DNA from: Williamsia sp.
Lineage (GTDB): Bacteria; Bacteroidota; Bacteroidia; Chitinophagales; Chitinophagaceae
DNA length: 64,000 nucleotides
Direction of reading: 5' to 3'
NCBI GenBank assembly: GCA_015069695.1
Contig: JADCRZ010000026.1
Location: 1-64,000 of the forward strand
Positions within the stretch are counted from its first letter, which is position 1; each line of letters opens with the position of its first letter. Under the pieces are notes generated by a model. It did no database searches, was not told the origin of the DNA, and saw nothing but the letters and a program-made list of their open reading frames with translations. Positions 1 to 64,000 of this stretch are shown here, piece after piece. The position numbers and the translations under genes are program-made.

Positions 1-451
1 ATCTCTGCGGAGCGGGGAGTTTCTCTTTGGTGAGACGCTGGCCCATCATCGCAACAGATTGCCCCGCAGAGATTCCGCACGGGGCGCGCAAGCATAGTGC
101 AGGTGCAACAGCAGCATGCGCCCCGGCGGAATGACAAAGAGAAAAGAGTGACAAAGGAAAAAAAGAGAGGCCTATGTACCCCAAAATCCTGTAATCCCCT
201 AATCCGTTCGATCCTGGTTCAAGACAAAAACGACCAGGAGAGCGCAAAGAAAATAGAGAGAAACTGTGAATTTGGGGAGCAAAAAACGTATCCCCTCCCG
301 GGAGGTGTTGGGGTGGGTTAAGGACTTGAATGTTTGAGTGCCGCTGTCGGCACAAGCTTCCCATACCAGCACTTAATCCGGTCTATCCTAAAATCCCTAT
401 AATCAATGTTCAAAGTGGCAAGTTCCGTACCTTTGCCAGCTTGTTAATCGT
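1..451. other. Intergenic region upstream of prfC with repeats
   Basis: No convincing gene is seen; the 74-aa ORF at 97-321 is low-complexity and runs into a repeat. The first 10 bases (atctctgcgg) recur as the exact reverse complement at about 63-72, forming a large imperfect stem. Two stretches carry AATCC words at about 8-base spacing (183-227 and 372-420). Bases 292-320 hold one copy of a CCCCTCC..GGGAGG..GGGTGGGTT palindromic repeat found again near 13.65-13.76 kb. A TAccTTTG box at 428-435 lies 17 bases before the prfC start and could be its -7 element. Confidence 0.6.
292..320. repeat. Dispersed GC-rich palindromic repeat, copy 1
   Basis: The sequence cccctcccgggaggtgttgg followed by ggtgggtt contains the palindrome CCTCCCGGGAGG. 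It shares its CCCCTCC..GG.GG..GGG.TGGGT layout with the copy at 13732-13758 and, in reverse orientation, with 13645-13666. All copies lie between genes, which fits a chromosomal interspersed repeat. Confidence 0.6.
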
Positions 452-2038
452 ATGAAGTACACTAGTGAAATCAACAAACGGAAAACGTTTGCTATTATCT
501 CGCACCCAGATGCCGGAAAAACGACCCTGACGGAGAAGCTGCTCCTCTTTGGCGGCGCTATCCAGACGGCCGGTGCAGTGAAAAGCAACAAAATCAAGAA
601 GCACGCGACGAGTGACTTTATGGAGATTGAACGCCAGCGCGGTATCTCCGTAGCCACCTCCGTAATGAGTTTTGCCTACGAAGAACACTTGATCAACCTG
701 CTTGATACGCCCGGTCACAAAGACTTTGCAGAAGATACCTACCGCACCCTGACCGCGGTAGACAGTGTGATCCTGGTTGTAGACAGCGTGAACGGAGTAG
801 AAGAACAAACCCGGCGGCTCATGGAAGTATGCCGCATGCGCGATACGCCTGTGATCGTCTTCATCAACAAACTCGACCGCGATGGCAAAAACCGCTACGA
901 CCTGCTGGAAGAAATAGAAAAAGAACTCAATATCCAGCTCCATCCCATGACCTGGCCCATCAACAGCGGCAAGGAATTCAAAGGCGTATACAACCTGTAC
1001 AACAAAAGCCTGGTACTGTTTACGCCCAATACCAAAGCCGCCGATGAAGATGTGGTAAAGATCAGCGACCTGAACAGTGACCTGCTGGAAGAAAAACTGG
1101 GCAGCCGCGATGCTGAAACCCTGCGTGAAGATGTGGAACTGGTGGATGGCGTATATGGAGAACTGAACACGGAAAACTACTTGTCGGCAAAAGTGGCACC
1201 TGTATTTTTCGGCAGCGCCGTCAACAATTTCGGGGTAAAGGAAATGCTTGATACATTTGTCCGCATCGCACCGCCGCCGCAAAGCCGCGATACCTCCGTG
1301 AGAGTGCTTGATGTAAACCAGGACAAATTCAGCGGGTTTGTATTCAAGATCCACGCCAACCTCGATCCCAAACACCGCGACCGTATTGCATTCCTGCGCG
1401 TATGTTCCGGCCGGTTCGAGCGCAACAAATATTTCCACCATGTGCGGCTGGACAAAGAAATGCGCTTCAGCAATCCGTATACATTTCTGGCCAGGGATAA
1501 AGACGTGATCGAAGAAGCTTACCCCGGCGATGTGATCGGTTTGTTTGATACAGGCAATTTCAAGATCGGTGATACGCTCACCGAGGGAGAAGATTTTTAT
1601 TTTACCGGCATCCCTTCTTTCTCCCCGGAAATATTCAAGGAAGTAATAAACAAAGATCCGATGAAGACCAAGCAGCTGGAAAAAGGTTTGCTGCAGCTGA
1701 CAGACGAAGGGGTGGCGCAGCTGTTTACCCAGTTCGGAGGCAATAAAAAAATCATCGGCTGTGTAGGAGAGCTGCAGTTTGAAGTTATTCAGTACCGGCT
1801 GCTGCAGGAGTATGGTGCCTCCGCACAACTCAACTCCCTGCCCTTTTACAAAGCCTGCTGGATCACCAGCAACGATCCTAAAAAGCTGCTGGAATTTACC
1901 CGCTTCAAACAGGCAAACATCGCGGAAGACAAAGACGGGCACCTGGTTTACCTGGCGCAGAGCGAATGGTTCCTCAATACGGAACGCATCAACAACCCTG
2001 ATATAGAATTTCATTTTACTTCCGAAATCCATAAATAA
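452..2038 (+). CDS. prfC: Peptide chain release factor 3
   Basis: This translational GTPase recycles release factors RF1 and RF2 from the ribosome after termination. The 528-aa length fits the family. The G1 P-loop SHPDAGKT is at residues 17-24, the G2-type RGIS at 64-67, the G3 DTPGH at 86-90 and the G4 NKLD at 140-143. The C-terminal half contains the RF3-specific domain (for example PFYKACWI). The chosen ATG matches the usual RF3 start. A TAccTTTG box lies just upstream, implying a very short leader. The GNAT gene follows after 7 bases, probably in the same transcript. Confidence 0.95.
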
Positions 2039-2045
2039 CAGGTGC

Positions 2046-2606
2046 ATGCTTGTTACAGACCGCCTGCTGATTACGCCACTTACCTATCAACAGCTGGCCA
2101 CTTACTTACAGGGAACTGATAACTGGGAAGAAGAGATCGGATTGTTGAAGGGCCCGTATGTGCTGGATGAGGGATTCAGGGATATGATGGAAAACTGGGC
2201 CCTGCCTTCTATGAAAAATACACCCGTTGCCCATCACCTCTTTTACACTTGCTGGGCTGCTGCCGACAAGGAACGCCATATGCTGGTGGCGGAACTTGGC
2301 TTCAAGGGGCCGCCCAATGCAAGGGGCGAAATTGAGATCGGGTATGGCACCCAGGCCCATCAACGCGGCAAGGGTTATATGACAGAAGCCGTTGGGGCCA
2401 TGGTTGCATGGGCCGCTGCACAACCTGCAGTGAAGGCAGTACTGGCAGAAACACACAACAGCAACCTGGCATCCATGCGCGTGGTGGAAAAAAACGGCTT
2501 TGAGCAATTTGACCGCAAGAGAGATATGTTGTGGTGGAAGAAGGAGTTGAAGCAGGATGCTGCCAAAACTGCCCGGAGCAATTCAGCCTTTAATAATCAA
2601 CTGTAA
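2046..2606 (+). CDS. GNAT-family N-acetyltransferase
   Basis: The 186-aa protein has a GNAT fold of the RimJ/RimL-like type, with N-terminal LVTDRLLITPLT and the acetyl-CoA pyrophosphate-binding loop QRGKGYMTEA near residue 110. The ETHNSNLASMRVVEKNGF segment is typical of motif B. It would transfer an acetyl group from acetyl-CoA to an amine, but the substrate cannot be told from sequence. It starts 7 bases after prfC and its 3' end overlaps the convergent purB by 17 bases. Confidence 0.85.
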   Translation: MLVTDRLLITPLTYQQLATYLQGTDNWEEEIGLLKGPYVLDEGFRDMMENWALPSMKNTPVAHHLFYTCWAAADKERHMLVAELGFKGPPNARGEIEIGYGTQAHQRGKGYMTEAVGAMVAWAAAQPAVKAVLAETHNSNLASMRVVEKNGFEQFDRKRDMLWWKKELKQDAAKTARSNSAFNNQL

Positions 2607-3933
2607 TACCGATATAGTTTTGGGGAGTTACCCGCTTTAATTCTTCTTTTACAACCGGCGGCACCTGCAGCGTATCGATAAACTGGTGAATAGCCTGTTT
2701 GTCTATTTTTCCCTTTCCTCTTGTCAGTTCTTTCAGCGATTCGTAGGGCTTGGGATAATTTTCCCGGCGCAGGATGGTCTGGATGGCTTCAGCTACCACG
2801 GCCCAGTTCTTTTCCAGGTCTTCTTCCAGCTGCGCCCTGTTCAGCACCAGCTTCGACAATCCTTTTTCAATCGATTTGATGGCGATGATGGTATGCGCAA
2901 ACGGTACCCCGATGTTGCGCAGCACGGTCGAATCGGTCAGGTCGCGTTGCAGGCGGGAAACCGGCAGTTTGGTGGCCATGTATTCAAACAAGGCATTGGC
3001 TACGCCTAAGTTGCCTTCTGCGTTTTCAAAATCGATCGGGTTTACCTTGTGGGGCATGGCCGAAGAACCCACTTCACCTTCTTTTATTTTTTGCGAGAAA
3101 TAATCCATCGATACATACGACCATACATCGCGGCAAAAATCGATCAGGATATTGTTGATCCGCTTCATGGCATCGAAGTGAGCTGCCAGGTTATCGTAGT
3201 GTTCGATCTGGGTGGTAAACTGCTGGCGCTGCATGCCAAGGCGGTCTACAAATTCGTTGGCCATCTTTACCCAGTCACGATCAGGGAAGGCGACCTGGTG
3301 CGCGTTGAAGTTGCCGGTAGCACCGCCAAACTTGGCTGTGAAGGGAATGTAGATCAACTGCTCTATCTGGTTCTGGATCCGCTCAACAAACACCATGATT
3401 TCTTTTCCCAGGCGGGTCGGACTGGCAGGCTGCCCGTGCGTGCGTGCGAGCATGGGAATGTTTTTCCATTGCCGGGCTATCAGCTTGAGTTGCAGGTTGA
3501 GGTTAAGGACGGAAGGCAGGTATTCAAATTCAATGGCATGTTTCCAGGCCAGCGGTACAGAGGTATTGTTGATGTCCTGCGAAGTAAGGGCAAAATGCAT
3601 CCACTCGTGCACGCCTTCTGCTCCGCTTTCGTTCAGTTTGGTTTTTAAAAAGTACTCGACCGCTTTTACGTCGTGGTTGGTGCTTTTTTCAATTTCTTTT
3701 ATCTGCTGGGCATCTTTAAGGGAAAACTGTTCTGCCACTTCTTTCAGTTCCTTTTTTGCTTTTGCCGGCAGCTCAAAGAAACGCTTGTCGGCCAGGAACA
3801 GGAAGTATTCTATTTCTACCAGCACCCGGTATTTCATTAAAGCGTATTCGGAGAAGTAGTCCTGCAGGTTATGCACCTGTTTGCAGTAACGTCCGTCGAT
3901 GGGTGAGATGGCAGTAAGTGCGGTGAGTTCCAT
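2590..3933 (-). CDS. purB: Adenylosuccinate lyase
   Basis: The enzyme catalyses two fumarate-releasing steps of purine synthesis: SAICAR to AICAR and adenylosuccinate to AMP. The fumarase/aspartase superfamily signature GSSAMPHKVNP lies near residue 290, and ARTHGQPASPT carries the catalytic-region histidine. The 447-aa length and N-terminus (LTALTAISPIDGRYCKQV) match the longer PurB type that begins SPIDGRY. The coding end overlaps the convergent GNAT gene, leaving no room for an ordinary terminator between them. Confidence 0.95.
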   Translation of the reverse strand: MELTALTAISPIDGRYCKQVHNLQDYFSEYALMKYRVLVEIEYFLFLADKRFFELPAKAKKELKEVAEQFSLKDAQQIKEIEKSTNHDVKAVEYFLKTKLNESGAEGVHEWMHFALTSQDINNTSVPLAWKHAIEFEYLPSVLNLNLQLKLIARQWKNIPMLARTHGQPASPTRLGKEIMVFVERIQNQIEQLIYIPFTAKFGGATGNFNAHQVAFPDRDWVKMANEFVDRLGMQRQQFTTQIEHYDNLAAHFDAMKRINNILIDFCRDVWSYVSMDYFSQKIKEGEVGSSAMPHKVNPIDFENAEGNLGVANALFEYMATKLPVSRLQRDLTDSTVLRNIGVPFAHTIIAIKSIEKGLSKLVLNRAQLEEDLEKNWAVVAEAIQTILRRENYPKPYESLKELTRGKGKIDKQAIHQFIDTLQVPPVVKEELKRVTPQNYIGITVDY

Positions 3934-3948
3934 GAGAAAAGGTATAGG

Positions 3949-3980
3949 ACTTTTGCGTATTGAAAGGCAGCGTATCTTTG
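3949..3980 (+). promoter_or_regulatory. Bacteroidota-type promoter for mqnA
   Basis: A tatctttg box at 3973-3980 fits the TAnnTTTG -7 consensus. A TTTTG word near 3950 lies at about the right distance for the -33 element. It reads towards mqnA, whose ATG is 80 bases downstream. Confidence 0.5.
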
Positions 3981-4060
3981 CAAAGGTAGTAGATTAAACC
4001 GTTCGGATAACCCTGGCTCGAACAGCAGTCAGTAGATGGTCTTTAAGCTTAGGCAAATAC

Positions 4061-4813
4061 ATGAACAGACAAAACAGGATCAGTGTAGGTGCAGTCAGTT
4101 ACCTGAATACAAAGCCCCTGATATACGGATTTGAGCAAGGAATGATGAAAGACAGGATAGAATTGCTCTTTGATTATCCCTCCCGCATTGCTGCTTCGTT
4201 GCAGCAGGATAAAATTGATGTTGGACTGGTGCCCGTTGCCATCATACCCCATCTCCGCGAAGCGCATATCATTACAGATTATTGCATCGGAGCAGAAGAT
4301 GCGGTGGCATCGGTTTGCCTGTTCAGCGAAGTGCCGCTCGAACAAATTGAACAGGTGTTGCTGGATTACCAGAGCCGCACGTCCGTGGCGCTGGCAAGGG
4401 TTCTGCTAAAGGAATACTGGAACATCAACCCGCAGCTCACGGCTGCCCCGGAAGATTTCAGAAACCATATCCGGGGTACCACAGCGGGTGTGGTGATCGG
4501 GGACCGGGCCCTGGAGCAAAGAAAGATTTCGCCCTACATATACGATTTCGGAGAAGCCTGGAAAGCATACACCGGTCTTCCCTTCGTATTCGCTGCCTGG
4601 ATCAGCAACAAACCGCTGGATGAAGATTTTATCCGTCACTTTAGCAACGCCAACCGCTATGGCCTGGACCGGATCGATGAGGTCGTGGCAAAGCACCCTT
4701 ACCCTGTTTTTGACCTGAAAAAATATTACACCCAACACATCAGTTACGCGCTCACGGATTTAAAGCGGCAGGGACTGGCCTTGTTTTTGGAGAAGCTCCG
4801 TAAGTATATATAA
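4061..4813 (+). CDS. mqnA: Chorismate dehydratase, futalosine pathway
   Basis: MqnA removes water from chorismate to give 3-enolpyruvylbenzoate, the first step of the futalosine route to menaquinone. The 250-aa protein is a periplasmic-binding-protein-like fold without a signal peptide, so it is cytosolic. The start GAVSYLNTKPLIYG and the segment KIDVGLVPVAIIPHL are characteristic. Other mqn genes are not nearby. It is followed after 16 bases by a glycosyltransferase that may simply share the transcript. Confidence 0.92.
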   Translation: MNRQNRISVGAVSYLNTKPLIYGFEQGMMKDRIELLFDYPSRIAASLQQDKIDVGLVPVAIIPHLREAHIITDYCIGAEDAVASVCLFSEVPLEQIEQVLLDYQSRTSVALARVLLKEYWNINPQLTAAPEDFRNHIRGTTAGVVIGDRALEQRKISPYIYDFGEAWKAYTGLPFVFAAWISNKPLDEDFIRHFSNANRYGLDRIDEVVAKHPYPVFDLKKYYTQHISYALTDLKRQGLALFLEKLRKYI

Positions 4814-4829
4814 TTATAATTACACCCAT

Positions 4830-5852
4830 ATGCATGATCCACTTGTAAGTTTCTGTTTTACTACATTCAAAAGACAGGCATATCTCAAAAGCACCCTGGA
4901 GAGTGTGTTGAACCAGACCTATCAGCACTTTGAAGTAGTAGTTTCAGACAATGATCCTGAAGGATCAGGCAGGGCTGTAGTAGAATCCTTTCAGGATGCA
5001 CGGTTTAAATATTATGCGAACCCGGAGAACCTGGGCATGAAGAAAAGCTTTAACAAAAGCCTGGAAAGATCAACCGGAGAGTATATTGTCATGATCGCAG
5101 ATGATGACCCGGTATACCCGGATATGCTTGAAACACTGGTTGAACTCAGAAAAAAGCATCCTGGTTATGGAATGTACCTGGGAGGCTCTAACTGGTTTTG
5201 CACGCAACCGGATATTGCCCGGCTGTATAATGTGAGAGTAGGCATGAACTCATGTCTTGCTTACAGACCCATGGATGATATACAGGTGTTTTCTGCCTCC
5301 CAGTTCCTGCAGGGCTTCTTCAGCCTGCAGATCTTTCCTTATTATCTCTGGTCAACTGGGATGGTTGAAAGGAAAGTCATGATAAAAATGGGAGGCGTTC
5401 CGGATTATAGCTCTGCATTCTTGGGCGACTATGCTTATCTGAGTGTGATGGGCTCCCATTCAGGTTGTGTTACCATCAATCGTGCCCTGGGCCATCAAAC
5501 AATCCATGATCAAAATTTTGGTCGCGCTCAGAATGACCAGCTAAAGATTACGGCAACCAATTTTGTAAATTATGTATCAGAAAAGATCAAGGGAGTAGAA
5601 GGCTGGCCCCTGATCGAACGGGAAATGAAACACTTTGTAGCATTGTGGATGGTTACCCATATGAACTTTTTAAGGCGGTTCTACTCCTTGGTCCCGGATG
5701 CCGGTGAAATCAACTTCAACAGCTTCGAAAAGGAAATCTTTTCTATCCCACTGATGAGACCTTATAAACTCAAGTACCTGCTCAAAAAGCATACACCTGC
5801 CCTGCATGATTCTATCGTCAATGTAAAACGAAAGATGAAAAGCAGGCGTTAG
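4830..5852 (+). CDS. Glycosyltransferase family 2
   Basis: The 340-aa protein has an N-terminal GT-A domain: PLVSFCFTTFKRQAYLKSTLESVL, then SDNDPEGSG for nucleotide binding and IADDDPVYPDM as the metal-binding DxD-type motif near residue 90. It should transfer a sugar from a nucleotide donor in glycan assembly; donor and acceptor are unknown. No membrane segment is obvious, so it probably acts at the inner face of the inner membrane. It belongs to the same functional neighbourhood as the glycosyltransferases at 11.4-14.9 kb. Confidence 0.88.
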   Translation: MHDPLVSFCFTTFKRQAYLKSTLESVLNQTYQHFEVVVSDNDPEGSGRAVVESFQDARFKYYANPENLGMKKSFNKSLERSTGEYIVMIADDDPVYPDMLETLVELRKKHPGYGMYLGGSNWFCTQPDIARLYNVRVGMNSCLAYRPMDDIQVFSASQFLQGFFSLQIFPYYLWSTGMVERKVMIKMGGVPDYSSAFLGDYAYLSVMGSHSGCVTINRALGHQTIHDQNFGRAQNDQLKITATNFVNYVSEKIKGVEGWPLIEREMKHFVALWMVTHMNFLRRFYSLVPDAGEINFNSFEKEIFSIPLMRPYKLKYLLKKHTPALHDSIVNVKRKMKSRR

Positions 5853-5935
5853 AAAAATAAAGTAAGTGTAGTGGAATGCATGGTTCCCATTCAAGCCTTC
5901 CTTCCTAAGAAAGAGAGAGCTATCTGTATATTTCT

Positions 5936-8677
5936 TTATCTGCTCCTGATCAGTAGAAATGTTCCTTTTCGCTCAAACAGGCCACTACAGCTTCCTTCCG
6001 CGGTAATATAATAAACATAAATGCCTTGTGGTTGTAAGATTGCGTGGTAGGTTCCATCCCAGCCGGCTTGAACAGTACTGCTCTTAAACAGCAGTTGCCC
6101 CCATCTGTTATAAACGGTAAAATTATACTTTGAAGCAGGTCCGCTAAATACCGGCCGGAAAACATCATTTACACCATCCCCGTTCGGCGTAAACGCATTC
6201 GGAACAGACAACTTTTGATCTCCTTCTTTGAGAAAGCTGATTTTTACGGAATCTTGTCCAACACATCCCGACAAATTCCTGCTTTGAACATAGTAGGTAA
6301 TTGTTTGCTGGGGATTGACTGTAATGCTTTCGTTGGTTCTGTGTATGATATGTAAATCAGGTGACCAGGTGTATGTAGTGCCACCGGTTGCGGTCAGTAC
6401 AGCAGATGCATTTATACAGCTGATATCATTTGATTTTGTAATTGCTATCTGTGCTTTAGGCAAGAGGCTGACCGGCAAGGTAATAACAGTATCTCTTTTA
6501 CATACAGAATCGAGAATCAGGACGGTGATGTTTTGAGATGCTTTTATAAGTGCTCTTGGAGAAGCGCTGGTAGAACGGTTAAAACTGCTTGCAGGCTGCC
6601 AGGCATATGATGTGCCGCCGGAAGCATAAAATTGCAGGGAATCACCTGGACAAACTGTGGGTGAAGCTGGTTGGGCTTTAAAAGACATTCCAGCATTTCT
6701 GGTGAGATTGAATGTGTCTTTATACTGAACATTGCACATATTCTGTGCTACAACACTGTATGTACCTGGCGTATTTACAACCAGCGTTGAATCTGTGGTT
6801 CCGTTTTGCCATAGATAGGAAGAGAATCTGCTGTCTGCATGCAGTACCAGGGTGGTATCCCTGCAGGTAACAATATCAGGGCCGAGGTTTACAGTGTTAG
6901 GAGAGAATTTAATGGAAATGGTTATGCTATCTGCCACGACCTTGCAATTATTTGTATAAGCAGCTTTTAACGAGGTTGTACCATTCTTCTTGAACAACAA
7001 CTTTACTGAACTTGCTGTTTGAGCTACAATTGTTGCAAACGAGCTGTCTGCCTGAAAGGTATACTGCTGCTGGCAGGCTGGTGATTTGTAGATGGTGTAT
7101 GTTACTGTATCACTGCTGCTGCAAACCTTGTCTTTTCCTGTAATCTTAACAGAATCACATCCGGAGCTGGGGCCGGAAGCAAGTGATACGATAAAGCTGT
7201 CCCTCACCGCACATCCGTATTTGGCAGACTCTACCCAGTATGTTCCGGGTGTAAGCACGACAATAGAATCGGAAGCTGCTCCTGTACTCCAACTGTATTT
7301 TGCTGAACGGATAGAAGATCCGATTTTTAAGGCAGTTCCATTGCAGATAGAAAAGTTCCGGGTAGGTGAATGGGTGGGAGGGGGAGCAACAACTACCTGC
7401 TTGCATAGGGTATTCTGTGTAGGAAGCCCATCATCCACTGTAAGATTGATATTATAGATGCCCGGGGTTCCATAAACTACGGGTGGTGGATTTTGCGCGG
7501 TTGAATTTGGAATGCTTGAACTTGTACAACCAGAAAATTTAAGCCTGGTAATCGTATTGTTACTGACGTTGGTAATAAGGCAGTAGATGTCGTTACCGGA
7601 CCGGAACAGTTTTGACAAAGAATGCGGAAAGTTCAAAGTGCCAACATTTCCTATATCAGCTGCAAGGGGCGTGGATACCAGGGAATTGAAATTCAGGCGA
7701 ATGATCCTGTTTGACTTCTCAACAACAAACCCGACAGCCTGCCCGCAAAGTTTTAGGATGGTAATATCTCTGGGAGCATTGATCAGATTGCCAAGACTGC
7801 CCAAATTAACACCTGTAGGGGTATTCAGCAATGAATTGCCGAAATCAAGTCTTGAAATAGAATTGCCTGTTTCATTGGTAACAAAAACACGCCAGGTACC
7901 ATTGTCATTGATCGCATATACTCCTGTGGGATAAGTAAGGCCTCCGATATTGCCCAGGTTGGTTGCAGTAGGCGGATTGTCAAAACTGTTTGTGAAGTTG
8001 ATGCGCGTGATTGTATTGTTTTCTGCGTTGGTGGTAAAGCCGTACCAGTTGTTGTTCTCCTGAAATACATGAAGATCGATTGATTGAAGCATGTTGCCCA
8101 AATTTCCCCAATCCTTTGCTGTAGGTGCCGGATTGTCCAAGCTGGTTCCAAAATAGATGGTAATCAGCTTGGGAACGGAGCCGGGTCCCGAAGCAGGTGA
8201 ACCACCTACAAGAAGTCCGTACCACTTCCCGTTTGCTTTGATGATTTGAATTCCCTCGCTTCCATATCCTGCATTCATCACACCGCCAACATTTCCCAGA
8301 AATACAGGGGTCGGTGTATTTAGCAGGCTGTTTCCAAAGTCAAGTCTTGTTATACCGCCAGGGCCATGGTTCACAACAAACCCGTAATATTTTCCATTGT
8401 CTTCTACCTGATCAATAAACACAGGCTGCGACAGATAGTTACCCGGATTTCCTAAACTGATGGCACTGGGTAATGCATTCACATCTGCTACACAAAAGTT
8501 CCAGAAATAGCTTGATGCGCCTGTTGAAGTATTGCTTACCTGCAGGGCGGTGTTCACACAAACCGTATCGGGCATTGTAAACCCCGGAACAACGGACTGT
8601 GCTGCTATATAAGCGGGAACCATACATGCTATACATACAAGGAGAGTGCAATAGAAGATTCTCGCCACGTTGTTCAT
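5936..8677 (-). CDS. Secreted repeat protein with gliding-motility C-terminal domain (T9SS type B)
   Basis: A signal peptide (FYCTLLVCIACMVPAYIAAQ) opens this 913-aa protein. Residues about 60-390 carry at least five repeats of the form ITRLDFGNSLLNTPT..LGN.GG, probably a beta-propeller. PKD/Ig-like beta domains rich in Cys and Ser/Thr follow. The last 90 residues (LSVPNAFTPNGDGVNDVFRP through YNRWGQLLFKS to the end) are the CHU_C/gliding-motility domain used for T9SS export and surface attachment. Role as a surface adhesin is inferred. It stands alone between divergent or convergent neighbours. Confidence 0.85.
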   Translation of the reverse strand: MNNVARIFYCTLLVCIACMVPAYIAAQSVVPGFTMPDTVCVNTALQVSNTSTGASSYFWNFCVADVNALPSAISLGNPGNYLSQPVFIDQVEDNGKYYGFVVNHGPGGITRLDFGNSLLNTPTPVFLGNVGGVMNAGYGSEGIQIIKANGKWYGLLVGGSPASGPGSVPKLITIYFGTSLDNPAPTAKDWGNLGNMLQSIDLHVFQENNNWYGFTTNAENNTITRINFTNSFDNPPTATNLGNIGGLTYPTGVYAINDNGTWRVFVTNETGNSISRLDFGNSLLNTPTGVNLGSLGNLINAPRDITILKLCGQAVGFVVEKSNRIIRLNFNSLVSTPLAADIGNVGTLNFPHSLSKLFRSGNDIYCLITNVSNNTITRLKFSGCTSSSIPNSTAQNPPPVVYGTPGIYNINLTVDDGLPTQNTLCKQVVVAPPPTHSPTRNFSICNGTALKIGSSIRSAKYSWSTGAASDSIVVLTPGTYWVESAKYGCAVRDSFIVSLASGPSSGCDSVKITGKDKVCSSSDTVTYTIYKSPACQQQYTFQADSSFATIVAQTASSVKLLFKKNGTTSLKAAYTNNCKVVADSITISIKFSPNTVNLGPDIVTCRDTTLVLHADSRFSSYLWQNGTTDSTLVVNTPGTYSVVAQNMCNVQYKDTFNLTRNAGMSFKAQPASPTVCPGDSLQFYASGGTSYAWQPASSFNRSTSASPRALIKASQNITVLILDSVCKRDTVITLPVSLLPKAQIAITKSNDISCINASAVLTATGGTTYTWSPDLHIIHRTNESITVNPQQTITYYVQSRNLSGCVGQDSVKISFLKEGDQKLSVPNAFTPNGDGVNDVFRPVFSGPASKYNFTVYNRWGQLLFKSSTVQAGWDGTYHAILQPQGIYVYYITAEGSCSGLFERKGTFLLIRSR

Positions 8678-8948
8678 TGCCGGGTTTTACACATTTAGAA
8701 TTGCTATCAAAAGATAGCATAATTGCCTTGATTACTGTATAGTCTTACTTAATCGTTTTTAACGGGGCAGGTAACAGTTTATTGTAGGCACCACAAAGCG
8801 GTGAACACAAATGCCTCTATTCGGCATAGGACCTGTGACAATACACAATGCCCCCCCGCAGAATTGTATCCTGCTATGCATACCCGGTTATGTTTGTGAA
8901 TTGATGATTGAATAGCGAAAGATTAAACTTGACTATCTGCTAAAAGCA

Positions 8949-9000
8949 CCGCCAGCTTTGCGTGCTTCTATTATAAGATAAAAGCATACAAAGCTGGCGG
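8949..9000. terminator. Long hairpin downstream of the lipoprotein gene
   Basis: ccgccagctttgcgtgctt pairs with aagcatacaaagctggcgg over an AT-rich loop. It lies 24 bases beyond the stop of the minus-strand lipoprotein gene, fitting a rho-independent-like terminator, though without a strong T-run. Confidence 0.55.
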
Positions 9001-9023
9001 ATGTAAAAGAGTTCCTTACTTTA

Positions 9024-9482
9024 TTAATTTATTCTTTGCATTGTAGAGAACTTGCCGCTAAACCCTGCGTTGTAGGGATTGCTGGTGTCGGTCCAAACTC
9101 CATCTGTCATAATACCTGTCTTCGACCATGTTGCGGTGATGCGTTGTACGATGGGCAAGGGCGTATTCATGGTAGAGATGGTTGCTACGAAAACATTGCT
9201 GGCTGATGACTGCCAGGTCCAGGTTCCTGTAGAGTAATAATACTTGCCGTCGCTGGCCAAGCTTTTTGTAAGTATAGTTCCATCCGGATAAATGGCGAAG
9301 CTGTAAAACAAGTTTCCCTGGGATGGTACAGTGGTTACTGAATAAGTTCCAAGCCACAAACCTTCAACCGGATAAGTAGGTGTGTCTGCAGTTGCAGAAG
9401 GTGTCGAATCTTCTTCCTTTGTGCAAGAAGAAATAAAAAGTGTACATGCCAGTACCGTTGCAAGTAATAATCTGAACTTCAT
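9024..9482 (-). CDS. Small lipoprotein, lipocalin-like beta protein
   Basis: The protein is 152 aa with a lipobox in LFISSC, so it is probably attached to the outer membrane. After an acidic linker come beta-strand-like segments: GLWLGTYSV, SFAIYPDGTI, YYSTGTWTW, ITATWSKTGIM. This is the pattern of lipocalin-like Bacteroidota lipoproteins that bind small molecules or carry structural roles. The family assignment is tentative and the function unknown. It is probably monocistronic, with a hairpin just downstream. Confidence 0.7.
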   Translation of the reverse strand: MKFRLLLATVLACTLFISSCTKEEDSTPSATADTPTYPVEGLWLGTYSVTTVPSQGNLFYSFAIYPDGTILTKSLASDGKYYYSTGTWTWQSSASNVFVATISTMNTPLPIVQRITATWSKTGIMTDGVWTDTSNPYNAGFSGKFSTMQRIN

Positions 9483-9799
9483 ATTGTTGTTATTTTAAAC
9501 ACATTTTAAAGTACTTGTACCTGTTTTACCGCAAGAACGGTAAAAGAATCAAGGCATCCCATGAGCTATTGTGAGCATCCGGGTCGTCTGACACAGTCAG
9601 TTTTTGATCCGCAAATCTTAATCAAAGAAATCTCTTGGCTGGCGTTACCGATAGGAGTATGGTGTTCAGAATCAACGAAGTAAGAAACAGGCTTGCTGCT
9701 ATTTCTCATGGAGGAATGAACCACATTCGTGATTAACGCTATAAAAATAATAGATAAAAGTGAAAAAAGAAAGCGCAAATCAATGTTCAATAACAGATT
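9483..9799. other. Intergenic region between lipoprotein and flippase genes
   Basis: A perfect 8-bp hairpin (ttttaccg-caagaa-cggtaaaa) sits at 9524-9545. The minus-strand 74-aa ORF at 9566-9790 would need a TTG start and has only a hydrophobic N-terminus in its favour. I do not call it. Confidence 0.4.
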
Positions 9800-11293
9800 T
9801 TATTTTCTTACCAATCTTATCACCCTGCTCACTCTTGTATGTACAAGTTCATTGATATCAGGCACGATCTTTAGAAAATACATCGAAGGAAGAAACAGAC
9901 CGGAAAATAAAAGTGATCTGAGGGGAACATCAATAAATATATTGCTGTGGTGCGGAACAAGATAGACGATCAGATATATAATGCCGGAAATGATGACTGC
10001 CAGCAGGCAGGTAACTGTGTAAGGCTGAAAACCAAATGTCCGGTAGATGAACACGTGACGGACTGTATTATAAATTGTAAGGGAGATTAACATGGAGTAG
10101 GCCAGACCTGCCAATTGCAGCCACTTGATCAAAACCACATTGAGCGGGATAGAAAGCAGGGTGTAAATCACATTGGTATAAAAATCAAATTTCCAGTAAT
10201 TGGAAGTGCCTATTACCAGCGTGTTTACCCCGGTACCCAGGTCAATCACTTTCGCTATTCCCATGATAAAAACAAGCAAAGGGACCATCGCATATTGCTT
10301 GCCGAGAAATTCAACAAGGCTGTACGAATTGAGAAAGATCAGCCCAAACATGCCCAAGGCAATAACAAGCAGGGTTGATACGCTTTTCCGGTAAACAGAG
10401 TCAATCCTGACCCTGTCGTTGTTTTTCCAGGCTTCCGCTAAAACCGGTACGCTGATGGCATGCAGGCTGCGCTGGGGCAATTCCATAACAGTAACAAGAT
10501 AATTGGCAATAACAAAAACCGGCAGATCTCCCAATCCCTGTAAGCCCAGGATGAGGATGGTATCGTTGGTTTTGACCAGTATGTTCAGGAACTGAGCCCC
10601 AAAAACAAACAGCCCGAACGAGATCATGCGTTTCTTCAGGCGCCTGGTTACGGCACTCAGCCGTACAAAGGAAAACTTCCACCTGCCGCTTTTTACCAGC
10701 ACCAGGTATAGGATCAAAGCAGAGGGCAGATATGACAGGCTGTAAAGATTGATGAACTCCCTGGATGAAATAAGCTGAAAAGCGCAGAGCAAGATCAATC
10801 CGGTCGTGAGCAGACGAACGGCTGTTTCACGCAGAAAATTGGTAAGAATGGTTTTTCGCACACTCCAACCAAATGCTTCCAGCCATGTAAACAACAACAA
10901 AAAGAAAGTAAAGGGATAAACAGTATAAAAATAGGGAGCGAACTCAGGAGATTTTCCCAGCTTGCGGACGATAAAATCCCTGAAAACGATCCCTGCGATA
11001 ACTACAAATAAGTACCCAATCAGACAGATAAGACCTGTAACAAAAGGAAGGTCATTGTCTTTTTGTTTAAGATAGGAGTGGTAGAACGGATAGAATTTAT
11101 AAATCACGTTGAGCGAACCCAGCGTACAAAAGGTAGCCAACGTAAGGGAAATCTCTACCATCCCCCGCGTAATAGCAAACTCGTTGTGCACAAGCAGCTT
11201 GGGAAAAAGCACCAGAATGTTCAGCGCGCCGATCGCAAACCCGATAAAGATGAATACAGAGGAGTAAGCGCTTTGTTTCCGGATGGTACCCAT
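9800..11293 (-). CDS. Oligosaccharide flippase (Wzx/MATE-like)
   Basis: The 497-aa protein has about 12-14 hydrophobic segments spread over its length and the N-terminal pattern of polysaccharide-biosynthesis flippases (SAYSSVFIFIGFAIGALNILVLFPKLL). It probably moves undecaprenyl-linked glycan units across the inner membrane. Neighbouring glycosyltransferases on both sides support the role. It is divergent from the glycosyltransferase at 11426, leaving a shared 132-base promoter region. Confidence 0.82.
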   Translation of the reverse strand: MGTIRKQSAYSSVFIFIGFAIGALNILVLFPKLLVHNEFAITRGMVEISLTLATFCTLGSLNVIYKFYPFYHSYLKQKDNDLPFVTGLICLIGYLFVVIAGIVFRDFIVRKLGKSPEFAPYFYTVYPFTFFLLLFTWLEAFGWSVRKTILTNFLRETAVRLLTTGLILLCAFQLISSREFINLYSLSYLPSALILYLVLVKSGRWKFSFVRLSAVTRRLKKRMISFGLFVFGAQFLNILVKTNDTILILGLQGLGDLPVFVIANYLVTVMELPQRSLHAISVPVLAEAWKNNDRVRIDSVYRKSVSTLLVIALGMFGLIFLNSYSLVEFLGKQYAMVPLLVFIMGIAKVIDLGTGVNTLVIGTSNYWKFDFYTNVIYTLLSIPLNVVLIKWLQLAGLAYSMLISLTIYNTVRHVFIYRTFGFQPYTVTCLLAVIISGIIYLIVYLVPHHSNIFIDVPLRSLLFSGLFLPSMYFLKIVPDINELVHTRVSRVIRLVRK

Positions 11294-11425
11294 TGTGTAG
11301 CGAATGTAATAAGTTTACCGAATATGCCATGTTGAGATTACCCAGGCTGGCAGCTGTTTTCCTTACCCAGAAACCTTTACTTTGCAACCAATATAGAAAG
11401 ACAAGCTGCCTATACCACAGCAACC

Positions 11426-12412
11426 ATGAAGTACAGCATTATCTTACCGGTCAGAAACGGGGGGGCGTATGTGAAGGAATGCATTCACAGCATTCTTGCG
11501 CAAACCCTGCCTGATTTTCAGCTGCAGGTACTGGATAATTGCAGTACGGACGGTACGCTGGATTGGATACGCGCGCTCAAAGACGACCGGATTGCCTGCT
11601 ACCCGGCAGACAAACCCCTGTCTATCGGGGAGAACTGGGCCCGGATCGCCGGTATCCCCAAACAGGAATTTATGACCATGATCGGGCATGATGACCTGCT
11701 GCTGCCGCATTACCTGGAGGAGATGGACCGGCTGATCCGCAAGCACCCGGATGCCAGCCTGTACCAAACGCATTATGATTATGTAGACGCGCAAGGTGCT
11801 TTTATCCGCCCTTGCCTGCCTATGGATGAGATGCAATATGCGCCTGAATTCCTGGCCTGCCACATGGCCCGCACATTAGACAGCATGGGTACAGGTTATA
11901 TGATGCGCTCAGGCCTGTATGACAGGCTGGGTGGCATGCCGCCGCACTATCCGAATCTTATCTTTGCGGACTATGAACTGTGGATCAATCTGATGAGAGA
12001 AGGATACAAAGCCGCTTCCCTGCGCACCTGTTTTCAATACCGGATTCACCAAAGCGTTTCCCGTACTACCAACGGCATGCAATATGGGGAGGCTTTCGGC
12101 CTTTACACAGCTTTCATCAAAAAGATCATGCACGAAGACGCAGCCATAAGGGAAGTAGTGAGCCGTTATGGCAAGGGGATGTTGCTCTATTTCTGTGAAA
12201 GCCTTTCGCACCGGCTGCTGCGAACACCGCGGTCCGAACGGTCGGCAACGGTAAGCCAATTTATAGAGAACTGCCAGCAGTACGCCGCTGACCTGATCCC
12301 CGGCCAGGATTTTGATCCGCTCAAGGTTTTCAAGATTAAGCTGGCCAGTCAGCTCGACCAGTCGGCGGTGGGAAGAAGCGTATTTAAACTATACAGAAAG
12401 ATCATGTACTGA
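11426..12412 (+). CDS. Glycosyltransferase family 2
   Basis: The GT-A fold is shown by YSIILPVRNGGAYVKECIHSIL at the N-terminus, QVLDNCSTDGT for donor binding and MIGHDDLLLP as the DxD-like motif near residue 90. The 328-aa protein is soluble by sequence. It starts a plus-strand pair with the family 4-like glycosyltransferase 23 bases downstream and faces the flippase gene divergently. The likely job is sugar addition to a surface glycan; specificity is unknown. Confidence 0.88.
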   Translation: MKYSIILPVRNGGAYVKECIHSILAQTLPDFQLQVLDNCSTDGTLDWIRALKDDRIACYPADKPLSIGENWARIAGIPKQEFMTMIGHDDLLLPHYLEEMDRLIRKHPDASLYQTHYDYVDAQGAFIRPCLPMDEMQYAPEFLACHMARTLDSMGTGYMMRSGLYDRLGGMPPHYPNLIFADYELWINLMREGYKAASLRTCFQYRIHQSVSRTTNGMQYGEAFGLYTAFIKKIMHEDAAIREVVSRYGKGMLLYFCESLSHRLLRTPRSERSATVSQFIENCQQYAADLIPGQDFDPLKVFKIKLASQLDQSAVGRSVFKLYRKIMY

Positions 12413-12435
12413 TCCTGATCAATTAAATTGAAAGA

Positions 12436-13557
12436 GTGAAAATTGCCGTAAATACACGCCTGCTGCGAAAAAACCAGATGGATGGATTAGGCTGGTTCGC
12501 CTTTAGCAGCCTGCAGCACATGGTGACAAAAAATCCCGGAGTGGAATTTCATTTTCTGTTTGACACACCTCCGGATCCGGAATTCTTGTTTGCACCCAAC
12601 ATCGTACCCCATGTGCTGTTTCCACCTGCCAAGCACGCCCTGCTCAACATCGTCTGGTTTGAATGGAGTGTAAAAAGAAAATTGCAGGCTATCAAACCCG
12701 ATCTTTTCTTTTCTCCGGACGGACTGCTCTGCCTTGGATGGAAAGGAAAACAGCATGGCATGATCGCCGACATCAACTTCTACCATTTCCCTGACGACCT
12801 GAAATGGACAAACCAGAAATACTACAATTATTATTACCCGCGCTATGCCAACGCCGCCAACCGGCTGGCAACCATCTCGGAATACAGCAAGGAAGACATC
12901 GTGAAAACATTTCAGATCAATCCCCAAAAGATCGACATTGTTTACTGCGGCATCAACAGCTTTTTTACACCTGTGGCCCCTGATGTACAGCAGGAAGTAA
13001 GAAAGGAGATTACCGGCGGGTCTGAATACTTTTTGTTTATTGGCACCCTGCATCCAAGAAAAAATATCGTGCGGTTGCTACAGGCTTTTGAACTGTTCAA
13101 AGTGCAGACGGGTGCTCCCATTAAACTCGTTGTTGCCGGCCGTCCTTCTTACCGCACCGAAGAAATGTACCGGCAGCATGAGCAGATGACCAGCAAGAAC
13201 GATGTGCTTTTCACAGGGCGCATCAAGGACGACCAGATCAACCGGGTGCTTGGATCGGCGCAGGCGATGGTATATGTTCCGCATTTTGAAGGGTTCGGTC
13301 TGCCCATCGTGGAAGCCATGCAGTGCGATGTGCCGGTGATCTCATCCAATACCACCTCCATGCCCGAAGTGGCCGGTGATGCAGCCCTGCTGGTTGATCC
13401 GTTCAATGTCGGATCCATCAAAGAAGCCATGGTAAAGATGTACAGCTCTCCAGCACTGCGGGCAGAGCTGGTCAGAAAAGGAGGCGAAAGAAAACAGCTT
13501 TTCTCCTGGGAAAAAACCGCCGATCTGCTGTGGGCCAGCATCCAAAAGGCTTTTTAA
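12436..13557 (+). CDS. Glycosyltransferase family 1/4
   Basis: This 373-aa protein starts with GTG (KIAVNTRLLRKNQMDGLGWF). It has the GT-B layout: an N-terminal acceptor domain, then FIGTLHPRKNIVRLLQAFELF, and the donor-site stretch PHFEGFGLPIVEAMQCDVPVISS with the E-x7-E-type motif near residue 280. It is a retaining sugar transferase, plausibly mannosyl- or glucosyl-type by family. It is co-transcribed with the preceding family 2 enzyme. Confidence 0.9.
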   Translation: MKIAVNTRLLRKNQMDGLGWFAFSSLQHMVTKNPGVEFHFLFDTPPDPEFLFAPNIVPHVLFPPAKHALLNIVWFEWSVKRKLQAIKPDLFFSPDGLLCLGWKGKQHGMIADINFYHFPDDLKWTNQKYYNYYYPRYANAANRLATISEYSKEDIVKTFQINPQKIDIVYCGINSFFTPVAPDVQQEVRKEITGGSEYFLFIGTLHPRKNIVRLLQAFELFKVQTGAPIKLVVAGRPSYRTEEMYRQHEQMTSKNDVLFTGRIKDDQINRVLGSAQAMVYVPHFEGFGLPIVEAMQCDVPVISSNTTSMPEVAGDAALLVDPFNVGSIKEAMVKMYSSPALRAELVRKGGERKQLFSWEKTADLLWASIQKAF

Positions 13558-13644
13558 GTGGCTTGTTATATGGATTTATTATAGATGGTGTGCAGCTGTC
13601 AAGATGGGATCTTGCGTACGATACAGTAAACCTTTCCCGGCAGC

Positions 13645-13666
13645 AACCCACCCCTACCGGGAGGAG
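13645..13666. repeat. Dispersed GC-rich palindromic repeat, copy 2 (reverse)
   Basis: aacccacccctaccgggagg plus ag is the inverted form of the repeats at 292-320 and 13732-13758. Confidence 0.55.
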
Positions 13667-13731
13667 ATACGATGTTATGGCAGCATGCCTTACTACCTTC
13701 TACATACACTCACAAGGGGTGTTTGTATTAT

Positions 13732-13758
13732 CCCCTCCTCGGAGGGGCAGGGATGGGT
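13732..13758. repeat. Dispersed GC-rich palindromic repeat, copy 3
   Basis: cccctcctcggaggggcagg followed by gatgggt has a CCCCTCC.CGGAGGGG hairpin and the GGGATGGGT tail shared with copy 1. Confidence 0.6.
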
Positions 13759-13807
13759 CTACGATGCTAGGAATGCCAATATACCATGCAGATATAAGTA
13801 CCCCTGA

Positions 13808-14941
13808 TCAGTTCTGCTGCATAAAGCTGACCGCCCGCCTGATGATATGGCCCCAGTAGAAATGGCCGAAGTATGCAGCGGGTATGTCGGCCCGGCTTGC
13901 AGCACTCTGTTTGGCTGCCTGTGCAAACAGGGGCCAGTCGTAGTCGGGGGTAACCAGCAGTTTGTTGTTTGTGAGGCGGGTATCAACACCATAGGCACCA
14001 CTGGCGCTTGATACCGCGTTGAGGTTGTAGCTCAGGGCTTCTATCAGCTTTGTCTTGATGCCGCCTCCCTCCACCACCGGGTTCAGAAACACATCGCTTC
14101 CCTTAAAGTACGTATCGATGTCCTCTACAAAACCTGCATGGATGATGTTCTGGTGTGCATAGTCTTTTAACCCGTTCATTTCTTCCGGCAGTCCTTTGCC
14201 GCAGATCACAATTTTGTAGGAAAGGCCTTCCCGGAGCAGCACAGGGTTCACTTGTTGTACAATGGCCTGCACGGCATTGGAATTGGGCAGGTAGTTCAGG
14301 GCGCCGTTAAAAAGAAAAATGGTTTCACCTGGTTCAATACCATGCCGTTGTTGTAAGATCTTTTTACACCGGGCCCTCTCTTCAGCCGCGGGCGCCCGGT
14401 CGATCTCCACACCATAAGTCACTGTCGTACATTTTGATGGAGACAGCCTGAAATATTTGACCGCATATTCCCTGTCATTGTCCGTAATAAAAAAGTTATC
14501 GTGCGCTGCCCGGTGGGTTGCACGCTCGTACCACCAGAGTATCTTCCACCACCATTTGCCCAGGCTTTTCCAGCGCAGCGATTCGATGTTTTGTGAGCGG
14601 ATCACCAGCTTCACGCCTGTAAATAGTTTGAGCAGGATGCCCAGCCAACCGTAGTACGGATGCTCAAGCATAAGATGGGTGATCCTGTATTGCCGGATGA
14701 TCCTGCGCAGGGTAAAAAAATAAAGGGGATTGATATAACGGAGGGGCACATCCGCTAATGGATTCAGCAGGGTGTACCCTTTGGCATACCGGGGGTCATT
14801 GCTTTTTACCGTAACACAAACAACCTCGCATGCCTTCGCCAGGTGTTCAAAAAAAAGGGCGATGTTTTTCTGCCCGCCAAACCGGGCAGGAAATATTTTA
14901 TAAGGAACAAGCGTCAGCACCCGTATCGTGTCCAGACTCAT
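13808..14941 (-). CDS. Glycosyltransferase family 1/4
   Basis: The 377-aa protein begins SLDTIRVLTLVPYKIFPARFGGQKNIALFFEHLA, a GT-B acceptor domain. The donor-site segment NPVVEGGGIKTKLIEALSYN lies near residue 300. Its start codon overlaps the stop of the upstream YfhO-family gene (ATGA), so the two are translationally coupled. It should act on a lipid-linked glycan at the membrane. Confidence 0.88.
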   Translation of the reverse strand: MSLDTIRVLTLVPYKIFPARFGGQKNIALFFEHLAKACEVVCVTVKSNDPRYAKGYTLLNPLADVPLRYINPLYFFTLRRIIRQYRITHLMLEHPYYGWLGILLKLFTGVKLVIRSQNIESLRWKSLGKWWWKILWWYERATHRAAHDNFFITDNDREYAVKYFRLSPSKCTTVTYGVEIDRAPAAEERARCKKILQQRHGIEPGETIFLFNGALNYLPNSNAVQAIVQQVNPVLLREGLSYKIVICGKGLPEEMNGLKDYAHQNIIHAGFVEDIDTYFKGSDVFLNPVVEGGGIKTKLIEALSYNLNAVSSASGAYGVDTRLTNNKLLVTPDYDWPLFAQAAKQSAASRADIPAAYFGHFYWGHIIRRAVSFMQQN

Positions 14942-17487
14942 GCTAGCTTCTGCTGTTTTCGCAATGTCCGCACCTCTAATACTACAACGGCAATCAGGGA
15001 AAGATATACCAGGAGGGAAAACCAGGTCGTGATCTTGTCGCCCAAGATCACGGAACGCGGTTCAAACCTGAACTCGATGGTATGATTGCCAGCAGGTACA
15101 GGCATACCGCGCAGGATATAGTCTACCCGGCAGAAAGCAGCTTTCTTTCCATCAATATAAACATCCCAGCCATGCGGGTAATAAACCTCGCTGAATACAG
15201 CAAACTGTGCACTGGGGGAACTGCTCTTATAAGAGATCTTATCGTTCAGGTTTTGCACCAGCTGTATAGTGCCTGCCCCGTCGAAGCTGGTTTGCGCGCC
15301 GGCAACCCCTTTGTAGCGCTGGTCGATCACCGCACTGTCTTTTGTGTTCAGGTGGCTGAGGGTGGCCATTTCATCATCTGCATTCCCGGCAAAGCCGATG
15401 TTTTTGACAAACCAGGCATTGCCCAGGGCACCGGGATTCAGCTGGGCCGCCGGTTGTCCCGAGCTGGGGTCTTGCGTGATAAAGAACTTTGTGTTCAGCA
15501 TGTTGTACACGTTCATGTTCCCGGTCGCCAGCTGTCTTTCAATGATATCCTGGTACAGGGCCAGTTTGGCAGGACTGTACCCACCGATCGAATTGTGGCG
15601 ATAGGAAGCCCTTGAATCCTGGAAGGGCCCCTGAACAGCTGCCTGGTCAAACACCCGGAAGTACTCATTGGGGTGTGCCTTCTGATACGCATCGATCTGG
15701 TTGTCGGCTGCGTTGGGCGTGAAGATAGATTCGTATTCGTCCGGCTCTACAAAAGAGTCTCCGTTCAGGTAGCGTCTGCCCACGGTGAGCAGGTCGATGG
15801 AACTTAGTATCACCAGGGCTGCCAGCGCTACTTTCCGTTCTATCTTTTCTTTTATAAACAGGTAAACGGCTGCTGCAGCCAGCAGGATAAAGAACAGGGA
15901 GCGCAGCAGGTCTTTCCCGAACAAACCCTGCCGGTCGTCCTGCAGGCCGTTCATCACAGAGCGGGCCATATCATCTGCCTGCTGCTGCAGCTGCGGTGTG
16001 GGTTGCTGGCCGGCAGATTGGTTCCTGATCAGGAAGCTGGTGATGTTTTGCTTGAAGGCCGTATCATTCTTACCCCTGTAATCAAAGCTGAAGTACAAAA
16101 GGGCCAGCACCGCCAGCACGGCCAGGGTAATGATGCCGGTAAGCCGGAAGCGCTTCCACAATTCTTCCTTGCTGTAATCCCCAAACAAGATCGATTGGAC
16201 CGCCAGCGAGGCAATGATGACAAAACCCAGTTGTGGCATCACCATGGCCATCGAAGGAGCCCGGAACTTGTTGTACAAGGGGAGATGGTCGAATAAAAAG
16301 TAGTTGAGGCCTGCAAAGTTCTTGCCCCATGCCAGCACAAACCCGATCATGCAGGCAGCAAAAACGCCCCACCTGATCCAATGTTTGATATACACCATGC
16401 CGGCAATAAACAAGAAGCAAATAACGGCGCCCAGGTAAACCGGTCCGGAAGTAGGCGTCTGGCCTCCCCAGTAGGCAAGGCTGTTGGCATATTGTTCCGC
16501 CTGGTCTTCAGGCATGGAGATCTCGGCCGCTTTTTCTACAAACTTCGACTTGTCTCCCTTGATCTGGGTACCCCCGTTCTCGCCCCCATATAAATTGGGA
16601 ACGATCACCGTAAGCACTTCATTGATGCCGTAGCTATAGGCAAAGGCATAGTCTTTGTCCAGTCCGCCTTTGGTTTTGTTTGATTGATGGGCGGTTGTAT
16701 CTGTGAGTTCAGACCGGCCGCCCCGCATGGTTTCTTTTACCAGCTCGCTGGTGGGCCATATGCTCACCGTATTGACTCCTACTGCCACACCGCCGGCCAG
16801 CAGGGCCAGGGCAGCAGCGCCAACCAGGTGTTTCCACTCACCGGCACGGATGGCGTGTACCGCAAAGGCAGCAGACACACACAAGGCTGTAATAAGGGTG
16901 TAGTAAGATATCTGCAGGTGGTTAAAAGCAATCATCATGGCCGCGATCAGCGTGGCGAGTACCGTGCCGGCTACGTACCTCTTTTGAAGGATCAGCAGGA
17001 TAGAACCGATGAGGGCAGGTGCGTAGGCAATACAGATCATCTGCGTATCATGCCCCACGGCTACAATGATCGGGTCAAACGTACAGTAAGCGTACGCAAT
17101 GGCGCCCATCACCCCCACCCAAGGGTTCACGCGCAGCACCATCAGGAGAAAGTAGGCCATGAGGCAGGCCAGGAAGAAAAAGTTGGCCGGCTTGGGCAGG
17201 CCCAGTGTAAAAAGCTTGTGCAGGTAAACGATGGAAAAAGGATTGGTTGATTCAAAAACGGTTTGGTAACCCGGCATGCCGCTGAACATGCTGGTGATCC
17301 AGTAAGGCATGTGGCCATACTTTTCCTTGAATTCAAAAGATTGCTGGGCCATGCCCTTCCAGCCCTGGATGTCACTCTGGTTTAGGACCTTTCCCTGAAA
17401 GGCGGGCTGGCAGTACACCACCGCTATCAGCACAAAAACAACAATCGCGATCAGGTGCGGCAGCGCTTTCTTTACAAAAGAATTCAT
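14938..17487 (-). CDS. YfhO-family membrane protein
   Basis: From the preferred start MNSFVKKALPHLIAIVVFVLIAVV the protein is 849 aa. The track start at 17643 adds 52 residues that overlap the divergent gene at 17582 and lack family character. About 12 membrane helices resemble GT-C polyprenol-phosphate sugar transferases. A C-terminal periplasmic beta domain has the typical FSEVYYPHGWDVYIDGKKA ending. YfhO relatives add sugars to lipoteichoic acid or other surface polymers; here the target is unknown. It is coupled to the downstream glycosyltransferase by a 4-base overlap. Confidence 0.85.
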   Translation of the reverse strand: MNSFVKKALPHLIAIVVFVLIAVVYCQPAFQGKVLNQSDIQGWKGMAQQSFEFKEKYGHMPYWITSMFSGMPGYQTVFESTNPFSIVYLHKLFTLGLPKPANFFFLACLMAYFLLMVLRVNPWVGVMGAIAYAYCTFDPIIVAVGHDTQMICIAYAPALIGSILLILQKRYVAGTVLATLIAAMMIAFNHLQISYYTLITALCVSAAFAVHAIRAGEWKHLVGAAALALLAGGVAVGVNTVSIWPTSELVKETMRGGRSELTDTTAHQSNKTKGGLDKDYAFAYSYGINEVLTVIVPNLYGGENGGTQIKGDKSKFVEKAAEISMPEDQAEQYANSLAYWGGQTPTSGPVYLGAVICFLFIAGMVYIKHWIRWGVFAACMIGFVLAWGKNFAGLNYFLFDHLPLYNKFRAPSMAMVMPQLGFVIIASLAVQSILFGDYSKEELWKRFRLTGIITLAVLAVLALLYFSFDYRGKNDTAFKQNITSFLIRNQSAGQQPTPQLQQQADDMARSVMNGLQDDRQGLFGKDLLRSLFFILLAAAAVYLFIKEKIERKVALAALVILSSIDLLTVGRRYLNGDSFVEPDEYESIFTPNAADNQIDAYQKAHPNEYFRVFDQAAVQGPFQDSRASYRHNSIGGYSPAKLALYQDIIERQLATGNMNVYNMLNTKFFITQDPSSGQPAAQLNPGALGNAWFVKNIGFAGNADDEMATLSHLNTKDSAVIDQRYKGVAGAQTSFDGAGTIQLVQNLNDKISYKSSSPSAQFAVFSEVYYPHGWDVYIDGKKAAFCRVDYILRGMPVPAGNHTIEFRFEPRSVILGDKITTWFSLLVYLSLIAVVVLEVRTLRKQQKLA

Positions 17488-17581
17488 AACGGGTCTTTGA
17501 TAATTCCCGCAAAATAATGCTATTTTATCCACAAATGGTTTTGCCTGGCTGCCTCCGTAGAGCCAGATAACCAGATACAAT

Positions 17582-17860
17582 ATGATCAATTTATCCTTTT
17601 TAGCAAAAGTTGCTTTTCTGTACAATCTCTGCATGGTTGCCACCCTGGTGATGCGCTATCTGCAGTTTATCCAGGAAGGTGCCCTGCAGTCAACCATCCT
17701 GGTGTCAGGCATTGTCCTGTCGATTGTTTTTAACGGATTGGTCAACAGCTGGGCGATCGTCGTTTTACTGGTAAAAAAGAGCCCTGGCGGGTTGCGGCCC
17801 TTATGGCTTTTCGGGGTTAACTTTCTTTGCTTTATTTTTCAGCTTTATTTACTCATATGA
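17582..17860 (+). CDS. Small four-helix membrane protein
   Basis: The 92-aa product is mostly hydrophobic, with about three helices (FLAKVAFLYNLCMVATLVM, TILVSGIVLSIVFNGLV, LWLFGVNFLCFIFQLYLL). Its stop overlaps the start of the queuosine precursor transporter as ATGA, showing coupling. No family is recognised. It may assist the transporter or be an independent small membrane protein. Confidence 0.7.
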   Translation: MINLSFLAKVAFLYNLCMVATLVMRYLQFIQEGALQSTILVSGIVLSIVFNGLVNSWAIVVLLVKKSPGGLRPLWLFGVNFLCFIFQLYLLI

Positions 17861-18633
17861 TCAACTCTATCATAAGAGACAAGCCTGCCCGGCTGCTCCT
17901 CCTGATCAGCGCTTTTTTTGTGGCCAATGCGCTGATCGCGGAATGCATCGGCGGAAAAATCTTTTCCCTGGAAAAGCTGCTGGGCATCTCTCCGTTTCAG
18001 TTTTCCCTGTTCGGACAAACAGGTCTTTCCTTTAATCTTACCTGTGGCGTGCTGCTGTGGCCGCTCGAATTTATTATAACCGATATTGTAAACGAATATT
18101 ACGGGCCAAGGATCGTCCGCCGCATTTCTTACGTAGCCGTTGCGCTGATCACCTATGCCTTTATCATGTTCTACATGGCCATCCATCTTCCGCCCGCGGG
18201 TTTCTGGATCGGCTCAAAGGGAGATGTAGGTATCCAAAACATGCAGGTGGCCTTCAACGGCATTTTCGGACAGGGCATGTGGATCATTGCCGGCAGCATC
18301 ACCGCCTTCCTGGTGAGCCAGCTGATAGACGTAACTGTTTTTCACCGCATCAAAGCGGTGACGGGCGAAAAATGGGTCTGGCTCCGCGCCACCGGTTCAA
18401 CGGTGATTTCGCAGCTGATAGACAGTTTTGTTGTCCTGTTCATTGCCTTTAAGATCGGGAACAACTGGAGCTGGCAGCTGGTCCTGGCCATCTGCCTGGT
18501 AAATTACGCCTACAAGTTTACCGTGGCCATTGTACTGACCCCGGTCATTTATTTTGTAGAGCAGCGGATAGAAAGATACTTTGGCAAAGAGCTAACCGCA
18601 CAAATGAAAGTTGCAGCCATGTCGAAGGAATAA
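17857..18633 (+). CDS. Queuosine precursor transporter (VUT/YhhQ family)
   Basis: The start at 17857 overlaps the previous stop and gives 258 aa beginning MINSIIRDKPARLLLL; the track ORF starts 10 codons earlier. Six or so membrane helices and the motif ITDIVNEYYGPRIVRR are hallmarks of the VUT (DUF165) family. This family imports queuine-type 7-deazaguanine precursors for tRNA modification. No riboswitch or other queuosine gene is seen nearby. Confidence 0.85.
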   Translation: MINSIIRDKPARLLLLISAFFVANALIAECIGGKIFSLEKLLGISPFQFSLFGQTGLSFNLTCGVLLWPLEFIITDIVNEYYGPRIVRRISYVAVALITYAFIMFYMAIHLPPAGFWIGSKGDVGIQNMQVAFNGIFGQGMWIIAGSITAFLVSQLIDVTVFHRIKAVTGEKWVWLRATGSTVISQLIDSFVVLFIAFKIGNNWSWQLVLAICLVNYAYKFTVAIVLTPVIYFVEQRIERYFGKELTAQMKVAAMSKE

Positions 18634-18877
18634 GACAGGGAAAAATTAAATCCGGTAAAAAGTCTCGGGCAACTGAATATTTTTGTAAACTTGTAGGTGA
18701 TTCCTTTCCTATGAATCTCCCCGCATAAATTATTTATTGGCTGTTTTGGTTGTTTTGTTGAAATAAATAATCCTCTTCTGAAAAGATCACTGCCCTTTTT
18801 TTATAGAAGGAGCAAACCAAATCCGTGTTCTAACCGTATCTATTTTTTTCGGAACTGCTAGACCTAAGAGGTTTTTT
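18634..18877. other. Intergenic region before the esterase lipoprotein
   Basis: A tatttttg box at 18678-18685 matches the -7 consensus but is almost 200 bases before the next start. Nothing else is clear. Confidence 0.3.
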
Positions 18878-19708
18878 ATGAGAACTTTAAGTCGGTTTCT
18901 GCTGCTTGTTTTCTGCAATATTTTGTTGCTGGTTGCTTGTAAAAAGAATGCCAACCCTTCACAGGCTGACTACAATGCCATTGTAGAAACACAGCCCCCC
19001 GTTCTCAAAGCAGTCACCCAAAAAATCAGTGATGCCATCGGCGGATACTATGTCAGTCTGCCTTTTTATTACGATAAAACAAACAAGAAATACCCGCTGC
19101 TTGTGTTCTTGCACGGGGGCGGACAAGTAGGAAACGGCCAGATCGACCTGCCGCTTCTGCTGAATGACGGCGTTGCCGAACTGGTACAGGACAAAAAGTT
19201 TCCCGCCAATTTTAATGTAGATGGCAAAAACTTTTCCTTTATCACGCTGACACCGCAATTCAACCGCTATCCCTCCGATGCCGATGTGAAAGGCTTTCTT
19301 GACTTTGCCAGAAAGTCGTACCGGATAGACACGGCGCGGATTTACTTATCGGGCCTGAGTATGGGAGGAACCGTTTCGGCAAACATGGGAGGTGAATATA
19401 CAGACCAGCTGGCCGCCATCGTTCCGATTGCAGGGGTCACAACAGGCAGCATCCTGCAAAATACCTGCAACAACATTGCCACCGGCAAGCTGCCTGTATG
19501 GGTTTTTCACAACACCGGCGATCCGTCTACCAGTGTGTCTGACCCGATTAATTTTGTTTCCACTATCAACACATTTCATCCAGCTATAGCACCAAAATTG
19601 ACCTTGTTCAACAGCAATGTCCACGATGCCTGGACCGAAGCCATCAATCCAAAGTACAAAGAGAACGGGATGAACATGTACGAATGGATGCTGCACTATA
19701 CACGCTGA
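18878..19708 (+). CDS. Lipoprotein esterase, alpha/beta hydrolase (LpqC/poly-3-hydroxybutyrate depolymerase-like)
   Basis: The 276-aa protein has a lipobox (LLLVACKK) and so is probably outer-membrane attached. The hydrolase core shows the oxyanion segment LLVFLHGGGQ, the nucleophile elbow GLSMGG, an aspartate in FHNTGDPS and a histidine in NVHDAW, in the correct order for a Ser-Asp-His triad. It would cleave an ester, such as feruloyl or acetyl groups on polysaccharide; the substrate is inferred from the class only. Confidence 0.8.
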   Translation: MRTLSRFLLLVFCNILLLVACKKNANPSQADYNAIVETQPPVLKAVTQKISDAIGGYYVSLPFYYDKTNKKYPLLVFLHGGGQVGNGQIDLPLLLNDGVAELVQDKKFPANFNVDGKNFSFITLTPQFNRYPSDADVKGFLDFARKSYRIDTARIYLSGLSMGGTVSANMGGEYTDQLAAIVPIAGVTTGSILQNTCNNIATGKLPVWVFHNTGDPSTSVSDPINFVSTINTFHPAIAPKLTLFNSNVHDAWTEAINPKYKENGMNMYEWMLHYTR

Positions 19709-19905
19709 CCTGCAGTAAAGATTTGTGCCCGTCCGTTAGGGGCTGAACTACACACCACACTACTACACACCGCGCTTGGCCGCGTTACCGGGTTGTATGA
19801 CCAGGTATTTCTGCCTGCGCAGCTATAGATGCATTGCACGCATGTGCCTTGCGCATAGCCAGTCTTTTCGGGTTCCAGGTTTACTCATTATAAAATTCAA
19901 GCGCA

Positions 19906-21687
19906 ATGAAATTAAAATTTACCAAAAAGGGAAGGCTGAAAATTCTGGCCTCCTTTGTTTGTGTGGGCGTTCTTGCTGTGGTGCTGATGTCCTCCAGCCA
20001 CCGGGAAGCGCCCCTCATCTCCAACGATCCGCTGGCCGACAATACCGATCTGTATGCTTTCCGCAGTCCGGACAACCCGGATAAGATCAATATCATCGCC
20101 AACTACATCCCGGCAGAACTGCCCGATGGCGGACCGAATTTTTACTCATTCGGTGAAAACATCCGCTATGAGATCCATGTGGACAACAACATGGCTACCA
20201 CCGGCGACGACATTGTTTACCGCTTTACCTTCAAGCAGGTAAACCAGGACCCGACCACTTTTTTCAACATCCGGCTCGGGCAGCAAAACATTTATACCAC
20301 GTACACGTGTGAACGAAGCGTAAACGGAGGCTCCACTTTTACCACCGTCGTATCCAATGGCGTGGTGCCGCCCAACAACATCGGGCCGCGCAGCATCGAA
20401 AGCGCTGTAGGGCTCAACGCCATGAACTACAACTCGCTGATCGAAAAGTCCATTGCAACCGCTTCTACCGGTGAAAAAGTATTTTGCGGACCGGCAGACG
20501 ATCCTTTTTATGTTGATTTAGGCGGGGCATTTGACCTGGGCGATCTGCCCCGGCAAACATCCAAAACCCGCGACGGCCTGGCCCGGTACAACATACACGC
20601 CATCTGTTTGCAGATCGACATCTCTACCCTGCAGAAAGACCACAAATCTGTTAACCAGGCAGCCAATATCCTGGATCCTGATTTTGTAATAGGCGTATGG
20701 GCTTCTTCCAGCAGACGGGCTACAAAGACCCTGAATTCCGCCTTGGGCGGCTCTCCATACAATCCGCTCGGCGGCGCCACTTCTATCGAAACAGGCGACT
20801 GGGTGCAGGTATCCAGGCTGGGCATGCCCCTGACCAATGAAGTGCTGGTAGCCCTGGGCAGAAAAGATTACTGGAACGCCCTGACGCCTTACCAGGATCT
20901 GCCCAATATAGCAACCTTCGGCAACTACTTTTACAATCCCGAGCTGGCGCTGTATATGGACAACAGCCAGTTTGGACCAGCCATTCCGGCTTTCAAAGCC
21001 CTGCGTGTACAAAGCAATTCACTGGGCTCTTTTGATTTCAGAAACGGCAAGAACGGTTTGTATGGGTTAAAGGGAACCTCCGCTGTTGCAGGCACTGCAC
21101 TGGATGATGCGATCGCCGGCAGCTTGCTGCTGCCCGGCCCCGGAAAACCCCGCTCGGTTGATCTCTGGCCGATCTTCCATACAGGTGTACCGAACCTGCG
21201 GCCTTACCAGTTGGCTACCGGTAAAGGAGGGAGCCCGCTGGCTGCAGGCAAGCCCTTTATAAACAATTTCCTGCCCAATGGGGGCGACATGCTGCGTTTA
21301 AACATGGCCGTTCCCGCTACCCCGCGCAATGATCCCAAGTTCAGCTCGCTGGGACTGGTGCAGGCAGCCGTGCTGGGTTTAACCGATCCTGCTTACAACG
21401 GCAGTGCCATGCTTCAACCGATTCCCAATATGGATGGCTTTCCGAATGGAAGAAGGCTGGAAGATGATGTAACGCGCATCGAGCTGCAGGCAGTGGGTGG
21501 AGTTGTACTGGCTGCTATCGGGCTTTGGTATGATGATTACACAGGCTCGGGCAGCCCGGTTACCAACCAGCTGGTCAACACGCTGCAATACTCGACCGGT
21601 GTGGAAAAGAATGATACCACTTTCAAAACTTCTTTTCCATACCTGCAATCACCCTGGAGGGGAACAAGCATCCAGGGACAGCATTAA
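19906..21687 (+). CDS. DUF4331 protein, first paralogue
   Basis: The 593-aa protein has an N-terminal hydrophobic segment (ILASFVCVGVLAVVLMSSSHREAP) and then the DUF4331 domain (SSHREAPLISNDPLADNTDLYAFRSP) over its full length. It is a close tandem paralogue of the next gene, with long identical stretches, but stops at SIQGQH without a T9SS sorting domain. It is probably periplasmic or membrane-anchored. The biochemical function of DUF4331 is unknown. It lies 57 bases upstream of its paralogue. Confidence 0.85.
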   Translation: MKLKFTKKGRLKILASFVCVGVLAVVLMSSSHREAPLISNDPLADNTDLYAFRSPDNPDKINIIANYIPAELPDGGPNFYSFGENIRYEIHVDNNMATTGDDIVYRFTFKQVNQDPTTFFNIRLGQQNIYTTYTCERSVNGGSTFTTVVSNGVVPPNNIGPRSIESAVGLNAMNYNSLIEKSIATASTGEKVFCGPADDPFYVDLGGAFDLGDLPRQTSKTRDGLARYNIHAICLQIDISTLQKDHKSVNQAANILDPDFVIGVWASSSRRATKTLNSALGGSPYNPLGGATSIETGDWVQVSRLGMPLTNEVLVALGRKDYWNALTPYQDLPNIATFGNYFYNPELALYMDNSQFGPAIPAFKALRVQSNSLGSFDFRNGKNGLYGLKGTSAVAGTALDDAIAGSLLLPGPGKPRSVDLWPIFHTGVPNLRPYQLATGKGGSPLAAGKPFINNFLPNGGDMLRLNMAVPATPRNDPKFSSLGLVQAAVLGLTDPAYNGSAMLQPIPNMDGFPNGRRLEDDVTRIELQAVGGVVLAAIGLWYDDYTGSGSPVTNQLVNTLQYSTGVEKNDTTFKTSFPYLQSPWRGTSIQGQH

Positions 21688-21744
21688 GAAATCGGGTCCC
21701 GGGAAACAGAACCTCTCATTCAAAAAAGTTATAACAGAAATTAT

Positions 21745-23817
21745 ATGAAACGAAAAATAATAGCAGCCTTTTTCCTACTGCTGATGATCGTAAATACCTT
21801 TCCGGTTTTCGCTTCCAGCCACCGGGAAGCACCCCTGATCGCCAACGATCCCCTGGCAGACAACACGGATGTATATGCCTTCCGCAGTCCGGACGATCCA
21901 AATAAGGTAACCATCATTGCTAATTACATTCCCTTTCAGCTGCCGCAGGGCGGACCAAATTATTACTCGTTTGGTGAAGACATCCGCTATGAAATTCATG
22001 TAGACAACAACGCGGCCAACAACACGCTCCTGAACGGCGATGACATTGTTTACCGCTTCAGTTTTCACAAAACAAACGACGACCCGACCACTTTTTTTAA
22101 TATCCGCCTGGGCAAGCAAAATTTAAAGACCACCTACGACCTGGAAAGAAGCACAGACGGAGGCGTCAACTTTGCAACAGTCATCACAGGTGGCACCGTG
22201 CCTCCGCCCAATATCGGGCCTCGTTCCATCAGCTCGCCTGTCGGACTGAACGCGCCGGATTACAATACCCTGATGAACAATGCCATCACGACCGCTACTA
22301 CCGGAGAAAAAGTATTCTGTGGTACGGCCGATGATCCTTTTTATGTTGATCTCGGTGGCATCTTCGACCTGGGTGATGCACCCCGCACAACGGGTACACA
22401 ACCGTTCGATGGGTTGAAATGCAAGAACGTATCTACCATTGCCATCCAGGTAGATATTTCTACCCTGCAGAAAGATCACAAGGCTGTTAGCCAGGCAGCC
22501 AATATCCTGGATCCGGATTATGTGATTGGCGTATGGGCTTCTGCCAGCAGGCGCAAGATCAGAACCCTGAACGGAGATGGTACGCAAACTTCTTCCGGTG
22601 CATGGATACAGGTTTCCCGGCTGGGCATGCCGCTGACCAACGAAGCCGTGATCCCGGTCGGCAACAAAGACCTGTGGAACTCGCTGACGCCCTACCAGGA
22701 AGCAACGCTCTACCAGTATGATGTTTTTGCTGAATCTTTTTACAATCCCGAACTGGCGCTGTATATGGACGACAGCCAGTTTGGCGGCGCTGTTCCGGCC
22801 CTGGCTCCCTTGCGCGTACAAAGCAAATCGCTGGGTACCTTTGATTTCAGAAATGGTAAAAATGGATTGTTTGGATTAAAAGGATCAGCTGCTGTTGCAG
22901 GAACTGCCCTGGACGATGCCATTGCGGGCAAGTTGCTGCTACCGGCTGCCAACAAGCCCCGCTCGGTTGATCTCTGGCCGATCTTTCATACTGGCGTGCC
23001 TAACCTGCGGCCTTACCAGTTGGCCACCGGTAAAGCAGGCAACCCGCTGGCTGCAGGCAAGCCTTTTATCAACAATTTCCTTCCCAATGGGGGCGACATG
23101 CTGCGCTTAAACATGGCCGCTCCCGCTACCCCGCGCAACAGTCCGGCCTTCAGCAACCTGGGACTGTTACAGGCAGCTGTACTGGGTTTAACCGATCCTG
23201 CTTACAACGGCAGCACGGCACTTCAGGCTATTCCCAATATGGATGGCTTTCCAAACGGAAGAAGGCTGGAAGATGATGTAACGCGCATCGAGCTGCAGGC
23301 AGTGGGTGGAGTTGTGCTGGCTGCTATCGGGCTTTGGTATGATGATTATACCGGCTCAGGCAGTCCGGTTACGGCGCAACTGCAAAAAGTATTGACCTAC
23401 AATACAGGGGTGAATGCAAATGATACAGCTTTAAAAGCTTCTTTTCCATACGTACAAACACCCTGGCCGGGAACCTGCAATTGCGCCGGTTTGGAAATTG
23501 ATTACAAGCAACCAGCCGTTCTGTCAACTACCACCAGCACCATGGGGGTAGCGGCACCGGAAGTTTTTGTAACCTCTACCCCCAATCCGTTTGTTTCCAG
23601 TACCACACTTCGATACAGGGTGGAAACACAGGCCCAGATCACGATCGAAGTGTATGATGCAAACGGCAACTACCTGAGAACACTTGTCAATGCCCGCCAG
23701 AACCCAGGCCAGTACCAGGTTTCGTTGAACAGCACCAACCTCACAAAAGGTGTTTATTTTGTAAAGACAATGAAGAACGGAGTGGTGAAACAAACGCTTC
23801 GTGTAGTGAAGAATTAG
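21745..23817 (+). CDS. DUF4331 protein with T9SS sorting domain, second paralogue
   Basis: A clear signal peptide (IIAAFFLLLMIVNTFPVFASS) precedes the DUF4331 domain. A C-terminal type A T9SS domain (residues about 605-690, TPNPFVSSTTLRYRVE to GVYFVKTMKNGVVKQTLRVVKN) follows. The 690-aa protein should be secreted to the cell surface, unlike its paralogue. A strong terminator hairpin follows the stop, so the TPR gene downstream may have its own promoter. Confidence 0.88.
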   Translation: MKRKIIAAFFLLLMIVNTFPVFASSHREAPLIANDPLADNTDVYAFRSPDDPNKVTIIANYIPFQLPQGGPNYYSFGEDIRYEIHVDNNAANNTLLNGDDIVYRFSFHKTNDDPTTFFNIRLGKQNLKTTYDLERSTDGGVNFATVITGGTVPPPNIGPRSISSPVGLNAPDYNTLMNNAITTATTGEKVFCGTADDPFYVDLGGIFDLGDAPRTTGTQPFDGLKCKNVSTIAIQVDISTLQKDHKAVSQAANILDPDYVIGVWASASRRKIRTLNGDGTQTSSGAWIQVSRLGMPLTNEAVIPVGNKDLWNSLTPYQEATLYQYDVFAESFYNPELALYMDDSQFGGAVPALAPLRVQSKSLGTFDFRNGKNGLFGLKGSAAVAGTALDDAIAGKLLLPAANKPRSVDLWPIFHTGVPNLRPYQLATGKAGNPLAAGKPFINNFLPNGGDMLRLNMAAPATPRNSPAFSNLGLLQAAVLGLTDPAYNGSTALQAIPNMDGFPNGRRLEDDVTRIELQAVGGVVLAAIGLWYDDYTGSGSPVTAQLQKVLTYNTGVNANDTALKASFPYVQTPWPGTCNCAGLEIDYKQPAVLSTTTSTMGVAAPEVFVTSTPNPFVSSTTLRYRVETQAQITIEVYDANGNYLRTLVNARQNPGQYQVSLNSTNLTKGVYFVKTMKNGVVKQTLRVVKN

Positions 23818-23838
23818 CAACCCGGTTTTTTGTGCAAG

Positions 23839-23887
23839 CAACAGGGGCCGGCCAAAAGCTGGCCTCTGTTGTTCAATCCTTTTTTTA
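23839..23887 (+). terminator. Rho-independent terminator after the DUF4331 pair
   Basis: caacaggggccggc (23839-23852) pairs with gctggcctctgttg (23858-23871) with two mismatches over a 5-base loop. A run of seven T residues follows from 23880. Confidence 0.8.
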
Positions 23888-23988
23888 GTTTCTTCCGTTT
23901 ATTTAGGACAGGGTGCCGGCGATCCTGGCCGTTACACCCAATGTTCTTACCCGTTTACCATGCCACCAGTCTTGCCAAATCTTTTTTT

Positions 23989-25344
23989 ATGAAGAAGAAT
24001 TCCATTTATACCATCTTGCTGGTTGTATTTGCGGCAACCATTGTGTTTATCGTCCTGCGCTACCGCAAACAGCAGCAGCAAAAGGAAGCCGCGCAGTACA
24101 GCCTGCAGGAAAGAAGGGGCGCCCTGGCCAATACAGCGGAGTGGGCTTCTACAAAAAGCAATGCCCGCTCTCTGCTGGCTGCCCTGGAAAAAAATCCCTC
24201 CGATAGCAGGTCCTCCCTGGCCCTCGCTGCCCTGTTTATCCAGGAAGCGCGGATCACCGGCAACTTCGTGTACTACGACATGGCTGCCATGAAGTGGGTA
24301 AACAAGGTACTCGCTACCGACTCCCTCAACTTCAATGCCCTGATCCTAAAATCCCTTCTTTATCTTTCCCAGCATCATTTTGCAGACGGACTGGCTACCG
24401 CGCAACGGGCACAAAAAATAAATCCTTACAATGCATTTGTATACGGCCTGATCGTAGATGGGTATGTAGAGATGGGTGATTATGCGGCGGCGGTGGAAAA
24501 TGCGGATAAGATGGTTTCCGTGCGCCCGGACATCAGGTCATACGCGCGGGTTTCTTACCTGCGCGAGATACACGGCGATTACCCCGGTGCTATAGAAGCC
24601 ATGAAGATGGCCGTATCAGCAGGGGCGCCCGGTGATGAAGCAACCGAATGGGCCCGCATCCAGCTGGCCCGTTTGTATGAGAACACGGGACAGCCGAAAT
24701 GGGCTGCCATGCATTACACCATTGCCCTCAACGAGCGGCCCGATTATCCTTATGCACTGGCAGGCATGGCCCGGTTGGCCGTTGCCGAAGGGGATTATGC
24801 AAAAGCGATCGCCTTTTACCTGCATGCCGATTCGCTGATGAATGATTACTCGTTCAAGGAAGAACTGGTAGACGTGTACAAGCTTGCCGGTCAGCCTGCA
24901 AAAGCCCGGGCCCTTTCAGACCAGATCATCGGCGCCATGACAAAAGATGCACAGGCCGGCCAGGCAGACGAAAGCATCGGGCATTACGCCGACCGCGAAC
25001 TGGCGCTGGCCTATCTCAAAGAAAACAACTACCAGAAAGCCATTGATCATGCCCTGCTGGAATACAACAGGCGCCCGGGTAATATCGATGCCAATGAAAC
25101 CGTTGCATGGGCCTATTACAGCAAAGGCGATTATGCATCCGCCTTGCCTTATATGAAAACTGCTTTAAAGACCGGGAGTAAAAATCCTGTTTTGCTCTGC
25201 CATGCAGGATTGTTGTACGCCAAATCAGGCGATACGGCTACTGCTGCTGCCCTGTTGCAGGAAGCCCTCAAGCTAAACCCGCTTATCAACGAACCGCTAA
25301 AACGCGAAGGAACGTTGGTTTTAAAGCAAATAAAAAAAGCGTAA
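23989..25344 (+). CDS. Tetratricopeptide-repeat membrane-anchored protein
   Basis: The track ORF begins at 23830 inside the terminator. The ATG at 23989 gives MKKNSIYTILLVVFAATIVFIVLR, a signal anchor, and about 451 aa. The rest is TPR-type helical pairs (YNAFVYGLIVDGYVEMGDYAAAVENADK; ADRELALAYLKENNYQKAIDHALLEYNRRPG). It probably scaffolds proteins in the periplasm. Its stop and the next start share TAATG, coupling it to the HupE-like gene. Clustering with DUF4331 suggests one shared function. Confidence 0.82.
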   Translation: MKKNSIYTILLVVFAATIVFIVLRYRKQQQQKEAAQYSLQERRGALANTAEWASTKSNARSLLAALEKNPSDSRSSLALAALFIQEARITGNFVYYDMAAMKWVNKVLATDSLNFNALILKSLLYLSQHHFADGLATAQRAQKINPYNAFVYGLIVDGYVEMGDYAAAVENADKMVSVRPDIRSYARVSYLREIHGDYPGAIEAMKMAVSAGAPGDEATEWARIQLARLYENTGQPKWAAMHYTIALNERPDYPYALAGMARLAVAEGDYAKAIAFYLHADSLMNDYSFKEELVDVYKLAGQPAKARALSDQIIGAMTKDAQAGQADESIGHYADRELALAYLKENNYQKAIDHALLEYNRRPGNIDANETVAWAYYSKGDYASALPYMKTALKTGSKNPVLLCHAGLLYAKSGDTATAAALLQEALKLNPLINEPLKREGTLVLKQIKKA

Positions 25345-26027
25345 TGGCTGCGGGAAAATATATTGTCCGCCATCGAAAACTGTTGCTGCTTTTTTTGCCG
25401 GCCCTGCTGGCTGTTATGCCCTTGTTTGGACATACCATCAACTATGCGCTGGAGAAAGCGCCGGTAAACCACGTGATCTTATTTTACCTGAAGCTCGGTG
25501 TTCAACATATCATACCCCAAGGAGCGGATCATATCCTGTTTGTAGTAGGATTGTGCTTGCTGAGCACAAAGATCAAAACCATTTTGTGGCAGGCGACCGC
25601 TTTTACAGTGGCGCATTCTATTACGCTGGCGCTGAGCATGAAGAACATTATCATCGCACCGGGCGCAGTGGTAGAGCCGATTATTGCCTTGTCTATTTTA
25701 TTTGTAGCAGTAGAAAATATCTTGTTGAGCGAGCTCAAACCCTGGCGGGTGCTGGTGGTATTTTTGTTCGGACTGATACACGGGTTGGGTTTTGCGAGTG
25801 CCCTGAATGAGATCGGGTTGCCCCGCAACCAGTTCTACACTTCTATCCTTTCTTTCAATGCAGGTGTTGAGATCGGACAGATAGCCGTGATCGTGGCCGT
25901 ATTCGGGCTGGTCATTGTGCCGCTGGGCAAAAAGCCCTGGTATAAAAAAGCGGTGGTGTATCCGCTGTCGGCCTGTATTGCGCTGGTAGCTGCTTACTGG
26001 ACGGTACAGCGGATACTATACACCTGA
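25344..26027 (+). CDS. HupE/UreJ-like membrane protein
   Basis: The 227-aa protein has a signal-like first helix and about six more helices. The GADHILFVVGLCLLS and FTVAHSITLALS motifs, with their conserved histidines, and LFGLIHGLGFASAL are typical of HupE/UreJ_2 proteins. Relatives are proposed nickel or cobalt permeases; metal transport here is inferred only. It is coupled through TAATG to the TPR gene and closes the DUF4331 cluster. Confidence 0.8.
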   Translation: MAAGKYIVRHRKLLLLFLPALLAVMPLFGHTINYALEKAPVNHVILFYLKLGVQHIIPQGADHILFVVGLCLLSTKIKTILWQATAFTVAHSITLALSMKNIIIAPGAVVEPIIALSILFVAVENILLSELKPWRVLVVFLFGLIHGLGFASALNEIGLPRNQFYTSILSFNAGVEIGQIAVIVAVFGLVIVPLGKKPWYKKAVVYPLSACIALVAAYWTVQRILYT

Positions 26028-26035
26028 AGAGATTA

Positions 26036-26836
26036 CTAACGGGTTGGAAGCGGGATTTCCTGGATCGGTCTAACCCAGATATTGCGGAAGCTGATCGGCT
26101 CGCTCGGATCACCATGCGCCTGTAATTTGATGGGGGCAGCGCCGAATTTGGCATTGGTGTATGATGGTTGGCCTACGTATTGGGTAGGACCTTTTGGCTC
26201 AAAGCTGTTCTGCACCACCACGCCGTTGAAAATGGCTGTTACCCTGGCAGGTGATTTCAGGGAGCCATCATCGTTGAAGCGCGGAGCAGTCCAGATAACA
26301 TCGTATGATTGCCATTCGCCGGGTGGACGGGCAGGATTTACCATGGGAATGGCTTGCTTGTAGATGCTTCCGGCCTGGCCGTTTGTATAGGTTTTGTTGT
26401 TGTAGCTGTCCATTACCTGCAGCTCATATCCTGCATCGCCCTTGCCGATGGAAGCCAGGAATACGCCGCTGTTTCCGCGCGCTTGTCCTTCACCGGTGAT
26501 GGAGGAAGGGATGCGCCATTCTATGTGCAGCTGGTAATCCAGAAAAGATTGTTTGGTGCGGATATTACCGGAAGATTTTTTAACGGTTAGAAGGCCGTTG
26601 GCAACGGTCCAGTCGGCCGGTTTGGTAGAGTCGCTCACCAGCACCCATTGACTGAGGTCTTTGCCGTTAAACAATACAACGGCATCAGAAGGCGGATCAC
26701 TCATTGTTTTTCCCGGCGTAACCACTTTGGGAATAGGATCATAGAATTCCGTGTCCTCGTGTTTGGCCCCTTGTTGTGCGTAGAGCAGGGAGGTTCCGGT
26801 TGAGAAGAGCAAAGCAAGCAATAAGGTCCGTTTCAT
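26036..26836 (-). CDS. DUF1080 (3-keto-disaccharide hydrolase-like) secreted protein
   Basis: From the start at 26836 (MKRTLLLALLFSTGTSLLYAQ) the 266-aa protein has a signal peptide. It then has the DUF1080 concanavalin-like beta-jellyroll: VLFNGKDLSQWVLVSDSTKPADWTV, LHIEWRIPS, GNSGVFLAS, YELQVMDSYNN. The family includes 3-keto-glucoside hydrolases acting on carbohydrate. It probably works in the periplasm. It is convergent with the HupE-like gene with only an 8-base gap. Confidence 0.85.
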   Translation of the reverse strand: MKRTLLLALLFSTGTSLLYAQQGAKHEDTEFYDPIPKVVTPGKTMSDPPSDAVVLFNGKDLSQWVLVSDSTKPADWTVANGLLTVKKSSGNIRTKQSFLDYQLHIEWRIPSSITGEGQARGNSGVFLASIGKGDAGYELQVMDSYNNKTYTNGQAGSIYKQAIPMVNPARPPGEWQSYDVIWTAPRFNDDGSLKSPARVTAIFNGVVVQNSFEPKGPTQYVGQPSYTNAKFGAAPIKLQAHGDPSEPISFRNIWVRPIQEIPLPTR

Positions 26837-26921
26837 ACAGTATAAAATTTGATTCAAATTATAACATTCAACCTATCCGCGAAAAAAAATATTGTTATGA
26901 TCCCGGCTCACCTTCCAGGGC

Positions 26922-27221
26922 TTAGTGAGGGACCAGCTGCTGCAGCGAATCGGTTTGCGCTTTGAGTGAATCGATGCTGGCCTGCAGCATGCCTGAGCGA
27001 ACATTGAAATCTTTCCCGATGGTGCTGTCGTAGTCTTTTGTGCCCACCCGCAGTGAGTTGCTGGTGATCTTATAGTTGAGGTCGCTGAGCTCATCCTGCT
27101 TTCTTTTCAACAGGGCCTGGTTGGTTTGTATCTGTTCTTTGATCTGCTGTTCGTTGCGGCAGGCAGAGAGCACCCCTGAAAAAATAAAGACAAGAATATA
27201 AAGAGTGGCTGTTTTTTTCAT
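26922..27221 (-). CDS. Small coiled-coil lipoprotein
   Basis: The preferred start at 27221 gives a 99-aa protein MKKTATLYILVFIFSGVLSACRNE with a lipobox. A heptad-like coiled coil follows (IKEQIQTNQALLKRKQDELSDL and SMLQASIDSLKAQTDSLQQ-type spacing). It is probably anchored in the outer membrane; the function is unknown. It lies just downstream of the tRNA-Leu terminator. Confidence 0.65.
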   Translation of the reverse strand: MKKTATLYILVFIFSGVLSACRNEQQIKEQIQTNQALLKRKQDELSDLNYKITSNSLRVGTKDYDSTIGKDFNVRSGMLQASIDSLKAQTDSLQQLVPH

Positions 27222-27259
27222 GCTCAATACAGAATTAAAAAATAGATCAGGTTGCAAAA

Positions 27260-27295
27260 TAAAAAAATCCTGAAACCGGGAAAGGTTTCAGGATT
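27260..27295 (-). terminator. Terminator of the tRNA-Leu(GAG) gene
   Basis: A perfect 12-bp stem (aatcctgaaacc/ggtttcaggatt) with a 6-base loop is followed, on the minus strand, by a T-run at 27260-27267. It sits 5 bases after the tRNA 3' end. Confidence 0.9.
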
Positions 27296-27299
27296 GGAG

Positions 27300-27383
27300 T
27301 GCGGCAGAGGAGATTCGAACTCCCACACCGGTTAAGGCGCTACCACCTCAAAGTAGTGCGTCTACCAATTTCGCCACCGCCGC
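27300..27383 (-). tRNA. tRNA-Leu(GAG)
   Basis: The minus strand reads gcggcggtggcgaaattgg..., with a 7-bp acceptor stem closed by ctgccgc, a D-loop TTGGTAGACGC, and the anticodon stem ctact/ggtag around loop ttgaggt, giving anticodon GAG. It has the long variable arm of leucine tRNAs and GTTCGAATC in the T-arm. CCA is not encoded. A terminator follows directly. Confidence 0.92.
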
Positions 27384-27436
27384 ATGTGATCCATTGTGCG
27401 ACTGCAAATGTAAGGGGATTTTGTATTGCACCCAAC

Positions 27437-28588
27437 TTACTGTTCCTTTAGCACGATCCTGAATGTAGTACCCTTGCCCGGTTCAGAATGTTTCACGAAC
27501 AGCTGGCCTTTGTGGTATTGTTCGATGATGCGTTTGGACAAGCTAAGACCCAATCCCCAGCCCCGTTTTTTGGTGGTGAAGCCGGGCTTGAAGATGCGGG
27601 TGAGGTTGGCGGCAGAGATGCCTTTGCCCGTATCACGTACATCGATAAACACTTCCTGGTCAATTTTGCGGATGCTGATGGCGATCTCACCCCGTCCTTC
27701 CATGGCGTCAAGCGCATTTTTGAGCAGGTTCTCGATCACCCAATCAAACAGGAGGGGAGAGACCTTTGCGTGGATGGCTGCTTCGCCCTGGCTGTCGAGG
27801 CCAAAAACAACTTTTCCTGTTGCCCGCTTCCGGATGTATTCGATCATCTGTCCCAATTTTTCTACCAGGTTTACTTCTTCCAGTTGCGGCCGGCTGCCGA
27901 TCTTTCCAAAACGGTCTGATACAAGCTTCAGGCGGTCAACATCTTTTTGCAGCTCGGGTGTAATAAAATCGTTGTCGGGATTTTCCTTCAGCATTTCTAC
28001 CCAGCCCTGCAGGGAGGAAATGGGCGTACCCAGCTGGTGGGCTGTTTCCTTGGCCATGCCCGCCCATACCTGGTTTTGGGTAGATTGGTTGCGGGTGGTG
28101 ATAGAAACAATGGTTACAAAGATGAAGAGCGCCACCACAAAAAGCTGGATCAGCGGAAAATAACGCACTTCATTGAGCAGGGCCGTATTGCCGTAATAAT
28201 ATTTGTTGGCTACATAAGGCGTATCGCTCAGCACTAGCTCGATCGGCTTGTTGGCGGCGCGGAACTCGCGCAGTTTTTTCTTTAAAAATCCGGAATCCTG
28301 CGCTGCCTGGGCAGAGTCGAGGTTGATATAATTCACGATGCTGTCCCGCTCATTGGTCTCGATGATCGGCACAGCTGTTTGCTCGTTGCGGATCAAGTTG
28401 GGAAGGGCCAGGTCGTTGCCGGCGTTGTTGAGGACTGCCTTGCTGGCTTCAACCCATTGCTCTACCTTTTGGCTTTCTTCCCGGATGATCTTTTGGGCGA
28501 GGTATTGGGAATAGATAATAGTACCGCTTACAATGGCGATGGCTATCAGCGCCAGACCGGTTCTCCAGCTAAACAGGGATTGAATCAT
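27437..28588 (-). CDS. Sensor histidine kinase
   Basis: The 383-aa protein has two membrane helices (residues about 11-31 and 165-185) around a 130-residue periplasmic sensor. The phosphoacceptor H-box is in MAKETAHQLGTPISSLQGW. The N-box is NLLKNALDAMEGRG, and the G boxes are DTGKGIS and KRGWGLGLSLSKRI. It should autophosphorylate on histidine in response to an unknown signal. No response regulator gene is adjacent, so it is an orphan kinase. Confidence 0.92.
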   Translation of the reverse strand: MIQSLFSWRTGLALIAIAIVSGTIIYSQYLAQKIIREESQKVEQWVEASKAVLNNAGNDLALPNLIRNEQTAVPIIETNERDSIVNYINLDSAQAAQDSGFLKKKLREFRAANKPIELVLSDTPYVANKYYYGNTALLNEVRYFPLIQLFVVALFIFVTIVSITTRNQSTQNQVWAGMAKETAHQLGTPISSLQGWVEMLKENPDNDFITPELQKDVDRLKLVSDRFGKIGSRPQLEEVNLVEKLGQMIEYIRKRATGKVVFGLDSQGEAAIHAKVSPLLFDWVIENLLKNALDAMEGRGEIAISIRKIDQEVFIDVRDTGKGISAANLTRIFKPGFTTKKRGWGLGLSLSKRIIEQYHKGQLFVKHSEPGKGTTFRIVLKEQ

Positions 28589-28658
28589 AGAACTAATTTA
28601 AACAGAGGTTTGCAACGCATCCCTTATTTTTGAAAACAATTCCAGATAACATCAGCAT

Positions 28659-29681
28659 TTGACACCCACAGTTGCAATAGTCATCCTCAACTACAACGGC
28701 CGAACCCACCTGGAACAATTCCTGCCTTCCGTACTTTCTTCCACCTATGCCAACGCCACGGTGATAGTGGCCGACAATGCTTCCACCGATGATTCGCTTT
28801 CTTTTTTACAGGAGGAGTTTCCTTCGGTACAAATCATCCGCCTGCCACAGAACTATGGGTTTGCAAAGGGCTATAATGAAGCGCTCAGGCAGGTCAGCGC
28901 AGATTATTACATCCTGCTCAATTCAGACGTGGAGGTAGATCAGGCATGGATTGAACCGATCCTTGAATTGATGGAAAGCAATGAGCAGATCGGTGCCTGT
29001 CAGCCCAAGATCCTGATGTACCGGGACAAGGAGCGTTTTGAATATGCAGGTGCTGCCGGTGGCTGGCTTGATTCGCTGGGTTACCCTTTTGCCCGCGGAA
29101 GGATTTTTGATTACTGCGAGCGCGACCGGGGCCAGTACGATACGACGGAACCTGTTTTCTGGGCCAGCGGTGCGGCCCTGTTTGTGCGGGCTGCCTTGTA
29201 CCACCAGCTGGGCGGACTGGATGAATATTTTTTTGCCCACCAGGAAGAAATTGATTTTTGCTGGCGCCTGCAGCTGGCGGGGTATCGGGTGATGGCTTGT
29301 CCCCTCTCGCGGGTATACCATTTGGGTGGGGGCACCCTGCCCAAGGGCAATGAGCGGAAAGTGCTGCTCAATTTCCGCAACAACCTGATCATGCTGGCAA
29401 AAAATCTTCCTGCAACCGAGGCTGTCTGGAAGATAGCGCTGCGCATTCTATTGGATTCAGTCTCTGCCTGGAAATCCCTTTTTGATGGGGAAGCTACTTA
29501 CTTTATCGCCATTGCGGAAGCGCACTGGGGTTTTGTAAAATGGTTTTTTGGCGGCAGGAAACGGAGCGTTTTCCCGGCGCGGCGCGGAAAGGTGGCTGAT
29601 GGCTGGTACCAGGGCAGCATTATATGGAAGCATTTTATAAACGGGATCAAGCGGTTTAGTGATGTGGTGGGAGAGAAATGA
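28659..29681 (+). CDS. Glycosyltransferase family 2 (rhamnosyltransferase-like)
   Basis: The 340-aa protein uses an apparent TTG start (TPTVAIVILNYNGRTHLEQFLPSVL). It shows the GT-A motifs VADNASTDDS and LLNSDVEVD, and EEIDFCWRLQLAGYRV near residue 195, which is typical of rhamnosyltransferase-type enzymes. A C-terminal amphipathic segment may associate with the membrane. It is transcribed divergently from the histidine kinase with a short shared promoter region. Confidence 0.88.
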   Translation: MTPTVAIVILNYNGRTHLEQFLPSVLSSTYANATVIVADNASTDDSLSFLQEEFPSVQIIRLPQNYGFAKGYNEALRQVSADYYILLNSDVEVDQAWIEPILELMESNEQIGACQPKILMYRDKERFEYAGAAGGWLDSLGYPFARGRIFDYCERDRGQYDTTEPVFWASGAALFVRAALYHQLGGLDEYFFAHQEEIDFCWRLQLAGYRVMACPLSRVYHLGGGTLPKGNERKVLLNFRNNLIMLAKNLPATEAVWKIALRILLDSVSAWKSLFDGEATYFIAIAEAHWGFVKWFFGGRKRSVFPARRGKVADGWYQGSIIWKHFINGIKRFSDVVGEK

Positions 29682-29693
29682 TCCCGGCGGCTC

Positions 29694-29725
29694 GCCCGCG
29701 TTCGTGCGCACTAAGCACCGCGGGC
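29694..29725 (+). terminator. Hairpin after glycosyltransferase gene
   Basis: gcccgcg and cgcgggc form a perfect 7-bp stem with an inner gtgc/gcac pair, 13 bases after the stop. There is no clear T-run. Confidence 0.4.
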
Positions 29726-29785
29726 TGTGTTGTTACCTGATTATTTTTCACCTGGTTGCCGGTCAAGAAAAATTATTTGAAACCC

Positions 29786-29817
29786 TTGTTATTATTAAAA
29801 CTGAACCTTTACATTTG
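29786..29817 (+). promoter_or_regulatory. Bacteroidota-type promoter
   Basis: TTG at about 29786 and tacatttg at 29810-29817 (TAnnTTTG) have the expected spacing. The small gene at 29837 begins 20 bases after the -7 box. Confidence 0.55.
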
Positions 29818-29836
29818 TTCCTGAAACAAGTATTGT

Positions 29837-30052
29837 ATGGATCATTCAGAAGACATAGAATATAAGAATCCGAAGGAAAGGGATTTTGCTTACAACTGGG
29901 TGCACTCGTCGGTATTTCTTTTTTATCTGCAGGTGTTTTGCGTGCTGGCATTTACCTTAGGTGGCTGTTATGCTTTGTATGCAAAGCGCTACAAGGGTAC
30001 GCCGGAAGTAGTGGTACCGGATAATACTTTGTATACACCCAAATACAAGTAG
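29837..30052 (+). CDS. Small single-helix membrane protein
   Basis: The 71-aa product has a charged N-terminus and one membrane helix (SSVFLFYLQVFCVLAFTLGGCYALYA), then a short polar tail ending TLYTPKYK. It has its own good promoter box and an ATG start. No family is recognised. Confidence 0.6.
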   Translation: MDHSEDIEYKNPKERDFAYNWVHSSVFLFYLQVFCVLAFTLGGCYALYAKRYKGTPEVVVPDNTLYTPKYK

Positions 30053-30059
30053 AAAAAAA

Positions 30060-30090
30060 TTTTGCGGGGTGCATACATTTCCTATTTTTG
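30060..30090 (+). promoter_or_regulatory. Promoter of the tRNA-Gly gene
   Basis: TTTG at about 30060 and tatttttg at 30083-30090 fit the -33 and -7 elements with about 19 bases between them. The tRNA begins about 29 bases later. Confidence 0.6.
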
Positions 30091-30118
30091 CAATCCCTTG
30101 TAAGTTCTTGTAATTATT

Positions 30119-30194
<76 letters not shown>

Positions 30195-30201
30195 ATCTAA
30201 G

Positions 30202-30230
30202 ATTCCAAACCCCGGTTTGGAATTTTTTTT
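30202..30230 (+). terminator. Terminator after tRNA-Gly
   Basis: attccaaacc (30202-30211) pairs with ggtttggaat (30214-30223), followed by eight T residues. It sits between tRNA-Gly and the broken tRNA-Leu. Confidence 0.85.
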
Positions 30231-30237
30231 GTGCGCT

Positions 30238-30276
30238 ACCCGGGTGGTGGAACTGGTAGACACGCAGGACTTAAAA
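30238..30276 (+). pseudogene. 5' half of tRNA-Leu(UAA), cut at the anticodon loop
   Basis: acccgggtggtggaactggt and agacacgcaggacttaaaa match a leucine tRNA through acceptor, D-arm, 5' anticodon stem (cagga) and loop (cttaaaa). The next five bases are gcttg instead of tcctg, and no variable arm, T-arm or acceptor 3' strand follows. The break at the anticodon loop is a known tyrosine-integrase crossover position, so this is best read as an attachment-site remnant. The 3' half is not in the window. Confidence 0.85.
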
Positions 30277-30436
30277 GCTTGCGTTTGTATTGAAAAGAAA
30301 CCTTATAATAGATTGATTATTTATTGATTATGATCATAAAGAATATTCAGGATCAATCTTACTACATTATTTCTACATCTATTTTCAATTGTATGCGAAT
30401 TTTGATTTAGGTATCCACGTTTGCCGTCTTGCCCAC

Positions 30437-31048
30437 TCAACTGTATAGTTTTAGTAATTCTGTTCTTCTCTCCTCAATCATTTTTTCGATTTTTAAAGTT
30501 GTAATTGCAGTCCATGTAGAGAGCTGTTGATTATTTCGGTTTATAAGAGACCTTGTAGTAAGCATTTTCTCCTCAGCTTTAGCTAATGTCCGGACTTTAT
30601 CTATCTGCTCCATCTCTATTTCAATGAGAATGGTATTAGCAGATGATGGTTGATATATGTTGCGTATAGGTAGCCCGCCTCCATTAGGGCTGTAATCAAA
30701 CAATTCCATGCTACCTATGAATGGAAACTCTACTACAACTATTTTAACACTTTGGGGTCTCCCTAAAGGATTTAAAGGTGAGGGAAATCCTGGCCGTTCT
30801 ATCGAATAATCACTAACGATGCGAGGCTTATCAATAAACACTGGATTAGGTAATATGGATTTCGCAATATGCTTTTTTGTTTCTACAAGATTGAACTCTT
30901 CTTTTACTTCATTCAATGTGAGAAGGTTGATTGCTTCTCTTAAAGCTTTCTCTCTTTGTAGAAATAAATTGTCGAGCACAGTTAGCTGCATAATGGTTTT
31001 TGACGACACGGTATAGTTGGTTTTTTTAAAAGACAGATTATTGTTCAA
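30437..31048 (-). CDS. Orphan 203-aa protein
   Basis: The AT-rich gene encodes a soluble protein with helical ends (NLFLQREKALREAINLLTL and IEKMIEERRTELLKLYS) and a proline-rich, beta-like middle (VKIVVVEFPFIGSMELFDYSP). No family is recognised. It lies nearest the left boundary, in the same orientation as the two genes at 31419-32774, but is separated from them by about 370 bases. Confidence 0.6.
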   Translation of the reverse strand: MNNNLSFKKTNYTVSSKTIMQLTVLDNLFLQREKALREAINLLTLNEVKEEFNLVETKKHIAKSILPNPVFIDKPRIVSDYSIERPGFPSPLNPLGRPQSVKIVVVEFPFIGSMELFDYSPNGGGLPIRNIYQPSSANTILIEIEMEQIDKVRTLAKAEEKMLTTRSLINRNNQQLSTWTAITTLKIEKMIEERRTELLKLYS

Positions 31049-31418
31049 ACTGGTTTTTAAAACGAAGTAAGCCCTGCGAGCATCATCTTTTCTTTCGATA
31101 GATCATGATCGAGAAGGCCTCTCGAAATTTCTTTACTTTTTTAAGTCGTAACTCTACAGATGGATAAACTAAGTTAAAGATAATACCCAAACCTTGACCT
31201 TGAACAAACGTTAATTCTAAACACTTATCTATTCTGAGTTTAGTTGGAAAACATTTTGATAAAATGTTAAGACATTTAATAATGCCCAAATATATCTCTT
31301 AATGGAGTTTGCTTTTGTCACTGCGTACTAAGAACAGAAATGAAGCCAAACAACCATTGGCATGACACGATTACGATATGTACCGGTTACCACAAATGAG
31401 AGAAGTTACGAGTAATTT
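31049..31418. other. AT-rich gap in the orphan gene block
   Basis: A 68-aa minus-strand ORF (31083-31289) has no RBS-supported start and no recognisable domain; it may be a decayed gene remnant. Nothing else is visible. Confidence 0.3.
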
Positions 31419-32174
31419 TCATTCGCTCTCTCCTAGAAATACAAGCTCAATAACCCTATTCAGATCATCCATTTTCTTTGCTCTCTCCGCTTCATTTCTA
31501 TTTAATTGAGGCTGATAATGCAGCCTGTGTTGAAACAATCTTAGAAAGTGTAATAGAAAGGAAGAAATACTGAATAAAATACTGATACCTATATTGACGG
31601 GCAATGAAAAGATTTTCATGTTCCATGATGATCTGCATATACATGCTGAAAGTATCAAAAGACCACAACAGATCAATAGCGTCATTACGGGTGATATCTG
31701 TTTTTGTTTTTTATTAAAACGAGGGAAGCTTTTAAAAAATACGAGCAGATTGAAAATGAACGAGAAATTGAAAATAAAGATGAAGAGATTTGTTGAATTG
31801 TCGCCCAGTAGTTCCTGATATCCTGATAGGATTAAAATTATCAAACAATAAATGCCAGTATACAAAAAATTGGCTTTGTTAATTTCGGATATGCGAAGTG
31901 CAATTTTAGCTCTCTCAATTAATGCTTTTCGAATTTTGTCATGTTCCCCAGCTATAGCTTGCATTCTCTTATCAAATAAATTGATAACACCGAATTTGGA
32001 GAGCACTTCAGAAGATTTCCAGCTTTCATTTATGGCTACCAACTCAGAAGGTTCTTCCAATTTCAACCGTAAAATATCATCTAAGATCAAACTGCGAAAA
32101 CCTTCGTACGTTGCGAAGCCTAAATTGAATACTCCCACTGTGGCATAGAAATCATTAAAGTTAGTTATTTGCAA
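31419..32174 (-). CDS. Four-helix membrane protein, orphan
   Basis: The 251-aa protein has a soluble helical N-terminal part of about 105 residues. Four membrane helices follow (FLYTGIYCLIILILSGY, LFIFIFNFSFIFNLLVFF, VMTLLICCGLLILSACI, VNIGISILFSISSFLLHFL) and a charged C-terminal tail. It begins 12 bases after the stop of the PLD-like gene, so the two form an operon. The layout resembles membrane effectors of two-gene defence modules, but no family is recognised and the function is unknown. Confidence 0.65.
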   Translation of the reverse strand: MQITNFNDFYATVGVFNLGFATYEGFRSLILDDILRLKLEEPSELVAINESWKSSEVLSKFGVINLFDKRMQAIAGEHDKIRKALIERAKIALRISEINKANFLYTGIYCLIILILSGYQELLGDNSTNLFIFIFNFSFIFNLLVFFKSFPRFNKKQKQISPVMTLLICCGLLILSACICRSSWNMKIFSLPVNIGISILFSISSFLLHFLRLFQHRLHYQPQLNRNEAERAKKMDDLNRVIELVFLGESE

Positions 32175-32186
32175 GCAGTAGAATGA

Positions 32187-32774
32187 TTAAGCGTGTACTG
32201 GAAATTCTTTTCGTTTACAGCCGAAAAACTTTGCATCAAAAGCTCCCTTTAATTTTGATGCAATTGGAGGTCTGTTAAAACTGCAGATTGCTTTACGTTC
32301 GTGAGTGATCTCCTCTATGGTTTCCATCCGATATGACAGCTCATCACCAACTATGAAGTAAACATCCTTTGTCATGACATCCTTAATATTAGATCGAAAA
32401 TCTTCACTTGCAATTCGTACATCAATATTTTTAGGATAATCATTTGAGAGCTCGCAGATTTGATCAAAGATTATTGAATCACACTCAGAATCATCCCTCA
32501 AAACTATGCTTACATGTTTACCAGCTTGTAAAAAGTTTCTGAGAGATCTTTCAAAGTTTTTATGGGTATCTGCTATATCACCTTTTAAAGAGTTTTCGTA
32601 AATCCTAACTTGGCTCTCGGCATTATCGATTATAGTAGCCATCACGATTGCTGCCTGTTCAGGATCTGTGTTGTTGAAGGTCAGCTCATTTCGATTTCTT
32701 GCAAGAGTTGAGACTGCATCGATGTAATCTTCAATAACTAAGTTAGGCATGTCTTTGAAACTCCCGTCTTCCAT
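32187..32774 (-). CDS. PLD-like domain protein without HKD motif
   Basis: The 195-aa soluble protein has DPEQAAIVMATIIDNAESQVRIYENSLKGDIA, then FLQAGKHVSIVLRDDSE and NIDVRIASED. This is the order seen in phospholipase-D-like folds where nucleic-acid- or lipid-processing domains begin. No HxK(x4)D catalytic motif is present, so it may bind rather than cut. It is the first gene of a two-gene operon with the 4-TM protein. The assignment is tentative. Confidence 0.6.
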   Translation of the reverse strand: MEDGSFKDMPNLVIEDYIDAVSTLARNRNELTFNNTDPEQAAIVMATIIDNAESQVRIYENSLKGDIADTHKNFERSLRNFLQAGKHVSIVLRDDSECDSIIFDQICELSNDYPKNIDVRIASEDFRSNIKDVMTKDVYFIVGDELSYRMETIEEITHERKAICSFNRPPIASKLKGAFDAKFFGCKRKEFPVHA

Positions 32775-33080
32775 ATTTATTGTATTATAGCTATAGAAAT
32801 ATATGATGTAAATAAAGTTAGCTAAATTTTGTTAATTAGGGATTTTAGCATTTTCAAATAATTTTGTTCATATTCAAACGAACGTCTTCCTATGAACAAA
32901 ACCTCCGCTTTGAAAGAGCATTTTTAACTGTTTACTGTCTGTTTCTTCTGTGATTCCCCTGTCACGGGGCAAAATTCTGCGCTGCATTTCCCGGCAAATC
33001 TCGTTCAAACTGTTCAAAGGTAATCGTTCGTTTACCCTTGAACATTAGCATGGCCGTAAGCTCCCGAGAGTTATACGTCC
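32775..33080. other. Intergenic region upstream of the serine recombinase
   Basis: An AT-rich part next to the PLD-like gene changes at about 32935 to GC-richer DNA with a short cccc/gggg hairpin. A 34-bp res-like dyad (33011-33044) then ends just before the recombinase start. Confidence 0.6.
33011..33044. repeat. 34-bp res-like inverted repeat
   Basis: tgttcaaaggtaa and ttacccttgaaca are inverted repeats matching at 12 of 13 positions around an 8-base spacer (tcgttcgt). The size and the position 36 bases before a serine recombinase ATG fit a resolvase binding or crossover site. A further half-site-like gttcaaac lies at 33003. Confidence 0.6.
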
Positions 33081-33725
33081 ATGAAACCAGCAATCCCGTA
33101 TTACAGGGTTTCCACCGCCCGCCAGGGACAAAGCGGCTTGGGTCTGGAGGCCCAAAAGAAAGCAGTGCGTGACTTTGCCAAGGTAAACAGCCTTCGGCTT
33201 GTAAAAGAATTCACCGAGGTGGAATCCGGCAGTCGGAATAAAAGGCCGGTTTTGCAGCAAGCCATTGCGGCCTGCAAGGCGGATGAGGCCCTCCTTTTGA
33301 TTGCGAAGCTGGATCGCTTGGGCCGGAACGTGCTGTTCATCTCGACCTTGATGGAATCGAGGGTTGAGTTCGTGGCGGTGGATAATCCGTCAGCGAACAA
33401 GTTCATCGTGCATATCATGGCGGCATTTGCCGAACATGAACGGGACTTGATCAGCGCCAGGACGAAAGCCGCATTGAAAGCCGCAAAAAGCCGGGGCGTG
33501 GAATTGGGAGCGAATGGTAAGTACATCTTGTCGGAAAGAAACAGAGAGGCTTCAAAAGCCTTTGCCGAGAAGATGAAGCCCATCGTCGAGAGATTGCAAA
33601 AGGAGGGCTTTACGACTGTCAGGGAGATCACCGCCGAATTGAACCGGCGCAATGTTCCGACCTATCACGAACAGGGCCGGAGATGGCACCTGGCCACCGT
33701 ACACAAAATTCTGAAATCGGTTTGA
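33081..33725 (+). CDS. Serine recombinase (resolvase/invertase family)
   Basis: The 214-aa protein has the catalytic serine in YYRVSTARQGQSGLGLEAQ (S11) and the arginine-bearing KLDRLGRNVLF segment. The long E-helix region (FAEHERDLISARTKAALKAAKSRG) and a C-terminal HTH (TVREITAELNRRNVPT) complete the fold. It should cut and rejoin DNA through a phosphoserine link. A res-like dyad precedes it. The role could be resolution of element dimers or inversion of a segment. Confidence 0.88.
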   Translation: MKPAIPYYRVSTARQGQSGLGLEAQKKAVRDFAKVNSLRLVKEFTEVESGSRNKRPVLQQAIAACKADEALLLIAKLDRLGRNVLFISTLMESRVEFVAVDNPSANKFIVHIMAAFAEHERDLISARTKAALKAAKSRGVELGANGKYILSERNREASKAFAEKMKPIVERLQKEGFTTVREITAELNRRNVPTYHEQGRRWHLATVHKILKSV

Positions 33726-33754
33726 CCTGAAGGGTCGAACCAAAACGAAAATCT

Positions 33755-35038
33755 ATGAAACCTATTACCTTCGGCGCCGCTTTACTGTGTGCTGCCTTCT
33801 TCAGCTTGATCTCCTGCTCCAAATCCGACACGACTCCCCAGCCCGTCAACCCAATCGATACGGTCACGACACCGCCGACGGCGACAAAGTATTCCTACAC
33901 TTACGATTCCTCTTTCAAAAGCACCGGCAGCTTCGCCACGATGGGGGCTGTGCAGCCGGACGGGAAGATCATCATCGCCAATACCACGCAAGTGGCCCGC
34001 CTGAACCAGGACGGCACGCTGGATAACGGCTTTGCAACGGGCAATGCCGCCGGCGGCGAGTTTCACAGCCTTGCTTTGCAGAAAGACGGCAAGGTGCTGC
34101 TGGGCGGAAGCTTCACCTCTTTCAACGGCCAAGGCAAAGCTTATTACATCCGCCTCAATGCCAATGGCTCGGTCGATAATGGCTTTACCGTCCTGCCTTT
34201 GACGTCCGTCAGTGCGCAGCCCAAGATCGACATCAGGAGCATTGCCATTCAATCTGACAGTAAGATCCTCCTGGGCGGGAACTTCTATTATATCGTCTCC
34301 GACGTGAACGGCGCGACCTCGGGGCCAAGGCAGATCGTCCGGTTGAGCGAAAACGGCGCATACGATCCCACCTTCAAGCATAACGTCACGGCAAGTTCCG
34401 TGAACTGCCTGCGTATCCTGGCCGATGGCAAGATGCTGGTGACGGGGCAGTCGGTCAGCGTCGAGTTTTACCCCACGCCTGCCACTTACGACAACCGCAA
34501 CATTGTCGTCAAGCTGAATGCCGACGGGTCGGTCGATCCATCGTTCAAGTGGCCGACCACGACTTTTGCCATGCGCAGCCCCTATACGTATTTGAAGGCT
34601 TACGGGCAAACGATTACCGTCCTGGACGATGGCAAGATTCTGCTCGGCGGCAGGTTCGAAACGACGAGCACGGTCACTGCCGACGATTATGGCGGCATGG
34701 TTCGGCTGAAAGCCGATGGCAGCATCGACAATACGATGCCCAAGAGGGGCTTCACAGGCGTCGTATCGGCCCTGTGCCTGGCGAGCGACAGGCTCGTGGT
34801 AGGTTCCATGCACGATCCCGAAAAGACCTATACGGATGCCAACATCGCCATCAACCAGTTCAATAAAGACGGCACCGATAATGCGACGTTCACCGTGAAC
34901 AATTTCACCAACTACGGCGACGTCTATCTCGTCCTGGAAGATGCGAGCAAAAACCTGCTCATCTTTGGCAAGCTGTACGATAAGATCGTCACTTCCACCT
35001 ATACGTTTCACGGCGTCGTTCGACTGAAAAGACTTTAA
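33755..35038 (+). CDS. Lipoprotein with delta-60 repeats
   Basis: The 427-aa protein has a lipobox (FFSLISCSKS) and a Pro/Thr-rich linker. Repeated VxLNxDGSxDxxF units follow (RLNQDGTLDNGF, RLNANGSVDNGF, KLNADGSVDPSF, RLKADGSIDN), the delta-60 repeat that forms a beta-propeller-like surface domain. It is likely displayed at the outer membrane. It begins 29 bases after the serine recombinase, and the following membrane gene is close, so it appears as cargo. Confidence 0.8.
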   Translation: MKPITFGAALLCAAFFSLISCSKSDTTPQPVNPIDTVTTPPTATKYSYTYDSSFKSTGSFATMGAVQPDGKIIIANTTQVARLNQDGTLDNGFATGNAAGGEFHSLALQKDGKVLLGGSFTSFNGQGKAYYIRLNANGSVDNGFTVLPLTSVSAQPKIDIRSIAIQSDSKILLGGNFYYIVSDVNGATSGPRQIVRLSENGAYDPTFKHNVTASSVNCLRILADGKMLVTGQSVSVEFYPTPATYDNRNIVVKLNADGSVDPSFKWPTTTFAMRSPYTYLKAYGQTITVLDDGKILLGGRFETTSTVTADDYGGMVRLKADGSIDNTMPKRGFTGVVSALCLASDRLVVGSMHDPEKTYTDANIAINQFNKDGTDNATFTVNNFTNYGDVYLVLEDASKNLLIFGKLYDKIVTSTYTFHGVVRLKRL

Positions 35039-35087
35039 GCGATCAAAGCTTCCAAAGCGATCCTTCTAACCTTTTAATATTTTTACA

Positions 35088-35738
35088 ATGCAGACATCAT
35101 CGACCCAGGTCAAAGCCGATTACAGCTTCAACGTCGAAAAAACCGGCTCGACCTATACCGTCACTTACAAGCGGGCCAAATACGGGATCGGCATTTTGTT
35201 TTCGCTGCTTTTCCCCGCCATGCTCGTTTCTTTCTTCATCGTCATGGCGATGCATGGAAGCCTGCAAGGCTGGATCGTCCTGACCATCGTGATGCTTGCC
35301 GGAACGTTCCTGTTGCTCAACTTGCTGCGGAAAGACGGTCGTTTCTCCATCGCCGAGAAAGCGCTGATCGTCGGGGAAAGGGAGTTCGACAAGGCGCATG
35401 TCAAAAACTTCTTCATCAAAGCGCCCGGCGGCTATGAGCAGACGGCCGAGACGACCAGGACTTCAGGCGGCGGTTTTATCTATGGCGGCAACAGAGTATC
35501 GCGGATCGGGACGGGCGCAGCTTCAGCTACCACCGGCGTCATTGGCGGGATCGCCCAGGCCGGGGGACTGATGATGCGCAGCAGCCGCAAGGGCATTCAA
35601 AAGGCGCATGGCAAGATCAACTATTCCGTAGGGTTCATGTATGGCGAGAAAGAAGTAAGGCTGGCAACGGGCCTCAGCGAGCAGACCGCCGAGATCATGC
35701 TCGACAAGGTGATTGACCTGTCCAGCCCGGTTGTGTAA
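35088..35738 (+). CDS. Two-helix membrane protein, orphan
   Basis: The 216-aa protein has two adjacent membrane helices at residues about 34-80 (YGIGILFSLLFPAMLVSFFIVMAM and GWIVLTIVMLAGTFLLLNLL). A cytosolic or periplasmic domain with a glycine-rich stretch (SGGGFIYGGNRVSRIGTGAASATTGVIGGIAQAGG) follows. No family is recognised. It sits 49 bases after the delta-60 lipoprotein and may be co-transcribed. Confidence 0.65.
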   Translation: MQTSSTQVKADYSFNVEKTGSTYTVTYKRAKYGIGILFSLLFPAMLVSFFIVMAMHGSLQGWIVLTIVMLAGTFLLLNLLRKDGRFSIAEKALIVGEREFDKAHVKNFFIKAPGGYEQTAETTRTSGGGFIYGGNRVSRIGTGAASATTGVIGGIAQAGGLMMRSSRKGIQKAHGKINYSVGFMYGEKEVRLATGLSEQTAEIMLDKVIDLSSPVV

Positions 35739-35770
35739 AGTAAGCTTTCAACGATAAACAATCGTGCACT

Positions 35771-35807
35771 GTTCGTCGGTAAAATTGCTGTAATTTTATT
35801 GACGAAC
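35771..35807. promoter_or_regulatory. Operator-like inverted repeat before the HTH gene
   Basis: gttcgtcggtaaaatt (35771-35786) and aattttattgacgaac (35792-35807) match as inverted repeats at 14 of 16 positions with a 5-base spacer. It ends 9 bases before the ATG of the HTH gene, a position suited to autoregulation or to an RNA hairpin hiding the start. Confidence 0.65.
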
Positions 35808-35816
35808 ATTTTTTTT

Positions 35817-36086
35817 ATGCAAGTGATTTGCATTGAGGAAGCCGCCTTTTACGAACTGGTCGAGCAAGTCGTTGCGCGGCTCAAGGAAAAGCAGGGCAAA
35901 GAACAGGAAAACTGGATTCCCGACAAGCAGGCCATGCAGCTCCTGAATATCACCTCAAAAACGACACTGCAGAAGTTGCGCGACGAGGGGAAAATCCGCT
36001 TTTCGCAGCCGCAGAAGAAGATCATTTTGTATGACCGGCAATCCATCCTGGATTACCTTGAAAAGAATGCCCGAAAAACTTTTTAG
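35817..36086 (+). CDS. Helix-turn-helix (AlpA/excisionase-like) protein
   Basis: The ATG at 35817 is preferred over the track TTG at 35799, which lies in the inverted repeat; it gives 89 aa. The C-terminal half has the winged HTH of AlpA/DUF3853-type proteins (WIPDKQAMQLLNITSKTTLQKLRDEGKIRFSQPQKKIILYDRQSILDYLEKN). It probably binds DNA as an excisionase or regulator. The next gene starts 2 bases after its stop. Confidence 0.8.
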   Translation: MQVICIEEAAFYELVEQVVARLKEKQGKEQENWIPDKQAMQLLNITSKTTLQKLRDEGKIRFSQPQKKIILYDRQSILDYLEKNARKTF

Positions 36087-36088
36087 TC

Positions 36089-36379
36089 ATGGAAGATATC
36101 GAACCCGTCGATCCCGAATACCTGAAAGGATTCAATGAAGGCTACATCATAAAGCAGCATATGCCCGATCTGGCTGACAAGCTGGCCAGTTCCGTCGGCG
36201 ATTCCCTGCGCAGCCAGGGTTTCAAGGACGGGCGCAATGAGGTTCTCCGCGAACGTGAAAGGGAACGTTACCCGAAATGGTTGAGAAGCGACCGCCTTTC
36301 TTCGCTTGAAGACAAAGAGTTGCGTTCCAAGGATCGGGATAAGGACAAAGAAGATATCGAACCCGAACGGGATAGATAA
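36089..36379 (+). CDS. Charged small protein, orphan
   Basis: The 96-aa product is highly charged, with the C-terminal half rich in Arg/Glu/Asp/Lys (VLRERERERYPKWLR, ELRSKDRDKDKEDIEPERDR). It follows the HTH gene by 2 bases, so it is translationally linked. An N-terminal acidic helix (VDPEYLKGFNEGYIIKQHM) is common to small mobile-element proteins. The function is unknown. Confidence 0.6.
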   Translation: MEDIEPVDPEYLKGFNEGYIIKQHMPDLADKLASSVGDSLRSQGFKDGRNEVLRERERERYPKWLRSDRLSSLEDKELRSKDRDKDKEDIEPERDR

Positions 36380-36435
36380 GGCAAGTCCTTTGCCTAATGA
36401 CCTTGGTATTAAAATCCAAACTGCATACAGCTTTG

Positions 36436-37437
36436 CTAAGCCGGTTGATTGTGATCGTTGAAGGTGTTTTTCAAGTCCTGCATATTCGCGATGATAGGCG
36501 TTGTGGTAGGAATGTACGACCTGTTTTCGAAAGCCTTGAAATAGTCTTTCATTATCTGCTGCTTTTCTTCGGCAAGATCGCTGTCATCGGGATTCTTCGT
36601 TGCGACGACGAGAATGGCTAGCGCCCCTTCGTCCCTGTTGCTGATGCCACTGATGACGCCCGTCAACGTGTCGAATTTTCTGCCTGCAGCGGGTATGTTC
36701 AAAATGAGAAAGATGGAACTCGCCTTTTCTTTGCCCGGCCCCACGGCGGATATGAAAACGGCGCGGGTGACCGGGCTGAAATACCCCGTTCCTTGCCATT
36801 CCTGCGGAATGCCTTCATCGACTTCATGAAAATATCTTACGGTCAGATTGGCATCGTCGTTACCGGCAAGGATCAATTCGTCTTTCGTCAAAGGCCGTAT
36901 TTTGATCGGGTCTGCCTGATACCATACGGCGTATTTGCCTTTGATGTTTCGGTCTGTTTGGGATGATGGTGCGTCCACTTCATCGTCCCTGATGGATAAT
37001 TGTTGCTTGATAGGCAGATCGGCTTTAGCGTCAAACTTGATGTGATCTTCCAACGTTGTCTTGGGCAGATATTTGTTGAAAAACTGCTGCGCCAATTCTT
37101 CCGTTCTTGTTTTCAGTGGAATTCTGTTATCGGTTGTGTCGGAGCTATTAAAGCCTAAATATTCCAATGCACAGCAAAAAGAAAAATCATCGATCTTGCC
37201 CCATACGCTATTTTCCGGGTTTAAAGCCAGCTTTTTCCTATAGAAGAAACGTTCATCGGTAATGCTTGCTTTTTTTAGTATCTTCTCGATGACAACGTAC
37301 CTGCCTTCATCATCCGTTTGCTTCCACAACAATTGAGAATATTTCTTTGGCTTGATTTCACCACGAAACTCCCGTTCGTAAAAACTATCCCACAGGACTT
37401 CATAGAAAATTTGGTAAGTTGTGCATCTTACTTGCAT
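36436..37437 (-). CDS. Orphan protein, 333 aa
   Basis: The track ORF starts at 37560, but its first 41 residues come from a 9-base tandem repeat. The start at 37437 gives MQVRCTTYQIFYEVLWDSFYEREFRG. The protein is soluble, with a central QPIKIRPLTK-like segment and a C-terminal GTGYFSPVTRAVFISAVGPGKEKASS region. No family is recognised. It is downstream of the 114-aa gene and shares its strand. It could be a type of effector or regulator, but nothing supports a specific role. Confidence 0.55.
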   Translation of the reverse strand: MQVRCTTYQIFYEVLWDSFYEREFRGEIKPKKYSQLLWKQTDDEGRYVVIEKILKKASITDERFFYRKKLALNPENSVWGKIDDFSFCCALEYLGFNSSDTTDNRIPLKTRTEELAQQFFNKYLPKTTLEDHIKFDAKADLPIKQQLSIRDDEVDAPSSQTDRNIKGKYAVWYQADPIKIRPLTKDELILAGNDDANLTVRYFHEVDEGIPQEWQGTGYFSPVTRAVFISAVGPGKEKASSIFLILNIPAAGRKFDTLTGVISGISNRDEGALAILVVATKNPDDSDLAEEKQQIMKDYFKAFENRSYIPTTTPIIANMQDLKNTFNDHNQPA

Positions 37438-37463
37438 CGCATTTGGCTTTGGACTCAATTTAT

Positions 37464-37490
37464 CGAAATGTCCGAAATGTCCAAAATGTC
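37464..37490 (-). repeat. Three 9-bp tandem repeats
   Basis: The minus strand reads gacattttg, gacatttcg, gacatttcg in direct succession, 27 bases before the preferred start of the 333-aa gene. The unit length and position suit a repeated regulator binding site. Confidence 0.55.
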
Positions 37491-37578
37491 TTTTCCATCC
37501 TTTAGACCGCCAGGTCTGATTACGACTTATCCGCCTTGCCTGTATAAAACAGATCGGCACGCCAGGAAAGAAACCTGA

Positions 37579-37923
37579 TTACGTTTGCTGCGGGTTATTT
37601 AACTCGGATTTGTTTTGAGCTTGTTGATCATGAAGCTGCGATTTGAGCGTATCGAAAAGTACGGATTTTTCATCGCGATATTTTTTCAGATCACGCCGTA
37701 CGGCATAGTCGGAATTCGCTGTATAAGGAGACTGGCCGGGTTTGCGGGGTTTGAACAAAATAAGCTCGACTTCCGTGAGGAAATCCTTGAGAGCGTCTGT
37801 ATAGCCCTTGGCTCTTTCGTCTCCATATTCGGCACGATATCGCTCCTGATTTTGGGCAGAAAGGATTTCGATCCGGGTGGAAATAGGTTTTCCTTCTTTA
37901 TCGTAATCATTGAATTCGGGCAT
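37579..37923 (-). CDS. Orphan small soluble protein
   Basis: The 114-aa product is soluble and charged (MPEFNDYDKEGKPISTRIEILSAQ, RRDLKKYRDEKSVLFDTLKSQLHDQQAQ) and has no membrane segment or known domain. It lies upstream of the 333-aa orphan on the same strand and divergent from the VirD4-like gene. Confidence 0.6.
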   Translation of the reverse strand: MPEFNDYDKEGKPISTRIEILSAQNQERYRAEYGDERAKGYTDALKDFLTEVELILFKPRKPGQSPYTANSDYAVRRDLKKYRDEKSVLFDTLKSQLHDQQAQNKSELNNPQQT

Positions 37924-38022
37924 GAAATGTCTCCTCTATGACAATAGGGTAGCGATTGAAAGCGCGCTTGTCAACAAAAGTTTATGTCATCGAAACTTAT
38001 CTATTCACTCAAAAACTGTTTT

Positions 38023-39540
38023 ATGGAGCAATTTGATCTCGACACGGTATTGATTGAGTTTGCTGCCAAAACCGGCAGTTCGAACTGGACGATCCGCGAT
38101 GCGGTAGAGGGTTTGGGAATTTTTGGCGGCATAGGGTCGGGAAAGTCGAGCGGGTCTGCGCGGATGGTCGCCCTCAAGTTTCTGTCGAACGGCTTTGGCG
38201 GGCTGGTCTTGACGGCCAAGGCGGATGAAAAAGACACGTGGCTGGAATACTGCCGCCTGACGGGCAGGCTGGATGACTTGGTCGTCATCGAATCGGGCGG
38301 CCAAAACTTTTTCAACTTTCTCGAGTATGAATCTTCGCATAAAAGCGACGGCACGACGCTCACGGGCAACCTGGTGCAAGTCCTCAAGACTGTCATCAAG
38401 GCCGGAGAAGAGAAGGACGGCAGCAAGGAAGATGACGCCTTTTGGGAGACGGCGCTCGATCTTCTGATCTTCAATGTCATCGACTTGTGCATGCTGGCCT
38501 ATGGCAAGGTTTCCATCCAGGAAATCTTCGATATCGTCACGACGGCGCCCAAGAAAAAGGAAGCCGGAACTTTAAAAAACACGGAAGAAGAGGAAAAAAG
38601 AAACGCCTTCAGCATCGCCATGCAGAAGGCACAAAAGAAAGTGCTCGAGCAAATCGAGGATTGGAAAGAAACGCTCGATATGAAAGAGCTGTGGTTCCTG
38701 GAAGATAAGCACCTCCTGGAGCAGGCATTATTGGACGCTGTTCCCGATGCAAGGAAACTAAGTTTTATCGACCAGTTCTTTATCGAAAATTACCGCAGCG
38801 TTGGGGAAAAAACCCGGGCGATCATCGAGTTTTCTTTTACCGGCTTTCTCTTTCGCCTGATGCAGGAGCCTTTCTATTCGTTGTTCTGCCGCAACAAGTC
38901 GACCGTCACGCCGGACGACTGCCTGGAAGGCAAGATCATCCTGCTCAACCTGCCGGTCAAGAAATATCACAAGGTGGGCCGCGATATCCAGGTGATGTTC
39001 AAATATTTGTTTCAGCGCTCGATGGAAAAGCGTGACGTCAAGCTCAACGGCCGTCCGGTGTTTCTGTTCGCCGATGAAGCCCAACACTTCCTGCATGAAT
39101 ACGACAGCGAATACCAGGCGACAGCGAGATCGAGCAGAATTGCGACCGTTTATATTTCACAGAACCTATCAAACTACCATGCCAACATGGGCGGCAACAA
39201 GTCGGAATTCCGGGTGAAGAGCCTAACTGGAACTTTCGGATGGAAGGTATTTCATTCAAACGCCGATTTTGACACGAACAAATATGCATCCGATCTCATC
39301 GGTGAAGCTTATGTCGAGGATTACACCAATACGATCACTTCCGGTGAAAGGTTTTCATCATCCAGGGGCACGGCGTACAAACTCGAAAAAATGGTCAGGC
39401 CGGAGGAATTCTTTTCCTTGAGAACCGGCGGGCCGCTCAATCAGTTCCTGGTCGACGGGTATATCCACCGGCAGGGACAATCTTTTCAAAACGGGGTGAA
39501 TTTCCAAAAAGTCGTTTTCAATCAAAATTTCAATCCATAA
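38023..39540 (+). CDS. VirD4/TraD-like coupling ATPase without membrane anchor
   Basis: The ATG at 38023 gives 505 aa. The Walker A GGIGSGKSSG is near residue 35 and the Walker B LFADEAQHF near residue 348, followed by the TraM-recognition/FtsK-like core (ARSSRIATVYISQNLSNYHANMGG). Type IV coupling proteins normally carry two N-terminal membrane helices; this one has none. The next gene encodes a separate membrane protein, which may supply the anchor. It probably couples the relaxosome to a mating pore provided by another element. Confidence 0.85.
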   Translation: MEQFDLDTVLIEFAAKTGSSNWTIRDAVEGLGIFGGIGSGKSSGSARMVALKFLSNGFGGLVLTAKADEKDTWLEYCRLTGRLDDLVVIESGGQNFFNFLEYESSHKSDGTTLTGNLVQVLKTVIKAGEEKDGSKEDDAFWETALDLLIFNVIDLCMLAYGKVSIQEIFDIVTTAPKKKEAGTLKNTEEEEKRNAFSIAMQKAQKKVLEQIEDWKETLDMKELWFLEDKHLLEQALLDAVPDARKLSFIDQFFIENYRSVGEKTRAIIEFSFTGFLFRLMQEPFYSLFCRNKSTVTPDDCLEGKIILLNLPVKKYHKVGRDIQVMFKYLFQRSMEKRDVKLNGRPVFLFADEAQHFLHEYDSEYQATARSSRIATVYISQNLSNYHANMGGNKSEFRVKSLTGTFGWKVFHSNADFDTNKYASDLIGEAYVEDYTNTITSGERFSSSRGTAYKLEKMVRPEEFFSLRTGGPLNQFLVDGYIHRQGQSFQNGVNFQKVVFNQNFNP

Positions 39541-39555
39541 TCAAAAACGTTCATC

Positions 39556-40335
39556 ATGAAAAAGAACCTGTATTACGTGTCACTCTATGGCAGAGACAAT
39601 TTCTTCAAGAAAATCTTTTACCGGTTATTTTTGGGCTTGTCCTCCTATCCCAGGCTGCTATTGGAAGTCTTTATCCGCAAAAACTTCGGCGAGCGGTACT
39701 TTAACCTGGGATCGGTATTCGGCACGGCGGTCGTCTTTGCCCTTCTGCCGAGATTCGTTTTCAGCATTGCGAATTTTAGCAACTACCGCGTCCGAACCGG
39801 CGACTTCTGGAAAGATTATGCCTTGTGGTACCTCTTCCTCCTGGCCTTTCTGGTCGTCAGTTGCAAGCGCTGGGCCGAAAACCGCAGGAACCCGTCCGTG
39901 TTCGATTTCCAGCGTTTCAGCATGCATTCGGGGGAAATCAACCGGCTTTTCTATCGCCTGCCCTTCCTGGACAAGAAACCGGATGTGCGCACCGTGGAAA
40001 CCGTTTTAGAACCGACATTGTTCCTTTTTGCCGGTATTCTGCTCTGCCTGTTCGGGCAATGGGCCGGGTTTTTCCTGATCATCTGCAGCGCATTCTATTC
40101 TTTCAGTTACATGGCGATGTACGACGAGGGGGACGCTTTCGTGATGGATCTGATCGACCAGCTCATTCTCAACCAGCAGATGGAAAAAAACTTCGTCGAG
40201 GATGACGGCGACCCCGACGACCGGCACAACGACTTCCATTACATCAAAAGACCGCGCAGTAAAGAGCATCGCGCACAACTCCTTAGCGCCATCCTGCAGG
40301 ACGAAAAAGATGCCGATGAAACAGTGGCTCGTTAA
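39556..40335 (+). CDS. Mobilisation-linked membrane protein
   Basis: The 259-aa protein has about four membrane helices (GSVFGTAVVFALLPRFVFSIAN, ALWYLFLLAFLVVSCKRW, PTLFLFAGILLCLFGQW, AGFFLIICSAFYSFSYMAMY) and a long charged C-terminal tail. It sits 15 bases after the anchorless coupling ATPase and just before the oriT-like region and relaxase. I infer that it is the membrane partner of that ATPase; no family name can be given. Confidence 0.7.
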   Translation: MKKNLYYVSLYGRDNFFKKIFYRLFLGLSSYPRLLLEVFIRKNFGERYFNLGSVFGTAVVFALLPRFVFSIANFSNYRVRTGDFWKDYALWYLFLLAFLVVSCKRWAENRRNPSVFDFQRFSMHSGEINRLFYRLPFLDKKPDVRTVETVLEPTLFLFAGILLCLFGQWAGFFLIICSAFYSFSYMAMYDEGDAFVMDLIDQLILNQQMEKNFVEDDGDPDDRHNDFHYIKRPRSKEHRAQLLSAILQDEKDADETVAR

Positions 40336-40338
40336 CCT

Positions 40339-40538
40339 CCTTAGCAATGCTAAGGGAAAAGGTCTGACAAAAACAAAAGAAGAAAAATTGCACCGGCGTT
40401 TTACAGATGTGTCGGGTTGTGCGCCTTTGTCCCTTAGCACTGCTTTTCGTGGTGATTGATGATTAACCCGGGTTGATTGTCCGCCAAAGCAGGCGATTGC
40501 CTCACCCGGGTATTGCCAACCGTTATAAGCTTCCTCCC
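40339..40538 (+). other. Candidate oriT region with hairpins
   Basis: ccttagcaatgctaagg at 40339-40355 is a perfect 7-bp hairpin with a 3-base loop. Its right arm is repeated inverted at 40430-40443 (tcccttagcactgc, 13 of 14 matches). The region between them includes gtgtcgggttgtgcgcc, and further repeats of acccggg lie at 40467-40520. Such inverted repeats directly before a MobF relaxase gene are expected of an origin of transfer. The nick site is not determined. Confidence 0.6.
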
Positions 40539-43286
40539 ATGCTCCGAATGGTACAAAGCTCGTCCTCAGGACAGGCGAAATCGTATTTCTCCGATGCGCT
40601 TTCCAAATCCGACTACTATGTCAGCGACCAGGAACTCAGGGGCCGGTTCAATGGAAGACTGGCCGAAAGGCTGGGGCTGGAGGAATTTGCCGACAAGCAA
40701 AGCTTCGACAGGTTATGCGACAACCTCAACCCGTCGACGGGCGAGCCGCTCACTCCCCGCCGCAATGAAGAACGGACGGTCGGGTATGACATCAATTTTC
40801 ACTGCCCCAAATCCGTCTCGATCCTGCATGCCCTGGCCAAGGACGATCATATCCTGGAGGCGTTCGAGCGAAGCGTTTCGGAAACGATGCGGGATATCGA
40901 GGCCGATACCAAGGTACGGGTGCGCAAAGGCGGGAAGAACGAAGACCGGCAAACCGGCGAGCTGGCCTGGGCGGAATTCACCCACCAGACCGCCCGGCCC
41001 GTCGAAGACCAGTCACCCGACCCGCATTTGCACAGCCATTGCTTTGTCTTCAACGCGACATGGGACGAAACCGAGAAAAAGTTCAAGGCGGGAAAGTTCA
41101 AGGATATCATGCAGGACATGCCGTATTACAAAGAACGGTTTCACAAGCGGCTTGCCGACCGGATGACCGAACTGGGGTACCGGGTCAGGCAGACCGAAAA
41201 GGCGTTCGAGATCGAAGGCGTGCCGCAAAAAGTGGTCGAGCATTTTTCCAAGCGCACCGACCAGATCGGGCGCATCGCCAAAGAAAAAGGGATCACCGAC
41301 CGCAATGAACTGGATGCCCTGGGCGCCAGGACGCGGGCAAAGAAACAGAAGGGCATGAGCATGGCCGAACTGAAAGCGGAATGGAAACGGCAGATGCGGG
41401 AAATCAGCCGAGACGATGCAAACGGCGAAGAGGACAAGGTCGTCCGTCATTCACCTGTGAAAGAACCACCCAGGCTGGACGTGCAGAAATGCATCGATCA
41501 TGCCGTGCTGCATTGCTTCGAGCGGGCTTCCGTCATGTCCGAAAGGAACATCCTGGGCACCGCCTGCAAATATGCCGTGGGCAACCCGTCCATCACCCTC
41601 GAGGCATTGACCGACGCTTTCCGGCAGGATGCGAGAATTATCCAGGTCAGAAGTAAGGAACGCACGCTCTGCACGACCAAAGGCGTCCTGCGCGAAGAAA
41701 AAATCATGGTAGACCTAGCCCGCGAGGGCCAAGGCAAAATGAAGCCACTTTACAAGGAAGCGCCAGATATGAAAGTGGACGGCCAGCAACGTACAGCGGT
41801 TACGCACGTGCTGACCACCCCCCACAGAGTTTCTATTATCCGTGGCGCAGCCGGGACGGGAAAAACGACCTTAATGCGCGAAGCCGTGGAATGGATGGAA
41901 AAAGCAGGCAAGACGGTAACGGTCGTCGCCCCCACCTCCCTTGCGGCAAGAAGCGTCCTGAAAAAGGAAGGGTTCGAGAAGGCGGAAACGGTGGCAAGCC
42001 TGCTGGTCGACGAAAACATGCAGAAGGGGCTGAAGGATCAGGTGCTCTGGGTGGATGAGGCCGGAATGCTCGGGACAAAGGATATGACCGCCCTGCTCGA
42101 TATCGCCACGAAACAGAATGCGCGTTTGATCCTGGGCGGCGACACAAGGCAGCATTCGAGCGTCGTGCGCGGCGATGCCTTGCGTATTCTGAACACGGTC
42201 GGCGGTATCCGTGCAGCGGAAGTCAGCAAAATCTATCGGCAGAAAGATACGCGGTACCGGGAAGTCGTGGAAGATTTATCCAAGGGTAATGTCCTGCAAG
42301 GATTCCAGAAACTGGATGAGATGCAGGCGATCAGGACAATCGACCCGGCGCAGGCGAATAAGGAGTTGGTGGAAGGCTATCTCGCTGCTCTTAAAAAGGG
42401 CAAGACCGCTCTGGTGATCTCGCCGACGCATGCGCAGGGCGACAAGGTGACGCAAGAAATCAGGCAAGGCCTGCGCGCGGCTGGCATGATCGGCAAAAAG
42501 GAAACGCGTGTCAAAAGACTGGCGAACCTGAACCTGACCGAAGCCGAAAAAAGGGACTGGCGCAATTTCTACGAAGATTACGTGATCCAGTTCAATCAAA
42601 ATGTCCCCGGCATCAAAAGAGGCAGCGCCTGGACGATCAGGGAAGTCACGGACGGCAAAATCCAGCTGGCCGACAAGGAAGGCAAGTTCGTCTCCCTTCC
42701 CTTGGATCGGGCCAAAGACTTTGACGTGTACAAGCTCGACCGCATCCCGTTGTCCAAGGGCGACAAAATACGGATCACGCGTAACGGCTTCGATGATCAG
42801 GACAAGCGCCTGAGCAACGGGATGGAGATGGACGTCGTGTCGGTCGATAAGCAAGGCAAGATCATGCTGATGAACAAGGCCAGCAAATCACGCTACATGC
42901 TGGACAGGGAATTCGGGCATATCGCGCATGCGCATTGCATCACCTCGCACAGTTCGCAAGGCAAGACGGTGGACGAAGTGTTCATCTCACAACCTTCCTC
43001 GACGTTCGGGGCGACGGATGCCAAGCAATTCTATGTTTCCGTGTCCAGGGCAAGAGATGTCGCAAGAATTTACACCGACGACAAGGAGGCCCTGCTCGAA
43101 CATGCCTCCGAACTGGGTGACCGGCAATCCGCCCTGGAACTGGTCGCGGAGAACACCAGCCATGCCAAGCATATGATGCACCTGCAAAGATCGACCTACG
43201 AAAACCTGGAAAAATTCAGGGAGGTCAAAGAGAACATCATCCGACACCAAGAAGACAGAGACCGCGATTATGAGCCAAGGCTTTAA
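40539..43286 (+). CDS. MobF-family relaxase/helicase (TrwC/TraI type)
   Basis: The start at 40539 gives 915 aa beginning MLRMVQSSSSGQAKSYFSDALSKSDYYV, which holds the catalytic tyrosines. The metal-binding HxHxH is in DPHLHSHCF near residue 162. The C-terminal SF1 helicase has Walker A GAAGTGKTT near 435, Walker B VDEAG near 504 and the C-terminal motif AHCITSHSSQGKTVDE. It should nick oriT and unwind the transferred strand. It is preceded by the oriT-like region and followed by a 131-aa gene whose start overlaps it. Confidence 0.92.
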   Translation: MLRMVQSSSSGQAKSYFSDALSKSDYYVSDQELRGRFNGRLAERLGLEEFADKQSFDRLCDNLNPSTGEPLTPRRNEERTVGYDINFHCPKSVSILHALAKDDHILEAFERSVSETMRDIEADTKVRVRKGGKNEDRQTGELAWAEFTHQTARPVEDQSPDPHLHSHCFVFNATWDETEKKFKAGKFKDIMQDMPYYKERFHKRLADRMTELGYRVRQTEKAFEIEGVPQKVVEHFSKRTDQIGRIAKEKGITDRNELDALGARTRAKKQKGMSMAELKAEWKRQMREISRDDANGEEDKVVRHSPVKEPPRLDVQKCIDHAVLHCFERASVMSERNILGTACKYAVGNPSITLEALTDAFRQDARIIQVRSKERTLCTTKGVLREEKIMVDLAREGQGKMKPLYKEAPDMKVDGQQRTAVTHVLTTPHRVSIIRGAAGTGKTTLMREAVEWMEKAGKTVTVVAPTSLAARSVLKKEGFEKAETVASLLVDENMQKGLKDQVLWVDEAGMLGTKDMTALLDIATKQNARLILGGDTRQHSSVVRGDALRILNTVGGIRAAEVSKIYRQKDTRYREVVEDLSKGNVLQGFQKLDEMQAIRTIDPAQANKELVEGYLAALKKGKTALVISPTHAQGDKVTQEIRQGLRAAGMIGKKETRVKRLANLNLTEAEKRDWRNFYEDYVIQFNQNVPGIKRGSAWTIREVTDGKIQLADKEGKFVSLPLDRAKDFDVYKLDRIPLSKGDKIRITRNGFDDQDKRLSNGMEMDVVSVDKQGKIMLMNKASKSRYMLDREFGHIAHAHCITSHSSQGKTVDEVFISQPSSTFGATDAKQFYVSVSRARDVARIYTDDKEALLEHASELGDRQSALELVAENTSHAKHMMHLQRSTYENLEKFREVKENIIRHQEDRDRDYEPRL

Positions 43287-43665
43287 ACTCAAATTCGACC
43301 AACTGCGTGAGAACGATCCCACGCATCGCGAAAAGCCGCTGCAGGACGGCGGTAAAGCCTATGAACAGTTCTACCCGGAAGAAAGCCATGCGCGGAACAT
43401 CTGCTTCGTCTGGCAAAGCGGCAAAAGACTGTTTTTGAATTACAGTTATCTAATCTCCGGGGAGTATTTGCCGGAAGAAAGGACGCTTACCTTGGCGTTC
43501 ACAACACAGACATTTATTCTGAAAGGCGTCAATCTGGAGAACCTCTTTTATGAAGTGATGAACCATGCCGTTAGGCAAATCGTTTGTGCCGATGAGAGAT
43601 ATAATCTGGTTGGGGAGGATGAAAAATTTGTCGTCAATGACATCCAGATCGTCAAGAACGGTTAA
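43270..43665 (+). CDS. Orphan protein coupled to the relaxase
   Basis: The 131-aa soluble protein starts 17 bases before the relaxase stop, so translation is coupled. It has beta-rich segments (FVWQSGKRLFLNYSYLISG, LTLAFTTQTFILKGVNLENLFYEVMN). No family is recognised. Its location suggests a role in mobilisation or relaxase control. Confidence 0.65.
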   Translation: MSQGFKLKFDQLRENDPTHREKPLQDGGKAYEQFYPEESHARNICFVWQSGKRLFLNYSYLISGEYLPEERTLTLAFTTQTFILKGVNLENLFYEVMNHAVRQIVCADERYNLVGEDEKFVVNDIQIVKNG

Positions 43666-43730
43666 GTGGTTTGCAACCTGCAAAACGAAGCTGGCCCTAC
43701 GATCAGAGTGAAAAAGAAAATAACTCTTGC

Positions 43731-44453
43731 TCAATGCGCGAACACAATAAATTTTGCCTGGCTCATCTCTTTGCCGTTGGTGATATTGAGCAGGTAACTT
43801 CCGGAAGTAAGGCCGTGTAAGTTTAGCTTACATCCATCACTCGTCTTTGTGATGGCATTATTGGAAACAGACAATATAGTCTGTCCGGTCATATCAAATA
43901 CAGTGAACTTAGTGTTGTCATTTACGTTGCCGTTGTAATCAACGATCAAATCGCCAGCTGTCGGATTGGGATAGGTGCGAAGCGTTTTAGAAACTATGAT
44001 CGGAGCAACACTGCATGACGGGATAGTAACGCTCTGACCTTCCTGCTTGTAGCCATAAATAGTAATGCCTCCCTCAGTGCATCTTCCTTGCACACTCCAA
44101 GTGATATTCATACCTACTTTTACAGGAATAACGGCGGAGCAATTACCAGAGAAATCGCAGGAATATCTTAACGTTTCTGCTTCATATGTTTCTGCAGTAA
44201 TAATATTTGTGCTTACAGCTCTAACTATATATACTTGGTTTTGCTTCCCTTTCCATTTTAAGTTAAGAGTTGAACAAGTTTTAGTCTCAACTCGAAGGTT
44301 GCTTAAAATATCGCAGGTCGAGCTTTGAGTTTTCAAACCAGCTTCAGGACACTGACAAAAAGCCGTCCCAGATAAAACGGTCATTTCTAAGGCTAAGAAT
44401 ATAAATACTCTCATTTTTAATAATTGTAATAAACTTAATGGATAAAATCTCAA
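43731..44453 (-). CDS. Secreted protein with T9SS type A sorting domain
   Basis: The 240-aa protein has a signal peptide (VFIFLALEMTVLSGTAFCQ) and a cysteine-containing fibronectin-like middle. A T9SS domain (TYPNPTAGDLIVDYNGNVNDNTKFTVFDMTGQTIL to FIVFAH) ends it. It is the last gene of the RHS operon, overlapping the membrane-protein gene by 4 bases (ATGA). Its presence shows the operon uses the Bacteroidota T9SS route. Confidence 0.75.
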   Translation of the reverse strand: MRFYPLSLLQLLKMRVFIFLALEMTVLSGTAFCQCPEAGLKTQSSTCDILSNLRVETKTCSTLNLKWKGKQNQVYIVRAVSTNIITAETYEAETLRYSCDFSGNCSAVIPVKVGMNITWSVQGRCTEGGITIYGYKQEGQSVTIPSCSVAPIIVSKTLRTYPNPTAGDLIVDYNGNVNDNTKFTVFDMTGQTILSVSNNAITKTSDGCKLNLHGLTSGSYLLNITNGKEMSQAKFIVFAH

Positions 44454-44839
44454 AAAAATCTCATTACTCCTATAAAAATTACAACTAATAAAGGTATGGT
44501 TCCAAACGCAATGAGATTATCTGCCTTTTTTACAAATAAAGTTTCCTTCTTCAAACTCTTTACTAAAAACGCCAATTTTTTGGATAATATATAATGGATA
44601 CCAAATATAAAAGTACCTACTATTATATAGGAAAGCCATTCGTTATAATTGCACATAAAGCTTACCTTTTCTCTCAATCCAGGTAAAATTTTTTCGACCA
44701 ATACTAGAATTGTGAGGAACGCAAAAAAGGAATTTATAAGAACTAAATTTAAAGCACGGGTAATTGCCCATTTTTCATTTTTTTCTTTGGAAATGAAGAA
44801 GATATAATAAGTGAAAAAATAGAACTCTAAAAGTTTCAT
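44450..44839 (-). CDS. Small four-helix membrane protein, possible immunity protein
   Basis: The 129-aa product has about four hydrophobic helices (FYFFTYYIFFIS, LVLINSFFAFLTILVLV, LSYIIVGTFIFGIHYIL, LIAFGTIPLLVVIFIGVMRF). It is in the same operon as the RHS gene, 15 bases from the other small membrane gene. Immunity against an RHS toxin tip is inferred from position and class only. Confidence 0.6.
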   Translation of the reverse strand: MKLLEFYFFTYYIFFISKEKNEKWAITRALNLVLINSFFAFLTILVLVEKILPGLREKVSFMCNYNEWLSYIIVGTFIFGIHYILSKKLAFLVKSLKKETLFVKKADNLIAFGTIPLLVVIFIGVMRFF

Positions 44840-44854
44840 ATGGTTACTGGATTT

Positions 44855-45211
44855 TCACCGTGTTTTTTTATATCCAACTCGTCGACTATTTATAATTTTA
44901 CTTGTTAAAAATCCAATTATTAAACCCAAAAAAGTAACTCCAAAATAGTCATGATATAACAGTTTATCAATAGTATATACTTTCTTTTCCATTGTTAAAT
45001 ATAACGGCAATAGTCCTAATATTACTAGTGAAACACTGACTAATAATATTAATACTAAACAGTGAATAGCAAAACTTAATAGCGCTGGAACTTTTTTTGA
45101 GAAAATTATCAAATTTGAAATGGGTTGGACAAAACGAAGAATATTGCCCCAAAATATAAGACCAATAAAAAAACCCCATATCAACAGAATATCGAATTGT
45201 AGATTATTCAC
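44855..45211 (-). CDS. Small membrane protein next to RHS, possible immunity protein
   Basis: The 118-aa product has about three to four helices (LLIWGFFIGLIFWGNILRF, LLSFAIHCLVLILLVSVSLVILGLLPLYL, YFGVTFLGLIIGFLTSKII). It starts 9 bases after the RHS stop and is AT-rich like the RHS tip, the usual place for the immunity gene. No known immunity family is recognised. Confidence 0.6.
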   Translation of the reverse strand: MNNLQFDILLIWGFFIGLIFWGNILRFVQPISNLIIFSKKVPALLSFAIHCLVLILLVSVSLVILGLLPLYLTMEKKVYTIDKLLYHDYFGVTFLGLIIGFLTSKIINSRRVGYKKTR

Positions 45212-45220
45212 GTATTTCCC

Positions 45221-48200
45221 TCATTTAAATGGATTAAAAATATTAAAATTTGATACACCTCCAATGATAGACGAGATTAAAAAGGAGCTATTATTGACAA
45301 AGGAATTAAAGCTAGAAACTGCACCTTTAAATGTCGTAGCACCAAAATATTTCGCTTGCAACCAAGTATTCAAATTCTTTGTCTGAAAAAAGTGCTTCGA
45401 AATACCCCCTCCAATCCCTCCCCATAGTGCCGCATTCAAGGGGTTTGTTTTATGACACGGATCTACTAGATTTGCTAATTCTTGACCACCAGCACTACCA
45501 ACTCCAGATATTATCGATGAAGCGAATGAAGCCACTAATTGATTTGAGGCAAATCCTAATATTCTTGCTATACTACCACCTATGGGGCCTGCAACAGCGC
45601 CAACCCCTCCTGCAATAGCGCCATTTATTATAGCTGCAGCAATTTGTTTGTTAGAAATGTTTCCGTCATTGGCAATATAAGTAATAGCTAAATTAACCGC
45701 GGCTCCGATAACAGCACCTCCAATAATCCATATAAATCGGCCATCCTTATCAAAAGAATTTATGGGCTTATTATCTACATAGTTATACTGATTTAATCCT
45801 CCCTCTTCCTCAATCGGGTCACGATTTAACCACCTTCCTAAATTTGCGTCGTAAGCGCGATAGAGTGCCAAGTATAATCCACTCGCCGCATGATAATAGT
45901 GTCCCGTGAAACCTAAATCGGCATCCAGCGTTCCAGAAACCTTTGTCCTCCTGCCATACGGATCATAATCATACCGGACGACCACAACGCCATTCGTGTC
46001 CGTCATCTCGCGTACGGAACCAAGATGGTCGAAGGTGTAATAATACTTGCTGCCGTTGATCTGCTCGCCTTGCGCAAAGAACCGCTTGACGACTGTGCTT
46101 CCGCTTGCATCGCGTTCTTCGGCCAGTTCCGTGCCGTCCCAAAGCCACCGCCTGATGACGGCGCCGTTCAGCTTTTCGGCGACGCGCCGGCTTAAGCCGT
46201 CATAGACGAATTCGATGACGTTGGAGCCTTGCGTGATTTTCACCAGCCGGTCGGCGGCGTCCCAGCCATAGGTGGCGCCATGCAAGCTGGCGGAAACCGT
46301 ATTGCCGTTGGCATCATAAGTAAGCACGTTGTTATTGACCGGGTTGTTGACCGGCAATATCCCCTTGTTCCGTATCGTGTCGATATCCGTTTGCCTGGTT
46401 AGCTGGTTGAGGGAATTATATTCCGACAAGGTTATATGGTAGTCGGCATGTTCGCTCGTCCTGTTGCCCGCCGAATCATAACGGTAGGCGTATCTCGGCA
46501 GGATGGTTGTGGGGCTGACAAACTTGGTGGCGGCTTCTTGGGTCACGGAAAGCAACTGGTCGGCGGTGTCATAGACGAGGTCGTCCGTTTTCGGCGCGCT
46601 GCCGCTGACCTGTTTCGTCCATCTTGTGATTTGCGCCTGGGCGTTATATTCGTAATCGAATTTCGACAAGGTGTTGCCCCAGGGGGTTCTGTTCCACAGC
46701 TGCTTCAAGCGTTGGTCGCCTTTGTTGTCGAAATATTGAAAAAGCGTGCTGATGCCGTTCGGCATGGCGACCGACGCCAGCCTGTCCGTCTGGTTGACGT
46801 AGCCATAGGCAAAACGTCCCAAAATATTGGTGGCGGAGGTCACCCGGCCCAGGATGTCGAATTCCACCGAAGACGACACGCCGTTGATGGAACGTCCGCT
46901 GACGCGGCCAAGCGAATCGTAGCTATAAGCGATCAAGTCGTTGGCGAGCGGGCCATCGACCGAGGCCAGGGCGCCCGTTCCGAGCAGGGGAATGGTCAGT
47001 ACCGGGTTGTAGTTGTATGTCGTTTTGCCCGTGCCGTCGGTCATGGTAGCGATACGGTTATAACGGGTGTCGAAGGTATAAGAGACGGATGGCGTTGCAA
47101 CCAGGGCATTGGGATAAGCGATCTGTTTCAGGTTGCCGTCGTTAAAATAACTGTATTGCGTCTTTTGTTGCTTCTGGTCGGTGACTTCCTTCAAGCGGCT
47201 GGTGGTCTTCTCATACGCATATGAAACGGACTTGCCGTCATGGTAGGTTTTGGCGATCAGGCGGCTCTGCAGGTCATAGGTAAAGCTGGTGATATGCTTG
47301 AGCGGGTCGATGATCTGGGAGGGGCTGCCGCAATCGCACCAGCTGAGTTGCGTGACCCGGCCCAGCGCATCCTGGCTGGCGGTGACCCGGTCAAGAGAAT
47401 CGTAGATCGTATGCGACCACCTGCCCAGCCGGTCACGGCTATGAATGGCGTCAAGGCGGTCATAGACGATCTGTTCGTAAGAACTGTCGGGATAGGTGAC
47501 GATGGTGGGACGGTCGAGGGCGTCGTAATCGGTCGTGATCGTATAACCTTCGGGATCGGTCATCGTGCGGATGCGCCCGAAATCATCGTAAGTGAAATTC
47601 ATCGTGGTGCCGGGAACGGGGCCGCTGACGGATTTCAGGGTGCCATTGGCGTTATAGGCGAAATTCGTCGTTTCTTTTTTCGGGTTGGTGACGCTTAAGA
47701 GTTGCCCAGCCTGATTATAGGTAAAGCGTGTCAGCATACCTGAAGCATCGATGGCCGTGAGCGGGAGATACTGGCCGTTATACGTATATTTCGCCAGCAA
47801 TTCATTTGCCTGACCCGTGGTCTGGCAGATTTCAAGCAGGTTGATGTTGGTGGAATCGTAGAGATAGGTCGTCCTGCGGCCCGAAGGATCGGTGGCGCTC
47901 GTCACATTACCCAGCAGATTATAAGCGAAGCGGGTCAATTGGCTGGTACCGTCATCGAGAACGCGTCCAATGACCGAGGGCTGTGCAGACATGCCCAAAT
48001 TTGCCCTTACCGCGTCGCTTTGGTTCTGGTAAGCGTACCAAAGCCGGTTTTCCAAGGGTTCTTTCGTGCTTTCCAGGATGGGCGCGGCATATCCCTCTTC
48101 GCCCGGCTGGTAAGCGCCATGCAGCCAATGGTATATTTTTGCCTTCGTGTAGTCTCCTGGGGCTTCGCGCATCGCCTTTTTGTCCCAAAAGAAGGTATTG

Positions 48201-50362
48201 CGATACTGCATGTAATCGTTGTGGAAAATATTGTTACCGGTCGAGGGTGCGACGGTATCCGCAGACCCGATCTCGGGCGCACCTTCACGGTATTCCACCC
48301 GTTCTTTTTCTCCCAAAGGGTAATGGGTTTCCAGCACGGCGCCGCGCCCGTCGGTTCCGTCATCCTTGATGAAGGATGTCGTGCCGTAAGGCGTGGTCAT
48401 GCGGTCGATGAAATCGCCTTCCTGCTCGGCATAATGAAAGGAGGAAGACATGCCGATGACGTCGGTGATTTTTACCAGGCGCCCTTTGGAATCGTAGTCG
48501 AACGTCGCATATCTGCCGAAAGGATCGGTCACCTTCGCAATCTTATCGTCGTTATCACCGACATAGGACAAGGTCGTGACCTGACCGGTGGCATCGCGAA
48601 GTGCCGCAATCCTGAACCGGTCGCGGTCATAAGAGAGCGTGAGCCTGTTGCCGGCGATGTCGACGACTTCCGTCAGGAATATTTTTCGGCCGACGGACGT
48701 GTTGCCGTCGGGCCGCGCATAGATTTCTTTCGAACCGTCGGAATGGCGCAACTCGTAGCACGTGGCGCAGATGCGCACGAGGACATCGTTGCTTTGCATT
48801 TCAGGCGCATAGCTTTGCGTTCTGGCGTTGAACGACGTGAATGTCCTGAAGCCGCCGCCCATCAGGTAGATGTCGGCATTCGCCGAGAGATGTTTCGGAT
48901 CGTCCTGGATGTAAGACACGTAATTGAATGTCCATTTCGGCCCCAGATTGGAATAGCTGAAATTGGCGGGCTGGTAAGTATCCTTCTGGTGGTAATCGAC
49001 ATCGAAGACCATCGCCGGCCCGAGAGCGGGGACATAGGAAACCGGGCGGTCGAAAACATGCAGGCTGACGGCGCTGCCGTGCACGTTGCTTTGTGCCATG
49101 GGCGGCACAGGCGGTTCCAACGTGGAAGAGTTGCATTTCCCGGCACTGCCGCCCAAGGCAACGTTCTTCTTGCTGACGGCCCGGCCTATATCCACCAGCT
49201 GGTCGCCTTTGCCAAAGACGCTGCTGCCTTCGTTTTCGTCGACGCTCCGCCACCCTTTCGGCAAAGCGCCTGCCGGCACCAGGAAATATCCGCTGGCGCT
49301 GGAATCCAATGCAGCGGCAGACAGCCAGAATTGCTGGCCGTACGTCGTGCCCATCGTGGCGTCTTCACATTGATAATAGCCGCTGTCCTTGACAAGAAGA
49401 GTGCTGTAATGTCCAAGCTTCCAATGAATGACGGCATTGGCTATGACTTCGGCTCCGACTTCCCGGAAGGCCATTTGGTAGTTCAGGCCGATCTTCCGGG
49501 ACATGCCTTGCAGTTCGGCAAGAGAAAAACCTTTGGCCGTCGATTGAAGCTCCATAAGCTCCTTGCTGGAAAGATGCGCGCTATCCTGAAGAGAAAAAAG
49601 ATTGTTCAAGGCATAAGGGCCGCATTTGAAGGAATAGGCCGGTGTGGTTTTCATCCGGTGCAGGGCCTGGCGGATCAATACGATCCGTGTGACAGCCGGG
49701 CCTTCGATCATTCTATGATCGATCTCCGTCACCAGCGAATCCATCTTGTCTACCTCGCCGACCCAGGTGTGCATCATCAGCAGTTCCGAGACGACACGGT
49801 CGGCGAGATTTTTGAGCTTCGGTTCGTTTTGTTTTTTCAGAAGATCCCATGATTGCTGCCAAGCCTGCACTGCTTTGCTGAAATATCCGCTGCGGCGATA
49901 GACGAGACCCATATCGGCGAGGAGCGATCCGCGCCAGCGGCTATCCGGGTAGGAAACCAAAAAATTCAGCAGCGCGGAAAAATCATCCGGGCTTTTCCGC
50001 TGCGAGTAACCGGCAAGTGCATAAAGCAACGCCTGATTTTCTCCCGGTCTGGCAGCAACAGGCGAAGGAACCAATGGCTCTTCAAAAAAATGGATTTTGA
50101 AAATTTCTTCATCTGCCGGGTCTGTTGAAAAAGAAGCCGGAATGGCGTCCCCGGCAGAAAGAATATCCTTTGGCAGCGTTCGGTTTACAGTAACATTTTG
50201 CGGTGTACGTACCAGCTTGTAATTATCGGTCTGACCGGAAGTTGCAAAAAACAGGATCAGACCGAAGGCTGAGAACAAAAGTCTCTTGCCCGTCTTTTCT
50301 GTTACTGCAGGAAAAGAAAATAAACTGGAACCACTACCGGTATGCTTTGGAAATAACAGCAT
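45221..50362 (-). CDS. RHS-repeat protein with C39-like domain and variable C-terminal tip
   Basis: The 1713-aa protein begins with a probable signal segment (LLFSAFGLILFFATSGQT). A TPR-like helical part follows, then a papain/C39-like domain (FKCGPYALNNLF; its catalytic Cys near residue 245, and HYSTLLVKDSGYY near residue 315). Some 1,000 residues of RHS/YD repeats come next. The core ends at GRWLNRDPIEEEGGLNQYNYVDNKP near residue 1513. The last 200 residues form a glycine-rich hydrophobic tip (IIGGAVIGAAVNL and others) of unknown class. The DNA turns AT-rich around the end of the core. It is probably a polymorphic toxin. Confidence 0.85.
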   Translation of the reverse strand: MLLFPKHTGSGSSLFSFPAVTEKTGKRLLFSAFGLILFFATSGQTDNYKLVRTPQNVTVNRTLPKDILSAGDAIPASFSTDPADEEIFKIHFFEEPLVPSPVAARPGENQALLYALAGYSQRKSPDDFSALLNFLVSYPDSRWRGSLLADMGLVYRRSGYFSKAVQAWQQSWDLLKKQNEPKLKNLADRVVSELLMMHTWVGEVDKMDSLVTEIDHRMIEGPAVTRIVLIRQALHRMKTTPAYSFKCGPYALNNLFSLQDSAHLSSKELMELQSTAKGFSLAELQGMSRKIGLNYQMAFREVGAEVIANAVIHWKLGHYSTLLVKDSGYYQCEDATMGTTYGQQFWLSAAALDSSASGYFLVPAGALPKGWRSVDENEGSSVFGKGDQLVDIGRAVSKKNVALGGSAGKCNSSTLEPPVPPMAQSNVHGSAVSLHVFDRPVSYVPALGPAMVFDVDYHQKDTYQPANFSYSNLGPKWTFNYVSYIQDDPKHLSANADIYLMGGGFRTFTSFNARTQSYAPEMQSNDVLVRICATCYELRHSDGSKEIYARPDGNTSVGRKIFLTEVVDIAGNRLTLSYDRDRFRIAALRDATGQVTTLSYVGDNDDKIAKVTDPFGRYATFDYDSKGRLVKITDVIGMSSSFHYAEQEGDFIDRMTTPYGTTSFIKDDGTDGRGAVLETHYPLGEKERVEYREGAPEIGSADTVAPSTGNNIFHNDYMQYRNTFFWDKKAMREAPGDYTKAKIYHWLHGAYQPGEEGYAAPILESTKEPLENRLWYAYQNQSDAVRANLGMSAQPSVIGRVLDDGTSQLTRFAYNLLGNVTSATDPSGRRTTYLYDSTNINLLEICQTTGQANELLAKYTYNGQYLPLTAIDASGMLTRFTYNQAGQLLSVTNPKKETTNFAYNANGTLKSVSGPVPGTTMNFTYDDFGRIRTMTDPEGYTITTDYDALDRPTIVTYPDSSYEQIVYDRLDAIHSRDRLGRWSHTIYDSLDRVTASQDALGRVTQLSWCDCGSPSQIIDPLKHITSFTYDLQSRLIAKTYHDGKSVSYAYEKTTSRLKEVTDQKQQKTQYSYFNDGNLKQIAYPNALVATPSVSYTFDTRYNRIATMTDGTGKTTYNYNPVLTIPLLGTGALASVDGPLANDLIAYSYDSLGRVSGRSINGVSSSVEFDILGRVTSATNILGRFAYGYVNQTDRLASVAMPNGISTLFQYFDNKGDQRLKQLWNRTPWGNTLSKFDYEYNAQAQITRWTKQVSGSAPKTDDLVYDTADQLLSVTQEAATKFVSPTTILPRYAYRYDSAGNRTSEHADYHITLSEYNSLNQLTRQTDIDTIRNKGILPVNNPVNNNVLTYDANGNTVSASLHGATYGWDAADRLVKITQGSNVIEFVYDGLSRRVAEKLNGAVIRRWLWDGTELAEERDASGSTVVKRFFAQGEQINGSKYYYTFDHLGSVREMTDTNGVVVVRYDYDPYGRRTKVSGTLDADLGFTGHYYHAASGLYLALYRAYDANLGRWLNRDPIEEEGGLNQYNYVDNKPINSFDKDGRFIWIIGGAVIGAAVNLAITYIANDGNISNKQIAAAIINGAIAGGVGAVAGPIGGSIARILGFASNQLVASFASSIISGVGSAGGQELANLVDPCHKTNPLNAALWGGIGGGISKHFFQTKNLNTWLQAKYFGATTFKGAVSSFNSFVNNSSFLISSIIGGVSNFNIFNPFK

Positions 50363-51003
50363 AGAAATAAGGTTGTAAATCTGCCAGAAAAATGATCGGA
50401 ACTATTCCGAAGGAAGCAAAGTGGCGATCAGGCGGTTGTTACCGGACATGTTTTGAATCGGCCCTGAAAACAAAATAATTTATGTCGATGTCCCGAAAGC
50501 CGCCTAAATCATTTATAGCCGCTCATAAAAGCGCAGGGAAATGCAGCATTTTGTCTTATGAATGAAAACGGCCAAAGCAGATTTTAAAAGGGGCTTAAAT
50601 GGATAAGAAGAATAGATGTGGTTCATAAAACGCTTTTTTACTGCGTGGTCTACAATAATACCCGGTCGTAGGTAGGATTAAGCTTAAGCACGAAGGGATT
50701 GTAGATGCATCAAGATGTAATCTGCTGAAAACGATATATATGAGTATAAACTGTTTTACAGATGGAAGGCAGAAAAACTAATATTGCGCCGAACTCGAAT
50801 GCTGTCTGAAAAAATTACTCAATCTTGATGATCGAGTTCAAGTTAAGAAAATTTTCTCGCCGACGAATTATTATTTTGATTTTAATTTGAGCTATAGTTT
50901 CGTGTGTCCGTTTTTTCTATACTTTAAAGGCCTTCACGCTGCTCATTCTCCGCAACATTCAAGAGCGACTTTAGCAGAGTGGTCTATTGATTTTTTTAAT
51001 GCC
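50363..51003. other. Intergenic region upstream of the RHS operon
   Basis: This 0.6-kb stretch has no convincing gene. It includes the expected promoter area of the RHS operon (minus strand) and AT-rich sequence. The 83-aa ORF at 50887 overlaps the better minus-strand ORF at 51004-51345. Confidence 0.35.
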
Positions 51004-51345
51004 TTATCCATTATCAGCATCCAAACTATTAATTACTGCTTCTTTTTCCATCTGAGTTTTCTTTGCTTTTTCTATGGGCAAGGCATTTCTATAAGCACGG
51101 TCTGCTATTATAACACTTTCCTGCCACGTCGATTTTGAAAGTCTTCTCAATTGATCTTTGAATGCCGAGTAGTCGAGCAAGTAGACGTGTATTATCCTGC
51201 TTCGATTGCTTGGCTGCATAATTTGTGTCAATACCCAATCTGGCTGGCTGGCCTTGACGTCTTCGATGCGCTTGAAACTTGAACTGTGCTTAGTGGTCTT
51301 TTCCTCTCCAATGAAAATCAGCGTGAACCTGGTATTTCTCTCCAT
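51004..51345 (-). CDS. Orphan small soluble protein
   Basis: The start at 51345 gives 113 aa (MERNTRFTLIFIGEEKTTKHSSSFKRIEDVKASQPDW), with balanced protein-like composition and C-terminal helical charged segments. No family is recognised. It is divergent from the SRAP-like gene. The confidence is moderate because overlapping ORFs exist on the plus strand. Confidence 0.45.
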   Translation of the reverse strand: MERNTRFTLIFIGEEKTTKHSSSFKRIEDVKASQPDWVLTQIMQPSNRSRIIHVYLLDYSAFKDQLRRLSKSTWQESVIIADRAYRNALPIEKAKKTQMEKEAVINSLDADNG

Positions 51346-51449
51346 GTCGGTTCTTTGGGTTGTATCGGAAAGCATTTCTACTTGCACCAATCAGCCGTTT
51401 CCGATAAGCAGTTTTCCAAGCCGCAAAATGATCTTTCCAGTTGACGGCA

Positions 51450-51472
51450 AATACCCCATAAATGGGGTTCTA
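51450..51472. repeat. 23-nt direct repeat, copy 1
   Basis: aataccccataaatggggtt plus cta contains the perfect palindrome ACCCCAT-AA-ATGGGGT. It matches the copy at 52615-52637 at 20 of 23 positions. The two copies bracket the SRAP-like gene. Confidence 0.65.
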
Positions 51473-51790
51473 AGAGTAAATCCTTAGTAAAAAGAGTAAC
51501 ATGCTTTAGTTATTTCTAGGTGATTTCAGGAAACGCCCGCTTGAAAATGCATAAAACCGCTGCATTCTTTTTCCTCGCTCAGGCATTATGAGACAAGGAG
51601 AAGTTTCTGCTCTTTGTAATATCTTATTCTCTGACAACGTTCTAAAAAATGGGCGCATGGGAAAGCTGGCAATTTTGTATGAAAATCACATGCGCCGACA
51701 ATGACCGTTGTCGCTTTTTTCAAGTTGGAATTTTAGATGGATTACGGGTGACAATTTCCTTAAATTTAGAATGCAACAATCAAAAGCAGC

Positions 51791-52579
51791 ATGCAGTACG
51801 AGGTGTCTTTCGCCGCCGACTTCAAGAATCTGACGAGCTACTTCCCCGAGTCCGAGGCAGATAGCCGTTTTTGCAATGGCTTTCATTCAAGTTGGATTGC
51901 CGAGAAGAATTGTGGCAAGCAGCCAATCAACTTCCTGAATCCGGCCACAGGGGGACAGACCTGGCGCTTCATGGAATGGGGCTGCCTGCCATTCAACTCG
52001 ACCGATCCACTTATCTCGTCCAGGAGATGGACATTCATGCTTCACACCCCGGCAGAACGTATTTTTGGCGACGTTAAAAGCTACTGGCACAGAATACGCG
52101 ATCAGCGCTGCCTGATACCTGCTAACGGCTTTTATATACAAGGAACGGTGCAAAACATGCAGCACGAAGTTCCATACTTCCTGCATGTTCCCGACCAACC
52201 GGTCTTCTTCTTGCCGGTACTGTATTCGACAGACGAGGCTCTCGACATGACAACTGGCCAGAAAACCCAACGCTGGGTATTTACAATGATCAGCAAGCCT
52301 GCCGACTGTCTGGCAAAGCATCTGGACTGCGATCAGGAAAAATCTACCACCATGCCCTTGCTGCTGCCCTTCTCCTTATCGCGCCATTGGCTTGACCATG
52401 ACCTGAATGAAGCCGATTACAGGTCTATCCTGGATTTTGAAATGTCATCCGAAGCATTGCAGGCATGGCCCATCTATAGTACGCAGCAGGAAGAACAAAG
52501 GCCGGATAACAAGGAAAAGAACGAACGGTTCGATTGGGAAAAACATGCCGCCGTTAACGTCGGGACGGCAATTTTTTAG
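51791..52579 (+). CDS. SRAP-family protein (YedK/HMCES-like) lacking the catalytic residues
   Basis: SRAP proteins bind and cross-link abasic sites in single-stranded DNA through a Cys at position 2, exposed after Met removal. This 262-aa protein keeps the fold landmarks: RFMEWGCLP, the strand order, QRCLIPANGFY, TQRWVFTMIS and TTMPLLLP. It begins MQYEVSF, with Gln instead of Cys2. The Asn of the NAxxE-type motif is replaced in LHTPAERIF. The Glu after DGFY is Ile (NGFYIQ), and no His is found before MP. It is thus predicted to be catalytically inactive. Confidence 0.72.
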   Translation: MQYEVSFAADFKNLTSYFPESEADSRFCNGFHSSWIAEKNCGKQPINFLNPATGGQTWRFMEWGCLPFNSTDPLISSRRWTFMLHTPAERIFGDVKSYWHRIRDQRCLIPANGFYIQGTVQNMQHEVPYFLHVPDQPVFFLPVLYSTDEALDMTTGQKTQRWVFTMISKPADCLAKHLDCDQEKSTTMPLLLPFSLSRHWLDHDLNEADYRSILDFEMSSEALQAWPIYSTQQEEQRPDNKEKNERFDWEKHAAVNVGTAIF

Positions 52580-52614
52580 CTATGCCGGTAAACCGGGTGA
52601 CTTGCTATGGTCAA

Positions 52615-52637
52615 AATACCCGATAAGTGGGGTTCGA
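52615..52637. repeat. 23-nt direct repeat, copy 2
   Basis: aatacccgataagtggggtt plus cga differs from copy 1 at three positions. It lies 36 bases after the SRAP-like stop. Confidence 0.65.
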
Positions 52638-52738
52638 TGCCGTTGGATGCCTGAGTAATTTTATGCCGGCTATAGATGCGTTTCGGCCCGTTGAAAGGAT
52701 TGAGACGCGTGCCCGCATGAGCTTTCAAAATAATCAGA

Positions 52739-52996
52739 ATGCATCCGGTATTGGAGGAAGATTGGAAGGACTATGACCAGCGTAAGGCAAGAAATGGTCG
52801 CAACGTTACGAAAGTGGCCTGTGAGGAGGCATGGGAAACAAATTACATTGTCGATAAATTGCAAAAGCATTTTCCCGACAAGAGTGATTTAGCGATTCGC
52901 TGTGCGATCAGGCGATGTTGCGAGGCCATGGAGGCGCCGAGGCCGAGAGAGGATTTTATTGAATGTATTATCGACAAGCTGGCCTCTTGGCCTTGA
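52739..52996 (+). CDS. Orphan helical small protein
   Basis: The 85-aa product is charged and helical (EEDWKDYDQRKARNGRNVTKVACEEAWETNYIVDKLQKHFP) and has a Cys pair in CAIRRCCEAME. It lies between the second direct repeat and the palindrome at 53076. Function unknown. Confidence 0.6.
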   Translation: MHPVLEEDWKDYDQRKARNGRNVTKVACEEAWETNYIVDKLQKHFPDKSDLAIRCAIRRCCEAMEAPRPREDFIECIIDKLASWP

Positions 52997-53075
52997 GCGT
53001 GATTAAAAAGTGGTGCTGATTTGGCAAGGGAATCATGGGCCTGAGGGGTTTGAAAGGGTGCTCATACCTGTCCGA

Positions 53076-53092
53076 TACATACAGTGTATGTA
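53076..53092. promoter_or_regulatory. Perfect 17-bp palindrome (operator-like)
   Basis: tacatacagtgtatgta is a perfect inverted repeat with a single-base centre. The 95-aa track ORF's GTG start at 53084 lies inside it, which argues that translation begins later at 53114. Confidence 0.6.
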
Positions 53093-53113
53093 GGATTTTG
53101 CAAAACGGCAGAA

Positions 53114-53371
53114 ATGAGTAATTTTGCTTTTCCATTCATGCAAACTTTCTTATCCCTAAGCAAAGAAGCTCAATATGAGCTGCTTACCCAATTGGGTGAG
53201 ATTATCATCAATTCCAGACAGGGGTATATGACTACAGAGATTTACAAGTTAAAAGGTTTCTTCGTGAAAGTGACTGAAAATGATAACGGAACGAAAAAGA
53301 TCGAGGCTTTGCCAGACCTGGATAATCTTCAGCTAAACGAGATAAACCCTCAAGCATGCCTGGATGATTGA
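53114..53371 (+). CDS. Orphan small protein
   Basis: From the preferred ATG at 53114 the product is 85 aa (MSNFAFPFMQTFLSLSKEAQYELLTQLGEIIINSRQG). It is soluble, with a helical N-terminus and a beta-like middle. It starts 22 bases after a perfect palindrome likely to be its operator. Its end overlaps the convergent gene at 53350. Function unknown. Confidence 0.6.
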   Translation: MSNFAFPFMQTFLSLSKEAQYELLTQLGEIIINSRQGYMTTEIYKLKGFFVKVTENDNGTKKIEALPDLDNLQLNEINPQACLDD

Positions 53372-53616
53372 AAATTCATTTTCCGGTCGATCATAGCAAC
53401 GATGACAGGCACCATCTCTTTTACCCATCCAGGAACGTTTTGTGTAATATTTTGCCAGGTATTGTTCGTTTTCTTACACAAAACTACTTCACTGGTTGTT
53501 CCGTCTATAACGCTGACATTGAAATGGAAGCATCCCTGGTCATCGTCCTCCCTTCTTACATAGAGACAGACTTCTTTCCCGTGAAAGTTCATGAACTCTG
53601 TGAATCGTCTGAGCAT
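53350..53616 (-). CDS. Orphan small soluble protein
   Basis: The 88-aa minus-strand product (RRFTEFMNFHGKEVCLYVRREDDDQGCFHFNVSVIDGTTSEVVLCKK) has beta-strand-like composition and a W-containing C-terminus. The plus-strand ORF at 53368 in the same place is its shadow. It overlaps the upstream convergent gene by 22 bases. No family is recognised. Confidence 0.5.
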   Translation of the reverse strand: MLRRFTEFMNFHGKEVCLYVRREDDDQGCFHFNVSVIDGTTSEVVLCKKTNNTWQNITQNVPGWVKEMVPVIVAMIDRKMNFQSSRHA

Positions 53617-53781
53617 ACCCCTTTTTTGATGAAAGATTACAACATCGTACCAAACTCATCAGGGCTATTCTAAATATTTTTTGCTTTTTGTTTGTCTAAT
53701 GAAAACTCTATAGAGGGCAGTCCATATAAAAAAGCCCTGCGGATCAGGGCTTCCTTGTAGTTATTGAATGAAGAGCAAGTC

Positions 53782-54693
53782 TCAGGGTTGCAGTCCTTTA
53801 AGATAATCGACAGCCTTAGACGCCTGACTGGCCGCTGAGATGATGTAGCAACCATCGTTTCTCAACACTTCCAGCCAGTGGCTGATATATGAGGCACGAT
53901 CCAGCGAAGGCGTGAGACTAATGCCCAGTTCGGCACAAAGGAATGCTGCACCTAGTTCGGCGATGAGTTCTTCTGTTGCGTAATTCTGGTCACCGAATTT
54001 CTTGCCTTTGGTTCTGTCGAGACGGTTTGCACTGCCGCTCCAGTGGATCAGTTCGTGGCTGAGCACCGCGTAATAGCTTTCTGTGGCTGTGCTCCATGAT
54101 CGATCGACAAAGGCTTTCTTCAAAGGCATGTTGATCTTGTCCTCCGACCGGTTGTAATGAGCCGAATAGCCGTTATGCTCAATGATGGCTTTGGTGTTAC
54201 CGATGAAAGCTTCGACGTGCTCGAGCCGCTCGACCAATGACACGGGGTTTTCTTCCTGCTTGGTTTCTTCGGGTGCATAGCTTTCCAACTGGCAGCGATT
54301 GAACACGAACGACGATTTCAGGAATGGTATTTTCTCGATTTCGCCGTCGACTTCTTTTTCGATGGTATCGTAATAAACGATCAGGGTGCCTTTTTCGCCC
54401 TTGTTGATCCGTTCTCCTTTTTGCGACCATTGCTTGAAGCTCGCCCATTCCTGCGTCGTCAATCCCTTGTTCATCGCCGATCCCCATAAGAGCAGGATGT
54501 TGATGCCGCGGTAATGATTACCGGTGACGAAGTTTTTGGGAATGTCCATGAAAAGCTGGTCTTTTCCGATCCAAGGCTTCTGCCAGGGAACCGTTCCGGC
54601 TTCGAGTTGTTTGATGATGGTGTCGGTGATCTGCTGGTAGAGGTCGTTCCGGTTTTGCTTGAACTCGATTTTGTTTTGAGAAGCGTTTTGCAT
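53782..54693 (-). CDS. ArdC-like antirestriction/ssDNA-binding protein with zincin domain
   Basis: The 303-aa protein has the ArdC N-terminal ssDNA-binding domain (DLYQQITDTIIKQLEAGTVPWQKPW; NHYRGINILLLWGS) and a C-terminal metallopeptidase-like domain with HELIHWSGSANRLDR near residue 212 and the glutamate-bearing ATEELIAELGAAFL. In conjugative elements it protects incoming ssDNA and blocks host restriction. It is the last gene of a minus-strand stability set. Confidence 0.88.
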   Translation of the reverse strand: MQNASQNKIEFKQNRNDLYQQITDTIIKQLEAGTVPWQKPWIGKDQLFMDIPKNFVTGNHYRGINILLLWGSAMNKGLTTQEWASFKQWSQKGERINKGEKGTLIVYYDTIEKEVDGEIEKIPFLKSSFVFNRCQLESYAPEETKQEENPVSLVERLEHVEAFIGNTKAIIEHNGYSAHYNRSEDKINMPLKKAFVDRSWSTATESYYAVLSHELIHWSGSANRLDRTKGKKFGDQNYATEELIAELGAAFLCAELGISLTPSLDRASYISHWLEVLRNDGCYIISAASQASKAVDYLKGLQP

Positions 54694-54940
54694 GATGTCC
54701 CTTCCTGTATGGGGTTGATGGTTGCAGGGATGGAAAAACCGGCGGCACCAGCGGCGGAACCTGGTGGAATTTTGGGCAGGGCGGGGAGCTTTTTGCTTTA
54801 AAAAGCGGCGAAAATTCTAATAGGTGGAGGAGCGCCGCCGGTTAAATCCCTGGCGACAACCATCGGCTCCATCCTTGCAGGAAGGGACTGCAAAACTTCG
54901 GCATCAAACGAGTTCAATAAACGCGGAATGCCTGCCCTTG

Positions 54941-55405
54941 TCAGAAATGCAAACCCTCGTCGGCAAAAGAGTAATAGGAGAACGGTGTCACGATCAGATG
55001 ATCCAGGACAGAAACGTCCAGCAGGGCACTCCCATCCTTCAACTTCTTCGTCAGGTCGATATCCGCCTGGCTCGGCTGCAAACTGCCGGAGGGATGGTTA
55101 TGGGCGAGGATGACGCTGGTGGCGCGGGCCTTGAGTACGGTGGCAAAAATGATTTTCGGATCGACGATGCAGGCGGAAATGCCCCCGCTCGAAATATCGG
55201 AGATACCAAGACAAGAATGGCCGCGATCGAGAAGCATGATCTTGAACTGTTCCACCAGTTCGATCCTGTTCATGTCCCATGCCTGCAAAAGCAAGCCGTA
55301 AGCAGAAAGGGAATCGGCGAGCTTGGGCCGGTCTTCGGGTCTGCGCTTGTTCCTGTACACCAATTCCACTTCGGTCACGGCGAACTGCGATGAGATGTCG
55401 TCCAT
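54941..55405 (-). CDS. RadC-like JAB-domain protein
   Basis: The 154-aa protein has the JAMM/JAB motif: a glutamate in VEQFKIMLLDR, then SVILAHNHPSGSLQPSQADIDLTKKL near residue 100. It is the short mobile-element form lacking the HhH N-terminus. It is probably a metalloenzyme or DNA-linked factor; its exact role is not established. It begins 8 bases after the Toprim-domain gene ends. Confidence 0.88.
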   Translation of the reverse strand: MDDISSQFAVTEVELVYRNKRRPEDRPKLADSLSAYGLLLQAWDMNRIELVEQFKIMLLDRGHSCLGISDISSGGISACIVDPKIIFATVLKARATSVILAHNHPSGSLQPSQADIDLTKKLKDGSALLDVSVLDHLIVTPFSYYSFADEGLHF

Positions 55406-55413
55406 ATCAGCTC

Positions 55414-56322
55414 CTATAAAGAAAGGCCGAGCTTGGCCATGCGCCAGGCATTCAAGTCTTTATGCGGTGCGTAGATCGCGTTCATGGGCCGGTGCTGCAG
55501 GCAGTCCTGCGTCTTGCAGAATTCGCCCAGAATATTCGTTGCGCTCTCGCCGGCCTTGTCGTTGTCCAGCCAGGCATAGGCGATGCGGTAGCCGTAATTC
55601 TGGATGTAAGGCGTGGCTTTTTTCAGACAGGATAAGGAATGCAGGATGATGCAGTCGTCTTCGAAACGTTCGCCGCCCCTTTCTGCGGCGATGGACAAGT
55701 AATCGAAGCTGCCTTCGAACAGATTGATCCCTTCAGGCTTAGGCTTGGTGCCGCGAATGAAGGTGATGGATTTGTGGCCGACCGAACCCTTGAAAAACGG
55801 GTTCCTGATTTCGTAGCCCTCATCTTCATTCGGCATGCCGAGGGCAAAAAAGGTTTTATTCGTTTCCGTATTGAGAACACGCACTTCCTTTAAATATTGC
55901 TGGCCAATCTTGAGAGGAATGCCGCGCTTGTCCAGATATTGCATGAGCGCCGGGTGCTCAATTTTTTTCTTGTCTCGCAAGATCAGCTTGGCTTCTTCTT
56001 TGGTGCAATCGACGGTTCGGGATGGAATAAGATTTGGAACACTGCCGGTCATGTTTTTCAGCCAGCGCAAAGCATCCGGCACCAGGCAAGCCTCACGCTG
56101 GCTTTCCAGGTAGGCACAGGCAAAACCGATGACGGAGCCCCCTCTGCCCGTTCCGTGGTCATACCAGAGGTTTTTGAGATTGTGGACATGAAAGCTGGGC
56201 GTCCGCTCCGCTCGCAAAGGGGAGAGGTAAATAGAACGATGCGGTTTCACCTGGATGGGGGAATAACCGATTTTCTCTAAAATCAGGGCGAGCGGGATCA
56301 TTCTCGCCTGTTCGATGTTCAT
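55414..56322 (-). CDS. DUF3991/Toprim-domain protein
   Basis: The 302-aa protein opens with a DnaG zinc-domain-like fold (IEQARMIPLALILEKIGYSP...ERTPSFHVHNLKNLWYDHGTGRGGSVIGFACAYL), but the usual Cys/His zinc ligands are not evident. A Toprim-like region follows with the E (LFEGSFDYLSI) and DxD-type (YAWLDNDKAG) acidic motifs. It is probably a primase-type protein for element replication or transfer. Confidence 0.82.
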   Translation of the reverse strand: MNIEQARMIPLALILEKIGYSPIQVKPHRSIYLSPLRAERTPSFHVHNLKNLWYDHGTGRGGSVIGFACAYLESQREACLVPDALRWLKNMTGSVPNLIPSRTVDCTKEEAKLILRDKKKIEHPALMQYLDKRGIPLKIGQQYLKEVRVLNTETNKTFFALGMPNEDEGYEIRNPFFKGSVGHKSITFIRGTKPKPEGINLFEGSFDYLSIAAERGGERFEDDCIILHSLSCLKKATPYIQNYGYRIAYAWLDNDKAGESATNILGEFCKTQDCLQHRPMNAIYAPHKDLNAWRMAKLGLSL

Positions 56323-56386
56323 GGCGAATCTCCGATAAAAGAATGGATTTGGGCTAAAGCAGGAAAGCGGCGTTGCGGCGCAGCGC

Positions 56387-56575
56387 TTACTTGGCTTTCA
56401 ACTGGCTTTCGAGGAACTGGTCGAGAAAGCACTGGCGATAACGCACCGACCTGCCGATCTTGAGCGGCTTCAAATCATAGCGTTTCGTGCAATCCCAGAC
56501 GGCCAGGGTCGCCGGTGAGACGCTCAAATATTTTGCCGCCGTTTTACGATCCATCAATGGCTTGTCCATCAGCAC
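56387..56575 (-). CDS. AlpA-like HTH/excisionase-type protein
   Basis: The 62-aa protein is an HTH_17 domain (MLMDKPLMDRKTAAKYLSVSPATLAVWDCTKRYDLKPLKIGRSVRYRQCFLDQFLES). Such proteins regulate integrase genes or act as excisionases. It heads the minus-strand set that includes Toprim, RadC and ArdC genes. Confidence 0.85.
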   Translation of the reverse strand: MLMDKPLMDRKTAAKYLSVSPATLAVWDCTKRYDLKPLKIGRSVRYRQCFLDQFLESQLKAK

Positions 56576-56965
56576 TCCTTATCTGGTTGGTGAGAACCAA
56601 CCATAGGATGTCTTGATGATCAAATACAAAAAATCTGTAGTGATATAAAGCAATTAATAAGCATAAATCACCATTAATTTGATTTTGTGAATTATGCTTT
56701 TCTATTTTTTTGCATATGAATTTTACGATCAGCTTGAGGCAAGGCTCATTGTTTAATTCGCAGAAAAATTCATGTCATTTGGGTTTTTATAACGAGCATT
56801 TCGTTTCTGATAAAAATCGGAACTGAAAGCGACACCGCAATCGCGACTTTAAAGAAACAGCAATTGAAAGTTTTTACGACAATACCTGATGATTGGTTCA
56901 ATGATGTGTCATGGGCACCAATATTTTTGGTAATGACAATTTTACAATGTTATACTTTGCGTGAC
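56576..56965. other. AT-rich regulatory region upstream of the AlpA-like gene
   Basis: No gene is seen. A dyad gcataaatcac (56661-56671) / gtgaattatgc (56687-56697) matches at 10 of 11 positions around 15 bases and would be a good operator for the minus-strand set. Confidence 0.5.
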
Positions 56966-57226
56966 CTATTCAATCAGCGAAGCGGGAACCAGGTAAAATG
57001 ATCCTACCTTGCGGATGACGTTTGCTTTCTCAGACTTATCGTAGGAGTAAGTTTGGCCTCGTTCCTTCACCACGCTTTCAGCTCGTTGTTTCTCTCGGAA
57101 AACACTTACAAATTCATATTCTCCAGGGCTGTCGCCATAATCGAATATCCGGTTGTTTCGCAGAGGTATATAAACCTTGCGGCACTTCGTCATGATCAGA
57201 TTTTTGTCCATAAATGCTCCTTCCAA
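56966..57226 (-). CDS. Orphan small protein
   Basis: The 86-aa charged product (MEGAFMDKNLIMTKCRKVYIPLRNNRIFDYGDSPGEYEFVSVFREKQRAE) has no known domain; a later Met at residue 6 may be the true start. It is in an AT-rich gap before the AbiE pair. Confidence 0.5.
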   Translation of the reverse strand: MEGAFMDKNLIMTKCRKVYIPLRNNRIFDYGDSPGEYEFVSVFREKQRAESVVKERGQTYSYDKSEKANVIRKVGSFYLVPASLIE

Positions 57227-57400
57227 TAATTTAGATTATTTGATTTGTAGATAGCATGTCAATTCCTATTTGGGAATTTATTCAGAAATGAATACACGGA
57301 AAACTGCTGACTTAGTCTCAATAATCCAAACGGATTGAAACATAAAACATTGATAGATAATTATTTAATAATTAGGTTTGCATGAATTTTAAATAATTCT

Positions 57401-57433
57401 TCTTGCATTTTAAGAGTAAAAATGCTAAATTTG
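57401..57433 (+). promoter_or_regulatory. Promoter of the AbiE operon
   Basis: taaatttg at 57426-57433 fits the TAnnTTTG -7 element with a TTG near 57401 as -33. The AbiEi ATG is 16 bases after the -7 box. Confidence 0.6.
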
Positions 57434-57449
57434 CCTAATAGGAAGCGAC

Positions 57450-58049
57450 ATGACACGACTTAATGACCTAAAAAAACACCTGAAGAGGGGTCAAGTTTAT
57501 CGTCGTACTGATTTAGCCCAGTGGTCTAAATCAGTCGATCGACATATCGAATACTTGGTCAAAGAAGGGACACTCCAAAAGCTATCTCAAGGGTTATATT
57601 ATTTCCCCAAAGAAACGGCATTCGGTACGGTGCCTCCCCATGAGGAAGATTTGGTTCGCAGCTTTCTCAAGGATGATCGGTTTCTTCTCACCTCTTTAAA
57701 TGCGTATAACAGTTTGCAAGTGGGCACAACGCAACTATACAACACAAGAACGGTTTACAACCGCAAACGGCATGGCGAATTCAAATTGGGAAACAAGAGA
57801 TTTGAGTTTCGGATAAAGCCTCATTTCCCCCGAAAAGCAACTGAAGAGTTTTTGCTGGTTGATCTTGTCAACAATCTGGAAACGCTTGCCGAAGACCGGC
57901 AGGAAGTTTTCAAGAATATCGCCTCCAAAATCAAAATGATGGATGCTAGAAAGCTCGAACGTTCCTTAAAAGAGTATGGCAGTGCCAAAGCAAAAAAGCT
58001 TCTCACGCCGTTATTGGAAAAATCTGGCTCTGGATCATATGTCTCTTAA
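57450..58049 (+). CDS. AbiEi-like antitoxin (type IV toxin-antitoxin, DUF6088)
   Basis: The 199-aa protein has an N-terminal winged HTH (LNDLKKHLKRGQVYRRTDLAQWSKSVDRHIEYLVKEGTLQKLSQGLYYFP) and a C-terminal helical domain. It overlaps the toxin gene by 11 bases. AbiEi proteins repress the operon and counter the AbiEii nucleotidyltransferase toxin. A Bacteroidota promoter sits just upstream. Confidence 0.85.
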   Translation: MTRLNDLKKHLKRGQVYRRTDLAQWSKSVDRHIEYLVKEGTLQKLSQGLYYFPKETAFGTVPPHEEDLVRSFLKDDRFLLTSLNAYNSLQVGTTQLYNTRTVYNRKRHGEFKLGNKRFEFRIKPHFPRKATEEFLLVDLVNNLETLAEDRQEVFKNIASKIKMMDARKLERSLKEYGSAKAKKLLTPLLEKSGSGSYVS

Positions 58050-58995
58050 TTATCTGCATCATCATAAGGATTTTCCTGAACTTCTACGCATTCTGGAAGA
58101 TGAAACCGGAATACAAGCCGGATTGATCGAGAAGGATTACTGGATCATGCATGTTTTGCATGGATTGAAAAAGCAAGGTTTTGAATTCCATTTAAAAGGC
58201 GGCACTTCGTTATCCAAGGGGTACAAGATCATCGACCGCTTTTCGGAAGACATCGATATATACATCAAGCCGCCGTCAGGAAGAAACGTCAATGAAAACC
58301 CCCGAAGCACCAAAATCAATAGCGTTCAATCGAGAAAAGACTTCTATGACTGGCTGGCCGAAGAAATAAAGATTGATGGCATAGTAAAGGCGGAACGCGA
58401 CCATGCTTTCGACGACCCGAAATATTACAGAAGCGGGGGGATCAGGCTGGTTTATGAAAGTTCCACTGGCTCGATAGCGGGCGTCAAAGAGGGTATCCTG
58501 CTAGAAGTGGGGTTTGATACCGTTACACCTGGCAATACGCTCACAATAAGTTCCTGGGCATATGACAGGGCAGTCGGCGTCACCGCCCTCTCTTTTTTAG
58601 ATAACAGGGCAAAAGATATTTCCTGTTATCATCCAGGATACACTTTTGTCGAAAAGCTCCAGACCATTGCAACGAAGTTCAGGCAGGAACAAAGCGATGG
58701 TGTCAAACGGCCTAACCTTATGAGGCAGTACTACGATGTCTGCAGCTTGTTGAACGATCCTCTGGTTCAGGAATTCATCGGGACTGAAGAATACAAAGTT
58801 CATAAGCAGGAAAGATTTCCTCCCGCTGATTTGGTTGTTCCTATAGCCGAAAACGAAGCTTTTTTGCTTGGTGCGCCTGAATTAAGGGCTGAGTTTAAGA
58901 AAAGATACAAAGAAACCGCCGCACTTTACTACAAAGGACAACCCGATTTCAATGAATTGCTCAATAGGCTAAAAGAATATGTTGATAGATTATAA
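58039..58995 (+). CDS. AbiEii nucleotidyltransferase toxin
   Basis: The ATG at 58039 gives 318 aa (MSLNYLHHHKDFPELLRILEDETG); the track ORF begins earlier inside the antitoxin. The nucleotidyltransferase core has HLKGGTSLSKGYKIIDRFSEDIDIYI, i.e. the GGTSLSKGY and acidic DID motifs. It would add nucleotides to RNA, halting growth under stress such as phage infection. It pairs with the upstream AbiEi-like antitoxin. Confidence 0.88.
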   Translation: MSLNYLHHHKDFPELLRILEDETGIQAGLIEKDYWIMHVLHGLKKQGFEFHLKGGTSLSKGYKIIDRFSEDIDIYIKPPSGRNVNENPRSTKINSVQSRKDFYDWLAEEIKIDGIVKAERDHAFDDPKYYRSGGIRLVYESSTGSIAGVKEGILLEVGFDTVTPGNTLTISSWAYDRAVGVTALSFLDNRAKDISCYHPGYTFVEKLQTIATKFRQEQSDGVKRPNLMRQYYDVCSLLNDPLVQEFIGTEEYKVHKQERFPPADLVVPIAENEAFLLGAPELRAEFKKRYKETAALYYKGQPDFNELLNRLKEYVDRL

Positions 58996-59212
58996 GCTGG
59001 GTTATCCGGGAGAATTAATAAAAAGATCTTCAATCCTTGCATATTAAAAGCTTCTGCCTGTTTAGACTTTGCAATACTCCTTCATGGCTTTTATCTATTA
59101 TATACCGTTTTATTTAAGGTCAACTTCAGTTTGCTAAGTGTTGAATCAAGATTAGTATAACAATCATCAGAGGCATGTTTTCAAAATCATCTTCCTAAGC
59201 AACAACGAATTG

Positions 59213-59425
59213 ATGGAAAGGGAATTAATGAAGGAATCCATCCTAGATAATGACAAGCTAGAACAAGCATACATCATCATGTCGAGAATTATCCGAGATC
59301 ATGGGAGCAAGTATCTTCTTGTCTTCCAGCGGCTGCATGAAGAAAAGCTGACGAGAAAACAACAACAGAATTTAACGCAAATCGCTTTACAAGCAGCAGC
59401 AAAGCCGTTAGAATGTGAAATGTGA
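59213..59425 (+). CDS. Small helical protein, orphan
   Basis: From the ATG at 59213 the 70-aa product is helical and charged (EQAYIIMSRIIRDHGSKYLLVFQRLHEEKLTRKQQQNLTQIALQAA). It lies between the AbiE pair and the integrase. Function unknown. Confidence 0.5.
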   Translation: MERELMKESILDNDKLEQAYIIMSRIIRDHGSKYLLVFQRLHEEKLTRKQQQNLTQIALQAAAKPLECEM

Positions 59426-59430
59426 TGCTG

Positions 59431-59674
59431 CACACAAAATTGAGTAGTGTTTTTCACACAAAAGAAAAGCTGGAATTCAATAAGCGCCTAAAAAGAAATA
59501 TAAACATTCTATTGTGGAGAATGAAACATGCGCTCACCCCTTCCGCCAGTTTTACCCCCCTTGACTGGCATTTATCCCTTTAAACTGAAACATATTTTTG
59601 CGTTTTTCGCCCAGGCGCATTTGTTACTGTGTTTTAATTCCGGCTGTTTTCTCACACAAATCCTCACACAAAAG
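59431..59674 (+). promoter_or_regulatory. Four CACACAAA repeats upstream of the integrase
   Basis: cacacaaaa/t occurs at 59431, 59455, 59653 and 59665, all on the plus strand, in two pairs about 200 bases apart. Their clustering before the integrase gene suggests arm-type integrase binding sites of an att region. Confidence 0.5.
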
Positions 59675-59685
59675 CGGTTTTTGTC

Positions 59686-60966
59686 ATGAAACACCTGATA
59701 AAGATTAACGGTTATTTTTACTACAATCGGCGTGTTCCGAACGAAGTGCGCGACCTTGATCCACGCAACATCGTGCGGGTCTCCCTCAAAACTGAAAGCC
59801 GCGACCAAGCGCAGCGCAAGGCTGTCATTTTAAACGACCAGATCGAAAGCTACTGGCAAACGTTGCTGGACGACGGTATGCGCCATGACGACCGCCGGTT
59901 TGCAAGAACGATCTGTATCGCCCGGCAGATGGGTTTTTCTTACCAGCCTATGGCCAAGGTGGCAGCGTTACCTATCGAGGAACTGCTGGAACGTATTCTG
60001 GCTTTACGTGATGGTACGTCCAAGCAGGTCGAAGCCCTGCTCGGAGGAAGGCCGGAGCCCGAACTCTCCGTAAAAGCCGCTTTAGAAAAGTTTTGGGGAT
60101 TTTCGAAGGAGCGCATGATGAACAAAACCCCGGATCAAATCCGGAAATGGAAAAATCCACGGATCAAAGCGGTGGAAAATTTCATCGCTGTCATCGGAAA
60201 CAAAGACCTGAAAGCCATTACCAGAGAGGATATTTTGGCGTTCCGCGACTGGTGGCTGGGCCGCATCCAACAGGATGGCAAGAATCCGGGCAGCGCCAAC
60301 AAAGATTTTATTCACTTCAAGAACGTCTTGGAGACCGTATCCGACAACATGAAGCTGAGTCTGGATACTCCTTATCTGTTTAAAAAGATAGTCCTGAAAA
60401 CCCGTTTTAAACAGACTCGCCGGCCATTCTCGACAGACCAGATCATCAAAATTTTGGAAAGCGACAAGTTAAACAATCTCAATTCCGAAGCGAAGTGGTT
60501 TCTATACGCGGCGGCAGAAACCGGCGCACGTCCCTCTGAAATTGTGGGTTTGTTACCTGAAGACATTAAATTGAATGCTGATATACCTCATATTTGCATC
60601 ATGGATCGAAAAGAGAGAACTCTTAAAACACCACATAGCCAGAGGACAATTCCCCTCATTGGCTATGCGCTGGAAGCATTCCAGAATATGCCGCACGGCT
60701 TTCCCCGATATCGAGATAAACCGGATAACCTTACCAACGCCGTAAATCAGTTCCTGAGACAAAATGACCTATTGCCTTCGGATCAACATAGCACCTATTC
60801 GTTTAGGCATAGTTTTCAGGACAGAATTTTGAGCGTGAACATGCCAGATCGTATTCAGGCAGAATTAATGGGGCATAAATTTGGCAGGCCTGTTTATGGG
60901 GATGGAGCATCACTGCTGCAAAAATCAGAATGGTTGCACAAAATACAAGTGAAATGTAGTTCTTAA
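59686..60966 (+). CDS. Tyrosine recombinase/integrase (DUF6538-type N-terminus)
   Basis: The 426-aa protein begins with the DUF6538-like segment IKINGYFYYNRRVPNEVRDLDPRNIVRVSLKTES. SAM-like core-binding helices follow, then the catalytic domain with arginine in TGARPSEI near residue 282, YSFRHSF near 372, LMGHKFG near 395 and the nucleophile Tyr in PVYGDG near 405. The first His of the usual HxxR motif is Tyr here. It is the likely integrase of the island, though it lies 29 kb from the left edge. Confidence 0.88.
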   Translation: MKHLIKINGYFYYNRRVPNEVRDLDPRNIVRVSLKTESRDQAQRKAVILNDQIESYWQTLLDDGMRHDDRRFARTICIARQMGFSYQPMAKVAALPIEELLERILALRDGTSKQVEALLGGRPEPELSVKAALEKFWGFSKERMMNKTPDQIRKWKNPRIKAVENFIAVIGNKDLKAITREDILAFRDWWLGRIQQDGKNPGSANKDFIHFKNVLETVSDNMKLSLDTPYLFKKIVLKTRFKQTRRPFSTDQIIKILESDKLNNLNSEAKWFLYAAAETGARPSEIVGLLPEDIKLNADIPHICIMDRKERTLKTPHSQRTIPLIGYALEAFQNMPHGFPRYRDKPDNLTNAVNQFLRQNDLLPSDQHSTYSFRHSFQDRILSVNMPDRIQAELMGHKFGRPVYGDGASLLQKSEWLHKIQVKCSS

Positions 60967-61693
60967 TTTGTAATACTGAATTACTCCTATCCCGAGCCGG
61001 CTTCCATTTTCGAGTTCTTACCCTTTGTTTTTGCCTGAATTATTTTGAGGCTTTTCGAAGCGATGCCCCTAGTCTTGTCCCCTACTGCAAATTACAAAAC
61101 ACGATGCCATACTGGCGTCCAAAAAACAATGTTCCATTTCAAGATTTGAATTGCTGCCAACTCTGACATAAATAGTTTTGGCCGCTTATACCTTTAAGAT
61201 AAGTGGCCAAAACTGGTTTAATCTGTGTAATTGATACCCAGGGACATCGTCGTCAGACAAGCAAAAAGTCATCCAATCTGCTTTTGCGAATTTGAATTTT
61301 CTAAGATCAAGCGCTTTCCGACGAGAAATACATTCGGCTTTGCAGGACGTTTTAAATAAGGGTCTCCTCAAGTAATGTCAGTGATTCCAGTGAGCGCGTC
61401 CATAGCGACGGCCATTGATCAAGATTTTGTGGTGCTTGTCGATTGACACTCTCTCTATCATTTGATCAGATTTCATGACGTGGCAAAATCCGTTCTCTGT
61501 GGTTGATCTGTGACAAATGCATTTCACATAAACGTCTAGCGTTTTTTCCGTTCTCATAAATTAGGAAATACTGACGGCAACATAAATGCCAATAAGTTTT
61601 AAAGCCAAAAGCTCGAGTTCTGCTTATCTTTCAAATCAAGTTATCTGTATATTCTAGGGTGGACGCACCTTTGTATGGAAGAATAGTTCATTT
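60967..61693. other. Non-coding gap after the integrase
   Basis: No gene above background is seen in 727 bases. A 61-aa minus-strand ORF at 61186-61371 lacks support. The right boundary of the integrase-bearing element might lie here, but no copy of the tRNA-Leu 3' half or direct repeat was found. Confidence 0.4.
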
Positions 61694-62155
61694 TTATCTT
61701 ACCTCGATCTTGCACTTATTTAATATATTTCTAGGAAAACTATTTTTCCCTATTTTATGTCCAAGAGTTCCGTCGGAACCTTTAACGGAATATTCTTTAT
61801 TGGGAACACGAGCTGCACTGATCCATTCAACTTCATCCAGACAGTCGTTTAAGATAATTTTCAACTCCTCATAGTTTAAGCATACCACCCCATCTTCCCC
61901 ACAGACCAACAAGATAAAAACGTCGTCCATCGACAACTTCATCTTTTCAATTTCTGCCTGGTGTTTTTTTAGCATGCTAAATCGCCATGGCGACATTCTT
62001 TTTGTGGAATGTTTGATGTAAAGCCCAACTTTATCATTTAACACGTATGACGCGTTACTTGATGTTGTAAAACAGGCGATATAAAGTGGGGTTTTACTTT
62101 CGTGAATAAGTCTTGAAAAAACAACGCCATGATAAAAGTCGAATTCCTTTATCAT
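61694..62155 (-). CDS. Conserved-looking partner of the Z1 protein
   Basis: The 153-aa soluble protein contains LYIKHSTKRMSPWRFSMLKKHQ and DDVFILLVCGEDGVVCLNYEELKIIL. I recall similar proteins next to Z1-domain genes in restriction-like operons, but no search was run. Its start overlaps the Z1 stop (ATGA), so it is the next gene of the same operon. Its role is inferred from this context only. Confidence 0.7.
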   Translation of the reverse strand: MIKEFDFYHGVVFSRLIHESKTPLYIACFTTSSNASYVLNDKVGLYIKHSTKRMSPWRFSMLKKHQAEIEKMKLSMDDVFILLVCGEDGVVCLNYEELKIILNDCLDEVEWISAARVPNKEYSVKGSDGTLGHKIGKNSFPRNILNKCKIEVR

Positions 62156-64000
62156 TTCGGTGAAGTTTTCAAAAATCTGACGTTTCCTTCGTATTTATAA
62201 AAGATTCGAGCTTTATTAGATTCATTGTACAAAACATTTATGTGGTGGACTGCGTCTGGGTATTTATCCTTTTCGAGTTCTCGATTACCAATAAAGCCTC
62301 TACTACGTGTGATAGTGGCCTTATCCAACTCGCCTAATTTATCTTTATAACCAGCGATAGACTTTGGCAAATGAACTGCCACCGAAGAGTTTCCTGTGGG
62401 GAGAAAACTTTCGATGAAGTTTATTAAGTAGTCTGGAAATACTTCTTGACCCAAAAAATGGGATAACTTTTTGATTTTTTGAATTGGTGATTCAGTCCCC
62501 TTGATTATGCCCGTGATTGCGACCTCATCTAGGTCAAAAATTGCAAAGCTCATCTCTCCTCTGTCAACTGCAACGTTTGTTTTATCTATGCTATTGCTAG
62601 CTACGGCAGTGATTCTATCACCATCTAGCCAAACAGGAGAGGTCTCGCTTTGTTTTCTCGACTCTAATGAAAGGCGATGAAAAATAAAACATTTTTGCCA
62701 GTCTAGATACAAGGATTTAGGTATAGTCAGTTCAAAATATTTAAGATAACTATTTCTACTGCCAAACATCCTCGCGCGTTGAATATAAGTATCCTGCTGC
62801 AATTTATGTTGAACATCCCTAGTAAAAAACATTGAAAGAAGATTGTTGAAAGTAACACCTCTTGAAACAATATTTCCCCCAATTATAACAGTGAAAGGAG
62901 CTGTTGGATCGGTTGCAGTTCTATTATCGGCTGCATTCACTTCCTTATCACTATTCATTACCACCAAATTGTTCCTGTCGCAATTAACAATGATGTATTT
63001 TATAATTTGGTTTTCATGTCCGGGGTAGCGGGCCTTCGCTATCTCCCAAATGCGGAGGTAGTATTTTTGGTGATTTGTGTTATTTTCATCCTTCAAGGCT
63101 TCGAATACCTTTACAATTAGCTTATAATCAACGACGTGATCAGCTTTTTTACCACTTGTATGGATTAATAAAGAATAATTTTTTTCTTCTTCATTAATGC
63201 TCGAATTTAGATAGGAAGCATTTACCATGAAGCTGAAAAGAGTCTCTCTTATATACTTTGGATTATCGCCATGATCAGGTAAAAAAGTAAGCGTATAAGG
63301 TAAATTACTTAAATCAATTGGAAAAAATACATCTTGACCGGTATAATTTTGGTGTGCTGGAAAATCAACCCAATGTTCGTTTTGATTTTGATGCGTTTTA
63401 TTTAAATCCAATCTCGCTGGTGTCGCTGTTACACCAATATATATTCCGTCTTTTCCGATTATATCCTCTGTAAGTTTATTAATTTTACTTTTTTCACGTT
63501 TGTTTATTTTAGAATTCGGAGTCGCATAGTCAGCCTCATCATCAATAATTACTATTTCTCTCTTCTTGTTTAATTTGTTTATTAGTTTCTGGAGGTCTTT
63601 GGAATTTTTTTTGCAAAAGATTACCCATTGGTGCTCCCCTATCTTTATTTCAGGCGATAGTATTTCATTGAACTTTTTTGGTGAAGGCGACAATCCAGAT
63701 CGTTGAAATCTGTCGAGATTCTGCCCTAACAGTTGGACGCTGTCATTCAAAAGCACTACAATTATTTTAAAGTTTTCGTCTAACAATTTAGCTGTTAGCG
63801 CAATCATCATTTCAGTTTTCCCACTCTGAGGTTCGCCGTAGATTACAAAAGATTTTTTATTCTTTTTGATATTCTCAATTGCATCGTTAACAACGGACTC
63901 AATACGGCCAGTTTCTTGTTTGCTCGCAACTAACTTGGCTAACCGTCGCTCATAACGGTTGTTACTTGCTGTTTGCTCTTTTAATCCAGGTAAATTAAGC
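62152..64000 (-). CDS. Z1-domain P-loop protein (helicase-like), truncated by window end
   Basis: The track ORF starts at 63810, but the frame stays open to the window edge: GEPQSGKTE directly before MMIALTAK is a Walker A, and ESVVNDAIENIKKNKKSFVI precedes it. The gene therefore begins beyond 64000. A DEAD-type box (IVIIDDEADYAT), GVTATPARLD and a Z1-like C-terminal half (GGNIVSRGVTFNNLLSMFFTR) are seen. Z1 proteins occur in MORC-type ATPase/methyltransferase restriction systems. The rest of the operon should lie outside the window. Confidence 0.85.
   Translation of the reverse strand, partial: LNLPGLKEQTASNNRYERRLAKLVASKQETGRIESVVNDAIENIKKNKKSFVIYGEPQSGKTEMMIALTAKLLDENFKIIVVLLNDSVQLLGQNLDRFQRSGLSPSPKKFNEILSPEIKIGEHQWVIFCKKNSKDLQKLINKLNKKREIVIIDDEADYATPNSKINKREKSKINKLTEDIIGKDGIYIGVTATPARLDLNKTHQNQNEHWVDFPAHQNYTGQDVFFPIDLSNLPYTLTFLPDHGDNPKYIRETLFSFMVNASYLNSSINEEEKNYSLLIHTSGKKADHVVDYKLIVKVFEALKDENNTNHQKYYLRIWEIAKARYPGHENQIIKYIIVNCDRNNLVVMNSDKEVNAADNRTATDPTAPFTVIIGGNIVSRGVTFNNLLSMFFTRDVQHKLQQDTYIQRARMFGSRNSYLKYFELTIPKSLYLDWQKCFIFHRLSLESRKQSETSPVWLDGDRITAVASNSIDKTNVAVDRGEMSFAIFDLDEVAITGIIKGTESPIQKIKKLSHFLGQEVFPDYLINFIESFLPTGNSSVAVHLPKSIAGYKDKLGELDKATITRSRGFIGNRELEKDKYPDAVHHINVLYNESNKARIFYKYEGNVRFLKTSPK

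Follow-up and report, generated by a model that had tools for sequence, protein, structure and literature searches.

A four-copy family of SRAP proteins lacking the catalytic residues in a single Bacteroidota genome

Within a 64,000-nucleotide stretch of a Bacteroidota genome (hereafter "the window"), we found a gene whose product is, by sequence and modelled fold, a true member of the SRAP homology family, yet carries replacements at every position involved in SRAP chemistry. The initial observation on this gene was confirmed and turned out to be larger than first stated, as the window protein is not a single oddity but one of a family of four copies (hereafter "Q2 proteins", all with Gln at position 2). 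We consider it probable that this family consists of SRAP proteins put to a new use as non-catalytic scaffolds, most likely for binding a protein or ligand, and that it is now partly decaying. As SRAP proteins are defined by an absolutely conserved Cys (PMC3765255), Q2 would represent a rare case in which the SRAP fold was retained after the enzyme died. No paper describing SRAP pseudoenzymes was found in the literature searched, from which subscription journals were mostly absent.

Loss of the SRAP active site

The SRAP profile PF02586 scored 57.3 bits on the window protein (cut-off 27.1, E = 2.1e-15), and a sequence search matched it to PDB entry 2f20 (BT_1218) at 1e-12. An AlphaFold2 model based on 10 sequences reached moderate confidence (mean pLDDT 73.6, pTM 0.75), and all 19 PDB structures matching the modelled fold at E ≤ 0.001 were SRAP entries, including BT_1218, YedK with and without DNA, and HMCES (best match: 2f20, 9.5e-13). 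The suggestion, made in a first-pass annotation, that SRAP landmarks are present and the fold is kept is thus supported by both the profile and the model, and places Q2 proteins in the same homology family (PF02586) and fold as YedK of E. coli and human HMCES.

To locate the active-site positions, the window protein was aligned with YedK (from NC_000913) and about 68 SRAP relatives (Table 1; YedK numbering). Relative to YedK, Cys2 is replaced by Gln2, Asn75 by His85, Glu105 by Ile116, and His160 by Asp179, along with Arg77 by Pro87 and Arg162 of the "RMP" motif by Thr187. The same positions are substituted in all four Q2 paralogs, with His or Tyr for Asn75, Ile or Val for Glu105, Asp, Ala, Cys, or Arg for His160, Pro or Ser for Arg77, and Thr or Pro for Arg162. 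The four copies thus all lack equivalents of Arg77 and Arg162, and additionally lack an Arg that is 98% conserved among catalytic relatives and corresponds to Trp80 in the window protein. Out of 49 columns conserved at ≥90% in 51 catalytic relatives, 23 were kept in all four Q2 proteins and 14 were lost in all four, the latter including Cys2, Asn, Glu, His, the RMP Arg, and the Arg turned Trp80. The probability that all five chemistry columns would fall among the 14 lost columns by chance is p = 0.001. The earlier reading of the active site (Gln for Cys2, a replaced catalytic Asn, Ile instead of the Glu following GFY, no His ahead of the MP motif, and hence all four chemistry positions lost) therefore held in every detail, although it had overlooked the loss of Arg77 and Arg162 and the change to Trp80.

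Table 1 Features of the Q2 locus (window coordinates)
Feature	Coordinates	Strand	Basis
Conserved upstream box GTAATATCT-N10-CAACGTTCT	51616..51643	+	147 bases from box to ATG
Q2-type SRAP pseudoenzyme gene	51791..52579	+	262 aa; ORF and translation, PF02586 2.1e-15, paralogs, tree
Codon 2, Gln for catalytic Cys2	51794..51796	+	Alignment; Gln in 4/4 paralogs, Cys in 51/51 catalytic relatives
Codon 80, Trp for Arg 98% conserved among catalytic relatives	52028..52030	+	Column comparison
Codons 85-87, His-Thr-Pro for Asn-Ala-Arg (YedK Asn75, Arg77)	52043..52051	+	Alignment
Codon 116, Ile for catalytic Glu105	52136..52138	+	Alignment
Codons 179-187, Asp for His160, Thr for Arg162 (His...RMP)	52325..52351	+	Alignment
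Module gene B, divergent orphan ORF upstream, 128 aa	51004..51390	-	Counterpart on C149 at matching position and orientation, 33% identical
Module gene C, orphan ORF downstream, 95 aa	53084..53371	+	46-53% identical homologs beside C150 and C149 Q2 SRAPs
Module gene D, orphan ORF, 88 aa, overlapping end of C	53350..53616	-	Homolog next to the C149 copy of gene C, 57% identical

Wrong start codons are generally possible in automatic annotation, and an ordinary SRAP could in principle be restored by another start or another alignment, in which case the residues would not truly be lost. In the window copy, however, no ATG, GTG, or TTG lies between the upstream in-frame stop and the annotated ATG (TAG AAT GCA ACA ATC AAA AGC AGC ATG), leaving no upstream in-frame start that would yield Met-Cys, and all four Q2 copies share an N-terminus of the same type, MQ(H/Y)E. 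Similarly, the alignment was unambiguous at the Glu and His positions and revealed no catalytic residues elsewhere in the protein: the one nearby candidate, His177, is not conserved among the paralogs (Gln, His, Arg). We thus consider an ordinary SRAP hidden by misannotation to be extremely improbable.

Origin and distribution of the Q2 family

Five SRAPs are encoded in the genome (7.66 Mb across 222 contigs, 99.3% complete), namely four Q2 proteins and one canonical SRAP on contig C24 which begins with MCYDISF and retains every catalytic residue. The Q2 copies are found on contigs C141 (window), C146, C150, and C149, with mutual identities of 58–69% (58–61% between the window copy and the other three). 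In a maximum-likelihood tree of 80 SRAPs, the four Q2 proteins formed a single clade (support 100/100) nested deep within catalytic Chitinophagaceae SRAPs and carried on a long stem of 0.97 changes per site, while the canonical SRAP of the same genome branched elsewhere. The sister group (support 99/89) consists of two catalytic SRAPs from genome G174 (L019 and L101), also of the MCYDISF type and 37–39% identical to Q2 proteins, which retain the Cys2, Asn, Arg, Glu, His, and Arg that Q2 copies lack. Since the same residues are lost in all four copies, this loss must have preceded the duplications. The sequences show that an ancestral catalytic Chitinophagaceae-type SRAP lost Cys2, Asn75, Arg77, Glu105, His160, and Arg162 together along one long branch, after which duplication of the dead SRAP took along its upstream box and, for three of the four copies, a small neighbor gene (gene C, see below).

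The bacterium is probably a member of Chitinophagaceae, as G188, a genome of the same family, shares its SRAP with Filimonas zeae. No Q2 protein was found among the 249 genomes of this family and 399 genomes of the same order sampled, with the comparison at the genus level consisting of one other genome, 84% complete. Likewise, no Q2 relative was found among 21 pattern matches on viral contigs, and the SRAPs detected on plasmids and phages were only distant (≤29% identity), none being of the Q2 type. The dead SRAP form is thus so far known only from the present genome, and because no copy was found outside of it, long-term vertical conservation cannot be claimed.

Selection and possible decay

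Because the residue losses are shared by the Q2 copies, purifying selection detected between these copies acted after the chemistry was lost. Pairwise omega values between Q2 copies, which are averages obtained with synonymous sites near saturation, ranged from 0.10 to 0.19 (Nei–Gojobori) and from 0.14 to 0.23 (maximum likelihood, 2ΔlnL of 55–81 against omega = 1), compared to maximum-likelihood values of 0.046–0.073 for canonical SRAP pairs without synonymous saturation. Consistently, the two intact Q2 copies differ at 65, 48, and 117 sites for the first, second, and third codon position, respectively, a significant excess at the third position (p = 5e-8). These data extend the initial proposal of a retained fold, as they show that the protein was maintained following the loss of chemistry. 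The former His160 position meanwhile appears to be drifting freely, with four different residues across the copies.

Only two of the four copies (window and C146) are intact over their full length, while the other two are broken at their 3′ end: in C150, codon 235 is an in-frame TAG past which homology still extends, and in C149 the reading frame shifts near codon 209, although both breaks could also stem from assembly errors. These breaks, together with a Q2 omega three to four times the canonical SRAP value and the lack of Q2 genes in the family and order genomes sampled, would fit a family that was recently useful and is now turning into pseudogenes, with the window and C146 copies being the last to break. 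Full decay is however difficult to reconcile with two copies intact at full length, omega values clearly <1 in all pairs including those involving the window copy, and an upstream box perfectly preserved in all four cases, and the possible assembly errors would remove part of the evidence for it. On balance, we view this explanation as conceivable but rather unlikely. The repurposed scaffold remains our preferred reading. Q2 copies stayed under a purifying selection that is real but relaxed relative to catalytic SRAPs, with two of the four now truncated or frameshifted and decay possibly under way.

Genomic context of Q2 genes

The window Q2 gene (A) is part of a small module ordered B(−)-A(+)-C(+)-D(−), in which all other genes are orphan ORFs (Table 1). 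The same B-A-C-D order is repeated on C149, where two inserted FtsX-like genes separate A from C, while C150 retains the A-C pair. Genes B, C, and D had no family match above cut-offs in Pfam and further family searches. Within this genome, homologs of gene C were found only next to Q2 SRAPs (window, C150, and C149; L009:8018-8440 and L010:15353-15601), and the relatives detected elsewhere in the family, in two genomes (L117, L118), were too weak to be used, at 28–33% identity over about 60 residues. On its other side, the module adjoins a 1713 aa RHS/YD-repeat-like protein (45221–50362, − strand).

Downstream of the module lies a mobile/defence island, covering positions 53782–64000 of the window and extending to 69.4 kb of contig C141 (L113). 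It includes ArdC, RadC, a Toprim primase, HTH_17, AbiEi/AbiEii, and a DUF6538 integrase. Further along, it carries a Z1 helicase/HATPase/N4/N6 methyltransferase set and, neighboring a tRNA-Leu at contig position 69.5 kb, an Arm-DNA-bind_5 integrase. A search for attachment repeats yielded no convincing pair, with no repeat longer than 13 bases between the left side and this integrase/tRNA-Leu end.

The first-pass annotation had placed the SRAP gene itself on a mobile element, for which we found no support. Homology to the chromosomal copy of the module ends at about 53654, i.e., before the ArdC/RadC/Toprim/integrase block begins at 53782, and no integrase was seen near the C146, C150, and C149 copies. 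The chromosomal module is repeated on contigs without integrases, and the window SRAP most likely lies beside a mobile element rather than on it.

SRAP genes are expected in an SOS-type setting alongside UmuC or LigD (PMC3765255), and the sister catalytic SRAPs of G174 indeed lie near UmuC or LigD genes. Unlike YedK/HMCES-type SRAPs, Q2 genes occur in neighborhoods without repair genes: a Pfam search detected no UmuC, DinB, ImuB, Ku/LigD, or LexA around the window copy, and inspection by eye revealed no SOS or repair genes around the C146, C150, and C149 copies. Family-level labels such as "SOS response-associated peptidase" would mislead when applied to Q2 proteins.

Beyond gene content, the Q2 loci share a conserved upstream box with the four-gene consensus GTAATATCT-N10-CARCGTTCT, separated from the ATG by 145–148 bases. 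With ≤3 mismatches allowed, a scan of the 7.66 Mb genome retrieved this box at only four sites, one upstream of each Q2 gene, and the box region includes a conserved run of 9 in the four-way alignment (p = 0.001 by shuffling). Q2 genes may thus be expressed from their own conserved control region. One half of the box, CGTTCTAAA (51638–51646), is matched in Q2 copies by an inverted counterpart, TTTAGAA(C/T)G (51765–51773), some 17 bases ahead of the start codon. In the leader RNA consensus, CGTTCTAAA pairs with TTTAGAACG near the start codon, although this helix varies on one side only and received no covariation support. The two elements may represent either an operator pair or a leader stem.

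Possible function of Q2 proteins

In YedK, Cys2 forms the thiazolidine while Glu105 and His160 perform acid-base catalysis, and when Cys2 is missing the N-terminal amine can take over, provided that Glu105 is present (PMC9436759). In Q2 proteins, all of the cross-linking chemistry residues and pocket arginines of YedK/HMCES are replaced. Methionine aminopeptidase leaves Met1 in place when Gln occupies position 2, and Gln2 should thus prevent residue 2 from being exposed. Since Cys2, Glu105, and His160 are all absent and Met1 would be kept, abasic-site catalysis by Q2 proteins is very unlikely, and a thiazolidine cross-link to abasic DNA would be impossible with neither an N-terminal Cys nor an acid-base Glu/His.

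Whether Q2 proteins could still bind DNA is a separate question. The first-pass annotation had proposed a non-covalent binder of single-stranded DNA or abasic sites which would compete with the canonical host SRAP, and both the retained fold and the fact that YedK variants with blocked chemistry still bind DNA (PMC9436759) are compatible with this idea. However, two conserved arginines on the pocket rim have been predicted as likely DNA contacts (PMC3765255), which based on their spacing we equate with YedK Arg77 and Arg162, and none of the four copies retains either of these equivalents or the 98% conserved Arg that corresponds to Trp80. DNA-binding mutants are known for the matching arginines of HMCES, but were given no weight here. 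The window protein also carries a net charge of −10, compared to a mean of −2.5 for the 51 catalytic relatives, albeit with a wide range among these (−20 to +8). Finally, Q2 copies do not travel on conjugative elements, and their absence from the plasmids, phages, and viral contigs searched further weakens the proposed competition. Because both pocket arginines are lost, a canonical DNA grip is doubtful, Q2 proteins would probably lack the ability to hold single-stranded DNA in the SRAP groove, and we consider a role as DNA-binding competitor improbable. Taken together, the pseudoenzyme part of the initial interpretation stands, while its mobile-element part does not and its competitor part is unlikely.

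Among positive readings, the remaining constraint on the body of the fold best supports binding or scaffolding, in which the folded SRAP body would act as a non-catalytic scaffold for a protein partner, or for another ligand in the emptied pocket. Possible partners include the product of the co-duplicated gene C as well as the canonical SRAP or repair machinery, with the former being the best candidate since gene C was found only beside the Q2 family. More broadly, natural SRAPs with the fold but without the active site allow binding to be told apart from chemistry, and their partners and phenotypes would reveal whether SRAP has a non-catalytic function.

Other SRAP pseudoenzymes in Bacteroidota

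Across 70 further Bacteroidota SRAPs surveyed, 61 displayed Cys2. The survey also included a separate pseudoenzyme clade starting with MSDR(F/Y)V, with members in five genomes of one other Bacteroidota genus (L179, L184, L185, L188, and L189, from G796, G699, G830, G818, and G633, respectively). In these proteins, position 2 is Ser, Asn75 is replaced by Glu, Ile, Val, or Ala, Glu105 by Lys in all five, and His160 by Asp or Gly. The MSDR and Q2 clades have both lost Cys2, Asn75, Arg77, Glu105, and His160, but unlike Q2 the MSDR clade has its own position in the tree, a Lys at Glu105, and a retained Arg162. It is also under a much stronger constraint than Q2, with omega values of 0.016–0.07 for pairs where these could be estimated. 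One of the five genomes (G633) encodes a canonical SRAP (L121) besides its MSDR protein.

Given this separate MSDR clade, the sequences indicate that the SRAP fold has lost its chemistry more than once in Bacteroidota. A broader but more tentative scenario would be that Q2 acts without catalysis as a regulator or adaptor, teamed with the small gene C product and governed by a control region of its own, that it has multiplied in one lineage, and that together with the MSDR clade it reflects a repeated reuse of the SRAP fold in pseudoenzymes. If true, SRAP pseudoenzymes would be comparable in this respect to pseudokinases.

Further single SRAPs without some or all of the chemistry residues were observed at L063:4818-5501, L066:4707-5531, L174, L062, L088, L097, and L099, among which the L063 and L066 proteins, both from MAGs, lack Cys2, Glu, and His. 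In the MSDR clade, the Lys lies in what was the abasic-site pocket, where its formation of Schiff bases is conceivable in principle.
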